Assembly (NCBI RefSeq): GCF_019063845.1
Contig: NZ_CP077683.1
Span: 124,001-188,000, forward strand
Origin: Geomonas subterranea
GTDB lineage: Bacteria; Desulfobacterota; Desulfuromonadia; Geobacterales; Geobacteraceae
DNA length: 64,000 nt
Direction of reading: 5' to 3'
Shown here one piece after another: positions 1 through 64,000 of the stretch. The stretch's first letter is position 1. Every line of letters starts with the position of its first letter. The notes beneath the pieces are model-generated. The model saw only the letters and a list, made by a program, of their open reading frames with translations. It did no database searches and was not told the DNA's origin. A program made the translations under genes and the position numbers.

Positions 1-3000
1 ATGGTGCAGGTCGCTGACAACCATGGCGGTACGGCGACGCAGCTGGTGACGCTGCAGATCACCGGTACCAACGACGCTCCTGTGATCGACGTAGTGAAGA
101 CGGTTGCCACCGGCTCGGTCTCCGAGGGTGATGATGGTTCCCTGAGGACGACGAGCGGTGTGGTCAGCTTCACTGACGTTGACCAGGGCGATCTGCACAC
201 GCTGACGGTGACGACAGGCCCGGCTCATGGCGTAGCTACCGTCGATGCCGACGGGACGTGGCACTACACGGTTACCGACAGCGGGGTCGTGGATGCGCTT
301 CCGGAGGGTCAGGTCCTCACTGACTCCTTCATGGTGCAGGTCGCTGACAACCATGGCGGTACGGCGACGCAGCTGGTGACGCTGCAGATCACCGGTACCA
401 ACGACGCTCCTGTGATCGACGTAGTGAAGACGGTTGCCACCGGCTCGGTCTCCGAGGGTGATGATGGTTCCCTGAGGACGACGAGCGGTGTGGTCAGCTT
501 CACTGACGTTGACCAGGGCGATCTGCACACGCTGACGGTGACGACAGGCCCGGCTCATGGCGTAGCTACCGTCGATGCCGACGGGACGTGGCACTACACG
601 GTTACCGACAGCGGGGTCGTGGATGCGCTTCCGGAGGGTCAGGTCCTCACTGACTCCTTCATGGTGCAGGTCGCTGACAACCATGGCGGTACGGCGACGC
701 AGCTGGTGACGCTGCAGATCACCGGTACCAACGACGCTCCTGTGATCGACGTAGTGAAGACGGTTGCCACCGGCTCGGTCTCCGAGGGTGATGATGGTTC
801 TCTGAGGACGACGAGCGGTGTGGTCAGCTTCACTGACGTTGACCAGGGCGATCTGCACACGCTGACGGTGACGACAGGCCCGGCTCATGGCGTAGCTACC
901 GTCGATGCCGACGGGACGTGGCACTACACGGTTACCGACAGCGGGGTCGTGGATGCGCTTCCGGAGGGTCAGGTCCTCACTGACTCCTTCATGGTGCAGG
1001 TCGCTGACAACCATGGCGGTACGGCGACGCAGCTGGTGACGCTGCAGATCACCGGTACCAACGACGCTCCTGTGATCGACGTAGTGAAGACGGTTGCCAC
1101 CGGCTCGGTCTCCGAGGGTGATGATGGTTCTCTGAGGACGACGAGCGGTGTGGTCAGCTTCACTGACGTTGACCAGGGCGATCTGCACACGCTGACGGTG
1201 ACGACAGGCCCGGCTCATGGCGTAGCTACCGTCGATGCCGACGGGACGTGGCACTACACGGTTACCGACAGCGGGGTCGTGGATGCGCTTCCGGAGGGTC
1301 AGGTCCTCACTGACTCCTTCATGGTGCAGGTCGCTGACAACCATGGCGGTACGGCGACGCAGCTGGTGACGCTGCAGATCACCGGTACCAACGACGCTCC
1401 TGTGATCGACGTAGTGAAGACGGTTGCCACCGGCTCGGTCTCCGAGGGTGATGATGGTTCTCTGAGGACGACGAGCGGTGTGGTCAGCTTCACTGACGTT
1501 GACCAGGGCGATCTGCACACGCTGACGGTGACGACAGGCCCGGCTCATGGCGTAGCTACCGTCGATGCCGACGGGACGTGGCACTACACGGTTACCGACA
1601 GCGGGGTCGTGGATGCGCTTCCGGAGGGTCAGGTCCTCACTGACTCCTTCATGGTGCAGGTCGCTGACAACCATGGCGGTACGGCGACGCAGCTGGTGAC
1701 GCTGCAGATCACCGGTACCAACGACGCTCCTGTGATCGACGTAGTGAAGACGGTTGCCACCGGCTCGGTCTCCGAGGGTGATGATGGTTCCCTGAGGACG
1801 ACGAGCGGTGTGGTCAGCTTCACTGACGTTGACCAGGGCGATCTGCACACGCTGACGGTGACGACAGGCCCGGCTCATGGCGTAGCTACCGTCGATGCCG
1901 ACGGGACGTGGCACTACACGGTTACCGACAGCGGGGTCGTGGATGCGCTTCCGGAGGGTCAGGTCCTCACTGACTCCTTCATGGTGCAGGTCGCTGACAA
2001 CCATGGCGGTACGGCGACGCAGCTGGTGACGCTGCAGATCACCGGTACCAACGACGCTCCTGTGATCGACGTAGTGAAGACGGTTGCCACCGGCTCGGTC
2101 TCCGAGGGTGATGATGGTTCTCTGAGGACGACGAGCGGTGTGGTCAGCTTCACTGACGTTGACCAGGGCGATCTGCACACGCTGACGGTGACGACAGGCC
2201 CGGCTCATGGCGTAGCTACCGTCGATGCCGACGGGACGTGGCACTACACGGTTACCGACAGCGGGGTCGTGGATGCGCTTCCGGAGGGTCAGGTCCTCAC
2301 TGACTCCTTCATGGTGCAGGTCGCTGACAACCATGGCGGTACGGCGACGCAGCTGGTGACGCTGCAGATCACCGGTACCAACGACGCTCCTGTGATCGAC
2401 GTAGTGAAGACGGTTGCCACCGGCTCGGTCTCCGAGGGTGATGATGGTTCTCTGAGGACGACGAGCGGTGTGGTCAGCTTCACTGACGTTGACCAGGGCG
2501 ATCTGCACACGCTGACGGTGACGACAGGCCCGGCTCATGGCGTAGCTACCGTCGATGCCGACGGGACGTGGCACTACACGGTTACCGACAGCGGGGTCGT
2601 GGATGCGCTTCCGGAGGGTCAGGTCCTCACTGACTCCTTCATGGTGCAGGTCGCTGACAACCATGGCGGTACGGCGACGCAGCTGGTGACGCTGCAGATC
2701 ACCGGTACCAACGACGCTCCTGTGATCGACGTAGTGAAGACGGTTGCCACCGGCTCGGTCTCCGAGGGTGATGATGGTTCCCTGAGGACGACGAGCGGTG
2801 TGGTCAGCTTCACTGACGTTGACCAGGGCGATCTGCACACGCTGACGGTGACGACAGGCCCGGCTCATGGCGTAGCTACCGTCGATGCCGACGGGACGTG
2901 GCACTACACGGTTACCGACAGCGGGGTCGTGGATGCGCTTCCGGAGGGTCAGGTCCTCACTGACTCCTTCATGGTGCAGGTCGCTGACAACCATGGCGGT

Positions 3001-3960
3001 ACGGCGACGCAGCTGGTGACGCTGCAGATCACCGGTACCAACGACGCTCCTGTGATCGACGTAGTGAAGACGGTTGCCACCGGCTCGGTCTCCGAGGGTG
3101 ATGATGGTTCTCTGAGGACGACGAGCGGTGTGGTCAGCTTCACTGACGTTGACCAGGGCGATCTGCACACGCTGACGGTGACGACAGGCCCGGCTCATGG
3201 CGTAGCTACCGTCGATGCCGACGGGACGTGGCACTACACGGTTACCGACAGCGGGGTCGTGGATGCGCTTCCGGAGGGTCAGGTCCTCACTGACTCCTTC
3301 ATGGTGCAGGTCGCTGACAACCATGGCGGTACGGCGACGCAGCTGGTGACGCTGCAGATCACCGGTACCAACGACGCTCCTGTGATCGACGTAGTGAAGA
3401 CGGTTGCCACCGGCTCGGTCTCCGAGGGTGATGATGGTTCTCTGAGGACGACGAGCGGTGTGGTCAGCTTCACTGACGTTGACCAGGGCGATCTGCACAC
3501 GCTGACGGTGACGACAGGCCCGGCTCATGGCGTAGCTACCGTCGATGCCGACGGGACGTGGCACTACACGGTTACCGACAGCGGGGTCGTGGATGCGCTT
3601 CCGGAGGGTCAGGTCCTCACTGACTCCTTCATGGTGCAGGTCGCTGACAACCATGGCGGTACGGCGACGCAGCTGGTGACGCTGCAGATCACCGGTACCA
3701 ACGACGCTCCTGTGATCGACGTAGTGAAGACGGTTGCCACCGGCTCGGTCTCCGAGGGTGATGATGGTTCTCTGAGGACGACGAGCGGTGTGGTCAGCTT
3801 CACTGACGTTGACCAGGGCGATCTGCACACGCTGACGGTGACGACAGGCCCGGCTCATGGCGTAGCTACCGTCGATGCCGACGGGACGTGGCACTACACG
3901 GTTACCGACAGCGGGGTCGTGGATGCGCTTCCGGAGGGTCAGGTCCTCACTGACTCCTTC
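1..3960 (+). repeat. 330-bp tandem repeat, 12 near-identical in-frame copies
   Basis: Unit boundaries fall every 330 bp (1, 331, 661 ... 3631), each encoding one VCBS domain. By eye the copies differ only at the third base of one Ser codon (position 141 and every 330 bp after it), which is C or T. Reading copies 1 to 12 the base is C,C,T,T,T,C,T,T,C,T,T,T. A partial, diverging thirteenth unit begins at 3961. The array continues off the left edge, so the true copy number is unknown. Confidence 0.97.
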
Positions 3961-5694
3961 ATGGTGCAGGTCGCTGACAACCATGGCGGTACGGCGACGC
4001 AGATGGTGACGCTTGAAATCATTGGTACGAACGATAAGCCTGAAATTGGAGGCGTCTTTACCGGAACTGTCACAGAGGACAACGGTGCAGCCGGTGTATT
4101 GCCGATCAACCTCACTGCCTCCGGCGATCTCACCATCCATGACGTGGACCAGGGACAGTCGAGCTTTATCCCTCAAGGGAGTTTTGTCGGCACCTACGGC
4201 ACCTTCACTCTCGATGCCAACGGTCACTGGACTTACACCGCTGATAACACACAAGCTGCTATCCAGCAGCTGGGGCTTAGCGGGCAGCTCACCGACAGCT
4301 TTACGGCAGTATCTTATGATGGGACGGCGAACCAGGTTGTAACAGTCACAATCAATGGCACCCCCGAATTCCCGACCGTTGATTCCCATAGCGTCTATAT
4401 GCCGGACGCTTCCGCTGAGATGACCGGGGACTACGCAAACGGATATGCACTCCAGATCAGCGCACCTACCGATGCGGCGAGCATTACGGTGGGCAATGTC
4501 CCGACTGTCGGAACTGTAGGTTACATGGATGGTGGAACTTTCCATACCGTGCACGGTGGAGACGTGATCACTTCGTCCCAACTGCAGTCTCTTCTTTACA
4601 AACCGGACGGTGTAGCTACCTTCGATCCGGCGACTGGGTTTGGTGTCACAGGCGCCGACAACGTGAACTTCACCTATACCGTGAACAACGGTTTTGGCTC
4701 ATCCGACGGTACCATCGACCTTCACACCATGCTGGGAACCGGCGGCTATATTGCTGAGGTACAAGTCGGTAGCGCATCCCATCCTTTAACTTCGGGAAGC
4801 AACCAGGCTGTTCAGTTCGCAGTCGATCCGGTGCTGGCATCAGCTACCGACTACTCACAGTCTGCGATCCAGCTCACAACAGACTTTAGGGATATGAACA
4901 CTAAAACCCTGACTTCCCAGGTTGAGACCCAGGTAAACGTCAAGCTGATTATCGACGGCCATACCTTCACGGTGGTATCCGCTACCGACCCGGCCGTGAA
5001 CTGGGAGAAAATTGCAGGGAGTGGGGGAAGTACCGACTACAATGTTGACCATGGGGCCTATTGGACCAGCGTAAATACCCATGCTCCTGCTGACGCCAAT
5101 ACTATTGAAAAGCACAGTATCTCCTTCAACGACATCTCGGATGGAACCAGTACCCTGGCTGACTACCTGACTGCTCATCCCCAGACCCCCGGTTCACTTT
5201 GGACTGTGGTGTACGACGATATCAAGTCCGGTAACGAACAGGCCCGGTTCATACATTTGTCCATAGTCCAGGATGTGGGGGCTCAGAATGCTGTGACCAT
5301 TAATGGCTCCAGTGGCAATGACGTTATGTATGGCACAACGTCCGATGGTGACATCATTAACGGTGGTGCTGGCAATGACACTATTGTCGGTCGTGAAGGC
5401 AATGATGTTCTTTCTGGTGGCACAGGCCACAACACGTTCACGGGTGGTGCAGGTGCCGACACATTCAAAGTCTCAGGTAATGACACCATAAAAGACTTCA
5501 CCGCCAACGAGGATAAGATCGTCATCGATCAACCGCATACGGATGTTCTGTTCGAGCATACGGCCGGATCCACTACGGCAAGTCTGACCGTCACTAACAA
5601 CGGAACCCAGGTGGGTACGGTGACTTTTGAAAATGTTACCGATGCGACTGCTTTATTGAATTCTTTGATCCACGATGATCCTAAGATTCACTAA
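1..5694 (+). CDS. Giant VCBS-repeat RTX adhesin, type I secreted (5' truncated)
   Basis: This is the 3' part of a very large surface or secreted protein; it is open at the window edge and the first ATG is simply the start of a repeat unit, so the true start lies upstream. Residues 1-1320 are twelve copies of a 110-residue VCBS-type unit (each with FTDVDQGDLHTLTV and GTWHYTVTD). A divergent thirteenth unit follows to about residue 1460, then a unique region. Residues about 1767-1845 hold RTX-like glycine/aspartate nonapeptides (GGAGNDTIV, GREGNDVLS, GGAGADTFK) that bind calcium in this family and sit next to the C-terminal type I secretion signal. VCBS proteins are typically adhesins or biofilm proteins exported by an ABC/MFP/TolC system; no such exporter is in this window. 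A strong terminator follows, so it is the last gene of its transcript. Confidence 0.9.
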   Translation: MVQVADNHGGTATQLVTLQITGTNDAPVIDVVKTVATGSVSEGDDGSLRTTSGVVSFTDVDQGDLHTLTVTTGPAHGVATVDADGTWHYTVTDSGVVDALPEGQVLTDSFMVQVADNHGGTATQLVTLQITGTNDAPVIDVVKTVATGSVSEGDDGSLRTTSGVVSFTDVDQGDLHTLTVTTGPAHGVATVDADGTWHYTVTDSGVVDALPEGQVLTDSFMVQVADNHGGTATQLVTLQITGTNDAPVIDVVKTVATGSVSEGDDGSLRTTSGVVSFTDVDQGDLHTLTVTTGPAHGVATVDADGTWHYTVTDSGVVDALPEGQVLTDSFMVQVADNHGGTATQLVTLQITGTNDAPVIDVVKTVATGSVSEGDDGSLRTTSGVVSFTDVDQGDLHTLTVTTGPAHGVATVDADGTWHYTVTDSGVVDALPEGQVLTDSFMVQVADNHGGTATQLVTLQITGTNDAPVIDVVKTVATGSVSEGDDGSLRTTSGVVSFTDVDQGDLHTLTVTTGPAHGVATVDADGTWHYTVTDSGVVDALPEGQVLTDSFMVQVADNHGGTATQLVTLQITGTNDAPVIDVVKTVATGSVSEGDDGSLRTTSGVVSFTDVDQGDLHTLTVTTGPAHGVATVDADGTWHYTVTDSGVVDALPEGQVLTDSFMVQVADNHGGTATQLVTLQITGTNDAPVIDVVKTVATGSVSEGDDGSLRTTSGVVSFTDVDQGDLHTLTVTTGPAHGVATVDADGTWHYTVTDSGVVDALPEGQVLTDSFMVQVADNHGGTATQLVTLQITGTNDAPVIDVVKTVATGSVSEGDDGSLRTTSGVVSFTDVDQGDLHTLTVTTGPAHGVATVDADGTWHYTVTDSGVVDALPEGQVLTDSFMVQVADNHGGTATQLVTLQITGTNDAPVIDVVKTVATGSVSEGDDGSLRTTSGVVSFTDVDQGDLHTLTVTTGPAHGVATVDADGTWHYTVTDSGVVDALPEGQVLTDSFMVQVADNHGGTATQLVTLQITGTNDAPVIDVVKTVATGSVSEGDDGSLRTTSGVVSFTDVDQGDLHTLTVTTGPAHGVATVDADGTWHYTVTDSGVVDALPEGQVLTDSFMVQVADNHGGTATQLVTLQITGTNDAPVIDVVKTVATGSVSEGDDGSLRTTSGVVSFTDVDQGDLHTLTVTTGPAHGVATVDADGTWHYTVTDSGVVDALPEGQVLTDSFMVQVADNHGGTATQLVTLQITGTNDAPVIDVVKTVATGSVSEGDDGSLRTTSGVVSFTDVDQGDLHTLTVTTGPAHGVATVDADGTWHYTVTDSGVVDALPEGQVLTDSFMVQVADNHGGTATQMVTLEIIGTNDKPEIGGVFTGTVTEDNGAAGVLPINLTASGDLTIHDVDQGQSSFIPQGSFVGTYGTFTLDANGHWTYTADNTQAAIQQLGLSGQLTDSFTAVSYDGTANQVVTVTINGTPEFPTVDSHSVYMPDASAEMTGDYANGYALQISAPTDAASITVGNVPTVGTVGYMDGGTFHTVHGGDVITSSQLQSLLYKPDGVATFDPATGFGVTGADNVNFTYTVNNGFGSSDGTIDLHTMLGTGGYIAEVQVGSASHPLTSGSNQAVQFAVDPVLASATDYSQSAIQLTTDFRDMNTKTLTSQVETQVNVKLIIDGHTFTVVSATDPAVNWEKIAGSGGSTDYNVDHGAYWTSVNTHAPADANTIEKHSISFNDISDGTSTLADYLTAHPQTPGSLWTVVYDDIKSGNEQARFIHLSIVQDVGAQNAVTINGSSGNDVMYGTTSDGDIINGGAGNDTIVGREGNDVLSGGTGHNTFTGGAGADTFKVSGNDTIKDFTANEDKIVIDQPHTDVLFEHTAGSTTASLTVTNNGTQVGTVTFENVTDATALLNSLIHDDPKIH

Positions 5695-5717
5695 AATTCA
5701 GTAACTGGTTCAGCCAG

Positions 5718-5755
5718 GCTGCCGCGAGAGACTTCTTTCGCGGCAGCTTTTTTTT
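5718..5755 (+). terminator. Intrinsic terminator of the VCBS adhesin gene
   Basis: A 10-bp perfect stem (5718-5727 with 5738-5747, GCTGCCGCGA/TCGCGGCAGC) is followed directly by eight T residues, 24 bp after the adhesin stop codon. Confidence 0.93.
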
Positions 5756-5902
5756 ACCGGAGAGTGGTCCTCCATATGTGCCACCTTAGTTGCCGTTCAT
5801 TCACGTGCAGGATTCGCTTGACACTCCCGCCGCAAAAAACTATAGCTATAACCTCCACTTCACCCAACCTTCTCCCGCCCTGACCGGGCACATCGGGGAA
5901 AC

Positions 5903-7549
5903 ATGTACTGGGAATCTTTCGGCTTCAAGGAAGCACCTTTCGCGCTCACTCCTAACCCGTCCTTTCTGTTCCTGAGCTCTCCGCACCAGGAGGCTTTCGC
6001 GCACCTGCTCTTCGCCATCGAGAACCGCGCCGGCTTCATCGAACTCTCCGGCGAGGTCGGCACCGGCAAGACCACCATCGTCCGCACGCTCTTAAACCAG
6101 CTCGACCCGGAAACCCACCGCACCGCGCTGATCTTCAACCCGATCCTCTCTCCCTTGGGCTTCATGAAAGAGGTGAACGCGGAATTCGGCCTTCCCACGG
6201 AAGGGAACGAGATCCGCGACCTGCACGCGGCCCTCAACGCCTACCTGCTCGAGGAGAACCGCGCGGGGCACACGGTGGTGCTGGTCATCGACGAGGCCCA
6301 GAACCTCGCGGTGGAGGTGCTGGAGCACGTGCGCCTCATCTCCAACCTGGAGACCGAAAGCGACAAGCTGATCCAGATCGTGCTCGTCGGACAGCCGGAA
6401 CTGAACGCGCTCCTCGCCCGGGACGAGCTGAGGCAGCTCGACCAGCGCATCACGGTGCGCTACCACCTGAAGCCGATGTGCTTCGAGGACACCTGCGCCT
6501 ACATCCGGCACCGGATCCGGTTCGCCGCCGAAGGGAGGGAGCCGCTGACCTTCTCCCCCGGCGCCTTCAAGCGCATCTTCAAGTTCTCCGGCGGCCTGCC
6601 GCGCCTGATCAACGGGGTGTGCGACCGCGCCCTGCTGCTCGCCTACACCCGCGAGTGCAAGGAGGTCACCCCCGCCATGGCGTCGCTCGCCATCTCCGAC
6701 CTGCGCAAGGAATCGCCGCGCCGGCGGCGGGCATTGCAGGTGAGGGCGCTGTCGGCCGCGCTGGTTTTATGCGTCGCCATCATCGCGGGCTTTTCGGCAG
6801 TGTCCTTTCATCTGCTCCCCGAACCGAAGCAGGAAACAAAAGCGAAGAAGAAGGAGGGGGACAAGAAGGTCCCTCCCTTGTCGGCCGAGGCTGCGCGCCA
6901 GGCGATGGCGGCCCAGCCCGAACAGGAAAACCTTTACGCCGCAGTGAATGCCGTTATGGACGCTTGGCGGGTGCAGCGGGTCGAGCCGGTCCCGGGGCAA
7001 CCCGCGAACCTGCGCACGCTGGTCCGTCAGCGCGGGCTGGTCGCGTCGAAGTTTTCCGCCAACATGGAACTCCTGGCCCGGCTGGACGCCCCCGCGCTGC
7101 TTCACATCACGCTGCCGGGGGGAGCGGAACGTCTGGTCGCCCTCGTGGGGGTGGATCAGGACGAGGTCGATGTCGTGCCTCAGGTCGCGGGGCGCTCCCG
7201 GCTCACGCGCGCCGAATTGGCGCAGCTTTGGAGTGGCGGGACCACGGCCGTCTGGAAGGATTTCCACGGCATCGCTTCCAGGACCAGGGGCACCGAGAAG
7301 GCTGCCGGGACCAGATCCCTCCAGGGGCTCCTGAAGCAGGTGGGGTGCTACGACGGCCCGCTCGACGGGAGCCTCAACGAGACCACCAAGGGGGCCCTTG
7401 CCGAGTTCCAGCGCCGGGAGCAGCTGACGGCGGACGGCAAGGTGGGGGCGCAGACTCTCATGCTCCTTTATCGCCGCGCCGGTGGCTTCTTCCCGCCGGG
7501 GGTGGCGCGGACCAAGGGCAACGACGGCAACCGGACGGGACGGATGTGA
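5903..7549 (+). CDS. gspA: GspA/ExeA-like AAA ATPase with peptidoglycan-binding domain
   Basis: Predicted inner-membrane ATPase of the ExeA/GspA family, which with GspB helps insert or assemble the type II secretion secretin through the peptidoglycan. The cytoplasmic AAA domain has a Walker A motif at residues 50-58 (GEVGTGKTT) and Walker B around 125-132 (VVLVIDEA). A single membrane segment lies near 282-305, followed by a charged Lys-rich stretch, a periplasmic region, and a C-terminal PG_binding_1-like domain at about 470-530 (VGCYDGPLDGSLNETTKGAL). The start is preceded by GGGGA. The gspB-like gene begins 4 bp downstream, so the two form an operon. No other general secretion genes are in the window; the family also occurs outside T2SS loci, so the actual export system served is unknown. 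Confidence 0.88.
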   Translation: MYWESFGFKEAPFALTPNPSFLFLSSPHQEAFAHLLFAIENRAGFIELSGEVGTGKTTIVRTLLNQLDPETHRTALIFNPILSPLGFMKEVNAEFGLPTEGNEIRDLHAALNAYLLEENRAGHTVVLVIDEAQNLAVEVLEHVRLISNLETESDKLIQIVLVGQPELNALLARDELRQLDQRITVRYHLKPMCFEDTCAYIRHRIRFAAEGREPLTFSPGAFKRIFKFSGGLPRLINGVCDRALLLAYTRECKEVTPAMASLAISDLRKESPRRRRALQVRALSAALVLCVAIIAGFSAVSFHLLPEPKQETKAKKKEGDKKVPPLSAEAARQAMAAQPEQENLYAAVNAVMDAWRVQRVEPVPGQPANLRTLVRQRGLVASKFSANMELLARLDAPALLHITLPGGAERLVALVGVDQDEVDVVPQVAGRSRLTRAELAQLWSGGTTAVWKDFHGIASRTRGTEKAAGTRSLQGLLKQVGCYDGPLDGSLNETTKGALAEFQRREQLTADGKVGAQTLMLLYRRAGGFFPPGVARTKGNDGNRTGRM

Positions 7550-7553
7550 CGAT

Positions 7554-8255
7554 ATGAGCCTGATACTCGACGCATTGAGAAAGATGGAACAGGAGCGCAG
7601 GAGCCGGCGCGGGTCCGCCCAGAACCTCCGCCCCGAGGTGCTGCGCTACCGCCTGGCGGCCCAGCCGAAAGAGCCGCGCCGGTTCCCGGTGGCGGTAATC
7701 GCGGGCGTCGTGCTGCTTTTGGCCGGCGTCGGCGCGGGATTCCTGCTGAAGGGGCATGCCCCGCAACCGGCAGCCGAAGCAACCCTCGCCCCCCCGACGC
7801 CGGTCGCCGCGGCGCCGTCCGCAGCCCCGGCCGTCACGGTGCCCCCGGCCGCCACCGTCGCACCACCGGTTCCGGCCGACGTCCCGGTTCCCGCGCCCGC
7901 TGTCGCACCGGCCGTTGCCGATAAAGCTCCGGCTGCAGTTCCCCAGCCGGTTGTGCCACCCGCGAGGAAGTCCTCCCGGGCTGCCGCGGCCCAGTTCGCG
8001 CCGTCCGCTCCCCCGCAAAGCGCGGCCCAGGAGCCTGCCGCAGCCGCGGGCGCACCCCAGGACATCACCATCTCCGGCATCGCCTACCAGGACGAGCGGC
8101 GGATGAGGCGGGCGGTCCTGAACGGGATCCTGGTCGGCGAGGGGGCCGAAGTCGGCGGCGCCCGCGTGCTCGAGATCAAGGAAACGAAGGTGAAGCTCTC
8201 GCGCGGCGGCCGCGTCTTCGAGGTTCCCTTCTCCTCCGGGCTGCAATCGCGTTAA
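7554..8255 (+). CDS. gspB: GspB-like general secretion pathway protein
   Basis: A 233-residue bitopic membrane protein that partners GspA. The start [15 protein letters not shown] is the usual GspB N-terminal signature and lies 4 bp after gspA; a longer in-frame extension to 7482 overlaps gspA and is rejected. One membrane segment (about residues 45-66) follows a short basic cytoplasmic tail. A long Ala/Pro/Val-rich periplasmic linker leads to a C-terminal GspB domain ([20 protein letters not shown], then [15 protein letters not shown]). In characterised systems this periplasmic domain contacts the secretin or peptidoglycan. The 88 bp after it hold a GC-rich inverted repeat without a T-run. 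Confidence 0.85.
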
Positions 8256-8343
8256 TCCCGGCCTGCACAGCCGGCCCCGGCTGCAGCGCCGTGGCCGGTC
8301 ATCCCTGTTCCCAACTCCCCCGCGCACCACACCGGGAGCCCCG

Positions 8344-10536
8344 ATGAAAGAACGATCACCAGCTGAGCATCCCGTCGAAAGAATTTCCGGCTCCCTGGAA
8401 AGGGTCACCTTCCACAGCGAGGAGACGGGCTTTTGCGTGCTGCGGGTGAAGGTTTCCGGGCACCGCGACCTGGTGACGGTGACCGGGAGCGCCGCGTCGG
8501 TGACGCCGGGAGAGTTCCTGGAGTGCACCGGTTCCTGGCACAACGACCGGACCCACGGGATGCAGTTCAAGGCGGAGCACCTGAAGGTGGTGCCCCCCAC
8601 GACGCTTGAGGGGATCGAGAAATACCTCGGCTCCGGCATGGTGCACGGCATCGGCCACCACTTCGCCAAGGTGCTGGTGCAGGCCTTCCGCGAGGAGGTC
8701 TTCGACGTCATCGAGCACCGCCCGGAGCGGCTTTTGGAACTGCCGGGAATCGGCCGCAAGCGGATGGAGTCGGTGGCGGGCGCCTGGGTGGAGCAGAAGG
8801 CGATCCGCGAGATCATGGTCTTCCTGCAGTCCAACGGCCTCGGTACCGCGCGCGCCGTGCGCATCTACAAGAGCTACGGCAACGAGGCCATCTTCAAGGT
8901 GACCGAGAACCCGTACCGGCTCGCCCTCGACATCCACGGCATCGGCTTCAAGACCGCCGACGCCCTCGCCGCCAACCTCGGCATCGCGCGGGACTCCATG
9001 ATCCGGGCGCAGGCAGGCGTCCGGCACGTGCTGCAGGAACTCTCCGCGAGCGGGCACTGCGCGGCCGCCCGGGCCGACCTGGCGCAGAGCGCCGCCTCCC
9101 TTCTCGACATCCCCCTTGCCGTCATCGAAGCCGCCATCGACGCGGAGATCACGGAGCAGAACCTCGTGGCCGAGCCGATCGCCGGGCGCCCCTGCGTCTT
9201 TTTGGCACCGCTGCATCGTGCCGAGGTCGGGGTCGCCGCCGCCCTGTCGCGCCTCTCCGGGGGCACCCCCCCCTGGGGCGGCATCGTCGCGGAAGAGGCC
9301 ATCCCCTGGGTGGAAAGCCACAACGGCATCACCCTTTCCCCGTCGCAGCGCGACGCCATCCGGCTTGCGCTGAAGAGCAAGGTGGTCGTGGTGACCGGTG
9401 GCCCCGGGGTGGGCAAGACCACGCTGGTGAACAGCATCCTGGCCATCATCCGCTCGAGGCACCTCAAGGTGACCCTGTGCGCCCCGACCGGAAGGGCGGC
9501 CAAGCGGCTCACCGAATCGACCGGGATAGAGGCGAAGACCATCCATCGCCTGCTGGAGTTCGACCCGCAGAGCTTCGGCTTCAAGCGCGACCGCGACAAC
9601 CCGCTTCCCACCGACCTCCTGGTGATGGACGAGGCCTCCATGGTCGACGTGGTGCTGATGAACAAACTCCTCCCGGCCGTCCCGGACCATGCGGGACTCA
9701 TCATCGTGGGCGACGTGGACCAGCTCCCCTCGGTCGGCCCCGGCAGCGTCCTCGCCGACATCATCGATTCCGGCGCCGTCGCCACCGTGCGCCTCACGGA
9801 GATCTTCCGGCAGGCCGCGGGCTCCAGGATCATCGTCAACGCCCACCGCATCAACCGGGGCGAGCTCCCCCTGCGGGACGAGGGGAAGGAACTGGCCGAC
9901 TTCTACTTCATCCCCGCCGCCACCGCCGACGACATCCACGGCAAGCTGCTCCAGGTGATCACGGAGCGGATCCCCAAGCGTTTCGGTTTCGATCCCGTGC
10001 GCGACATCCAGGTGCTCACCCCCATGAACCGCGGCGGGCTCGGCACCGGTTCGTTGAACGCGGAACTGCAGGGGGTGCTAAACGGCAAGGCGGAACCCCG
10101 CGTGACCCGCTTCGGCACCGGTTTCGCGCCGGGGGACAAGGTGATCCAGACCGTGAACAACTACGAGAAGGAAGTCTTCAACGGCGACATCGGCCGGATC
10201 GTCGAGGTGCGCCAGGAGGAGGGGACGCTCAGCGTCGATTTCGACGAGCGGCTGGTGGAATACCAGTTCGGCGAACTGGACGAGGTGAGCCTCGCCTACG
10301 CCACCAGCATCCACAAGAGCCAGGGTTCCGAATACACCGCCGTGGTGATCCCCCTGTCCATGCAGCACTACACCATGCTGGAGCGCAACCTGATCTACAC
10401 CGCCGTGACCCGGGGTAAGAAGCTCGTGGTGGTGATCGGCGAGCCCAAGGCGCTCGCCATGGCGGTGCGTACCAGCAAGTCGCAGCGCAGGATGACCGAC
10501 CTGGCGCGCAGGATCTGCAGCGCCCCCGCTGAATAA
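8344..10536 (+). CDS. recD2: RecD2-type ATP-dependent DNA helicase
   Basis: 730-residue superfamily 1B 5'-3' helicase of the RecD2 (YrrC) type, which acts without RecBC in repair and replication-stress tolerance. An N-terminal OB-like region and tandem helix-hairpin-helix segments (PGIGRKRME near residue 138; [17 protein letters not shown] near 200) precede the motor. Walker A is GGPGVGKTT near residue 350, motif II is MDEASMVD, motif III is [12 protein letters not shown], and the C-terminal motifs include [13 protein letters not shown] and YTAVTRGKK. The length is close to Deinococcus RecD2. GGGAG precedes the ATG. No recB or recC is nearby, supporting the stand-alone type. Confidence 0.93.
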
Positions 10537-10561
10537 GGCGAACGTTCAAGAGGAGGAAGCG

Positions 10562-11263
10562 ATGAAGACCATCGGCATGATTGGCGGGCTCGGCCCGGAG
10601 TCCACCGTCGACTATTACCAGTGCATCATCGGGGCGTTCCGTGTGCCGGGTAGCCTGGCCGCGCCGGAGATGGTGATCTACAGCGTGAGCCTGCAGGAGG
10701 TGATGGACCTGGCCGCCGGACGCGAGTGGAACCACCTGGTCTACCTCCTGGTGCAGAAGGTGAGGGCGCTGCACAAGGCCGGCGCCGACTTCGCCATCAT
10801 CACCGCGAACACGCCGCACGTCGTCTTCGACGAGATTCAGCAGAAGTCCCCCATCCCGCTCATCAGCATCGTTACCGCCACCTGCGACCGGGCGAAGGAG
10901 CTGGGGGTTAAGAGGGTCGGCCTGTTGGGGACGAAGTTCACCATGGAAGAGAACTTCTTCGCTCCTCCCTTCGCGGCGGCGGGGATCACTGTCGCGGTCC
11001 CCTCTGCCGGCGACCAGCGCTACATTCACGACAAGCTGATGACGGAGATCGAACTGGGGATCATCAAGGACGACACGAGAAAAGGGCTGATCGACATAAT
11101 CGGGCGTCTGGTGCTGCAGGAAAAGGTGGAGGCGATCATCCTTGGCTGCACCGAGCTGCCGCTGATACTAAAGGACGGCGACTTCGACACGACCTTTCTC
11201 AATACCACGGCGATCCATGTCGAAAGCGTGGTGAGGTATTGCAGGGAAGGGAGGACGTGGTAA
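10562..11263 (+). CDS. Aspartate/glutamate racemase family protein
   Basis: 233-residue Asp/Glu racemase superfamily protein (MIGGLGPESTVDYY N-terminus). The family uses two opposed cysteines for PLP-independent racemisation. The C-terminal one is present (Cys196 in ILGCTELP), but the N-terminal motif reads TANTPHV, with Ala82 where Cys is expected. Members lacking one Cys exist (the E. coli YgeA type has Thr), so substrate preference or even activity may differ. The start has a strong AGGAGGAA ribosome-binding site. It sits 25 bp after recD2 and 34 bp before a secreted protein gene; the co-directional context gives no clear pathway. Confidence 0.82.
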   Translation: MKTIGMIGGLGPESTVDYYQCIIGAFRVPGSLAAPEMVIYSVSLQEVMDLAAGREWNHLVYLLVQKVRALHKAGADFAIITANTPHVVFDEIQQKSPIPLISIVTATCDRAKELGVKRVGLLGTKFTMEENFFAPPFAAAGITVAVPSAGDQRYIHDKLMTEIELGIIKDDTRKGLIDIIGRLVLQEKVEAIILGCTELPLILKDGDFDTTFLNTTAIHVESVVRYCREGRTW

Positions 11264-11297
11264 AAGGAGCAGGGCTGAATTAAGCATAGGGGGAAGT

Positions 11298-11837
11298 ATG
11301 AAGATATTGATGATCCTGGCGCTGGTTCTCATCGCGTCGACCTCGTTCGCCGGGGAGAAGAAAAAGGCGGCCAAGGAGGCGCCGAACTCGCGATCGCTGC
11401 AGGAGAAGTGGGATGCGGACGCCTCGCTGCTGAAGCTCGACTGCAACGACAGCATGTGCGCCTACGGCGTCAAGGGGTCCGCGCAGATCGTCGACGCCGA
11501 CAGCAACATCCGCTCGGCGTGGGTCGCCTTTCTCTATACCGACGAGGGGCGCAAGGGGCTGTCGGGTGCGCTGAAAGGGAGCTATTACAGCAAGGAAAAG
11601 TGGAATATCAACTGCAACGACGCGACCATGAACGTCTCCTCGGTGAACTACTACGACGCCAAGGGGAGTCCGGTCAGCTCCTACGGCAACGACGAGCGGT
11701 GGAGCGACATCGTCCCCGGCAGCTTCGGCGAGACCGTCGCCGCCATAGTCTGCACCCTGGAGGATGACGGGGACGAGCAGGACAATTCCGGCGCAGTGCC
11801 GGGAGAGTCGCCCCCCCAGGAAGGCACCCCCTTGTAA
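11298..11837 (+). CDS. Small secreted protein, surface-adhesin E-like
   Basis: 179 residues with a clear Sec signal peptide (MKILMILALVLIASTSFAG, cleavage probably after residue 18). The mature part has paired cysteines (LDCNDSMCAYG, WNINCNDATM, IVCTLEDD) and the pattern YDAKGSPVSSY...W..I.PGS..E....VC. This resembles the small periplasmic surface-adhesin protein E family, though I base this on pattern only. The tail is acidic and Pro/Gly-rich and looks disordered. It is preceded by AGGGGGA. Function is unknown; the name should not be read as evidence of adhesion. Confidence 0.65.
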   Translation: MKILMILALVLIASTSFAGEKKKAAKEAPNSRSLQEKWDADASLLKLDCNDSMCAYGVKGSAQIVDADSNIRSAWVAFLYTDEGRKGLSGALKGSYYSKEKWNINCNDATMNVSSVNYYDAKGSPVSSYGNDERWSDIVPGSFGETVAAIVCTLEDDGDEQDNSGAVPGESPPQEGTPL

Positions 11838-11840
11838 GCC

Positions 11841-13175
11841 ATGAGCCCCCTCACCGGCATATCCCGCGCAAAGGTGCTGCTTCGGGCGCTGCGCTCCCGC
11901 AATTACCGCCTTTTCGTGGCGGGGCAGAGCGTCTCGCTGGTCGGTACCTGGATGCAGCAGGTCGCCATGAGCTGGCTCGTGTACCGGATGACCGACTCCG
12001 CGGTGCTCCTGGGGGTGGTCGGCTTCACCAGCCAGGTCCCCACCTTCATCTTCGCGCCGGTGGCGGGGGTCTTCGCGGACCGCTGCAACCGGCGCCGGCT
12101 TTTGATGCTGACCCAGGCGCTGGCCATGGTCCAGGCGGCGCTTCTGGCTGCGTCGGTGATGCTGGGGGTGGTCCAGGTCTGGCACATCGTGCTGCTCAGC
12201 CTGGTTTTGGGGGTGGTGAACGCCTTCGACATACCGGTCCGCCAGTCCTTCGTGGTCGAGATGGTGACCGAGCGTGAAGATCTCGGCAACGCCATCGCCC
12301 TCAACTCATCCATGGTCAATGCCGCCCGCCTGATCGGCCCGACCGTCGCCGGTCTGCTGGTCGCCACGGTCGGGGAAGGGATCTGCTTTCTCTTGAACAG
12401 CGCCAGCTATCTGGCCGTCCTTCTCGCCCTGGCCGCCATGCGCATCGAGCCCCGCCCGGGGAGGGAAAAGCCCCGGCGCCGCATCTACCATGAGCTCAAG
12501 GAAGGTTTCATCTACGCCTTCGGCTTCGGGCCGATCCGCAGCATCCTGTTGCTGGTCGCGCTGATGAGCCTTACCGGAATGCCGTACACCGTGCTGGTCC
12601 CCGTTTTCGCCAAGGATATCCTGCACGGCGGCGCCCACACCTTCGGCTTTCTGATGACCGCCGCCGGATGCGGCGCCCTGGTCGGCACCATCTACCTTGC
12701 CTCCCGCGGCACCGTTTTGGGCCTCGGCAAGGTGATAGTCCTCTCCACCTGCCTGTTCTCCGTCGGGGTCGCCGTCTTCGCCATCTCGAGCAGCATGGCG
12801 CTTTCCCTCGCCGCCCTGGTCGTGGCGGGGTTTGGCGCCATGACCCTGGTGGCGTCCTGCAACACCATCCTGCAGACCATCCTGGAGGAGGACAAGCGGG
12901 GGAGGGTGATGAGTTTCTTCACCATGGCCTTCATGGGTATGGCCCCCTTCGGCAGCCTCGGAGCCGGTGCCATGACCAAGGTCGTCGGCCCGCGGGTAAC
13001 CCTGGTCATCGGGGCCTGCTGCTGCCTTGCCGGAGCGTTTGTCTTTGCCAGGAACCTCCCCCGCATCAGGCAGATGGTCCGCCCCATCTACGCGCGGATG
13101 GGAATCGTGAAAGAGGTCGCCCAGGGGATGGAAACCGCGGCGGAGCAGCCGCAACTGCCCAAGGAGAAGGAGTGA
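11841..13175 (+). CDS. MFS transporter (EntS-like, MFS_3 family)
   Basis: 444-residue major facilitator with about 12 predicted membrane segments. It opens with RNYRLFVAGQSVSLVGTWMQ, typical of the MFS_3/DHA3 group (EntS and related exporters), and carries the loop 2-3 signature FADRCNRRR. Substrates of this group include siderophores and macrolides but cannot be assigned here. The start is 3 bp after the stop of the secreted protein gene, with only a weak AAGG upstream, suggesting translational coupling. The C-terminal tail is cytoplasmic and charged. Confidence 0.85.
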   Translation: MSPLTGISRAKVLLRALRSRNYRLFVAGQSVSLVGTWMQQVAMSWLVYRMTDSAVLLGVVGFTSQVPTFIFAPVAGVFADRCNRRRLLMLTQALAMVQAALLAASVMLGVVQVWHIVLLSLVLGVVNAFDIPVRQSFVVEMVTEREDLGNAIALNSSMVNAARLIGPTVAGLLVATVGEGICFLLNSASYLAVLLALAAMRIEPRPGREKPRRRIYHELKEGFIYAFGFGPIRSILLLVALMSLTGMPYTVLVPVFAKDILHGGAHTFGFLMTAAGCGALVGTIYLASRGTVLGLGKVIVLSTCLFSVGVAVFAISSSMALSLAALVVAGFGAMTLVASCNTILQTILEEDKRGRVMSFFTMAFMGMAPFGSLGAGAMTKVVGPRVTLVIGACCCLAGAFVFARNLPRIRQMVRPIYARMGIVKEVAQGMETAAEQPQLPKEKE

Positions 13176-13188
13176 CCTGCCGCGCAAC

Positions 13189-13218
13189 TTGACCTCGTAG
13201 TGTCAATATTGGTACTAT
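13189..13218 (+). promoter_or_regulatory. hicAB promoter with overlapping palindromic operator
   Basis: TTGACC (13189-13194), 18 bp, TACTAT (13213-13218) forms a sigma70-like promoter. A 20-bp imperfect palindrome spans 13198-13217 (16 of 20 positions symmetric, core CAATATTG), covering the spacer and -10. HicB-type antitoxins with ribbon-helix-helix domains repress their own promoter, so this is the likely operator. The toxin ATG at 13223 lies within a few bases of the predicted transcription start. Confidence 0.6.
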
Positions 13219-13222
13219 ACAT

Positions 13223-13486
13223 ATGGCCAGCGTAGTGGACATCATCGAAAGGCTTCGACGCGCGCCCGAAGCCGTGCGTTTCGCGGAGCTTTGCAGAGTC
13301 TGCGAGCACTACTTCGGGGAACCCCGCAGGAGAGGGGGGAGCCACCAGGTCTACAAGACCCCGTGGACCGGCGACCCGCGGGTGAACATCCAGAATTCCA
13401 ACGGGTACGCGAAGGCGTACCAGGTGAAGCAGGTGCTGAAGGCGATTGAGCGGTTGGAGGTGGAACGTGGCAGAACTGACCGATAA
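13223..13486 (+). CDS. hicA: HicA-type toxin (mRNA interferase)
   Basis: 87-residue small basic protein of the HicA dsRBD-like fold. The catalytic-histidine signature is present as GGSHQVYKTPW (His at residue 41), followed by NIQNSNGYAKAYQVKQVLKAI. HicA toxins cleave mRNA and are neutralised by HicB. There is no Shine-Dalgarno sequence in front of the ATG; the transcript may be nearly leaderless, or translation may start at the GTG at 13235. The gene overlaps hicB by 20 bp, the usual coupled arrangement. Confidence 0.83.
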   Translation: MASVVDIIERLRRAPEAVRFAELCRVCEHYFGEPRRRGGSHQVYKTPWTGDPRVNIQNSNGYAKAYQVKQVLKAIERLEVERGRTDR

Positions 13487-13796
13487 ATATACTTACAGAA
13501 TCACGTGGTCGGAGGACGATGAAGAATTCGTGGGACTGTGCGCCGAGTTCCCAAGCTTGAGCTGGCTTGATAAGAGCCCCGAAGCGGCACTCAAAGGCAT
13601 ACGTGAACTCGTCGGCGACATCATCGTCGACATGAGCGGCGCCGGAGAGGCCGTTCCCGAACCTATCGCGGCCAGAAACTTCAGCGGGAGATTCGTGGTG
13701 CGCGTCCCTCCCGAGGTGCACCGGCAACTGGCGATTCAGGCCGCAGAAGCGGGGGTGAGCCTGAACCGGCTGGCCAGCGCCAAGCTCAGTCATTAA
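13467..13796 (+). CDS. hicB: HicB-type antitoxin with ribbon-helix-helix domain
   Basis: 109 residues. The N-terminal HicB fold (YTYRITWSEDDEEFVGLCAEFP, then SPEAALKGIRELV) binds the toxin. The C-terminal RHH/CopG-type DNA-binding segment (GRFVVRVPPEVHRQLAIQAA) should bind the operator upstream of hicA. I chose the GTG start at 13467 because GGAGG lies 6 bp upstream; an in-frame TTG at 13446 would add seven residues with no ribosome-binding site. The gene overlaps hicA and ends 6 bp before a LysE-family gene. Confidence 0.85.
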   Translation: MAELTDKYTYRITWSEDDEEFVGLCAEFPSLSWLDKSPEAALKGIRELVGDIIVDMSGAGEAVPEPIAARNFSGRFVVRVPPEVHRQLAIQAAEAGVSLNRLASAKLSH

Positions 13797-13802
13797 GGAA
13801 CC

Positions 13803-14420
13803 ATGATAGATTTTCTTACCGCAGGTTTTGTCCTTGGATGCTCGGCGGGGTTCTCGCCGGGGCCGCTTCTGATGCTGGTCATCTCCGAGACGCTCACCCA
13901 CGGCACCCGCTCCGGGGTGCGGGTGGCGCTCTCCCCCATCATCACCGATTTCCCCATCATCGCCGCCACCCTGCTTCTGTTGATGAACCTCTCGGGGTAT
14001 CACGGCATCCTCGGGGCCCTGTCGCTGGCGGGCGGCCTCTTCATCCTCTACACCGGCTACCACTCCCTGCGGGCACGGCCGGTCGAGCTGGAACTCCCCA
14101 AGGAGCCCCCGAAGTCGCTGCGCAAAGGCGTGCTCACCAACTTCCTCAGCCCGCACCCCTACCTGTTCTGGATCACCGTGGGGGCGCCCCTTTTGAGCCG
14201 GGCGCTCAAGGCCGGTCCCGCCGCCTTTGTCGCCTTCATCGGGAGCTTCTACCTCTGCCTCATCGGCGCCAAGATCATCCTCGCCGTCGCGGTGGGGAGA
14301 TCGCGGGCCTTCATGGGGAGCACCGTTTACCTCTGGATCATGCGGATCCTCGGCGCGCTTTTGACTTTTTTCGCGCTGCTCTTGTTCCGGGAGGGGCTCA
14401 AGCTGTTGGGGGTAGGGTAG
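13803..14420 (+). CDS. LysE/RhtB-family amino-acid exporter
   Basis: 205-residue membrane protein with about six predicted segments and the LysE family N-terminus (FSPGPLLMLVISETLTHG). Family members export amino acids or derivatives; the substrate is not predictable. AAGGA precedes the ATG. It starts 6 bp after hicB and may be read through from the hicAB promoter. It converges with the FKBP isomerase gene, leaving 21 bp between stops. Confidence 0.85.
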   Translation: MIDFLTAGFVLGCSAGFSPGPLLMLVISETLTHGTRSGVRVALSPIITDFPIIAATLLLLMNLSGYHGILGALSLAGGLFILYTGYHSLRARPVELELPKEPPKSLRKGVLTNFLSPHPYLFWITVGAPLLSRALKAGPAAFVAFIGSFYLCLIGAKIILAVAVGRSRAFMGSTVYLWIMRILGALLTFFALLLFREGLKLLGVG

Positions 14421-14441
14421 GAGGAGGGCGCGAGTCCCCCC

Positions 14442-14867
14442 TCAGGTGTGCTCTATTTCCACCACGTCGATCTGCAGCACGATCTCTTCACCCGCCAGTT
14501 GCGGGTTGCGGTCCAGGCTGACCCCCTTGTCGGTGCTGACGAAGCTGAACTCATCCGTGGTCCCCTGGTCCACCACCTCCTGCTGCATCTCGGTCGCGCT
14601 CCCGCCGATGGGGGCGGACTCGCGGGAGAAGCGGGACACGGCGGAGGGGTCCCTGCGCCCGTAGGCCTTGTCCGGCGGCACGGTGACCCGCTTCGATTCT
14701 CCCGCCGACATCCCCTCCAGCGCCTCCTCCAGCCCCCGCATCACCCTGCCCAACCCCACCGTGACCCGCAACGGGTCTCCTCCCGCCGTCGATTCGACCA
14801 CCGCCCCGTTCTTGCGCAGCGCCGTGTAATGGACCTGCACCGTACTGCCGTACTTTACCGTTGGCAT
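14442..14867 (-). CDS. FKBP-type peptidyl-prolyl isomerase (SlyD-like)
   Basis: 141-residue cytoplasmic isomerase. FKBP core motifs are visible: VKYGSTVQVHYTALRKNGAVVEST, the GLGRVMRGLEEALEGMSAGE signature and VPPDKAYGRRDPS. An insert-in-flap-like region separates these from a C-terminal strand segment (IVLQIDVVEIE). The His-rich metal-binding tail of E. coli SlyD is absent. Such proteins catalyse prolyl isomerisation and act as chaperones. The ribosome-binding site GGAGGTG is 5-6 bp before the ATG. It lies 46 bp downstream of the disrupted ferredoxin-like gene on the same strand. Confidence 0.88.
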   Translation of the reverse strand: MPTVKYGSTVQVHYTALRKNGAVVESTAGGDPLRVTVGLGRVMRGLEEALEGMSAGESKRVTVPPDKAYGRRDPSAVSRFSRESAPIGGSATEMQQEVVDQGTTDEFSFVSTDKGVSLDRNPQLAGEEIVLQIDVVEIEHT

Positions 14868-14913
14868 GTGCCACCTCCGTTGACGCTCTCTCTCACCTGC
14901 CGCCAGCCGTCCT

Positions 14914-16288
14914 TCAGTCGCACCCCGAGAAGCGGTCCACCTCCACGTTCTCCAGCAGGCGCCCCAGGTAGCGGGACTTCAGCTGTTCGCTGGCCATGAG
15001 CCTCTTGACGGGGGGCATCCTGAGTATGGCCCCGAGTATCGCCGCCATGGCGCGGTGGCTCAGGTAGGCCTGGTTGTCGAAGATGAGGTTTTGCAGCTTG
15101 CCGCGCTCGATCGCCATGAGCACCAGGCGATGGGCCGTGTTCACCGGCGTCAGGATGCGCCTCGCGCGGGGTTCCAGGCGCACGGCCCCGGCGGGACAGA
15201 CCCGCGCGCAGATCCCGCACCCCAGGCAGAAATCTGTGGCGGCCCGCGCCTTGCGTCCGCCCCCCTCCCGACCTCCCCTTCCGGGGGAGGAGCTGTAGGT
15301 CGGACATCCCCGCCCCCGGAGGGGGAGGGTCAGGGAGGGGGGACGGCCCCTCGTCGGTGTCCATCGTGATGGCGTCCACCGGGCAGATGGCGGCGCACGT
15401 GCCGCAGCCCGTGCAGCGGTGGCTGGCCGTGGTCTGGACAAAGTTGGTGCTGTACATGGCGTTGGAGATGGCCAGCCTGCGGGTGGCGATGAGCCCTTCG
15501 CAGCAGCAGCGGCAGCAGTTGCAGATGAAGTTGACACGCTTCTGAACGTTGTCCGCGCACTGCACAAGGTTCAGGTCGCGCGCTTTTTGCAGCAGATCGA
15601 GCCCCTCGACGCTGTCCACCCGGCGCGCCACGCCGCGTCGCAGCAGCGATTGCGCCGCGAGGTTCAGGGTCATGCAGATGTCCAGCGGCGCCCCGCAGCC
15701 CCGGTCCAGCTGGGCCATCTTGTGCCGGCAGTAGCAAAGCCCCACCGCGATGTCGCTCGCGCTCTTGATCACCTCGCTCGCCCGCTCGTAATCGAGCACC
15801 AGGCAGGCCTTCTCGTCGGGGACCGCCTCCTCGTTCACCAGCACCCGCCCAAGCGAGGTCTCGCCGCCGGCAAAGAGGTCGCGGATGAAGGCGTCCTCGA
15901 CGTTTATGTAGTGGAAAAAGAGCCGGGCCAGCTCCTTCTGGTCCAGGTCCGGACGCCGCCGCATCAGCGAGAACTCGAAGAATCCGGCCATCGGTGGAGG
16001 GAGGATGTAGATCGTCCTGCCGCCGCGCTCGATGTCGAGGAGCAGCGAACGCGAGGCGAGCTGTTCGAGCAGGATGCGCGCGTCGTTGGTGGCGACCTTC
16101 CAGATCCTTGCCGCCCTCGCCGCAGAAAAGGGGCGCAGCGGCAGCTGGCTCATGAGCGCCGCCTCCCGCTCGCTGCACAGGATGGAAAGGATCCTGAGCA
16201 GGAGCTCCGACTCCGGCGCCCCTTGCGGGAACTTGTTCACCCGCCGCATCAGGCGGTGGTAGCCGTCGTTTGGTCGCTCGCCCGGCAT
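14914..16288 (-). pseudogene. 4Fe-4S ferredoxin-like protein, frame broken at a GC-rich repeat
   Basis: The reading frame from 16288 encodes a winged-helix-like N-terminal part (residues 1-110), a Cys-rich middle (LCYCRHKMAQLDRGCG, CNCCRCCCEG) and a first [4Fe-4S] motif CTGCGTCAAICP (residues 292-303). After residue 314 the frame runs into the palindromic repeat at 15260-15342 and continues as low-complexity sequence. The expected continuation (TDFCLGCGICARVCPAGAV, then a helical tail ending FSGCD at 14914) lies in another frame. The repeat is 83 bp, not a multiple of three, and sits exactly at the break, so it most likely inserted and disrupted the gene. A sequencing error in the GC-rich stretch is the alternative. 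The intact protein would be a two-cluster soluble ferredoxin-like sensor or electron carrier of unknown role. Confidence 0.75.
15260..15342. repeat. GC-rich palindromic dispersed repeat inside the ferredoxin-like gene
   Basis: The left end begins CCCCCCTCCC-GACC-TCCCC and the right end is its imperfect complement (ending GGGAGGGGGG), giving terminal inverted repeats of about 30 bp around a short centre. Similar CCCCTCCC/GGGAGGGG palindromes occur between genes elsewhere in the window; this is the only copy inside a gene. Confidence 0.75.
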
Positions 16289-16507
16289 GTGAGGCCCCTT
16301 TTATTAGGAAAAAGACAATGTGCCAGTATAGCAGTCCGCCAAGGGCAGGCAACCACCGCTTGGAGCCGCCCGCATCCGGGAGATCCGGCCCTCGCCGTTT
16401 CGTTTATCCTGATGCCGCTAATTAAAGATCCCCCCCGCTGCGCCGAAAAAGAATAGAGCGACCGATGCGTTTCCGTCCCCGTGGTGGTCGAGGAGCCCTC
16501 CCTGACG

Positions 16508-19500
16508 ATGAAGAAATTGACCCTGACAACGAAGATGAGCCTCATGGTGTCCCTTTTGGTGGCGCTGGTGCTCTCGTTGATGACGCTGTGCGCGGCGTGG
16601 TTCCTCGAAAAGCAGTACCAGGATACCGTGTCGGAGCAGCAGTTCTCCATGGTCAGCTCCATGGCCGGGGAGATCGACAGCAAGATGCGTCAGACCCAGC
16701 TCCAGCTCGTGGCCCTCGCCGACAGCATCCCGCACCGGCTCTTCACCAGCCCCCTGCTGGCCCAGCGCTTCCTGGAACAGCGCCCCGAGGCACTGGCGCT
16801 CTTCGACAGCGACATCTTCATCTTCGACGCCACGGGAAAGCTCCTCGCGGTCAATCCCCCGGAAAAGCAGCTGATCGGCAGGGATTACTCCTTCCGCGAC
16901 TATTACCGGGAGGCGGCCCGCGACAAGAAGCCCGTCATTTCCGACCCTTTCATCTCAACCCAGGCCCACGGTCACCCAACGGTCGCCTTCGTGGTCCCGG
17001 TGCTGGACGGGCGGGGCGACATCCTCGGGATGATCGGCGGCATGATCGACCTGTACAAGGACAACTACCTGGGCAAGCTCTCCCACGCCCGGATAGGGGA
17101 GAACGGCTACCTCTACCTGTTCAACACGCGGCGCATCATCATCGCCCACCCGGACCAGCAACGCATCCTGAAGCACGATCTCCCGCCGGGGGGAAATCCC
17201 CTGCTGGACCGTGCCCTGGCCGGTTTCGAGGGGGCCGGCGAGACGGTCACCTCGCGCGGGTTGCCTGCGGTGGCCGCCTTCAAGCGCCTCAAGAGCACGG
17301 GGTGGATCCTCGCCTCGACCTTCCCGCTCACCGAGGCCTACGCGCCGGTGCGGGAGGCCAAGGTGCTGCTGGCGGCCGGGCTGGTGGCGGCGCTGGCGGG
17401 GAGCGTGCTGGTCTGCCTCTTGTTCATGAGGCGGCTGACGGCACCCCTTTCGACCTTCATCCGCCACGTGGAGGGGATCAGCGACGGGGACCAGGAGCTG
17501 GAGCCGGTGGCGATACGGACCGGCGACGAGATCGGCACGCTGGCCCGCGCCTTCAACCGCATGATCCTGGAGCTGCGCCGGCAAAAGGAATCGGCGCGCG
17601 AACTGCGCCTCGCCATCGACCAGGCGCCGGTGACGGTCATGGTCACCGACCGCAACGGCACCATAGAGTACGTGAATCCCCATTTCACCAAGGTGACCGG
17701 CTACAGCGCGGAGGAGGCGCTGGGGGGGACTCCGAGGCTGGTCAAATCGGGATGGCACCGGCGGGCGTTCTACGCGGAGATGTGGCAGACGGTCCTTTCC
17801 GGGCGGGTGTGGCGCGGCGAGATGCGCAACAAGCGTAAAAACGGCGACCTGTACTGGGAGAGCGCCTCGATCTCCCCGGTCAAGGACGACAGCGGGACCA
17901 TCAAGAACCTTGTGGCGGTCAAGGAGGACATCACCGAGAGAAAGCGGGCCGAGGAGGCGCTGATCAGAAGCGACGAGCGGATCCGGCTCCTGCTGGAATC
18001 GACGGCGGAGGCGATCTTCGGGATGGACCTCCTCGGAAACTGCACCTTCGCCAACCGCGCCTGCGCCACCCTCCTCGGCTATGCCGGAACGGAGGAGCTG
18101 CTGGGCAAGAACATGCACCTGCTCATCCATCACACCGCCGTCGACGGCTCTCCCAACCCGGTGCAGCAATGTCCGCTCTACCGTGTGCTGCGCGGGGAGC
18201 AGGGGGTGCACAACGACGACCAGATCTTCTGGCGCGCGGACGGGACCAGCTTCGCCGTCGAGTACTGGTCCTATCCGCAGCTGAGCAACGGGGAACTGGT
18301 GGGGGGGGTGGTCACCTTCTTCGACATCACCGAGCGGAAGCGGGCCGAGGAGGAACTGCTCCGCGCGACCGAGGCCGCCGAGGCGGCGACGCGGGCCAAG
18401 AGCGAGTTTCTCGCCAACATGAGCCACGAGATCCGCACCCCGATGAACGCGGCCCTGGGGATGCTCTACCTCTTGCGGCAGACGGAGCTCACCGAACAGC
18501 AGAAGGAATACCTGGACAAGGCGCAGAGCGCCTCGGGGGTGCTGCTCCGGGTGATCAACGACATCCTCGATTTCTCCAAGATAGAGGCCGGGAAAATGCA
18601 GGTGGAGCAGATCCCGTTCCGGGTGGAGAAGGTGCTCTCCGACCTGCGGGACGTGGTGAGCGCCATCCTGCGGGACAAGGAGGTCGAGTTCGTCGTCAAT
18701 AAAGCCGGCGACATTCCGGAGCTTTTGGTCGGGGACCCCCTCCGGCTGGGGCAGGTGCTGCTCAACCTGACCGGCAACGCCATCAAGTTCACCGAAAAGG
18801 GGAAGGTCGAGGTGGACGTGGCGCTGCTGGCACTCGAGGAGGGATGCGCCACCCTGCGCTTTTCCGTCACCGACACCGGCATAGGAATGGGGGCGAAGCA
18901 GCGGGAAGGGGTGTTCAAGCCCTTCACCCAGGCCGACACCTCCACCACCCGCAGGTACGGCGGGACCGGGCTGGGGCTCGCCATCTGCCAGGAACTGGTG
19001 CAGCTCATGGGGGGGCGGATCTGGGTGGAGAGCGAGCCGGGGCGCGGCAGCACCTTCAGCTTCGTGGCGCGCTTCGGACGGCTGGAGCCGGGGCAGGCGG
19101 CACCTCCGGAGCTCCCGGCGCACGATTCCCCCCCGGAGGGGCTCGCGGGGGTGCGCGTGCTCCTCGTGGAGGACAACACGATGAACCAGGAGGTGGCCCG
19201 CTTCATCCTCGAGCGCGGCGGTGTGAGGGTCGACGTCGCTCGGGACGGCGCGGAGGCGCTCTCCATGGTGCACGCCGACGGGGCCCGGTACCATGCCGTG
19301 CTCATGGACGTGCACATGCCGGTGATGGACGGCCTGGAGGCGACCCGGCGCATGCGGCTCGACCCCGCCCTGGAGCGGCTCCCCATCATCGCCATGACCG
19401 CCAGCGCGCTCCCCGGCGAGCGGATCCTCTGCCGGGAGGCCGGCATGAACGACCAGGTGGACAAGCCGATCAACGTCCCCGGGCTCTTCGCCACCCTGAG

Positions 19501-20175
19501 CCGCTGGGTCGGTCCGCTCCACGGTGCCGCCGGGGCGCCCCCCGAACCGGCGGGGGAGGGGGAGGACGTGCCGCTTCCCGACCACCTGCCGGGGCTCGAC
19601 CTGAAGCGGGCGAAGTCCGTGCTCCAGGAGAACAGGCTCCTCAAAAAGCTGCTGCTCACTTTCCTGAAGGAAAACGAGGGGCTCGTGCAGCGGATCGCCG
19701 CTGCGGCCGGAAAGGGCGACCTCAAGGCGGCACGTCAGATGATCCACACGGTGAAGGGAAGCGCGGGTAACGTGGGGGCCATCTGGCTCGGGAGCGCCGC
19801 GGCTTCACTGGAGATCGCCCTGCGGGGAGACGACGCCATGGTGGTGCATGAGACCCTGGAGCGCTTCGCGGAGAAGCTCGCCGAGGTGCTCGGTTCCATC
19901 CGGGTGCTGCGGCAGGGGTGGACCGGGCGCGGCGGCGCGGAACCGGGGACGGCGGCCGGGCTCAGCTGCGAGGATCCCCCCCGCGCGGTGGCCCTGGCCG
20001 GGATTCTCGCCAGCCTGCTCGAGAGCCAGAACATGAACGCGCTCCCGGTATGGGAGGAGATGCGTTCCCTGCTGGCGGGCGACATCGTGGAGCGCCTGGA
20101 CCTCACGCTGCAGGGGCTTGATTTCGCCGATGCCGGCGCGGTATTGCAGGAAATCATTCAGGAACTGGAGAACGC

Positions 20176-20179
<4 letters not shown>
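16508..20179 (+). CDS. Hybrid sensor histidine kinase (Cache-HAMP-PAS-PAS-HisKA-REC-HPT)
   Basis: 1223-residue membrane kinase from the ATG at 16508. Two membrane segments (about 10-30 and 285-310) flank a periplasmic dCache-like sensor (FIFDATGKLLAVNPPEKQLIGRD). Then come a HAMP region, a PAS domain (AIDQAPVTVMVTDRNGTIEY), a second PAS, a HisKA domain with phospho-acceptor His640 (MSHEIRTPMN), an HATPase with FKPFTQADTSTTR and GGTGLGLAI, a receiver with Asp934 (VLMDVHMPVMDG), and a C-terminal HPT domain with His1080 (IHTVKGSAGN). This is a full internal phosphorelay. The start could also be the GTG at 16481. Its stop overlaps the downstream GGDEF gene by 4 bp, so the HPT probably passes phosphate to that receiver. 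Confidence 0.93.
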
Positions 20180-21137
<958 letters not shown>

Positions 21138-21144
<7 letters not shown>

Positions 21145-21719
21145 TCGACCCCCGGCTGCGGCTCGATCTCCTTGCGGTAGGCGTGCTTCACCTCGACCAC
21201 CTCGCTCACGGTGTCGGCCAGTTCCACCACCAGCGGGTGCGCGTCCCGCCCGGTGAGCACGAGATGCATGAGCGGCGGCTTGCGCGCCAGGATCTCGAGG
21301 AGCTGTTCCAGGTCGATCAGCTGCAGTTGCAGGGCGTTGTTGATCTCGTCGAGGATCACCATGTCGAAGGCGCCCGAGCCGATCTTCTCCAGGGAGAGCC
21401 GCACGGCGTCCTGCGCGTTGGCCCGGTGCTCGCTCCTCGGGTAGGGGTTGCCCAGGATGCCGCAGAACCCCTTGCCGGTGGTGTGCAGTTCCACCTGGTC
21501 GCCCAGAAGCTTCACCCCGTCCCACTCCCCCGCGTACAGGTCCCCCTTCATGAACTGGATGATGCAGACCTTCATGCCGTGCCCGCAGGCGCGCAGCGCC
21601 ATCCCCAGCGCCGAGGTGGTCTTCCCCTTGCCGTGACCGGTGATGACCACGGTCAGTCCCTTTTTCAGCTTCGGTTCCAGCCTGTGTATCCGCACCGGCG
21701 GGCTTCCCTCTTTATTCAT
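21138..21719 (-). CDS. cobO: Cob(I)alamin adenosyltransferase (CobO/BtuR family)
   Basis: 193-residue enzyme that transfers the 5'-deoxyadenosyl group from ATP to reduced corrinoids, for coenzyme B12 synthesis or salvage. The P-loop is GHGKGKTTSALGMALRA near residues 28-44; the family signature also includes QFMKGD and MVILDEINNAL. Its length matches CobA/CobO proteins. It is 52 bp downstream of the TauE-like gene on the same strand and could be transcribed with the cco cluster, though its function is unrelated. Confidence 0.93.
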
Positions 21720-21771
21720 GATGCGGCCTCCCCTCGTTTCCTTATCAACAGTCCCGCGACGGCGGGGAGGA

Positions 21772-22446
21772 TCAATGGTGCGCCGCCATCTTCCCGAGAA
21801 CGCGCCACAACCCCGCCACCCCCATGAGGGCGATGGCGATGCCGGCGGTGCGCAGCATGGCGTTTCTGAGGGCGCCGGAGATGGCGCTCGACGCGGTCCC
21901 GAAACCGAGCATGACCGGGACCGTCCCCAGGCCCATGGCGGCCATGGTGGCCGCGCCGGTTGCGGGGCTCCCGGTCCCGGCGGCGATGAGGAGCGGCGCG
22001 TAGACCAGGCCGCAGGGGAGCAGGCCGAGCACCAGGCCGAGCGGCAGCGAGGCCAGGGGGGAGGGGGCGGCGAGGGCCCGCCTCACCGGCGCGGCGAGAA
22101 AGCGCGCGCCGCTTCCCTCCAGGGTGGAGAGGTTGAGGACGCTCAAACCGAGCGCCGAGGAGAGCCCCACCATGATCACCATGAGGTTCGCCCCCACCAT
22201 GAACCAGCGGAACACCATCTTCATGGCCATGAGGTTGAGCGACGAGCCGATCAGCCCGGCCAGCGCCCCCAAAAGCGTGTAGGTGGCGATGCGGCCAGTG
22301 TTGTAGAAGAGCTGGGACTTGAGCCTCGCCCCGAGCGCCCCTTCCTTGTCTTTCAGGGAGATGGCGGCGACGATGCCGCCGCACATCCCGATGCAGTGGA
22401 AGCTGCCGGCGAGGCCGGCCACGAACGCCAACCAGATCTGTATCAT
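21772..22446 (-). CDS. Sulfite exporter TauE/UreH_2-like membrane protein of the cbb3 cluster
   Basis: 224 residues, about six membrane segments. The N-terminus has GSFHCIGMCGGIV and the second half has GLLPCGLVYAPL, the repeated Cys-containing motifs of UreH_2/DsbD-like membrane proteins commonly encoded next to ccoGHIS. In this setting such proteins are thought to help copper delivery or cytochrome maturation. The role here is inferred from position: it follows ccoS on the same strand, with a dispersed GC-rich hairpin in the 131-bp gap. Confidence 0.78.
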   Translation of the reverse strand: MIQIWLAFVAGLAGSFHCIGMCGGIVAAISLKDKEGALGARLKSQLFYNTGRIATYTLLGALAGLIGSSLNLMAMKMVFRWFMVGANLMVIMVGLSSALGLSVLNLSTLEGSGARFLAAPVRRALAAPSPLASLPLGLVLGLLPCGLVYAPLLIAAGTGSPATGAATMAAMGLGTVPVMLGFGTASSAISGALRNAMLRTAGIAIALMGVAGLWRVLGKMAAHH

Positions 22447-22472
22447 AGCGGTCTCCTTGGGGAGTGGCTGCA

Positions 22473-22501
22473 GGGGAGTGGCTTCGCAGGTGCCTGTCCC
22501 C
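22473..22501. repeat. Dispersed hairpin repeat, copy 3 (29-bp core)
   Basis: The complement of this stretch matches the 29-bp cores at 39609-39637 and 39654-39682 (GGGGACAGGCACCTGCG core with GTCCCC-type end); it differs from the first at 2 of 29 positions. It lies in the gap between the TauE-like gene and ccoS. Confidence 0.75.
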
Positions 22502-22577
22502 GTTGCCCGTTATCGGTGCGGCACCGCCCTTGCCCCCGTCCGCGTCTCCGGATCTTTGGGAAGGGGGTGAGACTGGG

Positions 22578-22783
22578 TCAGTTCATGCGCGTCGGGGGGG
22601 GGGACGGGGAGGGGGGAGGCCCGGCGCGACGGGGGAGCGGGTTCTCGTCGTCGTCCAGCATCCTGTGCTTGGGGCGCTCCAGGTCGGTGAACTCCCCCTT
22701 CTGCACCCCCACAGGAAGAAGAGCCAGCAGCCGCAGCCCAGGAAGAAGGAGAGTCCTATCAATGCGAAAAGCGAGTTATTCAT
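22578..22783 (-). pseudogene. ccoS: ccoS, cbb3 oxidase maturation protein, with -1 frameshift
   Basis: The first 24 residues (MNNSLFALIGLSFFLGCGCW then LFFL) are the single membrane segment expected of CcoS. After the five-C run at 22706-22710 the open frame gives an unrelated Arg/Pro-rich tail. Restoring one base there gives VQKGEFTDLERPKHRMLDDD, the acidic tail expected of CcoS, ending at a TGA at 22578-22580. So the gene carries a one-base deletion in a homopolymer, or this is a sequencing error. CcoS is small (about 50-70 residues) and needed for cofactor insertion into cbb3 oxidase. The start overlaps the ccoI stop by 8 bp. Confidence 0.8.
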
Positions 22784-25196
22784 CCGGAGTCCTCATGAGT
22801 CTCAACGAGTTGCCGACCACGCAGACGGAGCTGAGGGCCATGGCGGCCGCGGCGTAGACCGGGGTGAGGCGGCCGGTCATGGCGAGCGGGATGCCTATCA
22901 GGTTGTAGAGAAAGGCCCAGACGAGGTTCTGGCGGACCACCGCCATGGTGCGCCGCGCTATCCGGTGCGCCAGCGAAAGGCGCTCGAGGTCGGGCTTGGC
23001 GAGCACCAGGTCGGAGGTCTCCAGCGCGATGTCGGTTCCCCCGGCGACGGCGCAGCCGACGTCGGCGGCGGAGAGCGCCGGCGCGTCGTTGATGCCGTCC
23101 CCCACCATGAGCACCGTCGCGCCCCGCTGCTTGAGCTTCTCTATCTCCCTGGTCTTCTCCGCCGGCGACAGCGACCCGACCCCCCTGGCCACCCCGGCGC
23201 TTTTGGCCACCTTGTCGGTGCACTCCTGGCGGTCGCCGCTTAAAAGCAGGGTGTCGAGCCCCTTGCGTCTGAAGTAGGAGACCACGCCGGGCGCGTCGTC
23301 GCGCATCCGGTCCTTGAAGGTGAGGGTGCCGCTGTAACGTCCCTTGTGCGCCACTCCCACCAGCATCCCCCCCTCCGGCGATTCCAGCTCGCGCGGGATC
23401 CCCGTCACCCCGAGGCGCTCCAGGAACGGAACGCTCCCGAGGGCCACCGTCTCGCCCGCGACCCGCCCCGTCACCCCCGCGCCGGCCAGCGTCACCAGCT
23501 CGGTCCCGGCGGGATACTCGATGTCGTGCCGGAGGGCGTAGTCGCGCACCGCCTTCGCGATGGGGTGCAGCGAGCCGCATTCGACCGCGGCGGACAGTGC
23601 CAGCACCTGGCGCGGTTTCAGTCCCGGCGACGCCTGGATATCGACCAGCATCGGAGCCCCCCGGGTGAGGGTGCCGGTCTTGTCGAAGACCGCGATGCTG
23701 ACGCGGCTCAACCGCTCCAGCACGTCCCCCCCCTTGAAGATCACCCCAAGGGCCGCGGCGGCCCCGGTCCCGGCGAGGATCGCCGTCGGCGTGGCGAGCC
23801 CCAGAGCGCAGGGACAGGCGATCACCAGCACCGCGAGCGCCACCATGAGGCTCGCTCCGAGCGATCTTCCCTGGCTGTAGTGCCAGCAAAAGGTCGCCAC
23901 GGCGAGGGTGAGCACGGCCGGGACGAAATAGGCGCTGACCCGGTCGGCCATGGCCTGGATAGGCGCGCGCCGGCTCTGGGCCTCCTCCACCAGCTGCGCC
24001 ACGCGGGCGATGAAGCTGTCCCCGGCCTTCCTGAGGCAGCGCACCCGCAGGGCGCCGGTCAGGTTGGAGCTCCCGGCGATCACCTGGTCCCCCCTTTTCC
24101 TCACCTGCGGCAGCGGCTCGCCGGTCGCAGCCGATTCGTCGACGTCGCTACTTCCCTCGACGACGGTCCCGTCCACCGGGAAGCGCTCCCCCGGGGCCAC
24201 CAGGATCAGGTCTCCCGGGACGAGCTCCGAGGGCTCCACGCTCTCCAGGTGTTCCCCCGCGAAACGCTGCGCCTGCCCCGAGCAGAGCTCCAAGAGCCTC
24301 CCGATCCCGCTGGAGGCCCGCCTCTTGGCGCCGTTTTCCAGGAGCCTTCCGGCGAGGATCAGGGTGACGATCATGGCGGCGGTCTCGTAGTAGACCTCGC
24401 CCCCGGAGAAGGTCGCGTAGACGCTGTAGCCGTAGGAGGAGAGGGTGCCGATGGCGATCAGAAGCTCCATGTTGGGGGCGCCGTTGCCGAGGCCGCGCCA
24501 GGCCCCGGAGAGAAAGGGCCAGCCGCAGTAGAAGACCACCGGCGTCGTGACGAGGAGCGAGAAGAGCTGCAGGTACGCCTTCATCTGCGGCTCGATCCCC
24601 TGGAAGTAGCCGGCGTAGAGGGCGAAGGCGTAGGCCATGAGCTGCATGGTGAGGAAGAAGGCGGTGCCGAAGCGGACCAGGAGGTCCTTCTGCACCCGTT
24701 GCCCTGACTCCCTTGCGGCGTCCTCGGTGTAGGGGCGCGGCACGTAGCCGATCTGGTCGATGCGGTTGAAGATGGCGGCGGGGGTGATCCGTTCCGGGTC
24801 GAAGCGGACCCGGGCCCGCCCGGTGGCGTAGTTGACGCGGGCCTCCGTGACCCCCGGGATGGCACCGATGATCCTTTCGTTGAGCCAGACGCAGGAGGCG
24901 CAGCGGATGCCGTCGATGATGATGTCGATGGCGCTTCCCTCGGCCGAGGTGTAGACGAAGCGGGACAGGTAGGCGTCGCGGTACTCCCCCTTGAAGGCCT
25001 GGGGGATGAGCCCCGTTTCCTGCCAGTCGCGCCGGCGGTAGTAGTCGGCGAGGCCGGAACCGCTGATGAGGAGGTATGCGCCGTGGCAGCCGTGGCAGCA
25101 AAAGGAGAGCACCGAGTCCGTGGTGCGCTCCTCGACCAGCATCCCCGGCGCAATGTCGCCGCCGCAATGGAAACAGGGCGCGAGGGGGGCTCTCAA
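22776..25196 (-). CDS. ccoI: Cu+-exporting P1B-type ATPase for cbb3 oxidase assembly (CcoI/FixI)
   Basis: 806-residue copper-translocating ATPase that supplies copper for the CcoN CuB centre. The N-terminus has a Cys-rich metal-binding segment (CFHCGGDI, CCHGCHGAY), then an HMA domain with GIRCASCVW (Cys99, Cys102). Membrane segment 6 carries ACPCALGLATP. The catalytic phosphorylation motif is DKTGTLTRG, and the nucleotide and hinge motifs include GDGINDAPAL. Eight membrane segments are expected. It overlaps ccoH and ccoS by 4 and 8 bp, so translation is probably coupled. Confidence 0.95.
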   Translation of the reverse strand: MRAPLAPCFHCGGDIAPGMLVEERTTDSVLSFCCHGCHGAYLLISGSGLADYYRRRDWQETGLIPQAFKGEYRDAYLSRFVYTSAEGSAIDIIIDGIRCASCVWLNERIIGAIPGVTEARVNYATGRARVRFDPERITPAAIFNRIDQIGYVPRPYTEDAARESGQRVQKDLLVRFGTAFFLTMQLMAYAFALYAGYFQGIEPQMKAYLQLFSLLVTTPVVFYCGWPFLSGAWRGLGNGAPNMELLIAIGTLSSYGYSVYATFSGGEVYYETAAMIVTLILAGRLLENGAKRRASSGIGRLLELCSGQAQRFAGEHLESVEPSELVPGDLILVAPGERFPVDGTVVEGSSDVDESAATGEPLPQVRKRGDQVIAGSSNLTGALRVRCLRKAGDSFIARVAQLVEEAQSRRAPIQAMADRVSAYFVPAVLTLAVATFCWHYSQGRSLGASLMVALAVLVIACPCALGLATPTAILAGTGAAAALGVIFKGGDVLERLSRVSIAVFDKTGTLTRGAPMLVDIQASPGLKPRQVLALSAAVECGSLHPIAKAVRDYALRHDIEYPAGTELVTLAGAGVTGRVAGETVALGSVPFLERLGVTGIPRELESPEGGMLVGVAHKGRYSGTLTFKDRMRDDAPGVVSYFRRKGLDTLLLSGDRQECTDKVAKSAGVARGVGSLSPAEKTREIEKLKQRGATVLMVGDGINDAPALSAADVGCAVAGGTDIALETSDLVLAKPDLERLSLAHRIARRTMAVVRQNLVWAFLYNLIGIPLAMTGRLTPVYAAAAMALSSVCVVGNSLRLMRTPDE

Positions 25197-25648
25197 TTGA
25201 AGAACACCACTTTCTGGGAGGCGATTGCCTCCCCCTTGGTGAAGAGAAGCTCGCCGCGCACCTCACCCTGCCCGGACGCGGGCCAGGGGGCGACGAAGAC
25301 GCCCGGCTCTGATTCCGCCAGGGTCAGTACCTCTTTCTCGTTGCCGCTCCTGGTCTGGAACAGCAGGGTGCCGCCGGCGACCGGAGCTCCCTGCTGGTTG
25401 TGGACCCGGACCTGCAGGTCGCTGCCGGCAAGCGAAGCTGACATGACCCAGTCGAGACCGGGATTGTACGCGCCGCTCCTGGTCTTGGCGTAGTTGAGCC
25501 CGTTTTGGTAGTAGTCCGCGTCGGTGACCCGGCTCCCCTTTTCAAACGAGATGAACATGCTGGTGCCCATCCCGAGGAGAAAGATTGCCAGCAGCATCAG
25601 GATGGCGAGCTGCCACCGGCAGGAAGATAAGGTGATTCTTTTTTGCAT
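25193..25648 (-). CDS. ccoH: CcoH/FixH-like cbb3 oxidase assembly protein
   Basis: 151-residue protein with one N-terminal membrane segment (LAILMLLAIFLLGMGTSMFI) followed by the FixH-like VTDADYYQNGLNYAK and an Ig-like periplasmic domain. FixH/CcoH proteins interact with CcoI and the oxidase during assembly. I chose MQKR at 25648 because AAGGAAGGA lies just upstream; the ATG at 25663 lies within that ribosome-binding site. It overlaps ccoI by 4 bp. A 231-bp gap with GC-rich repeats separates it from ccoG. Confidence 0.85.
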   Translation of the reverse strand: MQKRITLSSCRWQLAILMLLAIFLLGMGTSMFISFEKGSRVTDADYYQNGLNYAKTRSGAYNPGLDWVMSASLAGSDLQVRVHNQQGAPVAGGTLLFQTRSGNEKEVLTLAESEPGVFVAPWPASGQGEVRGELLFTKGEAIASQKVVFFN

Positions 25649-25679
25649 GGTTCCTTCCTTCATTGAAAAGCCCTTGAAA

Positions 25680-25867
25680 AGCCCCTCACCCGGCCTCCGG
25701 CCACCCTCTCCCAGAGGGCGAGGGGATGGGTGGGCTTCGATCTTGATTCCAGCTCGGTTACCCCTCGCCCTCCGGGAGAGGGGCAGGGGTGAGGGCGCGG
25801 CGCAACCGCACCACGAACGGCAGCGGCAGGGGCGCGGCGCAACCGCACCACGACCGGCAGCGGGCTA
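25680..25867. repeat. GC-rich palindromic repeats plus a 37-bp tandem duplication
   Basis: Two convergent CCCTC/GAGGG palindrome clusters (25683-25725 and 25770-25795) are followed by two copies of a 37-bp unit (25794-25830 and 25831-25867; each contains AACCGCACCACGA). The second unit resembles the adjacent 3' end of ccoG, suggesting local duplication. Fills the ccoG-ccoH gap. Confidence 0.7.
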
Positions 25868-25879
25868 GGGGGGAGGGCG

Positions 25880-27103
25880 CTACTGCGCCGCGACCGGCAG
25901 CGGGCTCGACGCCACCACTTTCCCGCCCGACACGAGCCTCAGCTCCACCAGCGTCCCCTGCGGCGGCTCCGGTTTGAGCTTCAGCGCAAAGCCGATCTTC
26001 CGATTGGCGTTGCCGGCCAGCTCCAGGCCCCGCACCGGCCCGACCAGCTCCACCCGGTACCCCGCAAGCGGCGCCGCCTCCAGCGAAAAGCTCCGGGCCT
26101 CGCCGCCGCGGTTCTCCAGGAAGGCGGAATAGAAATTCACCAGCGAGCCGTCCGGCAGCCGCTTCACCTCGCCGCTTTCGGCCCGCTGCACCTTGAGTGT
26201 CGCCTCCTTGCGCGTGGTCACCCCCACGACCAGGAGCCCCACCAGAAACAGGAGCACGCCACCCAGAAGGAGCGCCTTCTTGTTCACCGGCCGCGACCCG
26301 TCGGCGCCCGCCGGCCCGAAGGTGTAATGGATCAGCCCGCCGCTGCTGCGCTTGGCGAAAACATCACGGCAGGCGTCCAGGCAGCGGCCGCAGTTGATGC
26401 ACTCTATCTGCAGCCCCTCGCGGATGTCGATCCCGGTCGGGCAGGCCCTGACGCAGGCGCCGCAACGCAGGCAGGCTTCCCTAAGCTCCGGGTCGAACTC
26501 CAGGGTGAGCGTGCCGCGCTCCATGGTCATCAGCTGGATGCGGCCGTAGGGGCAGACGGTCTTGCAGAACCGGCGCCGCACGAACGCAAGGTCGAGGTAG
26601 ACCACGAGCGCCGTCACGGCGAAGGATATTCCCGCCACCGCTCCCAAGCTCCCCGAGCCGAGCCTCGCGAAGAATTCCGGCGGCGCGATGAAGTACCAGA
26701 CCAGGTTGGCGGCGACCAACGCCGAGAGGGCGAGGTGCCAAAGCTGCCTCACCACCCCCCGCGGCAGCGCGGGGAGGGTGGAGGTCCGGCTGTCGATCCA
26801 GTCGGCCAGGTCACCGAGCGTGGTCTGCGGACAGAGCCAGCCGCACCAGACCCTGCCAAAGAGCATGGTGACGAACAAAAAGGCGAAGACCAGGATCAGC
26901 ACCACGATGAGGAAGAGGTAGAACTCCTCGATGCGCAGCTTGGCGCCGAAAAAGAGGAGCGTCCTCGTTCCCGCGTCCAGGCGCAGCAGCGATTCCCCGC
27001 CTGGACGGATAAACGGGATCGACAGGATGAGCAGGGTGGCAAACCACTGCACGCCCCGGCGCCACGGCCCGACGCGCCCTTTTTTCAGCGGTGCGGCCTT
27101 CAA
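25880..27103 (-). CDS. ccoG: Cytochrome c oxidase accessory protein CcoG (FixG)
   Basis: 407-residue membrane iron-sulfur protein. The N-terminal half carries about five membrane segments with CGWLCPQT and FCKTVCPYGR. Two [4Fe-4S] motifs follow (CLRCGACVRACPTG and CINCGRCLDACR), then a further membrane segment and an Ig-like C-terminal domain. CcoG is proposed to reduce Cu(II) for insertion into cbb3 oxidase. The length is somewhat short for the family (about 450-480) but all motifs are present. The start overlaps the ccoP stop by 4 bp. Confidence 0.94.
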   Translation of the reverse strand: MKAAPLKKGRVGPWRRGVQWFATLLILSIPFIRPGGESLLRLDAGTRTLLFFGAKLRIEEFYLFLIVVLILVFAFLFVTMLFGRVWCGWLCPQTTLGDLADWIDSRTSTLPALPRGVVRQLWHLALSALVAANLVWYFIAPPEFFARLGSGSLGAVAGISFAVTALVVYLDLAFVRRRFCKTVCPYGRIQLMTMERGTLTLEFDPELREACLRCGACVRACPTGIDIREGLQIECINCGRCLDACRDVFAKRSSGGLIHYTFGPAGADGSRPVNKKALLLGGVLLFLVGLLVVGVTTRKEATLKVQRAESGEVKRLPDGSLVNFYSAFLENRGGEARSFSLEAAPLAGYRVELVGPVRGLELAGNANRKIGFALKLKPEPPQGTLVELRLVSGGKVVASSPLPVAAQ

Positions 27104-27585
27104 AGCGACAGGACGTACTGCACCACCCCCTGGATCTTGTCGCCCGACAGCTCGTTCTTGAAGCCGGGCATGCCGCCGGGGCGCCCGTCACTGATGCTCG
27201 CGGTCACCTCGGGGGCGGTCCTGCCGTACTTGAACTGCTTGGCGGTCAGGTCGGGGCCGATCCCCCCCTTGCCGTCGGCGCCGTGGCAGGATGCGCAGCG
27301 GGCGGCGAATTCCTTCTTCCCTGCCGCGATGAGGTCCGTGCTCCTGATCTCCTCGTGGGCCGGGACCGCCTGTCCCGCGCCCGGTGTCTGCACGGCCAGG
27401 CGCGCCTCCTTGGCCTTCTTGATCTCGGCGTACTCGCCGTACGAAGTCCAGCCGCTGAACAGGTAGTACGCCATGAAGATGATGCCCCAGGTCAAAAGGC
27501 CGAAGAACAGGATCCTGAACACGAGCGGGGAGTTCTTCTCCGCGCGGTACTTGATGCCGTCGTACTCTTTATTTTCGTCGGACAT
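27100..27585 (-). CDS. ccoP: cbb3 oxidase subunit CcoP, mono-heme form
   Basis: 161-residue membrane-anchored cytochrome c. The N-terminus (DENKEYDGIKYRAEKNSP) and a single membrane segment (about 22-43) match CcoP. Only one heme c motif is present (Cys97-Ala-Ser-Cys100-His101) with Met139 as the likely sixth ligand; canonical CcoP has two. The missing heme is apparently carried on CcoO (see the ccoO entry). It passes electrons from soluble cytochrome c towards CcoO and CcoN. The gene is separated from ccoQ by a 167-bp stretch holding a dispersed repeat. Confidence 0.88.
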   Translation of the reverse strand: MSDENKEYDGIKYRAEKNSPLVFRILFFGLLTWGIIFMAYYLFSGWTSYGEYAEIKKAKEARLAVQTPGAGQAVPAHEEIRSTDLIAAGKKEFAARCASCHGADGKGGIGPDLTAKQFKYGRTAPEVTASISDGRPGGMPGFKNELSGDKIQGVVQYVLSL

Positions 27586-27619
27586 CGCGTCCTCCTTTGC
27601 TTATTTTTGAAGATGTTGC

Positions 27620-27735
27620 TCAGTTCCCCCTCCCCTTGCGGGAGGGGGCTAGGGGGTTGGGGAAGACGCCACCATCTTCACATTGGGCCGCTTCACCCAC
27701 CCCCCGGCCCCCTCCCGTCAAGGGAGGGGGAGGCT
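27620..27735. repeat. GC-rich palindromic dispersed repeats between ccoQ and ccoP
   Basis: Two inward-facing copies (27624-27662 with CCCCCTCCCC...GGGAGGGGG; 27698-27734 with CCCCCTCCCGT...GGGAGGGGG) flank a short centre. It sits inside the cco operon and could act as a processing or attenuation point between NOQ and PGHIS; this is inference. Confidence 0.65.
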
Positions 27736-27752
27736 AGAGCACCAAGTTTTTC

Positions 27753-27923
27753 CTATTTTTCGCTATTGTCCTCTTTTTTCGGTTTATCGTCGTCCATCAT
27801 CCGGAACTTCGGTTCCTCCCCCTTGGCCTTGTGTTTTCGGCTGTAGGTGCGCACCACGATGACCGCAAAGATCAGGAAGAGGAGCAGGGTCACCCCCAGG
27901 TAGTAGATGCTCGCGCTGTCCAT
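27753..27923 (-). CDS. ccoQ: CcoQ-like small membrane subunit of cbb3 oxidase
   Basis: 56-residue protein with one membrane segment near the N-terminus (SIYYLGVTLLLFLIFAVIVV) and a basic then acidic cytoplasmic tail (RTYSRKHKAKGEEPKF, MMDDDKPKKEDNSEK). Size, topology and position between ccoO and ccoP match CcoQ, which stabilises the complex. The ATG lies one base beyond the ccoO stop. Confidence 0.82.
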   Translation of the reverse strand: MDSASIYYLGVTLLLFLIFAVIVVRTYSRKHKAKGEEPKFRMMDDDKPKKEDNSEK

Positions 27924-27924
27924 G

Positions 27925-28788
27925 TCAGTGCTTGTGCACCGACTTCAGGTAGGTGACCACCTTCCAGGTGCGCTCCTTGCCCAGTGTGTCGCCGAAGGCG
28001 GGCATGCCGCCGGCGGCGATGCCGCCGTAGACGCTGGAGAATACCTTGGAGTCAGGCTGGTCCATGTCGCGCAGGTCCGGCCCCACCTCGCCCTTGAGCT
28101 CGATCCCGTGGCACTGGGCGCAGTGTTCGGCGTAGAGCTTCTGCCCCTCGGGGAGGACGCTCATGTTGTCCTGGAACGGGTTCTTCAGCTCGCCGAGCAC
28201 CGCGGCGGTGCCGGTCTTTCTCCAGGGGATGTCGTTGCCCACCTTCTGCATGTAGGCGATGATGGCGTCCATCTCGCTCTTGCCCTGCAGCGCCTGGATG
28301 TCGGCCGGGGTGTAGGGGAACCTGAGCGCCTTCATCTTCTTCTCGGAGAGGCTCGTGTCGAGCGGCCGGTTCAAAAAGTCGTAGGCGGGCATGTTGGAGC
28401 GCGGCACCATGGAGCGCGGGTCCTTCATGTGCTTCACGTGCCAGGCGTCCGGGTACTTGCCGCCGATACGGGCGAGGTCGGGGCCGTTTCGGCGCGAGCC
28501 CCAGAGAAAGGGCTGGTCGTAGACGAACTCGCCGCTTTTCGAGTACTCGCCGTAGCGCTCGGTGTCGGAGAGGAGCGGGCGCACGGTTTGCGTATGGCAG
28601 TTGTTGCACCCCTCGCGGATGTAGATGTCGCGTCCCTCCAACTGCAGCGGGGTGTAGGGCTTCACCGAGGCGATGGCGAGCTTCGGGTCGTTGATCCACC
28701 GGAAGGGGAGCACCATGGTGATGATGGTGCCGACCAGGATGGTGGCGGTGGCGAGGAGCAGGAATATGATGGGCTTCTTCTCTATCAT
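27925..28788 (-). CDS. ccoO: cbb3 oxidase subunit CcoO with extra C-terminal heme c domain
   Basis: 287-residue membrane-anchored cytochrome c. The N-terminal segment (IIFLLLATATILVGTIITMV) and the CcoO body (EGRDIYIREGCNNCHTQTVRP, heme motif Cys61/Cys64/His65; FLWGSRRNGPDLARIGGKY) are standard and end near residue 195. A second cytochrome c domain follows (EHCAQCHG, Cys223/Cys226/His227, with Met262 as the likely ligand), which ordinary CcoO of about 200-240 residues lacks. Together with mono-heme CcoP the complex keeps three c hemes. It lies 12 bp after ccoN. Confidence 0.92.
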   Translation of the reverse strand: MIEKKPIIFLLLATATILVGTIITMVLPFRWINDPKLAIASVKPYTPLQLEGRDIYIREGCNNCHTQTVRPLLSDTERYGEYSKSGEFVYDQPFLWGSRRNGPDLARIGGKYPDAWHVKHMKDPRSMVPRSNMPAYDFLNRPLDTSLSEKKMKALRFPYTPADIQALQGKSEMDAIIAYMQKVGNDIPWRKTGTAAVLGELKNPFQDNMSVLPEGQKLYAEHCAQCHGIELKGEVGPDLRDMDQPDSKVFSSVYGGIAAGGMPAFGDTLGKERTWKVVTYLKSVHKH

Positions 28789-28800
28789 GGCGTCTCCTCC

Positions 28801-30204
28801 CTAGGCTCTTTGCGCCGCGGCCTGGGCCTTGCCGCCGGTGATGGTCTGGTAGATGTTGTAGAGGAAGACGAGGAGCCCGGCGAGATAGATCACCCCGCCG
28901 ACGGCCCGCATGTGCCAGTACGGGTAGAGTTCCACCATGGTCTCGATGAAGCTGTAGTGGAGGCTGCCATCGGGGTTGGTCGCGTTCAGCATCGCCGCCT
29001 GCTGCACGCCGGCGATCCACATGGTGATGGAGAAGATGAGCTGCCCGGTGAGGACCAGCCAGAAGTGCACGTTGGCAAGTCCTACGCTGTAGATCTCCGT
29101 GTGGTAGAGCCTGGGGATGGTGTAGTAGATGGCGGCGAAGAGGACCAGCGAGACCCACCCCAGCGTCCCCATGTGCACGTGCCCCGGCACCCAGTCGGTG
29201 AAGTGGATGAAGGCGGAGAAGGTGCGGATCGACTGGGATGGCCCCTGCAGCGTCTGCATTCCGTAGAAGGTGATGCCGAAAATGAGGAACTTGACCAGGT
29301 AGTTTTCCCGCATCTGGTGCCATTGGCCGTTCATGGAGAAGTAGCCGTTGAAGACCGCGGCCCAGGAGGGGGCGATCAGCATCACCGAGAAGCCCATGGC
29401 GAGGGTCTGGACCCAGTCGGGGACCGGCGCCCAGAGCAGGTGGTGCGCACCGGTCCAGAGGTACATGAAGATGAGGCTCCAGAAGGCGATCACCCCCATC
29501 CGGTGGCTGTAGATGGGGACGCCGGTCGTCTTGGGAAGGAAGTAGTAGAAGATGGCCAAAGGCGGCGTGGTGAGCACCATGGCCACCGCGTTGTGCCCGT
29601 ACCACCACTGCACGTTGGCGTCGTTGGCGCCGGCGTAGGCGGAGTAGGACTTGGTGAGCGAGACGGGAATGGAGGCGTTGTTCACGAGGTAAAGCACCGC
29701 AACCCCGACCAGCGTAGCGAGGATGTACCACAGCGATATGTACATCTGCTCCTCGCGCCTTTTCACGATGGTCATCACGATGTTCACCGCGAAGATCACC
29801 CAGAGCACCACGACCAGGCTCGCCACCGGCCACTCAAGCTCCGCATACTCCTTGGAGCGGTTCATCCCCATGGCCAGCGTGACGGCGGCGAGCGCGATGA
29901 CGATGTTGAAGAGCCAGAGCTGGGCCTTGGCGAGCCCCGGGCTCCACAGGCTCGTTCGCGTCAGGCGCTGGGTGATGTAGATGAAGAAGGCCATGAAGCT
30001 GCCGATGCCCCAGCCGAAGATCCCGGCGTTGGTGTGGATCGGGCGCAGGCGGCCGTAGGTGAGGTAGGGGGGGAAGTTGAGCTGCGGGAAGGCGATCTGG
30101 AACGAGATGAAGACGCCGACCAGCACGGCCACCAGTCCCCACACCATGCTCCAGATCACAAACCCTTTGACGATGTCGTCAGCGTACCCTTCCTGTTGGT
30201 TCAT
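28801..30204 (-). CDS. ccoN: cbb3-type cytochrome c oxidase catalytic subunit CcoN
   Basis: 467-residue heme-copper oxidase subunit with about twelve membrane segments, reducing O2 to water at the heme b3-CuB site. Recognisable segments include YGRLRPIHTNAGIFGWG, VQWWYGHNAVAMVLTTPPLA (first CuB histidine region), GAHHLLWAPVPDW (adjacent His pair), and HFTDWVPGHVHMGTLGWVS (heme-ligand histidines). cbb3 enzymes work at very low oxygen. It is the first structural gene of the minus-strand cco cluster, with AGGAGGA before the ATG. Confidence 0.96.
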   Translation of the reverse strand: MNQQEGYADDIVKGFVIWSMVWGLVAVLVGVFISFQIAFPQLNFPPYLTYGRLRPIHTNAGIFGWGIGSFMAFFIYITQRLTRTSLWSPGLAKAQLWLFNIVIALAAVTLAMGMNRSKEYAELEWPVASLVVVLWVIFAVNIVMTIVKRREEQMYISLWYILATLVGVAVLYLVNNASIPVSLTKSYSAYAGANDANVQWWYGHNAVAMVLTTPPLAIFYYFLPKTTGVPIYSHRMGVIAFWSLIFMYLWTGAHHLLWAPVPDWVQTLAMGFSVMLIAPSWAAVFNGYFSMNGQWHQMRENYLVKFLIFGITFYGMQTLQGPSQSIRTFSAFIHFTDWVPGHVHMGTLGWVSLVLFAAIYYTIPRLYHTEIYSVGLANVHFWLVLTGQLIFSITMWIAGVQQAAMLNATNPDGSLHYSFIETMVELYPYWHMRAVGGVIYLAGLLVFLYNIYQTITGGKAQAAAQRA

Positions 30205-30293
30205 GCCGTCCTCCTGGAGATGAATGGATCAGTGCGGCGACATGTGAACGACGGATCTGCTGTGCCGAAACCCGTTGCTTGGTAGCCGCAAGC

Positions 30294-30332
30294 TTATGTC
30301 ATAAATATAGGAACTGCCGCGATTTTGTCTGA
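30294..30332 (-). promoter_or_regulatory. Candidate ccoN promoter with TTATG-T-CATAA palindrome
   Basis: Reading the minus strand, TCAGAC (30332-30327), 17 bp and TATATT (30309-30304) form a weak sigma70-like promoter about 100 bp upstream of ccoN. An 11-bp palindrome TTATG-T-CATAA (30294-30304) directly abuts the -10 and would cover the transcription start, a position typical of a repressor site. No perfect Fnr box is visible here. Confidence 0.35.
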
Positions 30333-30507
30333 TTGAACCGGGGATTGTGTCAGAGTAACGTCCAATGATCCTGCAATAACAAAGTGTTAGTTTAAGTTGT
30401 AATCGCCGTTTAGCAAGCGCTCCTCCTGTATACGTAGTCATTTTGGTTCTCGAGTGAACTCCTGGGAATGTGGAGAATGTTTGCCGGTAACCGTTGCCTG
30501 TGACAAA

Positions 30508-30543
30508 GCGTCCCCCCCTTTGCGAAGGGGGAACAGGGGGGAT
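30508..30543. repeat. GC-rich dispersed palindrome upstream of ccoN
   Basis: CCCCCCCTTTGCGAAGGGGG, then ACAGGGGGGATTT; nearly the same as the copy at 33600-33636 upstream of the 21-bp array. The surrounding 30205-30708 gap (504 bp) also contains the candidate ccoN promoter and a 7-bp hairpin (30599-30605 with 30611-30617) in front of the next gene; I see no coding sequence in it. Confidence 0.65.
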
Positions 30544-30708
30544 TTGCTTGTTGCCGGTTCAAGCCCGTCTCTTTTGCCTGCAGAAACCGGCGCGGATGCC
30601 GATAGGAAAACTATCGGAGTGCCTGTGTTGACTGTGACGGGCTCCTCCTTTAACTAATTCTTGGCGTCGCCTCTTTCTACGGAGAGCGAGCAGGCGCGGA
30701 GGAGCCAT

Positions 30709-31368
30709 ATGAGTACCAGCGAATTGCTCTACTACTGTGCGGCGGGAGCGACCCTGGTCGTTCTCTGGATCGCGGCGACCTACTGGGCGGTCAACTTCTT
30801 CATCAGGCAAGTGACCCAGCAGAGCTGCCATGAATTCAGGGTGCGCATGAAGAGCGAGACGGAGCGGGCCCTGAAGCTGTTCCGGGAGGGGCTTTGCGAG
30901 CAGATCGTCCAGCAGGAGAACAAGTCCGACGCGCTGGCGAGGCTGTACGCCAACCTGATCGACCAGTTGCGGCTGGGGAGGGAGTTCCTTGCCTCCATAG
31001 GGCAGGGGGAGCGGGCCCAGGCGGAGAAACAGCTGAGGACCATCAGGGGGACCGGCGAGAGCTTCTCCGAGATCTTCCAGAAGCAGAGCCTCTTTCTGTC
31101 AGAGGAATTCACCAGGACCGGCAAGGATTTGTTGACTCAGCAAAAAACGGCGCAGGAGCGGCTGGAGGAACTGCTGCGCCGGGTGCAGAGGGAACCGCAG
31201 AACGCTCTCGCCGTCGACGACCTGAAAAAGGAATGGGGGCAGTTCGAGGACCTGTTGAACAAGCTCATGGATTTCGTGCGCAACGAGTTCCGCAAGCGCA
31301 ACCCGGTGAGCAGCGCCATGATGAAGTGGCTCAACGAGGTGCCGGGCGAGTCCACGCACCCGTCCTAG
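30709..31368 (+). CDS. Membrane-anchored coiled-coil protein of unknown function
   Basis: 219 residues from the ATG at 30709, chosen because GGAGGAG precedes it; an upstream in-frame TTG has none. One N-terminal membrane segment (about residues 8-32, GATLVVLWIAATYWAVNFFI) is followed by an almost wholly helical, charged region with coiled-coil character (LEELLRRVQ, DDLKKEWGQFEDLLNKLMDF). I do not recognise a family. It faces away from ccoN and ends 5 bp before the convergent zinc-ribbon gene. Confidence 0.7.
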   Translation: MSTSELLYYCAAGATLVVLWIAATYWAVNFFIRQVTQQSCHEFRVRMKSETERALKLFREGLCEQIVQQENKSDALARLYANLIDQLRLGREFLASIGQGERAQAEKQLRTIRGTGESFSEIFQKQSLFLSEEFTRTGKDLLTQQKTAQERLEELLRRVQREPQNALAVDDLKKEWGQFEDLLNKLMDFVRNEFRKRNPVSSAMMKWLNEVPGESTHPS

Positions 31369-31373
31369 CCTTC

Positions 31374-31541
31374 CTACTTTTCCAGGGGGTCAGGCTTGCA
31401 GAGGTGTTCCTCTTTCTTCGCCGCGCGCCCGCATTTCTTGCAGACGTAGCGCGGCTCCGCGACGATCTTCTTAAGTTCCTTCAGATTGTCCTTTATTTCG
31501 TCCTTGTCCCACTTGCATAGCGTCTTCGTGTCCTTTCCCAT
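31374..31541 (-). CDS. Small zinc-ribbon-like protein
   Basis: 55-residue basic protein starting MGKDTKTLCKWDKDEI. A YVCKKCGRAAKKEEHLC segment gives a CxxC plus a further Cys, suggesting a small metal-binding ribbon. The start at 31541 is supported by AGAGGAGCT just upstream; a longer frame to 31721 has no ribosome-binding site and runs through the hcp promoter region. It resembles short conserved proteins I associate with Geobacter genomes; function unknown. It is divergent from hcp. Confidence 0.75.
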   Translation of the reverse strand: MGKDTKTLCKWDKDEIKDNLKELKKIVAEPRYVCKKCGRAAKKEEHLCKPDPLEK

Positions 31542-31660
31542 ATCCAAAGCTCCTCTGGCATTGACAGCCAATGTTCTGTCTTTGCTAAGTATATTCTGCC
31601 GGCTGAGAATACCTGTTGTTCTGTTAGTTTGATTTAATTCGATTTTTGGGCAGACGGTTG

Positions 31661-31688
31661 TTGAAATGGAATTCTTTCCAGATATAGT
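31661..31688 (+). promoter_or_regulatory. hcp promoter with inverted repeat in the spacer
   Basis: TTGAAA (31661-31666), 16 bp, TATAGT (31683-31688). The spacer holds the inverted repeat TGGAA-TTCT-TTCCA (31667-31680), a good position for a repressor or activator. A second, weaker inverted repeat TATTCT-N8-AGAATA lies at 31592-31611. Confidence 0.5.
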
Positions 31689-31740
31689 AAAACAGTTTTC
31701 GAAATTTCCTAGTGAGTTCAATAGAAAAGGGGGAATACAT

Positions 31741-33390
31741 ATGTCGATGTTTTGCCGTCAATGTGAGCAGGCCGCCAAGGGTACCGGATGCGACGTAGTG
31801 GGGGTGTGTGGCAAGAACCCCGAGGTCGCCGCGCTGTTGGACCTCATGATGTACGGGCTGAAAGGACTGGCCATTTACGCTGACAAGGCAAGGGCGTTCG
31901 ACGCCCGCAACACGGTCGCCGACATGTTCCTCATCGAGGGGCTTTTCACCACCGTCACCAACGTCGACTTCGATCCGGTGCAGTTGGCCGGCAAGCTGAG
32001 GAAGTGCTACGACCTGAAAGAGCAGGTGAAGGCGATGTACGAAAGCGCCTACCGCGCCAAGAACGGCGCGGCCGCCCCCGCCATCACCGACGGCCCCGCA
32101 GCGTGGGTCATCGCCGACAACCTGGAGGGGCTGGTTGCGCAGGGGCAGGTGCAGGGGGTGAAGAGCCAGCACAGCGACCCCGACATACTCTCCGCCATCG
32201 AGATCATCATCTACGGCCTTAAGGGGATGGCCGCCTACGCGAACCACGCCTTCATCCTCGGCAAGACCGACGAGGAAGTGTTCGCCTTCTTCCACAGCGC
32301 CCTTGCCGCCACCACCGATACCGGGAAGGGGCTCATGGACTTCGTGGGGATCGCCATGGAGTGCGGCAAGCTGAACATCAAGGTGATGGAGATGCTGAAC
32401 ACCGGGCACGTCGAGCACTACGGGCACCCGGTTCCCACCAAGGTCCAGCTCGGCACCCGTAAGAGCAAGGGGATCCTCGTTTCCGGCCACGACCTGCGCA
32501 TGCTCGAGGAGCTCTTGAAGCAGACCGAAGGGAAGGGGATCGACATCTACACCCACGGCGAGATGCTCCCGGCCCACGGCTATCCCGGGCTCAAGAAGTA
32601 CCAGCACCTCTACGGCAACTTCGGCGGCGCGTGGCAGGACCAGGCCAAGGAGTTCCCGAACTTCCCCGGCGCCATCATCTTCAACACCAACTGCATCCAG
32701 CGCCCGGCGGACAGCTACAAGGACCGCCTCTTCACCTGGGGCGAGGTCGGCTGGCCCGGCGCCAAGCACCTCACCGGCTACAAGTTCGACGAGGTGATCA
32801 ACAAGGCACTGGAATGCCCGGACCTCCCGGACGCACCGGGTCAGGAGATCCTGACCGGCTTTGGTCACAACGCGGTGCTCGGCGTGGCGGACAAGGTGAT
32901 CGAGGCGGTGAAGGCGGGAGCGGTGAAGCACTTCTTCCTGATCGGCGGCTGCGACGGCGCGAAGAGCGGGCGCAACTACTACACCGAGTTCGCCGAGAAA
33001 GTGCCCAAGGATTGCGTCATCCTGACCCTTGCCTGCGGCAAGTACCGTTTCAACAAGCTCGAGTTCGGCGATATCGGCGGCATCCCGCGTCTTCTGGACG
33101 TCGGTCAGTGCAACGACGCCTACTCCGCCGTGCAGATCGCATCGGCCCTGGCCGGCGCCTTCAACTGCGGGCTGAACGACCTGCCGCTCTCCTTCATCCT
33201 CTCCTGGTACGAGCAGAAGGCGCACGTCATCCTGCTTTCGCTGCTGTACCTGGGGGTGAAGAACATCAAGCTGGGACCGGCGCTTCCCGCCTACCTGTCG
33301 CCCAACGTGTTGCAGTTCCTGGTCGACAACTTCAACATCGGCCAGATCGGCAGCGTGGACGCGGACCTAAAAGCGAGTCTGGGTCAGTAA
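31741..33390 (+). CDS. hcp: Hydroxylamine reductase / hybrid-cluster protein Hcp
   Basis: 549 residues from the ATG at 31741 (AAAGGGGGAA upstream). The N-terminal cysteine cluster MFCRQCEQAAKGTGCDVVGVC (Cys5, 8, 17, 23) binds a [4Fe-4S] or [4Fe-2S-2O] type cluster; hybrid-cluster ligands are seen in THGEMLPAHGYP, FNTNCIQRP, GGCDGAKSGRNYY and LACGKYRFNKLEFG. Hcp reduces NO to N2O and hydroxylamine to ammonia and belongs to nitrosative-stress regulons. It faces norBC across the 21-bp repeat array; a strong terminator follows at 33508. Confidence 0.96.
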   Translation: MSMFCRQCEQAAKGTGCDVVGVCGKNPEVAALLDLMMYGLKGLAIYADKARAFDARNTVADMFLIEGLFTTVTNVDFDPVQLAGKLRKCYDLKEQVKAMYESAYRAKNGAAAPAITDGPAAWVIADNLEGLVAQGQVQGVKSQHSDPDILSAIEIIIYGLKGMAAYANHAFILGKTDEEVFAFFHSALAATTDTGKGLMDFVGIAMECGKLNIKVMEMLNTGHVEHYGHPVPTKVQLGTRKSKGILVSGHDLRMLEELLKQTEGKGIDIYTHGEMLPAHGYPGLKKYQHLYGNFGGAWQDQAKEFPNFPGAIIFNTNCIQRPADSYKDRLFTWGEVGWPGAKHLTGYKFDEVINKALECPDLPDAPGQEILTGFGHNAVLGVADKVIEAVKAGAVKHFFLIGGCDGAKSGRNYYTEFAEKVPKDCVILTLACGKYRFNKLEFGDIGGIPRLLDVGQCNDAYSAVQIASALAGAFNCGLNDLPLSFILSWYEQKAHVILLSLLYLGVKNIKLGPALPAYLSPNVLQFLVDNFNIGQIGSVDADLKASLGQ

Positions 33391-33507
33391 AGGATCATGA
33401 GCCTCGGACAGTAATCGCGGGGCTTGGGCAGTAATCGAAGGGGGGACCGGCGTGAGCCGGTCCCTGCAGTAGCAGCACGCAGCACCAGAGCAGATGTAGC
33501 TCCTTTA

Positions 33508-33541
33508 GCGCCAGGTCCGGGCAGACCTGGCGCCTTTTTTT
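33508..33541 (+). terminator. Intrinsic terminator of hcp
   Basis: A 10-bp perfect stem (GCGCCAGGTC 33508-33517 with GACCTGGCGC 33524-33533), one C, then seven T residues. Confidence 0.95.
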
Positions 33542-33599
33542 GTCCATCCGGGATGCTGGAGACGCCGACCATATTTCACCAAGCGCTTCAGTAGAACTC

Positions 33600-33636
33600 G
33601 CGTTCCCCCCTTTGCGAAAGGGGGGACAGGGGGGAT
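33600..33636. repeat. GC-rich dispersed palindrome (hcp-norB gap)
   Basis: CGTTCCCCCCTTTGCGAAAG followed by GGGGGACAGGGGGGATT; nearly identical to 30508-30543. It abuts the left edge of the 21-bp array. Confidence 0.65.
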
Positions 33637-34140
33637 TTGAATTTAGGAAGCGTCCCTTACAATTCGTGCGGGGTCGCGGCAAATTCGGCACGCCCCGCTT
33701 TTACTGCTCCCGCCTCGCATTTAAAATCAGTAAGGCCTTCTTTAAAATAAGTAAGACCCTTTTTAAATTAACTAAGACCCCTGTTAAAAAAAAGAAGGTC
33801 ATAGTTAATTTAAACAAGGTCGTGTTTAAATTACTCGGAGGGCTCATTAATTTAAAGTGCCCTGTAGCGTTTATCGAACGACCCTGTTGCAGGTAAAAAA
33901 GGGGGGCGTTAGAAAGCAACAAGGGTGTCTTCCGTAAAAAGGAGCACTGCTGCAAAATAAACCGGGTGTGCGAAACCTTAAATACGCCCCTCATCAGTTG
34001 ATGAGGCATCTGCTTTGCATTACGGCAGCCCATATTTATTTTAAATGCACCCTTATATTAGAAAAAGCGACCCTGCTTTATTTTAAAATGGACCTTACAT
34101 TAGAAAAAGCAGCCCTATTTTAAAATAACTGCAAGCGCAG
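33637..34140. repeat. Degenerate tandem array with exact 21-bp period, about 24 units
   Basis: Starting at 33721, TTAA-type starts recur at 33742, 33763, 33784, 33805, 33826 and 33847, then with more decay at 34036, 34078, 34120; all intervals are multiples of 21. Each unit is an A/T-rich half (TTAAAATAA-like) and a G/C-richer half usually ending in CCCT. Units at 34057 and 34099 share ATTAGAAAAAGC and CCCT, and with 34036 and 34078 form a duplicated 42-bp dimer. Units 33637-33720 fit weakly. Short open frames on both strands encode heptads (plus: FKISKAF, FKISKTL, FKLTKTP; minus: VLLILKK, ALLILNA) but stop codons interrupt them, and there is no ribosome-binding site, so I treat it as non-coding or decayed. 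Confidence 0.85.
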
Positions 34141-34198
34141 CTCGCTCGCTGGCGGGGCGGATTTAAAGAGTCGACTGGATAATAGACGGAGAAAGGTG

Positions 34199-34228
34199 AA
34201 GGGACCATACCAAGGCGTATGGTCCCTT
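34199..34228 (-). terminator. Hairpin downstream of norB
   Basis: AAGGGACCATAC (34199-34210) pairs with GTATGGTCCCTT (34217-34228): a 12-bp stem with a 6-nt loop, 16 bp past the norB stop. The following minus-strand bases are pyrimidine-rich but not a pure T-run, so termination is probable rather than certain. Confidence 0.65.
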
Positions 34229-34244
34229 CCTTGTTTGGCAGGCA

Positions 34245-35615
34245 TCAGATGTCGGAGGCTGGCGCGACCACCGGTTCGGGGGCGGGGATCGCGGACGGCT
34301 TGATGGTGAAGAGGTGGTACACGGTGATGATGACGCCGGCAAGGAAGACGAGACCGACGCCGAAGGCGACCCGGAACCAGAACATCATGGTGAGGTGCGC
34401 GGTGCTGTAACCGATGTCCAGGAACCGCTCCAGGTAGGTCTGCAGGATCCCTGCGATGCCGAAGACGAGCCCCAGGACGAACATGCCGATGGTGGTGATC
34501 CAGAAGCCCCACTTGCCCAGCCGGTCCTGGTATTTGTTGATCCCCTTGAGGCGCGGCATGGCGAAATAGAAGATGGTGAGGTTCAAGAGGGCATAGGCGC
34601 CGAAGAAGGCGAGGTGCCCGTGCGATACGGTGATCTGGCTGCCGTGGGTGTAGTAGTTGATCGGCGGCAGCGTGTGCATGAAGCCCCAAAGCCCGGCGCC
34701 GACCAGATGGTAGATGGCGAGACCGATGATGTAGTACCAGGTGAGCGGGTTCACGATCGGGTTTTTGCGCTCCCGCACGTGCATCCAGGTGTCCACCACC
34801 ATGAGCACGATGGGGAGCGGCTCGAGGGCGCTGAAGATGCCCCCCCACCAGAGCCAGTAGTCGGGGGCGCCGATCCAGTAATAGTGATGGCCGGTGCCGA
34901 CGATGCCGGTGAAGAGGAAGAGGCCGGTTTCAACGTAGAGCCATTTCTCCACTACCTTACGGTCCACCCCGGTCACGCGCATGATGATGTAGGCGACGAT
35001 GGACGCCGTCACCACTTCCCAGGCCCCCTCCACCCAGAGATGGATGACCCACCACCAGTAGTAGTAATCCGTGTTGAGGTTCTGGTAGAAGGGCATCCCG
35101 AACAGGTACATGAGCGCCAGGAAGGTCACCCCGCCCAGGAGCATCCACTGCAGCGCCGTGCGCACCTCGGCCTTTATGATGGTCATGGCGACGTTGGCGA
35201 TGAAGATGAGAGCCGCGACCACGATGAGCCAGTCCAGTGGGAGGGGTATTTCCAGCAGCGGCTTGCCTTGGGTCCACCCGAAAAGAAAGCCCACGACGGC
35301 CGTCACCGCCGTGCCGACGAAGATGGCGAGCTGCAGGTAGGCGAGCTTTTCGCTGTAGAGGTCCCGGGCGCATTCCGGAGGGAGGATGTAGTAGGTGCCT
35401 CCCATGAAGCCCAGAAGCATCCAGGCGACCAGGAGGTTCGTGTGCAGCGCGCGGGCGGTGGAGAAGGGGAAGACGTTGACCAGGTCCTGCGGCAGCGTGA
35501 AGGCGTAGTTGATGGAGAGCCACAGCCCCAAGATCACCTGCAGTATGAAGAGCACCAGGGCGATGCGGAAGTACCACAGTGACACCCGCTGGCTTTGGTA
35601 TTCGATCAGCATCAT
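34245..35615 (-). CDS. norB: Nitric oxide reductase catalytic subunit NorB
   Basis: 456-residue heme-copper superfamily protein with about twelve membrane segments that reduces 2 NO to N2O at a heme b3-FeB site. Signature segments include ARALHTNLLVAWMLLGFMGG, YYWWWVIHLWVEGAWEVV (metal-ligand His and the characteristic Glu), GIVGTGHHYYWIGAPDYW (His pair) and SQITVSHGHLAFFGAYAL (heme ligands). The size and the partner norC indicate the cNOR type rather than the quinol-oxidising qNOR. It overlaps norC by 4 bp. Confidence 0.95.
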   Translation of the reverse strand: MMLIEYQSQRVSLWYFRIALVLFILQVILGLWLSINYAFTLPQDLVNVFPFSTARALHTNLLVAWMLLGFMGGTYYILPPECARDLYSEKLAYLQLAIFVGTAVTAVVGFLFGWTQGKPLLEIPLPLDWLIVVAALIFIANVAMTIIKAEVRTALQWMLLGGVTFLALMYLFGMPFYQNLNTDYYYWWWVIHLWVEGAWEVVTASIVAYIIMRVTGVDRKVVEKWLYVETGLFLFTGIVGTGHHYYWIGAPDYWLWWGGIFSALEPLPIVLMVVDTWMHVRERKNPIVNPLTWYYIIGLAIYHLVGAGLWGFMHTLPPINYYTHGSQITVSHGHLAFFGAYALLNLTIFYFAMPRLKGINKYQDRLGKWGFWITTIGMFVLGLVFGIAGILQTYLERFLDIGYSTAHLTMMFWFRVAFGVGLVFLAGVIITVYHLFTIKPSAIPAPEPVVAPASDI

Positions 35616-36328
35616 TTGCTCACCTCCTTGTTCGACTTAAGGCTCAGCAGGAAATCCGCGATGATGCCTGCGGTCTGCGGGCTCACGTCCTGCGGCGGCA
35701 TGGTCACGCCGGGACGAACCGACTGCGGGTTGATCATGTAGTTGATGAGGGTTTGGCGGTCGTAGGTGATCCGGTTGGCGATGGTGGTGAGATCTCCCCC
35801 GACGTTGCGCCCCTGGTTCTCGAAGGTGTGACAGCCGCCGCACGCCTGCAGCACCAGGTGGACCTTGTCCAGCTTCTGCGGCTGGGACTCACGCAGTTTA
35901 TAGGCTTCGACGAATTTCTCGTCCTGCGGTGGCCACTTGCGGTTCTCGATCTCCCCCACCCAGCGCAGGAAGCTGACCAGCTGCCTCGTCTCCGTCTCGC
36001 TGACACCAAGCTGGGGCATTTTCCTGAAGGAGTTTTTGTACATGACGTCGGGGTGCTGCACGATGGAGGCGATGTTGTTTTCCCCCAGCCGGTAGAACGC
36101 CTTGGTCATGTCGGGTGCGTAGTACCCCCCGAAGCCCAAAATGGTGTGGCAGTCGTTGCAGTTGTACTTGTGCCAGACCTTCTTGCCGGCTACGACCTGT
36201 TCGTTGAGCTTGTCGGTGTGGGTGAACTTGGGGGTCTGCATGTGGAAATCGTAGGTTTGCCAGAGGAAGATCGCTGCCGAGGTGAGGGTTCCCACCCAGA
36301 AGATCAGCCGGGCTGTTTTTCCGGTCAT
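35612..36328 (-). CDS. norC: Nitric oxide reductase subunit NorC with a second heme c domain
   Basis: 238 residues. The N-terminal membrane anchor (LIFWVGTLTSAAIFLW) and first heme motif (YNCNDCHTILGFGGYYAPDM, Cys57/Cys60/His61) are typical NorC. Usual NorC is about 150 residues with one heme; here a second cytochrome c domain follows from about residue 150, with CGGCH (Cys163/Cys166/His167) and a likely Met210 ligand (GVTMPP). This would add an electron entry point. GGAGGG precedes the ATG. The gene leads the norCB pair. Confidence 0.92.
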   Translation of the reverse strand: MTGKTARLIFWVGTLTSAAIFLWQTYDFHMQTPKFTHTDKLNEQVVAGKKVWHKYNCNDCHTILGFGGYYAPDMTKAFYRLGENNIASIVQHPDVMYKNSFRKMPQLGVSETETRQLVSFLRWVGEIENRKWPPQDEKFVEAYKLRESQPQKLDKVHLVLQACGGCHTFENQGRNVGGDLTTIANRITYDRQTLINYMINPQSVRPGVTMPPQDVSPQTAGIIADFLLSLKSNKEVSK

Positions 36329-36364
36329 ACCGCCCTCCTTTTGTGGTGTGTTTGGTGACTATGG

Positions 36365-36378
36365 TTAGATTAATCTAA
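36365..36378. promoter_or_regulatory. Perfect 14-bp palindrome upstream of norC
   Basis: TTAGATTAATCTAA is a perfect palindrome centred about 43 bp upstream of the norC start, in the only A/T-rich part of the gap. It is a good candidate operator for an NO- or O2-responsive regulator; the regulator is not identified. Confidence 0.5.
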
Positions 36379-36531
36379 TGATTGACAGCAGGAAGGATAT
36401 CGTGAGGAGGGGGGATGTCAACCCGGCGCCATAAATAAGGCCCCGAAAGGATTGTCGTGATCCGGTTTCGGGGCCGCTGGCCTTCGGGTGATGTACTGGG
36501 GAGAAACTAATGTGGGAGTGGCTGCACCCCT

Positions 36532-36618
36532 TTAATCTTTGCGCTGCCTCAGGGGGCAAAGCGAAATGGCCGCCATGGCGAGCCAGGAAAAGGCGAACGT
36601 TGCTACTATGACGGTCAT
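36532..36618 (-). CDS. 28-residue membrane microprotein upstream of norC
   Basis: A short frame encoding MTVIVATFAFSWLAMAAISL then CPLRQRKD, preceded by AAGGAGCAC at good spacing. The composition is one hydrophobic helix with a basic tail, like the accessory single-span peptides of terminal oxidases (CydX or CcoQ type). It lies between ric and norC on the same strand. Its position suggests a NorBC or Ric accessory role, but this is inference; it could be a chance frame. Confidence 0.5.
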   Translation of the reverse strand: MTVIVATFAFSWLAMAAISLCPLRQRKD

Positions 36619-36655
36619 AAAGTGCTCCTTGTTTTTTGGCTGTTCGTAACGTGTG

Positions 36656-36770
36656 GCCCCTCCCTTACGGCAGGTGGGCGAAGCCGCGATGCCCGGAAAA
36701 GGTGGCGCCTCGCCCCTCCCCCTAACCCCCTCCCGCGAGGGGAGAGCGGGAGGGGGGACCAGGGAGAGCG
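36656..36770. repeat. GC-rich dispersed repeats between ric and the microprotein
   Basis: A CCCCTCCC element near 36658 and a complete palindrome (CCCCTCCCCCTAACCCCCTC ... GAGGGGAGAGCGGGAGGGGG) at about 36713-36757, of the same family as elsewhere in the window. Confidence 0.6.
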
Positions 36771-36822
36771 TTTGCCGGAATCCCCGGATGAACGTGCGCC
36801 GTGACGGCACGCTGCGGTTGCG

Positions 36823-37554
36823 CTACAGCTTACCGGCTTTCAGGAACAGTATGTTGTTCTCCAGATGGACGTGCTTGTGCAGGTCGTCCTCAAACTCCTT
36901 CAGCTTCTGATAGGTGACCATGAAGGTGTTGCAGGCGTCCGCGGGCACCGCATAGTTCTTGGAAAGCCGGCGGATCTCGTGCACAGCGGCCCCGACTTCG
37001 TCATGCTCGTGGCCCAGTTCCGCCAGGACCGCCTTCAGCTTCTTGATCTCTTCCGGGTTGGGCGCTCCACCTTCCTTTCTCATTTCGGTCAGCTTCCTGA
37101 TGGCCGGGAAGAGTTGTCCCTCCTCGCTTTCCAGGTGCTGCATCAGGTCGGCCGCCACCTTGCCGAAGATCTCGGCGATCTGCACCACCTCGGGGTGGTT
37201 GGGGCCGTGAACCTGGGCGATCTTGTTGGCATAGGCGGTGATGGTCGGGATGCTCTCCTTGAGGTAGCCGTGGTGCGCGTTGACGATGTAGTCGGCCAGG
37301 AAGGGGAGTTCCCAGGCGTCGTAGTTCTGGCTGCGCTCCAGCGGGCGGGAACCTGCCTCTTCAAGGTCGCGCTGGAGCGACGCGAGGTCGATCCCTCTTT
37401 CCCGGCAGGCCTGTGCCAGCGGCATGTTGCCGCCGCAGCAGAAGTCGATGCCGTATTTTTCAAAGACTTCGGCGGTGCGAAAATCCCTGGCGACCACCGT
37501 GCCTACGGTTTCCACGTTGGTTGCTGCGACTGGTTCCGGATGTGTTTTTTCCAT
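36823..37554 (-). CDS. ric: Ric (YtfE/ScdA) iron-sulfur cluster repair di-iron protein
   Basis: 243-residue cytoplasmic protein. The N-terminal ScdA_N domain has the signature FEKYGIDFCCGGNMPLAQAC; the C-terminal hemerythrin-like four-helix domain supplies di-iron ligands (AHHGYL, HLESEEGQLFP, GHEHDE, HKHVHLENN). Ric repairs Fe-S clusters damaged by NO or oxidants and is a standard member of NO-stress regulons. A Crp/Fnr-type box lies upstream at 37660. It sits next to norCB and a bacteriohemerythrin. Confidence 0.95.
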   Translation of the reverse strand: MEKTHPEPVAATNVETVGTVVARDFRTAEVFEKYGIDFCCGGNMPLAQACRERGIDLASLQRDLEEAGSRPLERSQNYDAWELPFLADYIVNAHHGYLKESIPTITAYANKIAQVHGPNHPEVVQIAEIFGKVAADLMQHLESEEGQLFPAIRKLTEMRKEGGAPNPEEIKKLKAVLAELGHEHDEVGAAVHEIRRLSKNYAVPADACNTFMVTYQKLKEFEDDLHKHVHLENNILFLKAGKL

Positions 37555-37659
37555 GGTGTCGCTCCCTTGGCGGCTCTTCTATGGCAGAGCGGCCGGTTCG
37601 GACGTTGCGGGGTGTGTTCCCCCTTGAGACCCATGGTAACACTATATGCAGTTTAGAGT

Positions 37660-37673
37660 ATGATCCAGATCAA
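37660..37673 (-). promoter_or_regulatory. Crp/Fnr-family box upstream of ric
   Basis: On the minus strand TTGAT-CTGG-ATCAT matches the Fnr/Dnr-type consensus TTGAT-N4-ATCAA at 9 of 10 positions. It lies about 105 bp upstream of the ric ATG, with TATAGT about 20 bp downstream as a possible -10. An Fnr or NO-sensing Dnr-like activator is the natural candidate. Confidence 0.6.
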
Positions 37674-37747
37674 AAAGTGGCAGGTAGTGCGGGGTGGGTG
37701 GTCTGGCAGCGCCGGGGGCGCCGGCGCGGGCGGAAGATGGATGATGG

Positions 37748-38167
37748 TCAGGGGAGGCGGGGGGAGGCGGCGCTGTTGACAAACCGGCCGATGGCGCGGT
37801 CCATGGTGGAGATGTGGTCGATGAGCCAACTGGTGATGAAGTTGGTCATGGCGCTGACAACGCTTTGGGAGATTCCCTCCGCCTTAAGGCGCTCTTTCAG
37901 TAGATTGATCTGGTCGATGAAGGCAAGGTGCTTTTCGCGGTGTTTCTCATAGTCCGGGTAGCGGACCTGCTGCATCAACTTCTCCTCTTCCTTGAAGTGC
38001 GTCACGGCATAGGCTTCGAGGAACCAGAACATGCGCATGATCTCTTCCACGTCCAGGTTATTCTGGTAGGCGTTGACGAAGGCGTTGAACTTGTCGAAAA
38101 GAAGCTTGTGCTGAACATCGATCTCCAGCATCCCGATGCTGAGATCGTCTCTCCACTCCACCAACAT
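37748..38167 (-). CDS. Bacteriohemerythrin
   Basis: 139 residues from the ATG at 38167 (GGAGGG upstream); a longer frame has no ribosome-binding site. The protein opens MLVEWRDDLSIGMLEIDVQH and carries hemerythrin di-iron ligands (DVQHKLLFD, HFKEEEKLM, HREKHLAF, WLIDHISTMD). Such proteins bind O2 or NO reversibly and are common in anaerobes and microaerophiles as oxygen carriers or sensors. It is 193 bp upstream of ric on the same strand and may be transcribed towards it. Confidence 0.93.
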   Translation of the reverse strand: MLVEWRDDLSIGMLEIDVQHKLLFDKFNAFVNAYQNNLDVEEIMRMFWFLEAYAVTHFKEEEKLMQQVRYPDYEKHREKHLAFIDQINLLKERLKAEGISQSVVSAMTNFITSWLIDHISTMDRAIGRFVNSAASPRLP

Positions 38168-38534
38168 ACATCCCTCCGTAACAGTCTCCGCTGTATATAC
38201 ATTACTCTCCTCGCTTTTATCAATATCTTTAATGTTCGTCGGGGGGAGGAGGGAGGGGCACGACAGTCGTGGTTGAATTGGTCGGGAGAGGCAAAGCCCT
38301 TGAAAGTCCGTTGGAAATGTCCGCGTCCGCCATGGCGCGCCGGTGCCTGCTCTCCAAGCAGGGGGTGGCATTACGTGATGAACCAGCCTCCCCCTTTTTC
38401 TTTCTCAAGGACTCTCCTTTGCAAATCATTTGCAATGCCACTGCGCCTCATGCTATCTCACATTAAAATGATGTCGTGGGGCGGGCGCTGCTGCAACTCC
38501 TGGTTGCCATGCGCTCATCCCGTCGGAGGTGTGT
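38168..38534. other. Divergent intergenic region, no gene seen
   Basis: This 367-bp gap separates bacteriohemerythrin (minus) from the polysaccharide-deacetylase-like gene (plus). It contains A/T-rich bits near the hemerythrin start (38190-38235) that could hold its promoter and a second A/T-rich stretch at 38395-38475. I see no convincing frame, hairpin or repeat. Confidence 0.5.
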
Positions 38535-39485
38535 GTGGCAAAAAGGGGTAAGGCCGTAAACAGACGTAAACCCGCACCGGGCGGTGGACGCACGCCGCTT
38601 TTGGCGCTTTTGATAGTCGCACTACTTATAGCCGCGGCTTTCTTCCTGCTGGAGCACTTCAAGAAGCCCTCTCCGCCGTCCCAGCCTCCCGCCAAGCCCG
38701 CGGTCAGCGCTTCGAAGCACCAGCCGATGCCCGAACGGACGCCCCCGGTGCAGCAGAAACTTTCCACCTCCCGGGCGCCGGCGGTCAAACCGCATCCGGC
38801 CGCACTCCCCAAGGCCACAGGTCCCGGTCGTCTCGCCATCATCATCGATGACATGGGAACCAGCATGCAGGAGTTGAAGACGCTGCAGTCGATCGGGCAG
38901 CCGCTCACCTACTCGGTGATCCCGAGCCTTGCCCACGCAAAGCAGGTGGCTGAAGGGGCGCACGCGGCGGGCGCCGAGGTGATGGTGCATATGCCGATGG
39001 AGCCCGAGGGGTATCCCAAGCAGAAGCTGGAGTCGGTGGGAGTGTTGGTTGCCATGGACGACGGCGAGATCGCGAACCGGATCAGGAGTTACTTCGCCAC
39101 TGTGCCCCACGCCGTCGGCGCCAACAACCATATGGGGTCGCGCTTCACCCAGGACGCGGCGAAGATGAAGGTGGTGCTGCAGGTGCTGAAGGAGAAGGGG
39201 GTCTTCTTCGTGGACAGCAAGACCTCTCCGGCCTCGGTTGGCTACCGGGAGGCGAAGGCGCTGGGGATGAAGTGTGCGGTGCGACAGGTGTTTCTGGACA
39301 ACGTGCAGGACGAGGGCGCCATCGGCAAGCAGTTGGCCCAGGCCGCAGCCACGGCAAGAAAAAAGGGTGCGGCGATAGCAATCTGTCATCCGCACCCTGC
39401 AACCATGCGAGCCCTCAAGGTCTATATGCCCGAACTGGCCAAAAGCGGCATCACCTTTGTCCACGCGTCGGAGCTGACCAACTAG
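38535..39485 (+). CDS. Divergent polysaccharide deacetylase family protein (YibQ-like)
   Basis: 316 residues from the GTG at 38535, with GGAGG 5 bp upstream. A membrane anchor at about residues 20-40 (TPLLALLIVALLIAAAFFLL) is followed by a Pro/Ala-rich linker and a catalytic-type domain from about residue 98: LAIIIDDMGTSMQELK, MVHMPMEPEGYP, ANNHMGSRFTQDA, FFVDSKTSP, CHPHPATM. This is the divergent deacetylase (DUF610) family related to carbohydrate esterase 4, often near cell-division or protease genes. It probably acts on envelope polysaccharide in the periplasm; the substrate is unknown. Confidence 0.86.
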   Translation: MAKRGKAVNRRKPAPGGGRTPLLALLIVALLIAAAFFLLEHFKKPSPPSQPPAKPAVSASKHQPMPERTPPVQQKLSTSRAPAVKPHPAALPKATGPGRLAIIIDDMGTSMQELKTLQSIGQPLTYSVIPSLAHAKQVAEGAHAAGAEVMVHMPMEPEGYPKQKLESVGVLVAMDDGEIANRIRSYFATVPHAVGANNHMGSRFTQDAAKMKVVLQVLKEKGVFFVDSKTSPASVGYREAKALGMKCAVRQVFLDNVQDEGAIGKQLAQAAATARKKGAAIAICHPHPATMRALKVYMPELAKSGITFVHASELTN

Positions 39486-39508
39486 AACCTTGCTCCTTAC
39501 ACATTGCC

Positions 39509-39560
39509 CGCCCATCCCCTCTCCCTTTGGGAGAGGGTGCCCGCAGGGCGGGTGAGGGCG
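39509..39560. repeat. GC-rich dispersed palindrome
   Basis: CCCATCCCCTCTCCCTTTGG followed by GAGAGGGTGCCCGCAGGGCG and GGTGAGGGCG, the family seen at 25680 and 41268. Confidence 0.6.
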
Positions 39561-39602
39561 ACGCCATGAGGGAGATAGTGGTCCCGGGTTCTGGGTTGGA
39601 AG

Positions 39603-39690
39603 CATAAAGGGGACAGGCACCTGCGGAGCCAGTCCCCTTTGTTTAGGCGTAAAGCGGACAGGCACCTGCGGAGCCAGTCCCCTTTGTTTA
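39603..39690. repeat. Two 45-bp direct repeats with internal hairpins (convergent gene end)
   Basis: Units at 39603-39647 and 39648-39690 share the CAGGCACCTGCGGAGCCAGT core. In the first, AAAGGGGAC pairs with GTCCCCTTT, giving a 9-bp stem followed by T-rich sequence, so it could terminate transcription from both sides. The second unit overlaps the stop codon of the ParA-like gene. A third copy is at 22473. Confidence 0.8.
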
Positions 39691-41061
39691 TAGCTGTGCC
39701 GCGATCCGCTTCTTGAGCTTCGCTACTTCCCGGTACTTCTCATCCACGAGGATGGAGGCGGGATTGTCACCGTTCACGGGATGAACCATCAGGAACGCGT
39801 CCCGCAGTTCCCCCTGGTACCCGGACAGCGTCTCCGTCATGATCCCGGAGAAGCCGTCGTACTCCGGCGCGCGGGCCAGCGGATACTTCTTCTTCAGCAA
39901 CTCACTTCCGGTCAGGTCGAAACGGTGGAAGTCGATGCTCCCTGCCTCGTCACCCACCCCCGGGTTCAGCACGAACACCGATTCCAGCGCGGTCTGGTGG
40001 ATCATCTGCCTGGTCGGGTCGTCGGGCGGCAGCTGGCGCTCGATCTTGAATATGGTCGAAACCAGGAACCCCGTGAAGCAGTCGGCTTCCATGTAGCCGC
40101 TTGCGGCGCCGTCGGAACTCTCGCAGTAGTAGGAAACCTGCGAATCCTGGCGCAGTTCCTTGCCGCAGACCAGGCACTGGCTCTTCAGCCCGGACAGCCT
40201 GCCGAAGTACTCCTCTTTCTTGCGCTTGTTCTCCTCGTGCTGCCACTTGTCGTAGAGCATGGCGCGCGGCTCTTCGGTCTCGTAGAACTCGTTGAGGCAG
40301 GTTTGCCCCAGCGCCGCGAACTGGCCATAGACGTCGGTGCCGCGCCCGTGGGTAAGGATCGGGTAGATCTTACCCTCCGGGTTGGTGTTGAGGCTTTCCA
40401 CCTTGGGGCTCTTGGATATGAAGATGTCGGAGCAGCGGAAGCCGCGGTTGATGGCGAACGCCTTCAGGAGCGTTTTCTGGTCCTTGAACATCCCTTCGAA
40501 CTTGATCCTCTCGTCGATCAGGCAGGGGATCAGTGACAGGCTTTTCCGGTCCAGCCCCTTCTTGTCGAAGAGCTCGAAGATGTTGCGGCAGTTGTCCATG
40601 CTGGCCATATCCTTGATCGGGACCAGCACCCGGTCCGCTGCGTAGAGCGCGTTCTGGGTCATCACGTCGAGGTCCGGGCGGGTGTCGACGATCAGGATCC
40701 CCGGGATCTCGGACATCGCCAGCAGCCGCGCCAGCACCATCGGTCCCTTGAGCGAACCGCGCAGTTCCGGCAGGGTGGAGGAGGAGGGGATGTAGTTGAC
40801 CCCGTACTGTCCGGTGTGCAGCAGGTCGCGCCCGCGGGTCTCCAGCAGGAGGTCGGCCACGGTTCCGTTGAGCTTCTGCCCCTTGATGGAGAACATCTTG
40901 TCGATGGTGAAGTGGTTGTCGAAGGAGAAGATCGACACCGGGAGATTCTCGTCAAGGCCCTTCAGGAAGATCGCGAGGTTGGTTGCCAGCGTGGTCTTGC
41001 CGACCCCCCCCTTTTCAGAGGAAACGGTTATTACATAAGGGTAATTTTTCATGGCGCGCAT
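39688..41061 (-). CDS. Orphan ParA/MinD-type ATPase with Cys-containing C-terminal extension
   Basis: 457 residues. The N-terminal 250 residues form a deviant Walker ATPase (SSEKGGVGKTTLATNLAIFL at 14-33; ILIVDTRPDLDVMTQNAL as the switch II region). The rest has CLVCGKELRQDSQVSYYCES, which could bind a metal, and a long C-terminal part unlike standard ParA. No parB, cheA, capsule or pilus gene is adjacent. The start is uncertain: ATG codons at 41061 and 41052 both fit and neither has a strong ribosome-binding site. Function unknown; it may position an unknown cargo. Confidence 0.75.
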   Translation of the reverse strand: MRAMKNYPYVITVSSEKGGVGKTTLATNLAIFLKGLDENLPVSIFSFDNHFTIDKMFSIKGQKLNGTVADLLLETRGRDLLHTGQYGVNYIPSSSTLPELRGSLKGPMVLARLLAMSEIPGILIVDTRPDLDVMTQNALYAADRVLVPIKDMASMDNCRNIFELFDKKGLDRKSLSLIPCLIDERIKFEGMFKDQKTLLKAFAINRGFRCSDIFISKSPKVESLNTNPEGKIYPILTHGRGTDVYGQFAALGQTCLNEFYETEEPRAMLYDKWQHEENKRKKEEYFGRLSGLKSQCLVCGKELRQDSQVSYYCESSDGAASGYMEADCFTGFLVSTIFKIERQLPPDDPTRQMIHQTALESVFVLNPGVGDEAGSIDFHRFDLTGSELLKKKYPLARAPEYDGFSGIMTETLSGYQGELRDAFLMVHPVNGDNPASILVDEKYREVAKLKKRIAAQL

Positions 41062-41157
41062 ACTAACATTGACACGGCCGGACGGTCAACCCGTTTGACA
41101 GTGGCGCTGGGTGCGTGCTAGAAAACGGCTGCAGATGTCGTTTTGACGGACCGCTTC

Positions 41158-41400
41158 TTCCCCGCCCCCGGAGGGGGAGGGGAAGGGAGGGGGGAAGCCG
41201 GTTTCACCCTGTCGTTGCACCCTGTCGTTGCACCCTGTCGTTGCACCCTGTCCTGCCGCAGCTGGGCTTTTCTCCCTCGCCCTCCGGGAGAGGGTGGCCG
41301 AAGGCCGGGTGAGGGCGATGGCGGCGGCATGATTTTGCCATCAGGCGGGGCCCTCACCCCTGCCCCTCTCCCGGAGGGCGAGGGGAGTATTACGATGGGC
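41158..41400. repeat. Cluster of GC-rich palindromes and a 13-bp tandem repeat
   Basis: This gap (41062-41459, 398 bp) holds a palindrome at 41160-41192, a 13-bp unit CACCCTGTCGTTG repeated at 41205, 41218 and 41231 with a partial fourth at 41244, and a long inverted pair at 41268-41310 and 41350-41392 (CCCTCGCCCTCCGGGAGAGG and its complement). No gene is visible. It precedes xseA. Confidence 0.75.
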
Positions 41401-41459
41401 GGCGCTTCAGCCCGACCTTCTCCAACGGGGAGAGGGGGATACGCAAGCAAGGAGGATAC

Positions 41460-42836
41460 GTGCAACTTTTCAAGGACCGGCGGGTCCTCACGGTAAGTGC
41501 TTTGACGGCGCTGGTGCGCGGCCTCCTGGAGGAGAACTTCGAGCAGGTCTGGGTCGAAGGGGAGATCTCCAACCTCGCCTGCCCCCAGTCCGGCCACTGC
41601 TACTTCACCCTCAAGGACCCCGGCGCACAGATCCGCTGCGTCATGTTCCGCGGCGCCTTCCGCTCCCTCAAATTCACACCGCGCGACGGCATGCGCGTGC
41701 TCGTGCGCGCCCGCATGACCTTGTTCGAGCCGCGCGGGGAGTACCAGCTCTCGGTCGACTCCATGGAGCCACAGGGGATCGGCGCGCTGCAGATGGCGTT
41801 CATCCAGCTGAAGGAGCGTCTCGCCAAGGAGGGGCTCTTCTCTGAGCTCCACAAACGTGAGATCCCCAAGCTGCCGCGCCGGATCGGGGTGGTCACTTCG
41901 CCCACCGGCGCCGCCATCCGCGATATCCTCACCGTGCTTTCCCGCCGCTTCGCCAACGTGGAACTCCTGATCGCTCCGGTCCGGGTCCAGGGGGAGGGGG
42001 CGGCGCTGGAAATCGCCGCGGCCATCGCCGACCTGAACCGCTACGGCAACGTCGACGTCATGATCGTCGGGCGCGGCGGCGGATCCCTGGAGGACCTCTG
42101 GGCCTTCAACGAGGAGGTGGTGGCGCGGGCCATTCATAAATCCACCGTTCCTGTCATCTCGGCGGTCGGGCACGAGATCGACTTCACTATCGCGGATTTC
42201 GTTGCGGACCTGCGGGCCGCCACCCCGTCGGCCGCGGCCGAGCTGGTGGTGCAGAGCAAGCAGGAGCTGACCGCGGCGGTGGAGGCGCTCAGCCACCGGC
42301 TGCAGGTCGCGCAACTGCGCCGTCTGGAGCGCTCCCGCGCGCTGGTGACGGCGCTCAGTCGCGCCATCACCGACCCCAGCCGCATCCTCGGCCATCTGGC
42401 GCAACGGGTCGATACCCTGGACGCACGCCTGGTGCGGGAGGCGGGGCTGATCCTCGACGACGCCTCGGAGCGGATCGTCACCCTGTCGGCGCGCCTGGCC
42501 CGCCAGAGCCCCGCGCTCATCCTGAGGCAAAACGCGGAGCGGCTCTCGACGCTGTCGCTGCGCCTGGATCACGCCATGACCCGGCGCCTGGCCTGCGCCG
42601 CCGAGAGCGTCGGCCTCGCCACCGGAACCCTGAACGCGGTCTCCCCGCTCGCCACCCTTTCCCGCGGCTACAGCATCGCCCGCAAGCTCCCCGGCCGCTC
42701 CGTGATCACCTCCTTTAGGCAACTGGCCCCCGGGGACCGGCTGGAACTCTCCCTCGCCGCCGGTTCCGCCCTTTGCACCGTGGAGCGGGCCTGCGGGCAG
42801 AGTGAATCCTTGACGGCACCTGAGCGATCGGTATAA
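41460..42836 (+). CDS. xseA: Exodeoxyribonuclease VII large subunit
   Basis: 458 residues from a GTG start with AAGGAGG at ideal spacing. The N-terminal OB-fold ([20 protein letters not shown]) binds ssDNA; the catalytic domain shows [34 protein letters not shown] and [22 protein letters not shown], followed by a long helical region and the C-terminal LSRGYSIA motif. With XseB it degrades single-stranded DNA in both directions. First gene of xseA-xseB-ispA-dxs. Confidence 0.97.
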
Positions 42837-42912
42837 TAGGCGATCACTTTTTAATAATTAAACGCGGCGGCGCTTCTAATCCGTCGCGGCAGTACCCGGA
42901 CACGAGGTTGGC

Positions 42913-43140
42913 ATGGCAGTCGAGAAGTTTGAAACCGCACTGAAGAAGCTCGAGGACGTCGTGAAAAAGCTGGAAGGGGGGGAGCTCTCGCTCGAGGATT
43001 CCCTGAAGGCGTTCGAGGAAGGGGTGAAGCATTCCGCCTTCTGCTCCAAGAAGCTCAACGAGGCCGAGCGGCGCGTCGAGCTCCTCGTCAAGCAGCGCGA
43101 CGGCAGCCTCTCGGCCAGGCCTTTCGAGGAAGAGGAGTAG
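42913..43140 (+). CDS. xseB: Exodeoxyribonuclease VII small subunit
   Basis: 75 residues, two-helix acidic protein with the family core FETALKKLEDVVKKLEGGEL SLEDSLKAFEEGV. Several copies of XseB bind each XseA helical arm to form the active nuclease. GAGGTTGGC precedes the ATG. A 76-bp gap separates it from xseA. Confidence 0.95.
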   Translation: MAVEKFETALKKLEDVVKKLEGGELSLEDSLKAFEEGVKHSAFCSKKLNEAERRVELLVKQRDGSLSARPFEEEE

Positions 43141-43267
43141 ACCAACCTCTTGTTTCATCGCGCCCCGGCATCGAATGCAGGACGCCTCCCCCGCCCTCGA
43201 CAGGCCTACGCGCAAGCGCTACGGCCTGCTAGCGGGAGGAGGGGGAAGCCGCAGGGGTACGGCAATG

Positions 43268-43318
43268 ATGGCACCTTCCCCCACCCCCTAACCCCCTCCC
43301 GCAAGGGGAGGGGGATCT
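43268..43318. repeat. GC-rich dispersed palindrome between xseB and ispA
   Basis: CTTCCCCCACCCCCTAACCC followed by CCTCCCGCAAGGGGAGGGGG. The same family interrupts several operons in this window. The whole 43141-43339 gap holds no gene. Confidence 0.6.
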
Positions 43319-43339
43319 TGATTGACAAGGGAATCTCAC

Positions 43340-44224
43340 ATGGATCTTAAGGAATACCTGAAGCAGAAGTGCCAGTTGGTCGACCAGGCGCTGGAGCGCT
43401 ACCTTCCCGATGCCAAGGAACTCCCGGCATCCCTGCACGGCGCCATGCGCTACTCGGTTTTCGCCGGCGGCAAGCGCGTCCGGCCGGTGCTTATGCTGGC
43501 GGCCTGCGAGGCCGTGGGGGGCTCGGCTGATGCGGTCATGCCGGCGGCGTGCGCCATGGAGATGATCCACACCTACTCGCTGATCCACGACGACCTTCCC
43601 GCCATGGACAACGACGACTTCCGCAGGGGGAACCCCACCAACCATAAAGTATATGGTGAGGCGACCGCCATCCTGGCGGGCGACGCCCTGTTGACCGAGG
43701 CCTTCATTCTCCTCTCCAACGGCACCGGGGGGGATCCCGCGGCGCGGCTCAGGGTGATCCAGGAGATCGCCGTCGCCTCCGGCTCGCACGGCATGGTGGG
43801 GGGGCAGGTGGTCGACATGGAAAGCGAGGGGCGCCACGACGTCGACCTCCCCACGCTCTCCTACATCCACACCCACAAGACCGGCGCGCTGATCCGGGCA
43901 TCGGTCCGCTGCGGCGCCATCCTGGGGGGGGCGAGCGGGGAGCAGTTCACGTCGCTCACCCGTTACGCCGATGCCATCGGCCTCGCCTTCCAGATCGCCG
44001 ACGATATCCTCGACGTCGAGGGGACCACCGAAGAACTGGGCAAGGACGCCGGCAGCGACCAGGCTAGAGGCAAGGCGACCTATCCGGCGCTGATGGGGCT
44101 GGAGGCGTCCAAGGCCCGCGCCCAGGAGCTGGTGCAGATCGCCCTCGACGCGCTCGCCTCGTTCGACGAGCGGGCCGAGCCGCTGCGCGCCATCGCCTCG
44201 TACATCGTGAAAAGGAAATCGTAA
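43340..44224 (+). CDS. ispA: Polyprenyl (farnesyl/geranyl-type) diphosphate synthase
   Basis: 294 residues from MDLKEYLKQK (AAGGGA upstream; a TTG-started extension is not supported). The first aspartate-rich motif is DDLPAMDND and the second DDILDVEG, with GGKRVRP for IPP binding. The spacing and context indicate a short-chain trans-prenyltransferase making farnesyl or geranylgeranyl diphosphate for quinones, lipid carriers or hopanoids. It directly precedes dxs. Confidence 0.95.
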   Translation: MDLKEYLKQKCQLVDQALERYLPDAKELPASLHGAMRYSVFAGGKRVRPVLMLAACEAVGGSADAVMPAACAMEMIHTYSLIHDDLPAMDNDDFRRGNPTNHKVYGEATAILAGDALLTEAFILLSNGTGGDPAARLRVIQEIAVASGSHGMVGGQVVDMESEGRHDVDLPTLSYIHTHKTGALIRASVRCGAILGGASGEQFTSLTRYADAIGLAFQIADDILDVEGTTEELGKDAGSDQARGKATYPALMGLEASKARAQELVQIALDALASFDERAEPLRAIASYIVKRKS

Positions 44225-46162
44225 ATGCCCAGCATCCTTGACGGCATCACCGACCCGAGTCAACTGAAGTCGCTCTCGTTGCGCGAGCTGGAGACGCTCG
44301 CCGAAGAGCTGCGTGCGCGCATCATCGACACCTGCGCCGCGAACGGCGGCCACGTGGCACCGAGCCTCGGCGTGGTGGAGCTCACCATCGCGCTGCACCG
44401 GGTCTTCGATTCCCCCAAGGACAAGATCGTCTGGGACGTGGGGCACCAGGCCTACGCCCACAAGCTGCTGACCGGCAGGAAGGAGCGCTTCGGCACGCTG
44501 CGCACCCGGGGGGGGATCAGCGGCTTCCCCAAGCGGCTCGAGTCGCCGCATGACTGCTTCGACGTCGGGCACTCCTCCACCTCCATCTCCGCCGGCGTCG
44601 GCTTCGCCGTGGGGCGCGACCTGAAGAAGGGGCGCAACAAGGTGCTGGCAGTGATCGGCGACGGCGCCATGACCGGCGGCCTCGCCTTCGAGGGGCTGAA
44701 CCACGCGGGGGAGCTGAACAAGGACCTGGTGGTGATCCTGAACGACAACGAGATGTCCATCTCCGAGAACGTCGGAGCCCTCTCCAACCTCCTCTCCCGC
44801 ACCATCACCAGCGAATACGTGCACCGCGCCAAGAAGGACCTGGAAGCCTTCCTGGAGGGGCTCCCGATGTTCGGCAAATCGGTCTTGAAGATCGCCAAGC
44901 GTGCGGAGGAGTCGCTGAAGACCCTGTTCACCCCGGGGATGCTCTTCGAGGCCTTCGGTTTCGAGTACATAGGCCCCATCGACGGTCACGACATTCCGAA
45001 ACTTCTGGAGACGCTTGAGAACGTGAAGCGCTTCGACGACGCGGTGCTGATCCACGTGTTGACCAGGAAAGGAAAGGGGTATCCCCCCGCCGAGGCGAAC
45101 CCCTCGCTGTTCCACGGTGTTGGGCCCTTCGACGTCAAGACGGGGAAGGTGCTCAAGGGGAAGGGGGGCGCCGCCTCCTACACCGGCGTCTTCGGAGAGA
45201 CCGTGAAACGGCTGGCGCAGGAGGACGAGCGGATCGTCGCCATCACCGCCGCCATGCCCGACGGTACCGGCCTCACCCCGTTCGCCAGGGAATTCCCCGA
45301 GCGTTTCTTCGACGTCGGGATCGCGGAGCAGCACGCGGTGACCTTCGCCGCCGGGCTCGCCGCGCAGGGATTCAAGCCCGTGATCGCCCTCTATTCTTCC
45401 TTCCTGCAGCGCGGCTTCGACCAGCTCTGCCACGACGTCTGCCTGCAGGACCTCCCGGTGGTGTTCGCCATCGACCGTGCCGGCGTGGTGGGGAGCGACG
45501 GTCCCACCCATCACGGGGTCTTCGACCTCTCCTATCTGCGCGTCATCCCGGGGCTCACCGTGATGGCCCCCAAGGACGAGAACGAACTGCAGCACATGCT
45601 GGCGACCGCCCTCTCCCTGGATGGGCCGGCGGCCCTTCGTTACCCGCGCGGCAACGGCCTGGGGGTCCCGATGGACCAGATCCTCACCCCGCTTCCCATT
45701 GGCAGGGGGGAGCGGCTCAAAGAGGGAAAGGAGGGCGCCATCATCGCCCTCGGCACCATGGTCGAGCCGTCCCGTGAGGCGGCGGCGGCCCTTTCCCTGG
45801 AGGGGATCGAGGTGGCCGTGATGAACGCCCGCTTCGTCAAGCCGCTCGACGCCGGGCTCATCCTGGAGCTGGCCCGGACGGGGCTTCTGGTCACGGTGGA
45901 AGACAACGTGATCCAGGGGGGCTTCGGCACCGCCGTTCTCGAACTTCTCGAAGAGCACGGGATGACCGGGGTCCGGGTGGTGCGTCTTGGCTATCCCGAC
46001 TCTTTCGTCGAGCAGGGGGAGCAGGCGGACCTGAAGGCCGCCTACGGCCTCGACGCCGCCGGGATCGCGCGTTCCGTGCGCGAGGCCTGCCAAGGGCGCC
46101 GCGCCGCCGCGCCCGGCCTGCCGCCGGAACAGCCTGGCTTCCCGGAACAGCCGCATGTCTGA
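44225..46162 (+). CDS. dxs: 1-deoxy-D-xylulose-5-phosphate synthase
   Basis: 645-residue thiamine-diphosphate enzyme catalysing the first step of the MEP pathway from pyruvate and glyceraldehyde 3-phosphate. The ThDP-binding region reads [18 protein letters not shown]...NDNEMSIS; other signatures are [35 protein letters not shown] and [12 protein letters not shown]. The start codon abuts the ispA stop. Its 3' end overlaps the next gene by 8 bp. Confidence 0.97.
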
Positions 46163-47387
46163 CCCCCGCGCGCTGCTTGTCGCCCTGCTTCTTTGCGCCG
46201 GCACCGCTCTCGCCGCCGATCCTCTCACCTATGGCACCAAAGCCCAGCAACTGATCACCAAGGGGGACTTTGTCCAGGCGCTCGAAGAGCTGAAGGCGGC
46301 GACATCGCGTTTTCCCTACGACGAGGAGCTGCGGCGCCAGCTCGCCTTCACCTACACCGAGCTTGCCAAGCGCGACCTGCAGGCGGGACGTTTCGCGCCG
46401 GCGGCGGAAAACTTCCGGCAGGCGCACGAGCTGCTCCCCGGCAGCAGGGAACTCGGCCTCATGCGCGGCATCGCCTTGTACCTCAACAAGGATTACGCTG
46501 CCGCCCGGGATGAGCTGCTCCAGGCGGGGGAGGGGAGCGAGCCGCTCGTCTACCTCGGCAAGATCAGCTACGATACCGGCGACCTCCCCGGCGCGCTGGA
46601 CCTCTGGCGCCGCGCCAAGGAGCTCGATCCCGCCAACAAGGTGCTGGCGGGCCTGATCGAGAAGGCCGAGCGCGAGCTGCCGGTGGAATCGAGGATGGAC
46701 AGGGGGTACAGCTCCATGTTCGACCTCAGCGTCGACGCCGAGCTTCCCCCGGGGCTTTCCGCCGAGGTGCTGGACGCGCTGGAGAGCGCCTACAACGCCG
46801 CGGGCGCCGACCTGGGGCTGTTCCCGACCACCCGCATTCCGGTACTCCTCTACACCAAAAAGGATTACAGCAGCGTGACCGCCGGGCCGGACTGGTCCGG
46901 CGGGCTCTACGACGGCAAGATCCGCCTCCCGGTGGGCGGGATCACGAAGCTCACCCCGCAACTGCGCGCCATCATCTTCCACGAGTTCACCCACGTCCTG
47001 GTGGCGGAGCTTACCCGGGGGAATGTCCCGACCTGGCTCAACGAGGGGCTGGCCGAGATCGAGGGGCGCAAGGAGTACGTCCCGCGCGTACCGGAACTCC
47101 GTGGCAACCATCTGATCCCGGTGGCCAAGCTGTCCGGGGGCTTTACCGGCATGGCGGGCGCGGAGGCGGGGCTTGCCTACCAGCAAAGCTACCTGATGAC
47201 CCGTTTCATGGTCGACCGCTACGGGTGGTACGCCGTGCAGCAGGTTCTGAAGTACCTTGGCCAGGGAAACAGCATGGAGTCGGCGGTCGCCAAGGCTTTG
47301 TCTGATTACTCGCTGGACCTGAACGCGGTGGTGAGAGAATGGCGCGAGTCGCTTCCCGGTGCTGGTACGGGCGACGCGGCACAGTGA
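46155..47387 (+). CDS. Secreted TPR protein with gluzincin peptidase (MA-like) domain
   Basis: 410 residues. A signal peptide ([17 protein letters not shown]) leads to TPR-like helical repeats (residues about 25-180: [39 protein letters not shown]). The C-terminal part has HEFTH at 276-280 and the downstream [11 protein letters not shown], the HExxH...E pattern of zinc gluzincins (peptidase_MA_2 type). It probably acts in the periplasm or cell envelope; its target is unknown. Overlap with dxs suggests translational coupling without a metabolic link. Confidence 0.85.
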
Positions 47388-47462
47388 GTGGTATAGTATC
47401 AGTGGGAGCGGCGGATGTGACTTTATCAGCGCCGGTCCTGAGGAACTACAGGGGAGTCTTTC

Positions 47463-47840
47463 TTGATTTACGGTACCGGCGTTGACATCGTGGAGATCGC
47501 GCGCTTCGACAAGTTCCTGAAGCAGGGGAACGACGCCCTGTTTCAGCGCATCTTCACGCAAAACGAGATAGCTTACTGCTCGGCGAAGAAACATGCCGCG
47601 CAGCACTACGCACTCCGTTTCGGCGCCAAGGAAGCCTTTTTGAAGGCGCTCGGCACGGGGCTGCGCGGCGGGCTTTCCTGGCAGGACATGGAAGTGGTCA
47701 ACGACGAGCTGGGCAAGCCGACGTTGAGGCTTGCCGGGCGGGCCGGGGAGCTGTTCCGCGAGGCGGGGCTGTGCGGCTGTTTCCTGTCGCTTTCCCACGA
47801 CGCCGGCTGTGCTGTGGCCATGGTGGTACTGGAGCGCTAG
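47463..47840 (+). CDS. acpS: Holo-[acyl-carrier-protein] synthase
   Basis: 125-residue enzyme attaching 4'-phosphopantetheine from CoA to acyl carrier protein. Start is a TTG (then [18 protein letters not shown]) with GGGGAG about 9 bp upstream. Signatures: GVDIVEI, then [15 protein letters not shown], and the C-terminal [12 protein letters not shown]. It abuts the nnrD gene (TAG followed by ATG). Confidence 0.95.
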
Positions 47841-49403
47841 ATGAAGGTCGTGAGCGGACAGGTCATGCAGCTTATGGATCGCCGGGCCATCGGCGAGTTC
47901 GGCGTGCCGGGGGTGGAGCTCATGGAGCGAGCCGGGCGGAGCTGCGCCGACGTCATCGAGGAGGCGTTCGGTGAGAGGGAGGCGAGGCGTGCCGTCATCG
48001 TGGCGGGAAAGGGGAACAACGGCGGCGACGGCTTCGTGATCTCCCGGCTGCTCGCCGAGCGCGGCTGGGAAGCGCCGGTGCTGCTTCTGGCCGCGCCGGA
48101 GGCGGTGTCGGGAGATGCCGCGGCGAATCTCGCGCGCCTTGCGCCTGCAACGGTAAAGAGTCTGCCGCAGGGGGTTGCCGGGGCGGAGACCCTGCTGAAA
48201 AGCGCCACCGTCATCGTGGACGCGCTGCTCGGTACCGGCATGAACAGCGAGGTCTCCGGCATCTACGGCGAGGCCATCGACCTCATCAACGCGGCCGGCG
48301 TGCCCGTGGTCTCGGTCGATATCCCCTCGGGCGTCGACTCCGCCAGCGGAAAGGTGCTGGGGCGCGCGGTGCGCGCCGACATCACCGTCACCTTCGCCCT
48401 GGCGAAGCTCGGCAACATCCTGTACCCGGGCGCGGGACTGTGCGGACGGCTCGTGGTGGCCGACATCGGCATGCCTGACGCCGTGGTCGCCGGGGCCGAA
48501 GGAGCGGAGTACGTCGATGCCGCCGCCGCGGCCGCGCTCTTCCGCCCCCGCAGCGCCACCGCCCACAAGGGGAGCGGCGGCCACTGTCTCATCGTCGCCG
48601 GCAGCACCGGGAAGACCGGCGCCGCCGCCATGGCGGCCAACAGCGCGCAGCGCAGCGGTGCGGGGCTCGTTACCCTGGCCGTGCCGGCCGCGTTGAACCC
48701 GGTGCTGGAACAAAAGACCACCGAGGTCATGACCATCCCGACCGGGCCGGAAGGTGCCGGGTACCTCAGGGCCGGATCGCTCGCCGAGATTCTCGCCGCC
48801 GCGGCTGTCCGCGACGTGGTCGCGCTGGGACCGGGGATCGGCACCGCCCCCTCTACGGTCTATCTGGTGCACTCGCTCCTCGCCGCGCTCGATAAGCCGC
48901 TGGTTCTGGATGCCGACGGACTGAACGCCGTGGCGCATAACCCTGAGCTCCTGCTCGCGGGATCGGGGCGGGTCACCGTGCTCACCCCGCATCCGGGGGA
49001 GATGGCGCGCCTTGCCGGTTGCTCGATACCGGAGGTGGAGGCCGACCGTATCGGATGCGCGCGCGCCTTCGCCGCAAAGTACCGGGTGCACCTGATCCTG
49101 AAGGGGGCGCGCAGCGTCATCGCCGCGCCGGACGGGAGCGTCGCCATCAACGGCAGCGGCAATCCCGGCATGGCCAGCGGCGGGATGGGGGACGTCCTGA
49201 CCGGGGTGGTCGCCGCCTTCCTGGGACAGGGGTATCCGCCGTTCGCCGCTTGCCAACTGGGCGCCTTCGTCCACGGCCACGCGGCCGATCTGCTGGTGGA
49301 GAGACTCGGCACCCAGGGGCTGAACGCCTCCGACGTGCAGGAGATGCTCCCCGTCGCGCTCGCCAGCCTGGGGGCGCCCCGCAACACCGCAACGAACAAC
49401 TAA
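47841..49403 (+). CDS. nnrD: Bifunctional NAD(P)HX epimerase / ADP-dependent dehydratase
   Basis: 520 residues. The N-terminal YjeF/NnrE epimerase domain (about 1-215) shows MERAGRSCADVI, VAGKGNNGGDGFVISRLL and VDIPSGVDSASG. The C-terminal ribokinase-like dehydratase domain (about 225-510) shows HKGSGGHCLIVAGS, LGPGIGTAPST, LDADGLNAV, LTPHPGEMARL and the final NGSGNPGMASGGMGDVLTG motif. It repairs hydrated NAD(P)H. Fused NnrE-NnrD is the common bacterial form. Directly after acpS in the same operon. Confidence 0.95.
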   Translation: MKVVSGQVMQLMDRRAIGEFGVPGVELMERAGRSCADVIEEAFGEREARRAVIVAGKGNNGGDGFVISRLLAERGWEAPVLLLAAPEAVSGDAAANLARLAPATVKSLPQGVAGAETLLKSATVIVDALLGTGMNSEVSGIYGEAIDLINAAGVPVVSVDIPSGVDSASGKVLGRAVRADITVTFALAKLGNILYPGAGLCGRLVVADIGMPDAVVAGAEGAEYVDAAAAAALFRPRSATAHKGSGGHCLIVAGSTGKTGAAAMAANSAQRSGAGLVTLAVPAALNPVLEQKTTEVMTIPTGPEGAGYLRAGSLAEILAAAAVRDVVALGPGIGTAPSTVYLVHSLLAALDKPLVLDADGLNAVAHNPELLLAGSGRVTVLTPHPGEMARLAGCSIPEVEADRIGCARAFAAKYRVHLILKGARSVIAAPDGSVAINGSGNPGMASGGMGDVLTGVVAAFLGQGYPPFAACQLGAFVHGHAADLLVERLGTQGLNASDVQEMLPVALASLGAPRNTATNN

Positions 49404-49418
49404 CAGGGAGAATTGACC

Positions 49419-49868
49419 ATGATGAAAGCGAAAGAGATCATGACCACAGACGTCATCACCGTGCGCCGCGACACCACCGTCAGGGATCTCGCCAAGCTCT
49501 TCGCCGAGCGCCGCATCTCCAGCGTCCCCGTGGTGGACGACGAGGGGCTCCTGATCGGCATCGTCTCGGAAAGCGACCTGATCGAGCAGGACAAGCCGCT
49601 GCACATCCCCACCGTCATCTCCATCTTCGACTGGGTCATCTACCTGGAGAGCGACAAGCGCTTCGAGAAGGAGCTGCAGAAGATGACCGGCCAGAGCGTC
49701 GGCGACATCTATTCGGAGGAGGTCGCCAGCGTGGGACCGGAGGCACCGGTCTCCGAGGTTGCCGAGATCATGACCGAGAGGAAGGTCCAGGCCGTTCCCG
49801 TCGTCGAAGGGCGCCGCGTAGTCGGCATCATCGGGCGCATCGACATGGTGCGCACCATGATAGCCTAG
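49419..49868 (+). CDS. Tandem CBS-domain protein
   Basis: 149 residues, two CBS modules (MTTDVITVRRDTTVRDLAKL with VPVVDDEGLLIGIVSESDLI; then SVGPEAPVSEVAEIMTERKV with VPVVEGRRVVGIIGRIDMVR). CBS pairs bind adenine nucleotides and usually regulate a partner; none is evident. Start at the first ATG after CAGGGAG; an earlier in-frame TTG is closer to the ribosome-binding site than is usual. Lies between nnrD and tsaE. Confidence 0.9.
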   Translation: MMKAKEIMTTDVITVRRDTTVRDLAKLFAERRISSVPVVDDEGLLIGIVSESDLIEQDKPLHIPTVISIFDWVIYLESDKRFEKELQKMTGQSVGDIYSEEVASVGPEAPVSEVAEIMTERKVQAVPVVEGRRVVGIIGRIDMVRTMIA

Positions 49869-49876
49869 GCGGCCGG

Positions 49877-50344
49877 ATGTCCTGCGTGACGACAAAGAGC
49901 CAGGAAGAGACCGTGCAACTGGGAGCGAGGGTGGGGCGGCTTTTGCGGCCCGGGGACTTCGTGGCCCTCACCGGGGAACTGGGGGCGGGCAAGACCCAGT
50001 TCGCCAAGGGGATCGCCATCGGGATGGAGGTGGACCCGGAGACCCCGGTGACGAGCCCCACCTACACCATCCTCAACATCTACCAGGGGCGGATTCCGCT
50101 GTACCATTTCGACCTGTACCGGCTGGAGGGGGCGCACGACGTCGAGGCGCTCGGCTTCGAGGAGTACTTCTCCGGGGACGGCGCCTGTGTGGTCGAGTGG
50201 GCCGAGCGCCTGGAGGACGAGTTGCCGGGGGACGTTTTAACCGTCACGCTGGAACACGCGGGGGTGGATGAGCGCAGCGTCCGGTTCGAGTGGAAGGGCC
50301 CCAGGGCCCGGGCCATCGTCGAGCAGTTGCCGGGCGCCGCGTAG
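49877..50344 (+). CDS. tsaE: tRNA threonylcarbamoyladenosine biosynthesis ATPase TsaE
   Basis: 155 residues. P-loop GELGAGKTQFAKGIA near residues 36-50 and the family motifs VTSPTYTILNIY, YHFDLYRLEG and VVEWAERLED. TsaE works with TsaB and TsaD to make t6A37 on ANN-decoding tRNAs. The ATG at 49877 is chosen because it follows the CBS gene by 8 bp and starts the family N-terminus (TKSQEETVQLGARVG); the ribosome-binding site is weak. Confidence 0.95.
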   Translation: MSCVTTKSQEETVQLGARVGRLLRPGDFVALTGELGAGKTQFAKGIAIGMEVDPETPVTSPTYTILNIYQGRIPLYHFDLYRLEGAHDVEALGFEEYFSGDGACVVEWAERLEDELPGDVLTVTLEHAGVDERSVRFEWKGPRARAIVEQLPGAA

Positions 50345-50448
50345 ACGCTCCCGACCACCCCGCGGACGATGCGGGGACCCACCTGCTTCGTTATCAAAAC
50401 ATCGGTCCGCGGTGCTGAATCTGGCCGCCGCGCCGACAGGATGCAAAG

Positions 50449-50481
50449 GCGCCTCTCCCCGTGCGGGAGGGGCGTTTTTTT
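50449..50481 (+). terminator. Intrinsic terminator after tsaE
   Basis: CGCCTCTCCCC (50450-50460) pairs with GGGAGGGGCG (50465-50474), followed by seven T residues. A second hairpin (CCCCGC/GCGGGG near 50357-50375) lies closer to the tsaE stop. The 50345-50647 gap otherwise holds only the lysC promoter. Confidence 0.9.
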
Positions 50482-50553
50482 ATACTGTAAACAGAGCGGC
50501 GCGGAAAAATGAAGGAATAGGCTCTCTTGGCTGTGATTACTTAAAAAAATGTT

Positions 50554-50581
50554 TTGACCGTGCACGCTAATGTGCTAATAA
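50554..50581 (+). promoter_or_regulatory. lysC promoter
   Basis: TTGACC (50554-50559), 16 bp, TAATAA (50576-50581), in a locally A/T-rich stretch 67 bp before lysC. The leader is too short for a lysine riboswitch. Confidence 0.55.
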
Positions 50582-50647
50582 AGTGGTTCCTACCGCCCGG
50601 ATCAGAGGTCCGGGGGGATCAATCAGTAGAGTACAAGGAGGACTGAC

Positions 50648-51865
50648 ATGGCTTTGGTGGTCCAAAAGTACGGCGGCACCTCGATGGGGTCTGTCGAACG
50701 AATTCGCAACGTCGCCAAGAGGGTGGCAAAAACCTATGACGCCGGCAACGACATGGTGGTGGTTGTCTCCGCCATGGCAGGCGAAACCAATAAGCTGGTC
50801 GCGCTTGCCAACGAGGTGTGCGAGTTCCCGGACAACCGCGAATACGACGTACTCGTCGCGGCGGGGGAGCAGGTCTCCATCGCCCTTCTCGCCATGTGTC
50901 TGAAAGCCATGGGGTATAAGGCGAAGTCCTACCTCGGCTTCCAGGTGCCCATCCTCACCGACACCTCCTACAGCAAGGCCCGCATCGAGAGCATCGACGA
51001 CAAGAAGATGCGCGCGGACCTGAAAGAGGGGACCATCCTGATCGTGGCCGGCTTCCAGGGCGTGGACGAGTCCGGCAGCGTGACCACACTGGGGCGCGGC
51101 GGCTCCGACACCTCGGCGGTGGCACTCGCCGCGGCCTTGAAGGCCGACGTCTGCGAGATCTTCACCGACGTGGACGGCGTCTACACCACCGACCCCAACA
51201 TCTGCAAGGACGCCAAGAAGATCGAGCGCATCTCCTACGAGGAGATGCTGGAGCTGGCAAGCCTCGGCGCCAAGGTGCTGCAGATCCGCTCCGTGGAGTT
51301 CGCCAGCAAGTACAACGTCGACGTCCACGTCCGCTCGAGTTTCAACGAAAATCTCGGAACCATGGTTACCAAGGAGGATAAAGAAATGGAAGCAGTGCTC
51401 GTCTCGGGTATAGCCTACGCCAAGGATGAAGTGAAGATCGCCGTCATGCAGGTGCCGGACAAGCCGGGGATCGCCGCACAGATCCTTTCGCCGCTCTCCG
51501 ACGCCAACATCTCCGTCGACATGATCGTCCAGAACGTGAGCGAGGCCGGTTCCACCGACTTCACCTTCACCGTGCCCCAGGCCGATTTCAAGAAGGCGCT
51601 CTCCATCACCAAGGAAACCGCCGAGGCGATCCACGCCAAGGACGTCCTCTCCGACGAGAACGTCACCAAGGTCTCCATCGTCGGCCTGGGCATGAGGAGC
51701 CACGCGGGGGTCGCCACCACCATGTTCCAGGCGCTCGCGAAAGAGGGGATCAACATCCAGATGATCTCCACCTCGGAAATCAAGATCTCGGTCGTGGTCG
51801 ACGCCAAGTACACCGAGCTCGCCGTCCGCGTCCTGCACGACGCCTTCGGGCTGGCGGGGAAATAA
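50648..51865 (+). CDS. lysC: Aspartate kinase
   Basis: 405 residues. The kinase domain opens [16 protein letters not shown] and includes [35 protein letters not shown]; two C-terminal ACT domains follow ([20 protein letters not shown] and [19 protein letters not shown]). It phosphorylates aspartate for lysine, threonine, methionine and diaminopimelate synthesis, with feedback through the ACT domains. AAGGAGGA precedes the ATG. Next to cimA, as part of amino-acid synthesis. Confidence 0.97.
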
Positions 51866-51869
51866 CACC

Positions 51870-52000
51870 CGTTCAACGTTCAAGGTTCGACGTTCCGGAA
51901 CGTCCTGGGCTTCGGCTCGGGCGTTTCCGGTACGGCGGGCGCAGACGTGCGGACGGCTTGCCTTTTTTGAACTCGAACGTTGAACGTCGAACGTTGAACG
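51870..52000. repeat. 26-bp inverted repeat flanking the lysC-cimA gap
   Basis: 51870-51895 and 51975-52000 are inverted copies (23 of 26 positions pair), built from CGTTCAACGTTC / GAACGTTGAACG motifs, separated by 79 bp. Together they could form a long stem in the lysC-cimA transcript. The right arm is itself internally repeated (GAACGTTGAACG twice in near form). Confidence 0.75.
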
Positions 52001-52023
52001 TCTTTTGTTGAAGCGGGGGTGAT

Positions 52024-53610
52024 ATGAGCCTGGTCAAACTGTACGACACGACGCTTAGGGATGGAACGCAGGCGGAGGACATCTCTTTCCTGGTCGAGGA
52101 CAAGATCCGCATCGCCCACAAGCTGGACGAGTGCGGCATTCACTACATCGAGGGGGGATGGCCCGGCTCTAACCCGAAGGACGTCGCCTTCTTCAAGGAC
52201 ATCAAGAAGGAGAAGCTCTCCCAGGCGAAGATCGCGGCCTTCGGCTCGACCCGCCGCGCCAAGGTCACCCCGGACAAGGACCAGAACCTGCGCACCCTGG
52301 TGGAGTCCAAGGCCGACGCCGCCACCATCTTCGGCAAGACCTGGGACTTCCACGTGCACGAGGCGCTCAGGATCCCGCTCGAGGAGAACCTGGAGCTGAT
52401 CTTCGACTCGCTGGAATTTCTCAAGAAGAACATGCCGGAGGTCTTCTACGACGCCGAGCACTTCTTCGACGGCTACAAGTCCAACCCCGACTACGCGATC
52501 AAGACGCTGCAGGCGGCCCAGCAGGCGGGCGCCGACTGCATCATCCTGTGCGACACCAACGGCGGCTCGATGCCGTATGAGATCGCGGCGATCGTGGACG
52601 AGGTGAAGAAGACCATCACCACCCCGCTTGGCATCCACGCCCACAACGACGGCGAGTGCGCAGTGGCCAACTCCATCATCTCGGTGCAGCAGGGGATCGT
52701 GCACGTGCAGGGGACCATCAACGGCTTCGGCGAGCGCTGCGGCAACGCGAACCTCTGCTCCATCATCCCCGCGCTCAAGGCGAAGATGCAGCGCGACTGC
52801 ATCTCCGACGCCCAGATGAGGACCTTGAGGGAACTCTCCCGCTACGTCTACGAGCTGGCCAACCTCGCCCCCAACAAGCATCAGCCCTACGTCGGCAACT
52901 CCGCCTTCGCCCACAAGGGAGGCGTACACGTCTCTGCCATCCAGCGCCACCCGGAAACCTACGAGCACATGCGTCCGGAACTGGTGGGGAACACCACCCG
53001 CGTGCTGGTCTCCGACCTCTCCGGGCGGGCCAACATCCTCGCCAAGGCGACCGAGTTCAACATCAACCTGGACAGCAAGGACCCGGTGACCCTGGAGATC
53101 CTGGAAGACATCAAGTCCATGGAGAACCGCGGCTACCAGTTCGAGGGGGCCGAGGCTTCCTTCGAACTCCTGATGAAACGCGCCCTCGGCACGCACCGGA
53201 AGTTCTTCTCGGTGATCGGCTTCCGGGTCATCGACGAGAAGCGCACCGAGGACGATCAGCCCATCTCCGAGGCGACCATCAAGGTCAAGGTGGGTGGGAA
53301 GATCGAGCATACCGCGTCCGAGGGGCACGGTCCGGTCAACGCCCTGGACAACGCCCTCAGGAAGGCGCTCGAGAAGTTCTATCCCAAGCTGAAGGACGTG
53401 AAGCTGCACGACTACAAGGTCCGCGTGCTCCCGGCGGGGCAGGGGACGGCTTCATCCATCCGCGTCCTCATCGAGAGCGGTGACAAGGAAGGGCGCTGGG
53501 GGACCGTCGGCGTCTCCAGCAACGTCATCGAGGCCTCCTACCAGGCCCTGGTCGACGCCATCGAGTTCAAGCTGCACAAGGACGAGGAGACGGCGGCACC
53601 GAAGAAATGA
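52024..53610 (+). CDS. cimA: (R)-citramalate synthase
   Basis: 528-residue DRE-TIM metallolyase-family enzyme. It opens [20 protein letters not shown], with [14 protein letters not shown] and [11 protein letters not shown] as further catalytic-domain signatures, and a C-terminal LeuA dimer/regulatory domain from about residue 390. CimA condenses acetyl-CoA and pyruvate to citramalate, the threonine-independent route to isoleucine used by Geobacter. Sequence is closer in style to CimA than to LeuA (TQAEDI). It overlaps the ComEA-like gene by 4 bp. Confidence 0.94.
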
Positions 53611-54167
53611 TCCCCAGGAGCCAGCGACTCGCCTTCTGGTGCCTCGCCCTGCTCCTCACCCTCTCGCTGTACATGAAAGGCCGTTCTCCCTCCGTTAAAG
53701 GTGGTGGGAGGACGGCCTTTTCCCGTTATACGGGGCAGGGGATCACGGTGCGGCTCGCCGGAAAGGTTCCGTATCCGGGCGTTTACAGGCTCCCGGCGGG
53801 AACGGTGGCAGGCGCCGCCATTAAAATGACGCTGGCTGGCGGGGATGGCGCGGCAAGCGTCAGAGGACCCGTCACTCGGCCCCTCGCAAGCGGCGACGTG
53901 GTCGCCCTGGCCGAGGATGGCGCTGGTAATACCTTGATTTCACTAACTAAAATGGGCGCCAAGGAGCGGATGCTCCTGAAGATACCGCTGGACCCCGACC
54001 TGCTCCAGGAGGAGGAATGGATCCTCCTCCCCGGCATCGGACCGGCACTTTCCCGACGCATCATGGCCGACCGTCAGGAAAATGGCGCTTTCGGCTCGGT
54101 GGAGGGGCTGCTGCGGATACCCGGCATCGGGGAGGGGAAGCTCGCGGCGATTCGAAGGTTTTTCTAA
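53607..54167 (+). CDS. ComEA-like helix-hairpin-helix membrane protein
   Basis: 186 residues with an N-terminal membrane segment ([16 protein letters not shown]), an SLBB-like stretch ([20 protein letters not shown]) and a C-terminal double helix-hairpin-helix ([35 protein letters not shown]). This architecture matches ComEA, the DNA-binding protein of competence, although no other com genes are near. Non-specific DNA binding at the membrane is the likely activity. Coupled to cimA by a 4-bp overlap. Confidence 0.82.
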
Positions 54168-54320
54168 TGGTCGCTAAGGGGGCCTTTTTGCGATGGTTCG
54201 TTCCAAAAGGAGTACGGTTTAGATTACAACTTGTTTAGATTTCCCTTCTTGGCATGTCGTGTGAATTATACGATCCCACATGAAGTTCTTTAATCAACTT
54301 TTTGTTGGGAGGTATGGCTT

Positions 54321-54476
54321 ATGAAATGCCCTAAATGCAAAGGTAGGATGTTTGCCGAAAAATATTACGACTTCGTGAGATCGTTCGATGCCTGGAAATG
54401 CACCTGCTGCGGCGAGGTGCTCGATCCCACCATCCTCGCCAACAGAGCAAGGAACTTCAACAGCCTCCTTGGCTGA
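54321..54476 (+). CDS. Small zinc-ribbon protein
   Basis: 51 residues: MKCPKCKGRMFAEKYYDFV, then WKCTCCGEVLDPTILANR and a short helix. The two CxxC pairs form a treble-clef or zinc-ribbon fold. GGAGG lies 8 bp before the ATG. Such short zinc ribbons are common in Geobacter genomes; function unknown. Monocistronic, followed by a hairpin. Confidence 0.85.
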   Translation: MKCPKCKGRMFAEKYYDFVRSFDAWKCTCCGEVLDPTILANRARNFNSLLG

Positions 54477-54502
54477 CCCCCCATTCATGTGCAGATCCCG
54501 AG

Positions 54503-54531
54503 AGGGGACGTTCACCGACGCCCCCTTTTTT
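54503..54531 (+). terminator. Terminator after the zinc-ribbon gene
   Basis: GGGG(A)CG (54504-54510) pairs with CG-CCCC (54519-54524) with one bulged base, followed by TTTTTT (54526-54531). Confidence 0.6.
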
Positions 54532-54596
54532 CGTGGTCTTCCCACGCCCGTCCGCTGCAGGATCCCGCGTCCCCGCAGAAAAAACATCATTTGGTC

Positions 54597-54643
54597 TTGA
54601 CAGGATCCCGTGCGTCCGTTATAAAGGGGATCAAATTGGTCCT
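54597..54643 (+). promoter_or_regulatory. rrf2 promoter with downstream operator
   Basis: TTGACA (54597-54602), 17 bp, TATAAA (54620-54625) is nearly consensus. Immediately downstream, 54628-54643 reads GGATCAAATTGGTCCT, of which the first 15 bases are 12 of 15 palindromic. It covers the expected transcription start and shares GGAT-N6-GGTCCT with the cydA leader, so it is a strong autoregulatory operator candidate. Confidence 0.7.
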
Positions 54644-54655
54644 AAAGGTGTTTTT

Positions 54656-55066
54656 ATGATGGAACTGACCCGCAAGGGTGAATACGCGATACGTGGCATC
54701 ATCTACCTGGCGCAGCAGCCTCCGGGGCGGGTCTCACTCATCAGCGAGATAGCAGCTGCTGCCGAGGTGCCGCAGACCTTCCTCGCCAAGATCTTCCAGA
54801 GCTTCGCCAAGCTTGGCCTGGTGAGCTCCTCGCGCGGAACCGGCGGCGGCTTCACGCTGGCGCGCCCGGCGTCCGCCATAACCTTGCGTGAGGTGGTCGA
54901 AGCCGTCGAGGGACCGATCCTTCCCAACCGCTGCCTGCTGGGCAGCGCCTGCGACAGGGGTGGCCCCTGCCGCGTGCACGCCGTATGGAAGCAGGTTCAA
55001 ACCGAGGTGGTCCACATCCTGGACGGCGTCACCATCGATACCCTGGCCCGCAACCCGGACCCGTAG
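54656..55066 (+). CDS. Rrf2-family Fe-S transcription regulator
   Basis: 136 residues from the ATG at 54656 (a second ATG follows at once). The winged helix (MELTRKGEYAIRGIIYLAQQ, QTFLAKIFQSFAKLGLVSSS, GTGGGFTLARPA) binds DNA. Cys93, Cys99 and Cys105 have the C-X5-C-X5-C spacing of [2Fe-2S] Rrf2 regulators (IscR, NsrR). Lying next to cydAB, with a shared upstream element, it probably senses O2, NO or Fe-S status and controls the bd oxidase and itself. IscR-type, NsrR-type or another Rrf2 cannot be settled from sequence alone. Confidence 0.88.
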   Translation: MMELTRKGEYAIRGIIYLAQQPPGRVSLISEIAAAAEVPQTFLAKIFQSFAKLGLVSSSRGTGGGFTLARPASAITLREVVEAVEGPILPNRCLLGSACDRGGPCRVHAVWKQVQTEVVHILDGVTIDTLARNPDP

Positions 55067-55095
55067 CAGCGCCAAAAAAAATTTGTCTACAATTA

Positions 55096-55111
55096 GGATA
55101 AAGAAGGTCCT
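55096..55111 (+). promoter_or_regulatory. Putative Rrf2 operator upstream of cydA
   Basis: GGATAAAGAAGGTCCT matches the element at 54628-54643 (GGAT-N6-GGTCCT, 12 of 16 identical overall) and lies 86 bp upstream of the cydA start. Confidence 0.55.
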
Positions 55112-55196
55112 GTTTGTCTTTTATGACCATTGACATCAAGTACGGCTGACACGGCCCGAGAGGGCCAAAAGTTCAATCTTATCTAAGGAGCGAATC

Positions 55197-56540
55197 ATGG
55201 ATGTACTAACCCTGAGCAGGCTGCAGTTCGCCATCACCAGCATGTTCCACTTCATTTTCGTCCCCCTGACCCTGGGACTGTCGGTCCTGGTGGCCATGAT
55301 GGAGACCCGCTACGTGCTGAGCGGCAACGAGATGTACAAGAGGATGGCGAAGTTCTGGGGCAAGCTGTTCCTGATCAACTTCGCCCTCGGCGTGGTGACC
55401 GGCATCACCATGGAGTTCCAGTTCGGCATGAACTGGGCCGAGTACTCGCGCTACGTGGGCGACATCTTCGGGGCTCCCCTGGCCATCGAGGCGACCGTGG
55501 CCTTCTTCATGGAAAGCGTGTTCATCGGGGTCTGGGCCTTTGGCTGGGACAAGGTGGGGAGGAGGTTCCACGCCGTCTCCATCTGGCTGGTGGCGCTGGC
55601 GACCAACCTATCGGGGCTTTGGATCCTCCTGGCTAACGGCTGGATGCAGCACCCGGTCGGGTACGTGCTCAGAAACGGGCGCGCCGAGATGGTGGACTTC
55701 ATGGCGCTCATCACCAACCCCTTCGGCCTGCTGAAGTTCGGTCACCAGATCGTCTCCGGCTACACCGTGGCCGGCTTCTTCGTGATGGGGATCTCCGCCT
55801 ATCACCTGCTCAAGGCGCGTAACCGCGAATTCTTCAAGGCCTCCTTCGGCATGGCCGCCGTTTTCGCGCTGGCCGCATCCATCATGGTCGCCGTCATAGG
55901 GGACTTCCACGCGGCCGACGTCGCCAAGACCCAGCCCGCCAAGTTCGCCGCCATGGAAGCGGTCTGGAACTCCTGCAGCAACGCTCCGATGCACCTGATC
56001 GCCTTCCCCGACGAGAAGAACGAGTGCAACCTGGTTTCCGCGCTCCCCGTGCCGGGACTTCTAAGCTTCCTGGCCTTCCACGACACCAACGCCCAGATCC
56101 GCGGCATCACCTCCTTCCCCAAGGACGAGCGTCCGCCGGTTCTCCCGGTCTTTTTGAGCTTCCGCCTGATGGTCGGGCTGGGGACCCTGTTCATCCTCCT
56201 CTCCGCGGCCGGGCTCTTCCTCTCCAGAAACGGACTGCTGGAGAAATACCCCCTGTTTCTGAAGCTCCTGGTCCTCTGCATCCCGCTCCCCTACATCGCC
56301 AACCAGCTCGGCTGGCTGGTCTCCGAGGTGGGGAGGCAGCCCTGGATCGTCTACGGCATCATGAAGACCTCTGACGCGGTCTCCAAGTCGCTGGAACTGT
56401 CGCAGGTGATCGGCTCGCTGCTGGGGTTCACGCTCCTCTACGGTCTTTTGGGCTTCGTGGACATCTACCTGTTGGCCAAATTCGCCCGCAAAGGGCCTGA
56501 AGAAACTCACGTCGGCGCTACCAACGCCTTCAGAAACTAG
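55197..56540 (+). CDS. cydA: Cytochrome bd oxidase subunit I
   Basis: 447 residues, about nine membrane segments. It begins DVLTLSRLQFAITSMFHFIF with His18, a heme b595/d region ligand; other hallmark parts are the KFGHQIVSGYTVAGFFVMG helix (heme b558 His) and EVGRQPWIVYG before the C-terminal segments. The Q-loop is short compared with E. coli CydA (522 residues). It oxidises quinol and reduces O2 with high affinity, without proton pumping. AAGGAG precedes the ATG. Followed by cydB after 9 bp. Confidence 0.96.
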   Translation: MDVLTLSRLQFAITSMFHFIFVPLTLGLSVLVAMMETRYVLSGNEMYKRMAKFWGKLFLINFALGVVTGITMEFQFGMNWAEYSRYVGDIFGAPLAIEATVAFFMESVFIGVWAFGWDKVGRRFHAVSIWLVALATNLSGLWILLANGWMQHPVGYVLRNGRAEMVDFMALITNPFGLLKFGHQIVSGYTVAGFFVMGISAYHLLKARNREFFKASFGMAAVFALAASIMVAVIGDFHAADVAKTQPAKFAAMEAVWNSCSNAPMHLIAFPDEKNECNLVSALPVPGLLSFLAFHDTNAQIRGITSFPKDERPPVLPVFLSFRLMVGLGTLFILLSAAGLFLSRNGLLEKYPLFLKLLVLCIPLPYIANQLGWLVSEVGRQPWIVYGIMKTSDAVSKSLELSQVIGSLLGFTLLYGLLGFVDIYLLAKFARKGPEETHVGATNAFRN

Positions 56541-56549
56541 GGGGGGACA

Positions 56550-57578
56550 ATGGATCTGCATATCGTATGGTTTGTACTTTGGGGTGTTCTGTGGGCGGTC
56601 TATTTCATGCTGGACGGCTTCGTCCTGGGGGCGGGGATGCTGCACCGCGTGCTGGGGAAAACCGACATCGACCGTCGCGTGGTCATCAACAGCTTCGGCC
56701 CGGTCTGGGACGGCAACGAGGTCTGGCTGATCACCGCTGGCGGCGCCACCTTCGCCGCATTCCCGACCACCTACGCGCTCATGTTCAGCTACCTGTACAC
56801 GCCGCTTCTGCTCCTACTCTTCGGATTGATCGTGCGCGGGGTCTCCTTCGAGTTCCGCAGCAAGGAGGAGAGCGCCGCCTGGCGTGGCTGCTGGGACTGG
56901 GCCATCGTGCTCTCCAGTTTCGTGCCGGCGCTTCTTTTCGGCGTCGCCTTCGGCAACATATTTTCCGGGCTCCCCATGGACCAGGCGGGGTACCACGGCT
57001 CCCTCGTCGCCCTTTTGAACCCCTACGGGATCGTGAGCGGACTGCTCTTCGTGATGCTTTTTCTGGAGCACGGCGCCCTCTACGTGGCGGTGAAGAGCAC
57101 GGGCGAACTGAGCCGGCGCGCCGAATCCCTGGCCCGCACCCTCTGGATCCCGCTGCTCGTGGTGGCGGTCGCCTTCCTTGGGTACACGAACTTCGCGACC
57201 AAACTCTATGACAACTACCTGAAGACCCCGGTGCTGCTGGTGGCTCCAATTGTGGCGGTCGCGGCGCTCATCGGCGTGCGCGTGCTGCTGGGGAAGGGGA
57301 ACACCCTTTCCGCCTTCACCGCCTCCTGCGTCACCATCCTGGGCGTCGTGGGGACGGGCGTGATCGGGCTTTTCCCCAACCTGATCCCTTCCAGCCTGGA
57401 CACGCTGTACAGCCTCACCATTTACAACAGCTCCTCCTCGGAGTACACGCTGCGGATCATGACCGCCGTCGCCTTCATGTTCGTGCCGGTGGTGATCCTG
57501 TACAAGATCTGGGTGTACCGGATCTTCAGGGGGAGGGTCACCGCCGAGGGGGTGGCCGCCGACCACGAGGCGTACTAG
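56550..57578 (+). CDS. cydB: Cytochrome bd oxidase subunit II
   Basis: 342 residues, about eight membrane segments, with the family opening IVWFVLWGVLWAVYFMLDGF and GPVWDGNEVWLITAGGATFAAFP. It pairs with CydA to form the oxidase. GGGGGACA precedes the ATG. No CydX-like frame follows; the next 15 bp lead into a terminator. Confidence 0.95.
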   Translation: MDLHIVWFVLWGVLWAVYFMLDGFVLGAGMLHRVLGKTDIDRRVVINSFGPVWDGNEVWLITAGGATFAAFPTTYALMFSYLYTPLLLLLFGLIVRGVSFEFRSKEESAAWRGCWDWAIVLSSFVPALLFGVAFGNIFSGLPMDQAGYHGSLVALLNPYGIVSGLLFVMLFLEHGALYVAVKSTGELSRRAESLARTLWIPLLVVAVAFLGYTNFATKLYDNYLKTPVLLVAPIVAVAALIGVRVLLGKGNTLSAFTASCVTILGVVGTGVIGLFPNLIPSSLDTLYSLTIYNSSSSEYTLRIMTAVAFMFVPVVILYKIWVYRIFRGRVTAEGVAADHEAY

Positions 57579-57592
57579 CCCCTCTTCCCCGC

Positions 57593-57623
57593 CGCCGCCC
57601 CCATCCCGGGGGGGCGGCGTTTT
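57593..57623 (+). terminator. Terminator of cydAB
   Basis: CGCCGCCCCC (57593-57602) pairs with GGGGGCGGCG (57610-57619), followed by TTTT. The 57579-57896 gap also contains the tig promoter and a leader of about 170 nt in which I see nothing else. Confidence 0.8.
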
Positions 57624-57690
57624 CCGTTTCCGGCGCCGCTTCGGACCGGTCTCGACGTCCGTAAGCGATTAAAGCGAAACCAATTCTATA

Positions 57691-57720
57691 TTGACAAGTT
57701 CCCTTCCTCTTTGCTACTTT
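57691..57720 (+). promoter_or_regulatory. tig-clpP-clpX-lon promoter
   Basis: TTGACA (57691-57696), 18 bp, TACTTT (57715-57720), in an A/T-rich stretch. The predicted 5' leader is long (about 170 nt). Confidence 0.6.
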
Positions 57721-57896
57721 ACCCTCTTGTCGCGCGCCCTAAGCGAACAGCGCCGGTGCCATAGCCCTTCCCGGGAGGCAGCTTTTCTAGCGGATGCCCC
57801 GACAGACCCGTCACCACAACCCCCGCCCAGACATTCATGCACGAGGCATTACGGCAGAGAACCTGCCATATAAAGTGAACAAAGAGAGGACTTTCC

Positions 57897-59204
57897 ATGC
57901 AGATTAGTGTTGAATCGGTCAACAGCATCAAGAAGAAGTTGAACTTCGAAATTCCGGCGGAGAAAGTTTCTGCTGAAGTCGACAAGGCTTATGCCGAAAT
58001 AAGGAAGCATGCCGCCATAAAAGGGTTCCGCAAGGGCAAGGTCCCGATGAGCCTGATCGAGAAACACTACGGCGAGAAGATGGCCGATGACGTCGTCAAG
58101 AGCCTCGTTAGCGATACCTACTTCCAGGCAGTCACCGAAAAGGGGCTGAACCCCGTTTCCTACCCCGTCATCGAGAGCGAAATGCTCCAGAAGGGGCAGC
58201 CGTTCAAGTACTCCGCGACCATCGAAGTGTTCCCGGAAGTAGAGCTGAAGGAATACCTCGGTCTCGAGGTCCAGAAGGAGAAGCTGGAACTCGACCCCGC
58301 CGCGGTCGACGCCCGTCTCAAGGAGATGCAGGAGCGCATGGCACAGCTGGCGCCGGCCCCGGAAGGGCGTGCCGCAGCCATGGGCGACTTCGTCACCTTC
58401 GACTTCGAGGGCTCCATCGACGGCGTTCCCTTCGATGGGGGTGCCGCCGAGGACTTCCAGCTCGAGATCGGCTCCGGGCGCTTCATCCCGGGTTTCGAGG
58501 ACCAGCTGGTCGGCATGACCGTGGGGACCAACAGCACCATCAAGGTGACCTTCCCCGAGAACTACGGTTCCGCGGAACTGGCCGGCAAGCCCGCTGACTT
58601 CGAGATCACCGTGAAGGAGATCAAGATCAAGGAGCTTCCCGAGCTGAACGACGACTTCGCCAAGGAGTTCGGCGAGGAGTTCGAAACCCTCGACCTTTTG
58701 AAGGCCAAGCTGGCCGAGATCAACCAGGCCCAGGAAGAGTCCCGCATCAACCACGACCTGCGCGAGAACGTCTTCAAGGCGCTGATCGAGAAGAACCCGG
58801 TCGAGGTCCCCGAGGCCCTGGTCGACCGCCAGGTCACCATGATGCTGGAGAACACCAAGCAGCGCCTCGCCTCCCAGAGGATGTCCCTGGAGATGATGGG
58901 GATGACAGACGACAGCTACAAGGCACAGTTCCGCGACGCGGCCCGCGACCAGGTCAAAGGGTCCGTGATCGTCGACGCCGTGGCCGAGAAGGAATCCGTC
59001 GTGGTGACCGAGGAGGAGTTTGAGGGGCAGATCGCCCAGATCTCCGCCCAGACCGGCCAGCCGCTGGAGAAGGTGGCGCAGATGTACAAGACCAACGAGC
59101 GGGCCAAGGACAGCCTCATGGCCCAGATGAGGGAAGACAAGGCGGTGCAGTTCATCATCGAGCGCGCCAAGGTGACCGAGGTTCCCAAGGCGGAAAGCAA
59201 ATAG
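57897..59204 (+). CDS. tig: Trigger factor
   Basis: 435-residue ribosome-associated chaperone and prolyl isomerase. The ribosome-binding signature is [17 protein letters not shown] (residues about 43-59), the FKBP-type domain spans about 155-240 ([20 protein letters not shown]), and the rest is the helical substrate-binding domain. AGAGAGGA precedes the ATG. First of tig-clpP-clpX-lon, the usual protein-quality-control cluster. Confidence 0.97.
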
Positions 59205-59212
59205 GAGATTCC

Positions 59213-59808
<596 letters not shown>

Positions 59809-59812
<4 letters not shown>

Positions 59813-61062
59813 GCAGAAGAGATGACCGTTCCGATACGCTGATCTGTTCCTTTTGCGGGAAGAGCCAGGAAGAGGTGAAGAAGCTTATAGCGGGGCCCAC
59901 GGTCTACATCTGCGACGAGTGCATCGAACTTTGCAACGACATCATCGCGGAGGAGTCCAAGCTCGAGGACACCGCGGGACCGGACGTCCGCAAGCTCCCC
60001 AAGCCGCAGGAGATCAAGGAGGTCCTGGACGAGTACGTCATCGGGCAGTCCCGCGCCAAGAAGGTTCTGGCCGTCGCGGTGTACAACCACTACAAGCGCG
60101 TCGAGGCGCCCACCAAGCCCGGCGACGTCGAGATGCAGAAGAGCAACATACTCCTTCTGGGGCCGACCGGTTCGGGGAAGACGCTCCTGGCGCAGACCCT
60201 GGCCCGCATCCTCAAGGTTCCTTTCGCCATGGCGGACGCCACCAACCTCACCGAGGCGGGGTACGTGGGTGAGGACGTCGAGAACATCATCCTGACCCTC
60301 TTGCAGGCCGCCGACTACGACGTGGAGAAGGCGCAGAAGGGGATCATCTACATCGACGAGATCGACAAGATCGCCAGGAAGTCCGATTCCCCCTCCATCA
60401 CCCGCGACGTCTCCGGCGAAGGGGTGCAGCAGGCCCTTCTGAAGATCATCGAGGGGACCATCGCGAGCGTTCCCCCGAAGGGTGGGCGCAAGCATCCGCA
60501 GCAGGAGTTCCTGAAGGTGGACACCACCAACATCCTCTTCATCTGCGGCGGCGCCTTCCCGGGGCTGGACAACATCATCCAGCAGAGGATCGGCGTGAAG
60601 ACCCTGGGGTTCGGGGCCGACGTCAAGAAGAAGGTCGAGAAGAAGGCCGGGGAGCTCCTGGCCGGCGTCACCCCCGAGGACCTGTTGAAGTTCGGCTTCA
60701 TCCCCGAGTTCGTCGGGCGTCTCCCCATGCTCGCCTCGCTTTCCGAGCTGGACGAGGAGGCCATGGTGCAGATCCTCAAGGAGCCCAAGAACGCGCTGAT
60801 CAAGCAGTACCAGAAGCTGTTCGAGATGGAGCACGTGAAGCTGAAGTTCACCGACGGCTCCCTGATCGCCATCGCCCGCGAGGCGCTGAAGAGAAAGACC
60901 GGCGCCCGCGGCCTGCGCTCCATCCTGGAGAACGCGATGCTCGACATCATGTACGAGATCCCGTCCCAGAGCATGGTCAAAGAGGTGGTGATCAGCGAAG
61001 AGGTGATCTACAGCAAGGAAAAACCGATCATCGTCTACGAGAACGTGGCCGAAAGCGCCTAA
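59809..61062 (+). CDS. clpX: ATP-dependent Clp protease ATP-binding subunit ClpX
   Basis: 417 residues from a TTG start overlapping the clpP stop (TTGA). The N-terminal zinc-binding domain ([23 protein letters not shown]) selects substrates. AAA motor: Walker [16 protein letters not shown], Walker [17 protein letters not shown] pore loop region [10 protein letters not shown], sensor [11 protein letters not shown]. The IGF-type ClpP contact loop ([11 protein letters not shown] region) is present. Confidence 0.98.
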
Positions 61063-61071
61063 CAGGTACAT

Positions 61072-63492
<2,421 letters not shown>

Positions 63493-63511
63493 AAAAAAAA
63501 TTAGAAAAAGG

Positions 63512-63541
63512 TTGACACTCCGAACGAAGCTCTGGTATATA
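63512..63541 (+). promoter_or_regulatory. HU gene promoter
   Basis: TTGACA (63512-63517), 18 bp, TATATA (63536-63541), about 40 bp before the HU start; preceded by an A-rich stretch that could be an UP element. A strong promoter is typical for HU. Confidence 0.75.
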
Positions 63542-63579
63542 GTGTCTTCACTTTTGCGATGCAAACCTAGGAGGAGCTA

Positions 63580-63855
63580 ATGAACAAGGCAGAGCTGGTA
63601 GGCGCAATTGCCGAAGAAGCACAGTTGACGAAGGTTGATGCTGACAAGGCCCTCTCCGGGATTCTCGACGCACTCACCAACTGCCTCGCCGACGGCGACA
63701 AGGTGACCCTGGTCGGCTTCGGTACCTTCAGCGTCGCGGAGCGCGCCGCTCGCACCGGTCAGAATCCGCAGACCGGGAAGAAGATCGAGATCGCCGCTTC
63801 GATCGCCCCGAAATTCAAGCCGGGCAACACGCTGAAGGCATTGATCAACGGTTAA
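63580..63855 (+). CDS. hup: HU-family DNA-binding protein
   Basis: 91 residues, standard HU length: MNKAELVGAIAEEAQLTKVD, then GFGTFSVAERAARTGQNPQTGKK (beta-arm with the DNA-intercalating region) and FKPGNTLKALING. Nucleoid-associated dimer that bends DNA. AGGAGG lies 6 bp before the ATG. A GC-rich hairpin (ATCCCGGG/CCCGGGAT, 63860-63877) follows without a T-run, so transcription may continue into the tRNA. Confidence 0.96.
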   Translation: MNKAELVGAIAEEAQLTKVDADKALSGILDALTNCLADGDKVTLVGFGTFSVAERAARTGQNPQTGKKIEIAASIAPKFKPGNTLKALING

Positions 63856-63888
63856 CAAGATCCCGGGTTCCCGGGATGCAGTAGATGC

Positions 63889-63965
63889 GGGGTTGTAGCT
63901 CAGTTGGTTAGAGTGCCAGCCTGTCACGCTGGAAGTCGCGGGTTCGAGCCCCGTCAACCCCGCCA
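63889..63965 (+). tRNA. tRNA-Asp (GTC anticodon)
   Basis: 77 nt including an encoded CCA. The acceptor GGGGTTG (63889-63895) pairs with CAACCCC (63955-63961), discriminator G, then CCA. The anticodon arm CCAGC-CTGTCAC-GCTGG puts GTC at 63923-63925; the T arm is CGGGTTCGAGCCCCG-like. Confidence 0.97.
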
Positions 63966-63978
63966 TATAAAATTCAAT

Positions 63979-64000
63979 GGGTGAATAGCTCAGCTGGGAG
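63979..64000 (+). tRNA. tRNA, truncated by the window end (possibly tRNA-Val)
   Basis: GGGTGAATAGCTCAGCTGGGAG has the acceptor and D-arm of a tRNA, 13 bp after tRNA-Asp. The anticodon lies beyond the window; the 5' sequence resembles tRNA-Val, but this is a guess. Confidence 0.75.

What the first reader, a model, noticed from the sequence alone, without database searches (positions are those of the whole stretch)
33637..34140. Array of about 24 degenerate repeats with an exact 21-bp period between hcp and norB
Units keep register at exactly 21 bp for about 500 bp although the sequence has decayed strongly. Every unit alternates an A/T-rich half (TTAAAATAA-like) with a G/C-richer half ending in CCCT. 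A 42-bp dimer has been duplicated at the right end (34036-34077 and 34078-34119). 21 bp is two helical turns, so the A/T tracts would face the same side of the helix, suggesting phased bending, nucleoid-protein binding or an ordered row of regulator sites between two convergent NO-stress genes. An alternative is a decayed heptad-repeat coding sequence, since both strands give hydrophobic/lysine heptads in part. I know of no described element like it.
Basis: seen in the sequence. Interest (0 to 1): 0.75.

Follow-up and report, generated by a model that had tools for sequence, protein, structure and literature searches.

The report
Orphan 21-bp array from gene–array family
The odd repeat between two genes is a real, apparently non-coding row of sites spaced exactly two DNA turns apart, and it belongs to a wider class of such rows that usually sit beside one poorly known protein family in two distant bacterial phyla, which points to an unrecognised protein-plus-DNA-array system whose job is still unknown.

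Summary
The 21-bp array is real: identity at lag 21 is 0.431 against 0.261±0.022 in 2000 dinucleotide shuffles. It is one copy of a diverged ~420-480 bp element of Geomonas with fixed anatomy (left arm, CTCATTAAT landmark, middle, right arm), found at several unrelated loci. Units keep register across the diverged middle: by a mechanical rule, 24 of 26 loci keep it within -3..+1 bp of a multiple of 21 and all 26 within -4..+2, while the gap varies from 4 to 14 units.

The larger result: intergenic arrays of the same period but unrelated sequence accompany one protein family (~125 aa helical, or ~220 aa with an fn3-like tail). 44 of 60 member ORFs have a 20-22 or 40-42 bp array in the 3' kilobase, 0 in the 5'; 8 of 443 other genes do. 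In three Bacteroidota genomes and one unclassified genome, first picked by a 21-bp DNA pattern, the array lies upstream in 15 of 19. The window copy has no such gene beside it, but sister arrays at another locus do.

Best explanation: a one-face binding array for this protein family, here an orphan site. Binding is inferred, not shown. Local NO regulation, coding and intrinsic bending are not supported.

The parts
33721..34140 (+). whole 21-bp-register array (about 20 units), non-coding, intergenic
33721..33842 (+). left arm: A/T-rich units TTTAAAnTAAAnAnG(G/A)(T/C)CnTG, dyad symmetric, core GGTC or GACC
   Evidence: model R1 built from 15 copies
33843..33851 (+). landmark CTCATTAAT ending the left arm; CATTA kept in most of the 15 aligned copies (four of its five columns 14 or 15 of 15)
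33852..34017 (+). middle, strongly diverged; length differs between copies by about whole 21-bp units; holds CCTCATCAGTTGATGAGG (33988-34005), a near-palindrome
34018..34140 (+). right arm: 42-bp dimer TTTATTTTAAA...ACCCTTACATTAGAAAAAGCA, two copies
   Evidence: model R2 built from 15 copies

Best explanation
The element is a DNA-level array of about 20 protein sites placed every two helical turns, so that all face one side of the helix. It belongs to a class of gene-plus-array cassettes: a small helical protein (about 125 aa with a basic tail, or about 220 aa with a fibronectin-III-like tail) whose gene has a 21-bp-register array beside it (mostly downstream in Geomonas, upstream in the Bacteroidota genomes seen). 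I propose that the family protein oligomerises on its array as a one-face filament, and that the window copy is an orphan (trans) site for the paralogue encoded beside the sister array at G000:C1:4.344 Mb. Shown here: the array, its homologues, the register conservation and the gene-array linkage. Inferred: that the protein binds the array, that it forms a filament, that orphan arrays are bound in trans, and any cellular role (nucleoid organisation, insulation or a partition-like task).
For: Register is kept across the diverged middle: 260 of 270 unit pairs more than 100 bp apart are within -3..+1 of a multiple of 21 and all 270 within -4..+2; across the largest gap of each element, 24 of 26 and 26 of 26. 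Of 16 gaps of 10 bp or more inside pairwise alignments of eight locus pairs, 13 are within 2 bp of a multiple of 21 (exceptions 25, 38, 11). Core is GGTC (41) or GACC (31) with the palindromic intermediates GGCC (5) and GATC (3) rare among 144 units, though GATC is over-represented in the sampled genome (obs/exp 1.67). Linkage: 44 of 60 family ORFs have a 20-22 or 40-42 bp array in the 3' kb and 0 of 60 in the 5' kb; 43 of 55 after dropping 3 giant ORFs and 2 duplicates; 19 of 600 random 1-kb pieces have any array. A further 20 members of G000 and G003: 13 in the 3' kb, 3 in the 5' kb, 4 none; 8 of 443 other genes in the sampled stretches have such an array 3'. In the window genome 12 of the 13 members listed have an array within 1 kb, counting the diverged one at 4.344 Mb that only the homology models detect. 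All 4 family genes met in 102 sampled 20-kb stretches sit beside a 21-bp array. In another phylum 15 of 19 members have a 21, 41 or 42 bp array in the 5' kb. Unit similarity rises with protein identity (0.74 at 80% or more, 0.56 at 60-80%, 0.47 below 40%; null 0.47).
Against: No binding data. The window array itself has no family gene beside it or elsewhere in the 64-kb window, and orphan arrays without the gene exist (locus b beside cmoB, L189). 21-bp non-coding arrays also occur in genomes where the family profile finds nothing (Thermoanaerobaculia, Rhodospirillales). Some members lack a detectable array (16 of 60, 4 of 20, 4 of 19). Units of fairly close orthologues (77-79% protein identity, L318 against L315 and L317) can be unrelated, which strains fixed sequence recognition. 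Dyad symmetry is weak across the class (mean 5.8 of 10 pairs against 5.2 for random 21-mers). Unit-protein correlation can come from shared descent alone. The predicted fold of the short protein has no significant match (best 2gsc, E 1.5). The Bacteroidota genomes were pre-selected for containing a 21-bp array.
Confidence: 0.5

Rival explanations
1. By-product: tandem arrays produced by slippage or unequal exchange, favoured at about two helical turns, accumulate in permissive intergenic gaps and decay; the link to the gene family is hitch-hiking with a repeat-prone cassette.
For: Near-perfect arrays (identity 0.95-1.0) beside some members look recently expanded, and unit sequence turns over between orthologues. 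10, 15 and 16 bp non-coding arrays also exist in the same genome. An IS-like sequence interrupts the element at contig ends in G012 (read by eye).
Against: Strongly diverged copies still keep register to about 1 bp; at locus c (G000c/G013c) the element aligns while the upstream intergenic flank does not; array position relative to the gene is consistent within each group.
Confidence: 0.25
2. RNA-level element: the array is transcribed (for example as a 3' extension of the neighbouring gene) and acts as a structured RNA or protein sponge.
For: Both strands of the window array and an array beside a family gene fold better than shuffles (z -4.39, -3.33, -4.30); arrays lie 3' of the gene in Geomonas.
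Against: Good folding on both strands is what dyad-symmetric units give without any RNA function. Arrays are upstream in the Bacteroidota genomes. A fixed period near two DNA turns is not needed by RNA. No Rfam family reaches its gathering score.
Confidence: 0.14
3. Decayed heptad-repeat coding sequence.
For: One frame per strand is often open across the left arm, and in many copies the + frame ends with His-stop at the landmark.
Against: Any 21-bp repeat has about 0.7 chance per frame of being open (arithmetic). Near-invariant bases are at third codon positions (C in 70 of 75 units, G in 68 of 75) while variable R and Y are at positions 1 and 2. Copies carry stops and change frame between arms: spacing mod 3 is 2, 0, 1 in 12, 8, 2 of the 22 elements tabulated. 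Gene-linked arrays with 20, 22, 40, 41 and 43 bp periods exist.
Confidence: 0.03
4. Local regulator sites controlling the two NO-stress genes.
For: Position between two genes named hcp and norB.
Against: The genes converge, so the array lies at their 3' ends; homologues sit beside cmoB-like, ligA-like, uvrD-like, larA-like and other genes (names by eye); in G002 the same gap holds only a three-unit remnant.
Confidence: 0.03
5. Intrinsically curved DNA made by phased A-tracts.
For: A/T-rich halves recur every two turns; 4 of 28 arrays exceed z = 2 in a wedge model, best z 3.72.
Against: TTTAAA-type blocks with a TpA step are recalled to be straight. Many gene-linked arrays are G/C-rich.
Confidence: 0.05

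Closest known systems
Multicopy nucleotide sequences of Geobacter bemidjiensis and G. metallireducens (PMC2996986, PMC2700814; passages seen by 'find'; supplements not read)
   Same: Intergenic direct repeats of 6-42 nt and palindromic families dispersed in a Geobacteraceae genome.
   Different: The passages seen name no 21-bp rule, no phase conservation and no linked protein family; whether these arrays are among the listed families could not be checked.
Plasmid partition loci (centromere-like repeat array beside the gene of its binding protein; recalled)
   Same: Layout: a DNA-binding candidate gene beside an array of regularly spaced sites, upstream or downstream.
   Different: No motor ATPase gene looked for or seen; many cassettes with different unit sequences per chromosome; binding not shown.
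REP/RAYT and similar palindromic repeat families (listed; family features recalled)
   Same: Non-coding palindromic repeats associated with one gene family.
   Different: No transposase family matched; period-locked arrays rather than dispersed single palindromes.
Iterons of replication origins (recalled)
   Same: Repeats spaced about two helical turns on one face of the helix.
   Different: Units occur in both orientations; no replication initiator gene seen beside the window array.
CRISPR arrays (recalled)
   Same: Regular array beside a gene.
   Different: No spacers: units follow each other directly; no PADLOC match for five family proteins.

Membership tests
21-bp gene-array class described here | array with period 20-22 bp or its double in a non-coding gap | tested here: met
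21-bp gene-array class described here | homology to an array that lies beside a family gene | tested here: met
   models R1 and R2 match both the window and the array beside the family gene at G000:C1:4.344 Mb (E 2e-20 and 5e-20)
21-bp gene-array class described here | family gene directly beside this copy | tested here: not met
   no match of profiles A3, A4, A5 or the seed HMM in the window ORFs at E <= 0.1; hence 'orphan'
Plasmid partition locus | array bound by the adjacent gene product | not testable with these tools
   no binding assay
Plasmid partition locus | partner motor ATPase | not tested
   neighbours were listed but no search for a motor gene was made
CRISPR array | repeats separated by unique spacers | tested here: not met
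   21-bp units abut
Structured RNA family (Rfam) | match above gathering score | tested here: not met
   best match 27.9 bits against a gathering score of 94
Geobacter multicopy nucleotide sequences | identity with one of the listed families | not testable with these tools
   supplementary tables and figures not held; only main-text passages seen
Heptad-repeat protein gene | conserved reading frame with constraint at codon positions 1 and 2 | tested here: not met

The most novel reading that the evidence does not exclude
A previously unrecognised two-part genetic system, present in at least two phyla: a small helical or helical-fn3 protein and a neighbouring DNA array whose unit sequence is free to change but whose period is fixed near two helical turns. 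Several orthogonal cassettes coexist in one chromosome, and orphan arrays such as the window copy extend the network to distant loci.
Probability: 0.5. Interest if true: 0.9.

Novelty: categorically new. Interest (0 to 1): 0.75.

Why it matters
If the linkage holds, a protein family of unknown function gains a physical partner that can be tested at the bench: a DNA array whose spacing, not its sequence, is what evolution keeps. That would be an unusual mode of recognition in bacteria. It may explain part of the unexplained multicopy intergenic repeats of Geobacteraceae and similar arrays in Bacteroidota, and could reveal a chromosome-organising or partition-like system.

Tried and rejected
Rejected or weak: NO-gene regulation (varied neighbours); coding heptads; intrinsic bending; a single long hairpin (unit orientation is irregular: the left arm of one copy, G010d, has only GGTC cores); Rfam; plasmid carriage by DNA and by protein (two queries without match, one with four weak matches in the fn3 part); phage carriage (none for one query, two weak partial matches for the other); PADLOC, NCBIfam (no match near its cut-off), PHROGs (only phage tail families, with tail-domain matches in two of the three); fold search of the short protein (nothing significant; model from 3 sequences, best of five models pLDDT 80.5, the others 43.9-60.6).

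Counting notes. The 22-element spacing table was typed by hand, and in two loci an off-phase hit was passed over (G003b at 328, G004_11 at 332), while G012d and G009_12, which fit, were left out; one search repeats the test mechanically and is the number to use. Of 39 loci, 28 have a pair more than 100 bp apart and 26 a gap over 80 bp. The 60 ORFs come from the best 30 loci of each, not from every match listed; 20 more were taken. In one search my coding filter wrongly marked L198, L201 and L189 as coding; searches show slips or frame changes in L198 and L201, and one search shows L189. Samples of two other genera (G067, G023; 400 kb each) gave no non-coding 21-bp array, and the member at G023:C1:802 kb has none beside it. 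Outside the genus the right-arm model reached only E 0.004.

Not followed up: a wider test in Chitinophagaceae. One search found members at E <= 0.001 in 15 of 79 genomes, but their flanks could not be fetched, so the cross-phylum claim rests on 19 ORFs from four genomes.

Full report
Observation. The periodicity is real: identity at lag 21 is 0.431 over window 33700-34140, against 0.261 (sd 0.022, maximum 0.336) in 2000 dinucleotide shuffles, and the best of lags 10-60 in any shuffle is 0.358. A/T content peaks at 21.0 bp and not at 10.5 bp. The secure array is about 33721-34140. TRF sees only two short pieces.

Relatives. blastn of the element finds matches at E <= 0.01 in 11 of 58 genomes, all of them in the window's genus (11 of 19 genomes of the genus). 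The genus is Geomonas: contigs named Geomonas diazotrophica, anaerohicana, propionica and paludis have the same lengths as contigs of G013, G002, G010 and G005. The window genome has two further copies, at 3.771 and 4.344 Mb. Copies share one layout: a left arm of five to six units, a CTCATTAA landmark, a diverged middle and a right arm with a 42-bp dimer. Sequence-only models of the two arms recover these copies; outside the genus the right-arm model reaches only E 0.004.

Loci. Eight genomes carry a copy between the same two gene groups (cmoB-like on one side), and at least seven carry one 3' of a 126-aa gene later found to belong to the protein family. Others lie between ligA-like and uvrD-like genes. 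In the hcp-norB gap G000 has the full element, G012 has both halves on two contigs ending beside an IS-like sequence, and G002 has a three-unit remnant. The gene names other than hcp and norB are my reading of the sequences.

DNA-level constraint. The unit is close to a palindrome, A-n-G-R-Y-C-n-T with TTAAnnTAA between cores. The core is GGTC (41) or GACC (31); GGCC (5) and GATC (3) are rare among 144 units, although GATC is over-represented in the sampled genome. In both open heptad frames the near-invariant G and C are third codon positions (68 and 70 of 75 units) and the variable R and Y are positions 1 and 2, the opposite of coding constraint. Register is conserved: of 270 unit pairs more than 100 bp apart in 28 loci, 260 are within -3..+1 bp of a multiple of 21 and all are within -4..+2; across the largest gap of each of 26 loci, which ranges from 82 to 293 bp, 24 are within -3..+1 and 26 within -4..+2 (no phase was used in picking hits). 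In eight pairwise alignments 13 of 16 gaps of at least 10 bp are within 2 bp of a multiple of 21. At locus c (G000c/G013c) the element still aligns where the upstream intergenic flank does not; at locus b the arms change faster than the neighbouring gene.

A wider class. A spaced sample of the window genome (904 kb with the window) holds four more 21-bp arrays with unrelated units (L182, L189, L198, L201); other long 21-bp signals there are coiled-coil genes. Non-coding arrays of 10, 15 and 16 bp also occur. G014, of the same genus, has a 21-bp array of roughly 33 units with stops in all six frames (L275). Samples of two other genera have none.

The protein family. Genes beside these unrelated arrays proved to be members of one family. 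An HMM seeded on some of them found members beside arrays not used in the seed (L275, L182, L062, L066, L095). All four members met in 102 sampled 20-kb stretches sit beside a 21-bp array. Long members match Pfam fn3 in their tail in five of the seven such proteins scanned, two of them above the curated cut-off; short members match no Pfam or NCBIfam family convincingly. In the order, the short profile matches 22 of 141 genomes and the long one 25 of 141, including all 19 of the genus.

Linkage test. Of 60 member ORFs taken from the best loci of those searches, 44 have an array in the 3' kilobase (periods 21 in 36, 20 in 2, 42 in 2, 41 in 2, 22 and 40 in one each) and none of 60 has one in the 5' kilobase at the same threshold; 19 of 600 random 1-kb pieces have an array of any period. 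Three of the 60 are giant ORFs and two are duplicates; without them it is 43 of 55. Of 20 further members from two complete genomes, 13 have it 3', 3 have it 5' and 4 have none; 8 of 443 other genes have a 20-22 or 40-42 bp array 3'. In the window genome 12 of 13 listed members have an array within 1 kb; one of these, at 4.344 Mb, is below the autocorrelation threshold and is counted through models R1 and R2.

Another phylum. A blind pattern scan for three 21-bp units in 84,980 genomes returned 47 stretches, many of them coding repeats. Of 25 searchable genomes behind the non-Geomonas hits, four carry short members of the family: a Chitinophagales, a Chitinophagaceae and a Saprospiraceae genome (Bacteroidota) and one unclassified genome. 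Of 19 member ORFs there, 15 have a 21, 41 or 42 bp array in the 5' kilobase, and none has one of that period in the 3' kilobase. This sample is biased, since each genome was chosen for holding at least one such array. Against the reading, Thermoanaerobaculia, Treponema and Rhodospirillales genomes with 21-bp arrays gave no family match.

Mechanism. Because period is kept and sequence is not, and because 20, 22, 41 and 43 bp variants occur, the shared constraint looks like helical phase on double-stranded DNA. A protein that binds every two turns and oligomerises along one face fits best, and the linked family is the natural candidate; unit similarity follows protein similarity, though shared descent alone could give this. 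The window copy would then be an orphan site. Binding, filament formation and role are inference. Intrinsic bending is not general. RNA folding is better than shuffles on both strands, as palindromic units would give.

Novelty. The closest published observation found is the set of intergenic direct repeats of 6-42 nt in G. bemidjiensis (PMC2996986, passages only). Searches for a link between fn3 proteins and arrays found nothing relevant, in a library that lacks most subscription journals. I rate the gene-array system as categorically new with these limits in mind; the window array alone would be a new member of a known kind.

Noticed in passing
window 1-4034: Near-perfect 330-bp tandem repeat (12.2 copies, 99% matches) running off the window start; looks like a large repetitive surface protein gene.
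   Followed up: no
window 33509-33541: Hairpin followed by a T run after hcp (GCGCCAGGTC...GACCTGGCGCC then T run), nearly identical in G012 and G002; probably the hcp terminator, outside the array.
   Followed up: no
window 41201-41252 and 39605-39690: Other tandem repeats: 13-bp GTTGCACCCTGTC x4 and a 45-bp unit x1.9.
   Followed up: no
G012:C6 end (L012) and G012:C15 end (L002): The hcp-norB element is split between two contig ends; one ends in an IS-like orf start, suggesting an insertion inside the array.
   Followed up: partly
L154, L155, L166, L168, L137: In other phyla two unrelated 21-bp arrays often lie side by side, in Treponema, Planctomycetaceae and Rhodospirillales MAGs; some may be coding.
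   Followed up: partly
L163 1815-2133; L140, L153, L167, L174: Thermoanaerobaculia MAGs carry many 21-bp palindromic arrays, some with 1-nt slips, without a match to the protein family.
   Followed up: partly
L172 4596-4758: Saprospiraceae array whose units flip orientation in register, like GGTC/GACC in the window.
   Followed up: no
G015:C4 (L129) 2971-3181: Unit hits spaced exactly 41 bp apart, a variant period in the same genus.
   Followed up: no
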